Source: an uncultured Aquincola sp. | GTDB taxonomy: Bacteria; Pseudomonadota; Gammaproteobacteria; Burkholderiales; Burkholderiaceae | DNA: 7,488 bases | NCBI GenBank assembly: GCA_937883885.1 | Contig: CAKZXL010000106.1 | Location: 1-7,488 of the forward strand | Direction of reading: 5' to 3' | In this document: piece by piece, positions 1 to 7,488 of the stretch | How positions within the stretch are numbered: position 1 is the stretch's first letter | How the letters are laid out: every line of letters begins with the position of its first letter | The notes under the pieces: generated by a model | Database searches by the model: none | What the model saw: only the letters and a program-made list of their open reading frames with translations | What the model was told of the DNA's origin: nothing | Translations under genes and position numbers: made by a program

Positions 1-704
1 ATACGCTGGATGTAGGCTGCCAGCTGCTTCTTGTCCGCCCAGGCAGTGCCATAGATACGCTGCAGCTGCTCATTCTTGGCATCGCCGCGCCAGTAGGCAC
101 CGGAGATACGGGTCAGCTTGAACGCTTTCAGAAAGCGCGTGTTCGGCACGTGCGGGCCGCGGCACATGTCGACATATTCTTCGTGGTAGTAGAGGCCCAT
201 GGCCTTTTCGTCCGGCATATCCTCAACCAGACGCAGCTTGTACTCCTCACCACGGGACTCGAACACCTTGATGACCTCATCACGCGGGGTCACCTTTTTA
301 ATCACGTCGTAATTGGTGTCGATCAGCTCGGCCATACGCTTTTCGATGGCGGCCATGTCTTCCGGCGTAAAGGGGCGCTCAAAGGAGATGTCGTAATAGA
401 AGCCATCATCAATAACCGGACCAATAACCATCTTGGCGCTCGGATACAGCTGCTTGACTGCATGACCCACCAGGTGAGCACAGGAGTGACGAATGATTTC
501 GACCCCTTCCTCGTCCTTGGCGGTAATGATCTGCAGGGTCGCGTCCTGCTCGATCAGATCACAGGCATCGACCAGACGCCCATCGACTTTGCCGGCAATG
601 GTTGCCTTGGCAAGGCCGGCACCAATGGACTGCGCAACGTCTGCAACGGAAACGGGATTTTCAAAAACGCGCTGACTGCCGTCAGGAAGAGTAATTACGG
701 GCAT
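1..704 (-). CDS. thrS: Threonine--tRNA ligase, N-terminal 234 residues (3' end beyond window)
   Basis: This enzyme charges tRNA-Thr with threonine in the cytoplasm. The protein begins [11 protein letters not shown] and shows the TGS domain (about residues 1-62) followed by the editing (SAD/tRNA_SAD) domain. The zinc-type editing motif is complete: H73 and H77 in HSCAHLVGH, and C181 and H185 in CRGPH, matching the positions known for E. coli ThrRS. The catalytic core and anticodon-binding domain lie off the left edge; the family is about 640 residues long. The ATG at 702-704 is preceded by AAGGAG (711-716 on the minus strand) at six bases, which fixes the start. Codon use includes many GGT, CGT, GTT and ATT codons, unlike the GC-rich genes to the right. 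The sequence is very close to Pseudomonas ThrRS as I remember it. In Pseudomonas thrS is usually followed by infC-rpmI-rplT, which would lie outside this window. Confidence 0.97.
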
Positions 705-883
705 GTGCCTCTCCTTCTCAGTGGTGACCCCTACGCAAGGCCACGTGATGGATGAACCGCCCCAGCGACTCGCCGCAGTCAGACCGGCATCACGATTGCC
801 GGCAGCCCTTGCGGGCTACTGCAGAAGCACCTGAAGCGGTGCAGAAAGAAAAAAACCCGGCCACAGGGACCGGGTTTCTAATT
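705..883 (-). other. thrS leader / tRNA-to-thrS spacer with hairpins
   Basis: This 179-base stretch holds no protein gene. Next to the tRNA is a terminator hairpin (listed separately). Further toward thrS are two compact inverted repeats: CCGGCA/TGCCGG with arms 784-789 and 797-802, and AGCCC/GGGCT with arms 804-808 and 813-817. They would fold in the untranslated leader of thrS if transcription starts upstream of them. I see no convincing -10/-35 pair for thrS. I could not recognise an anticodon-like operator of the kind known for E. coli thrS. Confidence 0.5.
847..877 (-). terminator. Rho-independent terminator after tRNA-Val
   Basis: On the minus strand the tRNA is followed within about seven bases by an 8-bp perfect stem, AAACCCGG/CCGGGTTT (870-877 pairing with 853-860). 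The loop is nine bases and the stem runs into a T tract read from the A-run at 847-855. Position, stem strength and T tract together fit an intrinsic terminator for the tRNA transcript. Confidence 0.85.
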
Positions 884-960
884 TGGTAGGCACGATTGGA
901 TTCGAACCAACGACCCCCACCATGTCAAGGTGGTGCTCTAACCAGCTGAGCTACGCGCCT
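884..960 (-). tRNA. tRNA-Val (anticodon GAC)
   Basis: The minus strand folds into a complete 77-base cloverleaf with encoded CCA. The acceptor stem AGGCGCG pairs with CGTGCCT with one G-U pair. The D arm is GCTC/GAGC with loop AGCTGGTTA. The anticodon arm CCACC/GGTGG has loop TTGACAT and anticodon GAC at 924-926. The T arm GTTGG/CCAAT has loop TTCGAAT. The CCA is at 884-886. The GAC anticodon reads GUC and GUU valine codons. Sequence and position just upstream of thrS fit Pseudomonas. The 5' end is overlapped by the reading frame of the neighbouring esterase, which stops at 951-953. Confidence 0.96.
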
Positions 961-1877
961 GTTGAGCCCACGACTATAGCAGACGGTTTTTCAGGTGCGC
1001 AAGCTTTTTCGGTTTTTTGTGCGCTGACGTCCGCGCCACCCGCGTGGGTGCATGCGAAGCCGGCCATGTCGCGCAGCGCGTTGCGGGCCGACGCCAGGAA
1101 GGCCCCCTGCAGATGGAACACATGCCAGCGGGCCGCATGCACCTGCAGCTCGCAGTGCACGCCGGCTGCGCGGGCCCGTGCGGCCAGCAGTTCGGCATCG
1201 GCCAGCAGCAATTCCTGGTCGCCCACCTGCACCAGCATCGGCGGCAGGCCCGCCAGGTCAGCGGGCGAAGGCGCGCACGGCATGGCGCCGTGCCAGCGCA
1301 GCCCCTGCTGCAGCCAGCCCAGGCGCAGCATCGGGTCGCGCACGCGCTGCGCACTGGCGCGGGCCGTGGCCAGGCTGCCATCGACCACCGGCGATATCAG
1401 CAGCAGGGCCGCCGGCAGAGGGCGGCCCTGCCGCTTCAAGGCCTGCGCCAGCTGCAGCGCCAGTGCGCCACCGGCCGAATCGCCCGCCAGCACGATGCGC
1501 CCGGCCGGCAGGCCTTGCCGCAGCAAGGCTTCGTAGCAGGCCAGCGCGTCAAGCAAGGGCGCGGGGTGTGGATGCTCGGGCGCCAGCCGGTACTGCGGCA
1601 CATGCACCGTCATGCCGCCGTCCCGGGCCAGGCGGGTGGTGATGCTGCGATGCGTGCGCGGGCTGCCCAGGCAGAAGGCACCACCGTGCAGGTAAAGCAT
1701 CCCCACCCCGTTGTCGCCACGATGCGGTGCCACCACCTCGGCGGGCACCGCCCCCAGCGACGCACGGTAGCGCAGCACGCCCCGCACGCCCGGCATCAGC
1801 GAGGAGAGCAGGCCCACCACCGCGCGCTGCGCCCCCCGGACCGAAGGGCGGCCCGACCAGGCTGCGGAAAGCCACAC
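951..1877 (-). CDS. HSL-family alpha/beta hydrolase (esterase), likely the C-terminal module of a BVMO-esterase fusion
   Basis: This is a carboxylester hydrolase of the hormone-sensitive-lipase family. In the frame read from a GTG at 1877 (308 residues) it has the oxyanion motif HGGAF (64-68) and the nucleophile elbow GDSAGG with Ser134. The likely acid is D220 in VGDQELL and the likely base H252 in WHVFH. It lies downstream of and overlaps the monooxygenase frame. The first 15 residues from this GTG do not look like the family. The family-like N-terminus (IAASLLRGLLRVAFRSL, GPPFG) is instead encoded in the monooxygenase frame just upstream. The true product therefore probably starts with the monooxygenase and crosses frames at 1832-1837. 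The C-terminus is also unnatural: after about residue 285 it reads tRNA-upstream DNA and stops in the tRNA gene. In the pathway it would cleave the ester made by the monooxygenase. Family call firm; expression as drawn doubtful. Confidence 0.8.
   Translation of the reverse strand: MWLSAAWSGRPSVRGAQRAVVGLLSSLMPGVRGVLRYRASLGAVPAEVVAPHRGDNGVGMLYLHGGAFCLGSPRTHRSITTRLARDGGMTVHVPQYRLAPEHPHPAPLLDALACYEALLRQGLPAGRIVLAGDSAGGALALQLAQALKRQGRPLPAALLLISPVVDGSLATARASAQRVRDPMLRLGWLQQGLRWHGAMPCAPSPADLAGLPPMLVQVGDQELLLADAELLAARARAAGVHCELQVHAARWHVFHLQGAFLASARNALRDMAGFACTHAGGADVSAQKTEKACAPEKPSAIVVGSTGA
973..1002 (-). promoter_or_regulatory. Sigma-70 promoter of tRNA-Val
   Basis: On the minus strand TTGCGC (997-1002) and TATAGT (973-978) are separated by 18 bases and lie 12 bases upstream of the mature tRNA 5' end. 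An A-rich tract follows upstream of the -35 (about 1003-1018), resembling an UP element. The spacing and AT-rich context are typical of a stable-RNA promoter. The promoter lies inside the extended reading frame of the esterase, so that reading frame probably does not end here in its native setting. Confidence 0.75.
1003..1030. other. Apparent junction between moderate-GC and high-GC DNA
   Basis: Base composition and apparent taxonomic affinity change here. To the left are a Pseudomonas-like tRNA promoter, tRNA-Val and thrS. To the right is dense high-GC coding sequence. The esterase family homology ends around residue 280 of its reading frame (about base 1040), and the following roughly 28 codons are the tRNA upstream region read as protein. 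I see no direct repeats, integrase gene or insertion-sequence end at the boundary. Confidence 0.55.
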
Positions 1878-3459
1878 GCAGCAAGCCGCGCAGCAGGCTG
1901 GCCGCGATGCGCTCCCCGATGCCTGGCGGGGGTGCCACCGTCACCGCCCCGGGCGACTCGGCCACCCTGGGGCGCTGCAGGCGGTAGTGGCCCAAGGGAG
2001 CCAAGCGCGTGAGCCAGCGGTAGGTGAAGGTGAAACCGGGCCAGTTGGTGGTGTTGTTGCCCAGCGCGTCGGTGTACCAGGAGCTGCAGCCGTTCCACAC
2101 CGTGCGGCGCAGCGCCTCCCGCACCACGCCCACCTGGGCGCGCTGCGGTTGCTCGCCGATCTCGACGGTGGCCCCGCCCGCGCGCCGCGATGCGCGGATG
2201 CAGCGCATCACATGCGCGATCTGGCTTTCGATCATGTAGAAGATCGAGTTGTGGCCCAGGTTGGTATTGGGCCCGTAGAGCATGAAAAAGCTCGGGAAGC
2301 CGGCGACGCTGATGCCGAGGTAGGCCGAGGCACCGTCGCGCCAGGCGTCGTTCAGGTCCAGGCCGCCGCGGCCGGTGATGCGCATCGGCGACAGGAACTC
2401 GGTGGCCGCAAAGCCGGTGCCATAGACGATGACGTCGGCTGCATGCACCTGCCCGTCCGTGGTCTCGATGCCATCGGGCCGCACGCAGCGGATGCCGGTG
2501 GTGTGCAGCTGCACGTTGGGCCGGGCGATGGTGGCCAGGTAGTCGCTGCTGAGCAGGATGCGCTTGCAGCCGATCGGGTAGTCGGGCGTCAGCTGGGCGC
2601 GCAAGGCGGCGTCGGGCACCTGCTGGTGCAGCATGCGCGCAAAGGGCCTGCCCACCGCGCGGTGCATCAGGCCCTTGAAGCGGGTGAACGCCAGTGCGCG
2701 CGATTCGTAGGCCAGGTAGATCCAGGCGCGGTGCAAGGCCGCCGCAGCCGGCACGTGGCGGAAGACGGCCTGCTCCAGCCGGCTGTAGGGCCGGTCGGGC
2801 CGCGGCATCAGGTACGCAGGCGAGCGCTGGAACACATGCAGCGTGCCCACCTGCGGCGCGATGGCCGGCACGAACTGGATGGCCGAAGCCCCGGTGCCCA
2901 CCACCGCCACCCGCCGGCCGGCCAGCGGCACACGGGCGTCCCATTGCGCCGAATGGAAGCTGGGGCCGCGGAAGGTCTCGATGCCCGGCAGCTTCGGCCA
3001 GGCGGGCCGGCTCAGCTGGCCGGTGCCGCTCACCAGCACCCGGCACCAGAGTACCTGGCCGTCGGCCAGCGTGACACGCCACAGCGCCCGGCCTTCTTCA
3101 TGGTGGGCCGCGGCCACGGTGCAGCCCAGGCGGATGTGCGGCAGCAGCCCGTACTTGCGCGCGCAATGCTGCAGGTAGGCCAGGATCTCGGCCTGCGGCG
3201 CGAACACGCGGGACCACCGCGGGTTGGGCTCGAACGAGAACGAGTACAGGTGCGACGGTACGTCGCAGGCCGCGCCGGGATACGCGTTGTCGCGCCACAC
3301 GCCGCCCACGTCCTGGCCCTTTTCCAGCAGCACGAAGTCATGGATGCCGGCCTTGCGCAAGGCCACGGCCATGCCCAGGCCGGCAAAGCCGGCGCCGATG
3401 ATCAGCACCGACAGCGGCGTGGCGTCGGACTGCCCCGCGGAAGGGTCAAGCGTGTGCAT
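1549..3459 (-). CDS. Baeyer-Villiger-type flavin monooxygenase, frameshifted before its fused esterase domain
   Basis: This is a class B FAD/NADPH flavoprotein monooxygenase, a family that inserts oxygen into ketones to give esters. From ATG 3459, preceded by a GGGAGG ribosome site, it shows the FAD motif GAGFAG (22-27) and the fingerprint F-x-G-x-x-x-H-x-x-x-W (163-173, FRGPSFHSAQW). Also present are the NADPH motif GTGASA (188-193), YPIGCKRILLSSDY (294-307), GTGF (347-350) and GPNTNLGHNS (396-405). The monooxygenase domain ends near residue 495. Residues 505-542 resemble the N-terminus of the esterase. After the G-run at 1832-1837 the frame is wrong and about 95 residues of junk follow. Removing one G joins it to the esterase, giving about 835 residues. 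The start overlaps the GMC gene's end by 14 bases, suggesting coupled translation. Substrate unknown. Confidence 0.85.
   Translation of the reverse strand: MHTLDPSAGQSDATPLSVLIIGAGFAGLGMAVALRKAGIHDFVLLEKGQDVGGVWRDNAYPGAACDVPSHLYSFSFEPNPRWSRVFAPQAEILAYLQHCARKYGLLPHIRLGCTVAAAHHEEGRALWRVTLADGQVLWCRVLVSGTGQLSRPAWPKLPGIETFRGPSFHSAQWDARVPLAGRRVAVVGTGASAIQFVPAIAPQVGTLHVFQRSPAYLMPRPDRPYSRLEQAVFRHVPAAAALHRAWIYLAYESRALAFTRFKGLMHRAVGRPFARMLHQQVPDAALRAQLTPDYPIGCKRILLSSDYLATIARPNVQLHTTGIRCVRPDGIETTDGQVHAADVIVYGTGFAATEFLSPMRITGRGGLDLNDAWRDGASAYLGISVAGFPSFFMLYGPNTNLGHNSIFYMIESQIAHVMRCIRASRRAGGATVEIGEQPQRAQVGVVREALRRTVWNGCSSWYTDALGNNTTNWPGFTFTYRWLTRLAPLGHYRLQRPRVAESPGAVTVAPPPGIGERIAASLLRGLLRVAFRSLVGPPFGPGGAARGGGPALLADAGRAGRAALPCVAGGGARRGGGTASWRQRGGDALPARWCLLPGQPAHASQHHHPPGPGRRHDGACAAVPAGARASTPRALA
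1832..1837 (-). other. Homopolymer frameshift site in the monooxygenase-esterase gene
   Basis: The plus strand carries six C (six G in the mRNA). Read as six, the monooxygenase frame leaves the esterase homology. Read as five, the protein continues GPPFG-PG-AQRAVVGLL without a break. One extra base in a homopolymer is a common sequencing error, but it could also be a real mutation or a slippage site. Confidence 0.75.
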
Positions 3460-5100
3460 GGCGGGCCTCCCGGACAGGCAGATCGGTCTCGTCGGGGTCG
3501 GGCCGCACACGCGCCCGACCCCGCATCAGGTCGACCGCCTTCTCGGCGATCATGATCGTGGGTGCATTGGTGTTGCCGCTGACCAGCGTGGGCATCACCG
3601 AAGCTTCGGCGATGCGCAGGCCCTGCACACCGCGCACCCGCAGCTGCGGATCGACCACCGCCTGCGCGTCGTTGCCCATGCGGCAGGTACCCACCGGGTG
3701 GTGGACGGTGTCGGTGCGGGCGCGCAGCACGGCGCGGATCTGCTCGTCGGTGTGCACGCCTTCGGTGAACAGGTCGTGGGTGATGCGCGAGGCCAGCGCC
3801 GGCGCCTGCATCAGGCGGCGCGTCAGCTTGAAACCCTGCACCAGGTCTTCCAGGTCCTGCGGGTCGGTGAGGAAGCCCGGGTCGATCAAGGGCGCGGCCT
3901 GCGGATCGGCGCTGGCCAGAGACAGCGTGCCGCGGCTGCGCGGCCGCAACAGGCACACATGGCACGACACCCCGTGCGACAGGCGCAGCTTGCGAGCATG
4001 GTCCTCGACCAGCGACACCACGAAGTGCAGCTGCACGTCGGGCGCCACCAGCGACGGCCGGGTGCGCAGGAAGCCGCCGCACTCGGCGAAGTTGCTGGTC
4101 AGCATGCCGCGCCGCTGGCGCATGAATCGCCAGCCTTCACGCAGCAGGCGAAGGCCACCGCGCAGCGACACGCCCAGCGCGTCGGTGCCGCGCATGCGGT
4201 AGCCGAAGATGACATCGGGATGGTCCTGCAGGTTGCGGCCCACGCCCGGCAGGTGCAGCCGCGTGGGCAGGCCCAGGCGGCCCAGCAGATGCATCGGCCC
4301 GATGCCCGAGAGCATCAGCAATTGCGGCGTCTGCAGCGCACCGGCACACAGCACCACCTCGCGCCGCGCGCGCAGCTGCCGCAGCTGCCCGCCCTGCCGG
4401 TATTCCACGCCCACCGCCCGCCCTCGAACAGCACCCGCTGCACATGGGCATGCGTCTCGACCCGCAGGTGGTGCCGCCGACCCAGGTGCGGCAGCAGAAA
4501 GGCCCGCGCAGCGCTGCAGCGCTCGCCGTGCTTCTGGGTGAGCTGGAAGCGGCCCAGGCCCTCCATCTCGGCGCCATTGAAGTCGTCGTTGACCGCAAAG
4601 CCCGCCTCCCGCGCGGCCGCGATGAAGCGCTGGTGCAGCGGGTTGTCGGTGCGCGGGTCGCTGACCCACAGCGGACCGCCGCGACCATGCCAGGCATCGG
4701 CCAGGCGTTCGTTGTGCTCGCTGAGCCGGAAGTACGGCAGTACCTCGCGCCACGACCAGCCATCGGCGCCCTGGGCGGCCCAGCCGTCGTAGTCGCTGCG
4801 GTGGCCACGGGTGTAGACCATGGCATTGATGGCCGACGAGCCGCTCAGCGCCTTGCCGCGCGGCTGGTAGCCGCGGCGCCCGTTCAGGCCCGGCTGCGGC
4901 ACCGTCTCGAAGGCCCAGTTGTTGAGCCGGGTGGGCAGCATGGCCACCGCGCCCGTCGGCACGCGGATGACCGTGTCGTTGCCGTCGCCCCCCGCTTCCA
5001 GCAGGCACACCCGGGTGGCGGGGTCTTCGCTCAGCCTGCCGGCCACCACCGCGCCGCCCGAGCCGCCACCCACCACCAGGTAGTCGAAGACGTCGCTCAT
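3446..5100 (-). pseudogene. AlkJ/BetA-like GMC family FAD alcohol dehydrogenase, one-base frameshift
   Basis: GMC flavoenzymes of this group oxidise alcohols to aldehydes or ketones; AlkJ of the alkane pathway is the closest relative I can recall. From ATG 5100 the protein shows the FAD motif GGGSGG (11-16), LLEAGG (33-38), and the GMC signature region [20 protein letters not shown]. After the frame change come [19 protein letters not shown], the catalytic His in HHPVGTCRMG, and SGNTNAPTIM, which carries the second active-site residue (Asn). As read, the first frame stops at 4315 after 261 residues. Restoring one base at about 4417-4422 gives 551 residues, the normal family length, so nothing else is missing. 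The start overlaps the synthetase stop as ATGA, and the gene's own stop overlaps the monooxygenase start. It is either a true pseudogene or an intact gene with a base miscall in a GC-rich run. Confidence 0.85.
4417..4422 (-). other. Frameshift site in the GMC dehydrogenase gene
   Basis: The minus strand reads GAG GGC GG and then GCG GTG GGC GTG GAA in the other frame (V-L-F-E-G, then A-V-G-V-E-Y). One base is missing between the two frames. The surrounding run GGGCGGGCGG is the kind of sequence where a single G is easily lost. Family members have a continuous VLFE-x-x-x-AVGV segment here. Confidence 0.75.
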
Positions 5101-5780
5101 GCCTGCGCCCCTTCCACCGCCGGCTGGGCCAGGGCCCGGGCAGCGGCACCGAAGCGCTCGCGCAGCACCTGCTTGAGCACCTTGCCGGTGGCCAGGTTTT
5201 CCACCTCCACCGAGCTGATCCATTCACCGCCCGACTTGATCAGGTCCTTGGCGCGGTCGGTGATGGTGAGGTCGCCGTCGGCATCGATGGTGGCCACGTC
5301 GCCGGTGCGGAACCAGCCGTCCTCCAGTGCATCGTGGTCGTGGTCGGCCGCCAGATCCACGCCTTCGGCTTCCATCAGCGCGTACAGCGAGGCGCCGTCC
5401 AGCGCCGGGCCGGGCAACACCGGCTTGGCGCCGGCCAGGGCCGTGGCACACGGCAGCACAGGGGTGCGCGCCGACGGGTTCAGCGCGTCGGGCAGCGCCC
5501 CCGCACAGGCATGCAGCACCGTGACCTGGTGCGTGTACAGCACGCCCGGGCACTGCGGCCGCAGTGCCTGCACCAGCGGCGCCAAGGTGGCGTCACAGCA
5601 GACGATGCGGTCGTCGGCGTCGTTGATGATCCAGGCGAGCTGCGTGGGCGCCAGCCGCGGGTTTCGCCAGTCGGTGCGGTGCAGGTCGCCTTCGACGCGC
5701 CGGCTGACGATCTCGGCATCGCCATGGTGCCGCTCGGCATGGGTGAGCAGCGAAGCCACGGTGAGCGGCCGCTGCTGCAT
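5097..5780 (-). pseudogene. AlkK-like medium-chain acyl-CoA synthetase with five in-frame internal deletions
   Basis: The intact family (about 540 residues) activates fatty acids as acyl-adenylates and then acyl-CoA. Here 227 residues remain, in six family-like blocks in the correct order. They are residues 1-39 (N-terminus), 40-78 (NPRLAPTQ...), 79-112 (GVLYTH...), 113-141 ([13 protein letters not shown]), 142-197 ([31 protein letters not shown]) and 198-227 (TGKVLKQ with the catalytic-type Lys). Compared with AlkK from memory, about 50, 60, 13, 180 and 75 residues are missing at the joins. The losses include the P-loop YTSGTTG-x-PK and the central A4-A5 core, so it should not adenylate. The frame never breaks. 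The start at ATG 5780 is chosen because family homology begins there. The frame is open upstream to 5906, and no strong ribosome site is visible. It is first in the operon, and its stop overlaps the GMC start as ATGA. Confidence 0.85.
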
Positions 5781-5837
5781 GGAAGTCACGGGAGATGAGC
5801 ACTCGGACATGGCGGCAGATGCGGTTGCTAAGACCTG

Positions 5838-5875
5838 CCCATGTTCAGCCGCACCGGGGTCATCACCCATGTCCA
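5838..5875. promoter_or_regulatory. Direct repeat in the divergent promoter region, candidate AraC-family operator
   Basis: Between the regulator and the catabolic operon, CCCATGTTCA (5838-5847) and CCCATGTCCA (5866-5875) match in nine of ten bases in the same orientation, 28 bases apart start to start. AraC-family proteins use two helix-turn-helices and often bind direct half-site repeats, so this is a reasonable operator for the adjacent regulator. The two 10-mers are short and could be chance. An A/T-rich TTTAGTATTT at 5890-5899 is the only -10-like element here, and no good -35 accompanies it on either strand. Confidence 0.35.
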
Positions 5876-5932
5876 CAACGGCCTGAAGCTTTAGTATTTC
5901 GGACACTGCAGCCCGGCTAGGGGAAACAACCG

Positions 5933-6958
5933 ATGAGCTTCTGGAACTTCACGCGGGGCCCCGCCAGCGTGTGCCTGCTGCTGGATGTGGGCGCACAGCG
6001 CGGCCTGGCCGCATCGGCCCTGCTGGCCCGCAGCCGCCTCACCCAGGCGCAGCTCGAAGACCCGAATGCGGAGGTGCATGCGCTGCAGGAACTGCGCGTG
6101 GTGGAGAACCTGATGCGGCTGCTGGGCAACCCGCCCGGCCTGGGCCTGGCGGTGGGGCTGCAGTACCGCTTTTCCACTTTCGGGCTCTGGGGCTACGGGC
6201 TGGTGTGCAGCGCCACCCTGGGCGCGGCGATGGCGCGGGCCTTGCGCTTCATCCAGCTCACCTACGCCTACTCGGTGATCGAGCACAGCCTGGAGCAGCA
6301 CAGCGCCTGGCTGCGGCTGACACCGCCCGACATGGCCACCGGCATCAGCCGCTTCCTGGTCGAGCGCGACCTGGCGGCGGCAGCCGCGCTGCTGGCCGAA
6401 CTGGGCGGGCCGGGCTTCCAGCTGCAGCGCTTCGAACTGCAACGTGGCCGCGGCCGTGCCTTCCGGCCATCGCCGGAGGTCGGCCGGGTGGCGGGCGTGC
6501 TGCCGGCCTACGACGCGGACGGCTATGGCCTGTGCTTCGATGCGAAGTGGCTGAACCACCCTCTGCCGCATGCCAACCCGACGTCCGCAGCGATGTGCGA
6601 CGACCTGTGCGCCAGGCTGGTGGAACGCCGACGCCTGCGCGGTGGCACCGGCATGCTGGTGCAGCAGGTGCTGGGCGCCACCGCGCCCGAAGCGCGCCAG
6701 GGCGCCGGCAAGCTGGCCGAGATGACCGGCACCAGCGAGCGCACGCTGCGGCGCCGGCTGCGCCGCGAAGGCCTGTCCTACCGGTCCATCCTGGCGGCCA
6801 CGCAATCGAGCGACGCGCTGGAGCTGCTGGCCGACCGGTCGCTCACCGTCACCGCCATCGCCGAACGGCTGGGTTATGCCGACCTGTCCACGTTTTCGCA
6901 GGCCTTCAAGCGCTGGCACGGGGTGTCGCCGGCGGTCTACCGGCGCTCTTTGGGGTGA
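5933..6958 (+). CDS. AraC-family transcriptional regulator with Arabinose_bd-type sensor domain
   Basis: A 341-residue cytoplasmic DNA-binding regulator of normal family length. The N-terminal part (about 20-205) fits the Arabinose_bd sensor type seen in OruR-like regulators, including the G-L-W-G-Y segment (84-88) and Y-S-V-I-E-H. The C-terminal AraC DNA-binding domain has a first helix-turn-helix at about 259-277 ([16 protein letters not shown]) and a second at about 304-327. It ends in the family signature [28 protein letters not shown] (311-338). ATG 5933 follows AGGGGA at a usual distance. It is divergent from the alcohol, ketone and ester operon, a classic arrangement for an activator responding to a pathway substrate. 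It could instead act on the glutamine-synthetase-like gene downstream on the same strand. Unlike the operon it faces, it is intact and has the same high GC. Confidence 0.93.
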
Positions 6959-6965
6959 AGACCCC
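6952..6965 (+). terminator. Weak hairpin at the end of the AraC-family gene
   Basis: GGGGT (6952-6956) and ACCCC (6961-6965) form a 5-bp stem with a GAAG loop that contains the stop codon. It is followed by TGGTTTTGAG rather than a clean T run. It may act as a weak intrinsic terminator, or be incidental. Confidence 0.3.
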
Positions 6966-6969
6966 TGGT

Positions 6970-6983
6970 TTTGAGATCACATC
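6970..6983. promoter_or_regulatory. Imperfect second copy of the GATCACA operator
   Basis: TTTGAGATCACATC matches the palindrome at 7025-7038 in 11 of 14 positions, including the core GATCACA. It starts 55 bases upstream of that site. The pair may form two operators for one regulator, one upstream of the promoter and one over its start region. Its own symmetry is imperfect. Confidence 0.4.
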
Positions 6984-7024
6984 TGTACCGAGCGATTTTC
7001 TACGTTCATCACGCCAGGTGTATA

Positions 7025-7038
7025 TTTGTGATCACAAA
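7025..7038. promoter_or_regulatory. Perfect 14-bp palindrome, likely repressor operator of the glutamine-synthetase-like gene
   Basis: TTTGTGATCACAAA is perfectly self-complementary and lies 16 bases before the ATG at 7055, in a short AT-rich island in otherwise GC-rich DNA. It overlaps TATATT (7021-7026), the best -10 candidate, which fits a repressor blocking the start of transcription. The shape resembles operators of GntR/FadR-type dimers. It is not a CRP site, because the two TGTGA/TCACA halves abut without the six-base spacer. The regulator is not in the window. Confidence 0.6.
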
Positions 7039-7054
7039 AACGACAGCAGCGCCC

Positions 7055-7488
7055 ATGTCCGACCCGCTTCACACCTTCCTCACCCAGCACCGCATCCACG
7101 AGGTGGAGTGCGTCATCCCCGACATGACCGGCATCGCGCGCGGCAAGATCCTGCCGCGCGACCTGTTCATGGCCTCGGGCGAGATGCGCATTCCCAAGAG
7201 CGTGCTGCTCAACACCGTCAACGGCCAGCAGCCCGACAACGCCCCCTATGTGGGCGACACCGACCCCGACATGGTGTGCAAGCCCGATGCGGCCACGGTG
7301 CGCATCGTCCCGTGGGCGGCCGAGCCGGTGGCCGTGGTGATCCACGACTGCGAAGAATGGGGCGGGCAGCCGGTGCAGATCTCGCCGCGCGCGGTGCTGC
7401 GCCGGGTGCTGGCGCTGTATGCCGAACGCGGCTGGCAGCCCATCGTGGCGCCCGAGATGGAGTTCTACCTGGTGGCCCGCAACCAGAA
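7055..7488 (+). CDS. Glutamine synthetase family protein, probable gamma-glutamylpolyamine synthetase (3' end beyond window)
   Basis: The reading frame is open from ATG 7055 to the window end, giving 144 residues of a protein usually about 440-460 long. It begins MSDPLHTFLTQHRIHEVECV. The N-terminal beta-grasp domain (about 10-105) includes PDMTGIARGKILP (22-34), NTVNGQQPDN (53-62) and VGDTDPDM (66-73). The catalytic domain is just entered at APEMEFYLV (132-140), where the Glu residues belong to the metal-binding set. This N-terminus is typical of the PuuA/SpuI-like branch, which ligates glutamate to putrescine or other amines in polyamine use, rather than housekeeping GlnA. That assignment comes from overall resemblance, since the active-site half is not visible. 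No strong ribosome site precedes the start. The palindrome upstream suggests repression by a dimeric regulator. It has no obvious tie to the divergent operon. Confidence 0.9.
   Translation, partial: MSDPLHTFLTQHRIHEVECVIPDMTGIARGKILPRDLFMASGEMRIPKSVLLNTVNGQQPDNAPYVGDTDPDMVCKPDAATVRIVPWAAEPVAVVIHDCEEWGGQPVQISPRAVLRRVLALYAERGWQPIVAPEMEFYLVARNQ

Follow-up and report, generated by a model that had tools for sequence, protein, structure and literature searches.

How does an acyl-CoA synthetase gene from which five internal pieces are missing come to retain a reading frame that is open from start to stop, and is such a gene an error of the data, a decaying remnant, a short protein in its own right or a frame kept open for the benefit of the gene that follows it? 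The question is raised by a stretch of 7,488 nucleotides, the whole of which was analysed and is hereafter called the window.

Six blocks and five joins

The gene lies on the minus strand as an open reading frame of 237 aa, running from an ATG at 5810 to a TGA at 5097; the start given in the original prediction, at 5780, makes it ten codons shorter. The longer start is seen in P0001, P0004 and P0121, the shorter one being given for P0002, P0003 and P0122 (P0001–P0003 are the compact relatives described below). The six ordered blocks of the remnant align with full-length acyl-CoA synthetases, the closest of those found being P0121 (545 aa) and P0122 (535 aa; its source name is that of a Variovorax MAG protein). 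Relative to P0121, gaps of 51, 54, 13, 127 and 67 aa follow residues 49, 88, 121, 155 and 206, with 312 residues absent in total and the frame kept at all five joins. The features are as follows:

5097..5810, minus strand, compact acyl-CoA synthetase remnant, 237 codons, six parent blocks (from the alignment and the family profile)
5663..5664, minus strand, join 1, 51 aa absent relative to P0121, without a residue repeat
5546..5547, minus strand, join 2, 54 aa absent relative to P0121, SGTTGHPKG among them
5447..5448, minus strand, join 3, 13 aa absent relative to P0121
5345..5346, minus strand, join 4, 127 aa absent relative to P0121, HAWGMTE among them, without a residue repeat
5192..5193, minus strand, join 5, 67 aa absent relative to P0121, i.e., most of the C-terminal domain, with a one-residue Ala repeat

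The alignment to P0121 confirms the five in-frame internal deletions, with the order of the blocks kept, that had been described from the window; the joins first proposed (5663, 5546, 5444, 5357 and 5189) lie 0 to 11 bases off the measured ones, and the losses first proposed (50, 60, 13, 180 and 75 residues) come near to those found, except for the fourth, which is 127 and not 180.

Join 2 has a Gly-Val repeat on both edges when compared with P0121 and P0122 and none when compared with P0123 and P0124. Join 3 has a three-residue Leu-Pro-Tyr repeat on both edges, as judged from P0002 against P0121–P0124; in the window a Cys replaces the Tyr, bringing the repeat score to 0. When random in-frame deletions were simulated in P0121, a residue repeat of at least two was obtained in 1.2% of them.

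Family identity and loss of the catalytic core

The curated family that scores best with the remnant is 3-(methylthio)propionyl-CoA ligase (NCBIfam NF005426), with 207.7 bits distributed over four stretches; this lies below the family cut-off of 822 bits, above which the control P0121 is found (827.7). The label originally given was AlkK, the best curated family here being another one. The score of the remnant and the existence of three compact relatives (see below) show that the likeness does not arise by chance. The solved structure that best matches P0121 by sequence is 6ihk.

The motif SGTTGHPKG, which we take to be the ATP-binding P-loop, falls in gap 2 and HAWGMTE in gap 4, the SGTTG-PKG stretch being lost with gap 2 from P0001–P0003 as well as from the window. 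At an E-value of 10 no Pfam family was found in any of the four compact proteins, whereas both AMP-binding and AMP-binding_C were found in P0121. Judged from these motifs and from the lack of a Pfam AMP-binding match, the catalytic core is lost from the remnant, in agreement with what had been claimed. A single AlphaFold2 model of the compact protein (alignment of 34) gave a mean pLDDT of 44.6 and a pTM of 0.31, values that have no full-length control beside them.

Compact relatives and integrity of the contig

A search of a large protein collection with the compact protein returned three relatives matching over the entire query, P0001 (94%), P0002 (90%) and P0003 (91%), whose identity to the window copy upon direct alignment is 92.8, 89.8 and 96.3%, respectively. 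The P0001 cluster comprises four member sequences and two contigs, the longest of 41 kb; the contig of P0003 measures 5.0 kb. All three relatives share the five joins of the window, P0003 having in addition a sixth gap of 13 residues, in frame, located between two Val-Leu-Pro repeats; furthermore, all four compact copies share a C-terminal tail of 13 residues that is identical up to its last residue and does not resemble that of the aligned full-length proteins. Inactivating joins common to related copies, by which an inherited pseudogene remnant is recognised, are therefore present in the form of five identical joins in P0001–P0003. The next match, P0004, is of the full-length type and has none of the five gaps, the match fading towards its end.

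As a separate observation, P0004 ceases to match the family beyond about residue 311 and could represent a further broken synthetase from this lineage.

An assembly artefact, which had been held to be the main rival explanation, is ruled out for the joins because the same five occur in three further protein clusters. Comparison of these sequences indicates that the compact gene is most likely real and inherited, rather than an error of assembly.

Compact DNA was not seen among 399 sampled genomes of the family, in the matches listed best first; 391 of the 399 matched at an E-value of 0.001, the best match covering 138 of 715 bases at 87%. None was found among 16 genomes of the genus at 1e-60, the six that matched doing so in the regulator or GMC stretch, nor in viral contigs, where 12 stretches matched the pattern and one encoded a relative, with a full-length frame of 542 aa. 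As to plasmids, 464 records matched, the best 20 of the 464 aligning in two or three pieces, as full-length homologues would.

The contig that contains the window is probably chimeric at or inside tRNA-Val, natural recombination being the alternative. Positions 1–961 match Pseudomonadaceae thrS and tRNA-Val (98% to the locus L088; 26 of 248 family genomes passed 1e-230 for this stretch), and L088 and L089 run on into a frame judged by eye to be uvrB; past 961 the window consists of a segment of about 70–75% GC with beta-proteobacterial relatives. The 5′ half of the tRNA-Val of the window is unlike that of relatives. The chimeric join does not touch the remnant.

Operon setting and overlap with the GMC gene

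The genes that accompany the remnant are the following:

951..3480, minus strand, flavin monooxygenase (Pfam FMO-like) then alpha/beta hydrolase, the frame being broken near 1850 in the window
3446..5100, minus strand, GMC oxidoreductase gene, its frame interrupted near 4420 in the window and intact in the homologue P0240
5097..5100, minus strand, ATGA overlap of the remnant stop and the GMC start, read from the window
5933..6958, plus strand, divergent AraC-family regulator

The flavin monooxygenase is presumably of the Baeyer-Villiger type and the families of these enzymes make a pathway alcohol → ketone → ester → acid likely. Monooxygenase and hydrolase form one fused frame in the loci L002 and L015; the two fusions (L002:7365-10034 and L015:2624-5131, of 889 and 835 aa) appear to be natural.

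A total of 21 loci with the AraC regulator was collected, ten of which (L005, L006, L007, L009, L010 and L013–L017) have the GMC gene downstream of the divergent regulator and then the monooxygenase, where the contig reaches it. Left out of the ten were L004 and L008, where the GMC gene is about 2.4 kb away and this monooxygenase is absent, and L011, in which a synthetase and a GMC gene are located in another place, on the opposite strand. In L015 and L016, two of the ten, the interval between regulator and GMC gene contains a full-length synthetase together with an aldehyde-dehydrogenase-like gene, and L017 retains an ORF like the latter. No synthetase match was obtained in this interval in the remaining eight (compact query, E-value of 1e-5), so that the synthetase is often absent and appears dispensable. 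In searches with the GMC gene, 69 of the 399 family genomes passed 1e-190, with a best identity of 75%, and, at 1e-250, one of two and four of 17 genomes were matched in the genus searches.

The overlap with the GMC gene that had been reported is indeed present in the window, at 5100–5097, and a purine-rich GGAAGGGG inside the end of the remnant ends 7 nt upstream of the GMC ATG. A promoter scan of positions 5700–6000 found nothing. In a study of coupled gene pairs (PMC6728339), downstream translation was lost in nine of nine Haloferax pairs once the upstream gene contained a stop, and of five overlapping pairs of E. coli three were strongly coupled, one to about 60% and one not at all. The GMC break at about 4420 and the monooxygenase/hydrolase break at about 1850 both fall in short G-rich repeats; be it real or a data error, the former weakens the case for coupling as far as the window copy is concerned.

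Repeat phase and the open frame

According to the original prediction, five independent random deletions would all stay in frame only about once in 240 cases. This naive test, in which each deletion is granted one-third (1/243), was replaced by a repeat-phase null derived from 21 of 23 full-length homologous genes, near-duplicates having been dropped (an earlier run comprised 25 genes, with none dropped). In the 21 acyl-CoA synthetase genes, the two copies of a direct repeat of at least 8 nt, spaced by 30–600 nt, agree in codon phase in 631 of 800 instances, and the in-frame share increases with the homology at the junction, being 0.300 at 0 nt, 0.424 at 3 nt, 0.620 at 6 nt and 0.760 at 8 nt, so that junction homologies of 6–8 nt leave 62–76% of the deletions in frame. 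Since short repeats mostly share codon phase, most deletions between them should preserve the reading frame of such a gene.

With the homology range of each join set by hand from the residue repeats (5–7 nt for join 3, for which P0002 suggests slightly more), the chance that five of five deletions are in frame under the repeat-phase null is roughly 1.2–4.0%, and that of six of six is 0.8–3.5%. The figure of once in 240 is thus too strong, the null giving about 1–4% for a finding that was, moreover, picked for its open frame. As to the companion claim, that either selection kept the frame or one process produced all the deletions, the repeat phase bias partly explains the open frame, and selection for the frame is possible but unproven. 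More generally, in GC-rich bacterial genes like these, selection can be overestimated when in-frame deletions are judged against a one-in-three expectation. Among the matches listed in a literature search, no paper was recognised on frame-only remnants or on the in-frame bias of repeats in bacterial genes; a literature search for the operon returned nothing.

Constraint or drift of the protein sequence

For each of 218 retained columns, entropy was calculated from 121 full-length rows, 119 of them proteins and the other two L015 and L016. At the 30 columns where the four compact copies vary, the mean family entropy is 0.515, compared with an expected 0.515, the mean over all 218 columns (p 0.49), whereas the differences within functional pairs fall at a mean entropy of 0.88–0.97 in four of five pairs (p 0.0002 or less), the fifth pair, P0121/P0122, having 14 differences at a mean of 0.70 (p 0.12). 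Strongly conserved columns account for 15 of the 30 compact varying sites as opposed to 5/57, 6/48, 5/26 and 5/14 in functional pairs over the same columns. Furthermore, at 110 conserved columns the family residue is replaced 10, 9, 16 and 8 times in the four compact copies, compared with 0.7 times on average and 11 at most in the 121 full-length rows, by which these columns are also defined.

The outcome depends on the copies that are included. When the analysis is limited to columns present in all four compact copies, the mean entropy is 0.571 compared with 0.523 (p 0.33), and when the window copy is left out the mean at varying sites is 0.456 (p 0.69). Of the 13 changes that occur in P0002 and in no other compact copy, 10 affect conserved columns; once P0002 is removed, the varying sites have a mean entropy of 0.737 compared with 0.520 (p 0.08) and 4 of 16 lie in conserved columns (p 0.08 against chance), while the pair formed by the window copy and P0003, with eight differences at a mean entropy of 0.957 (p 0.027), displays the functional pattern.

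A second indication is provided by rates. The compact gene differs from P0002 at 23 of 226 residues and the two GMC parts of the window differ from P0240 at 13 of 546, a ratio of 4.3; in the functional operons L015 and L016 the synthetases differ at 26 of 218 and the GMC proteins at 44 of 529 residues, a ratio of 1.43. The two ratios are separated by a z of 2.6 (a Poisson probability of 6e-6, if the functional ratio is treated as exact), in a comparison that has P0002 as its one compact relative and takes P0002 and P0240 to be neighbours on one contig, as is suggested by their contigs both having 6827 bases and the source label ena. Sequencing error is an improbable cause of the fast compact rate because the GMC gene should suffer equally.

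Stops are absent from the four compact copies, about 1.1 being expected in 30 changes at a nonsense-to-missense opportunity of 0.036–0.038; given so low an expectation, the lack of stops was rejected as a sign of selection.

Taken as a whole, the old amino-acid constraint looks lost in the compact gene, with a signal that leans on P0002: the loss appears clear for this copy and is no more than possible for the other three. A short protein under clear purifying selection, the outcome by which the idea of a reduced synthetase was originally said to fall, receives no clear support overall, although without P0002 the variation leans to variable columns.

Possible explanations

What could then be the nature of the compact gene? 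The best explanation, which we hold to be reasonably probable, is an inherited, decaying acyl-CoA synthetase pseudogene whose frame is possibly also held for coupling to the GMC gene. An AraC-linked operon of GMC oxidoreductase, flavin monooxygenase and hydrolase would thus be headed by a pseudogene, five internal pieces of which would have been lost in the common ancestor of the known compact copies, presumably by short-repeat-mediated deletion, a cause that fits the repeats seen at some joins. The remaining sequence would drift, as indicated mainly by one copy, P0002. The frame would be open partly through the repeats that, in a codon-structured GC-rich gene such as the 21 homologues, mostly share codon phase, and probably also through ribosomes that cross the remnant and feed the GMC start by termination-reinitiation, in-frame remnants being tolerated and frame-breaking ones selected against. 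A stricter version, which we would put forward only tentatively, is that of a frame-only gene in which selection keeps the phase for the GMC start while the amino acids drift and deletions are filtered modulo three. If the frame were held for coupling alone, pseudogenes leading an operon would offer a natural readout of the dependence of their neighbours on translational coupling.

A purely neutral remnant, owing its open frame to the phase bias of repeats, to the short time elapsed and to selective reporting, seems unlikely, yet much of the evidence can be accommodated by it: the in-frame share goes from 30% without homology to 76% at 8 nt in the 21 full-length genes, hardly more than one stop was to be expected, the finding was in all likelihood chosen for its open frame, and a GC content at third positions of 0.878 in the remnant, compared with 0.89–0.92 in the neighbouring genes, fits recent decay. 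Against it, the chance of all five deletions being in frame is still only that given by the repeat-phase null, joins 1 and 4 lack a residue repeat, and the four copies are free of frameshifts, although a protein-based search under-reports, and may miss, compact copies with broken frames.

That selection acts on a new short non-catalytic protein (a scaffold, a regulator or a leader peptide) is in our opinion distinctly improbable. The sharing of blocks and C-terminal tail by four copies speaks in its favor, as does the placement of varying sites once P0002 is removed, and new constraints unlike the old ones could slip past these tests; on the other hand, in the four copies together the varying sites are random relative to family conservation, the changes of P0002 are mostly at conserved columns, the rate relative to the GMC gene is fast and the single model, itself without a control, offers no confident fold. 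The explanation with the least to recommend it, which we regard as very nearly negligible, is an assembly or sequencing artefact of the window contig; the probable chimera at tRNA-Val and the frame breaks in short repeats of two neighbouring genes would be in line with it, but the same five joins recur in three further clusters, which come from different contigs and bear two source labels. The decaying pseudogene whose frame may also serve the GMC start is thus the reading that we retain.

Comparison with known systems

With the coupled ATGA pairs (PMC6728339) the locus has in common the four-base overlap and a purine-rich stretch in the end of the upstream gene; it differs in that the upstream gene is the remnant of an enzyme and in that its coupling is putative.

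The likeness to 3-(methylthio)propionyl-CoA ligase (NF005426; PDB 6ihk and 6ijb) consists in the blocks of the remnant aligning in order with this top curated family; unlike the ligase, the remnant lacks 312 residues (relative to P0121), the P-loop, most of the C-terminal domain and a Pfam AMP-binding match.

Finally, bacterial pseudogenes with multiple deletions resemble the compact gene in having inactivating deletions shared by descent and signs of relaxed constraint. The compact gene departs from them in that its five deletions, six in P0003, all keep one open frame and in that, in the window, this open frame reaches the ATGA overlap with the next gene.
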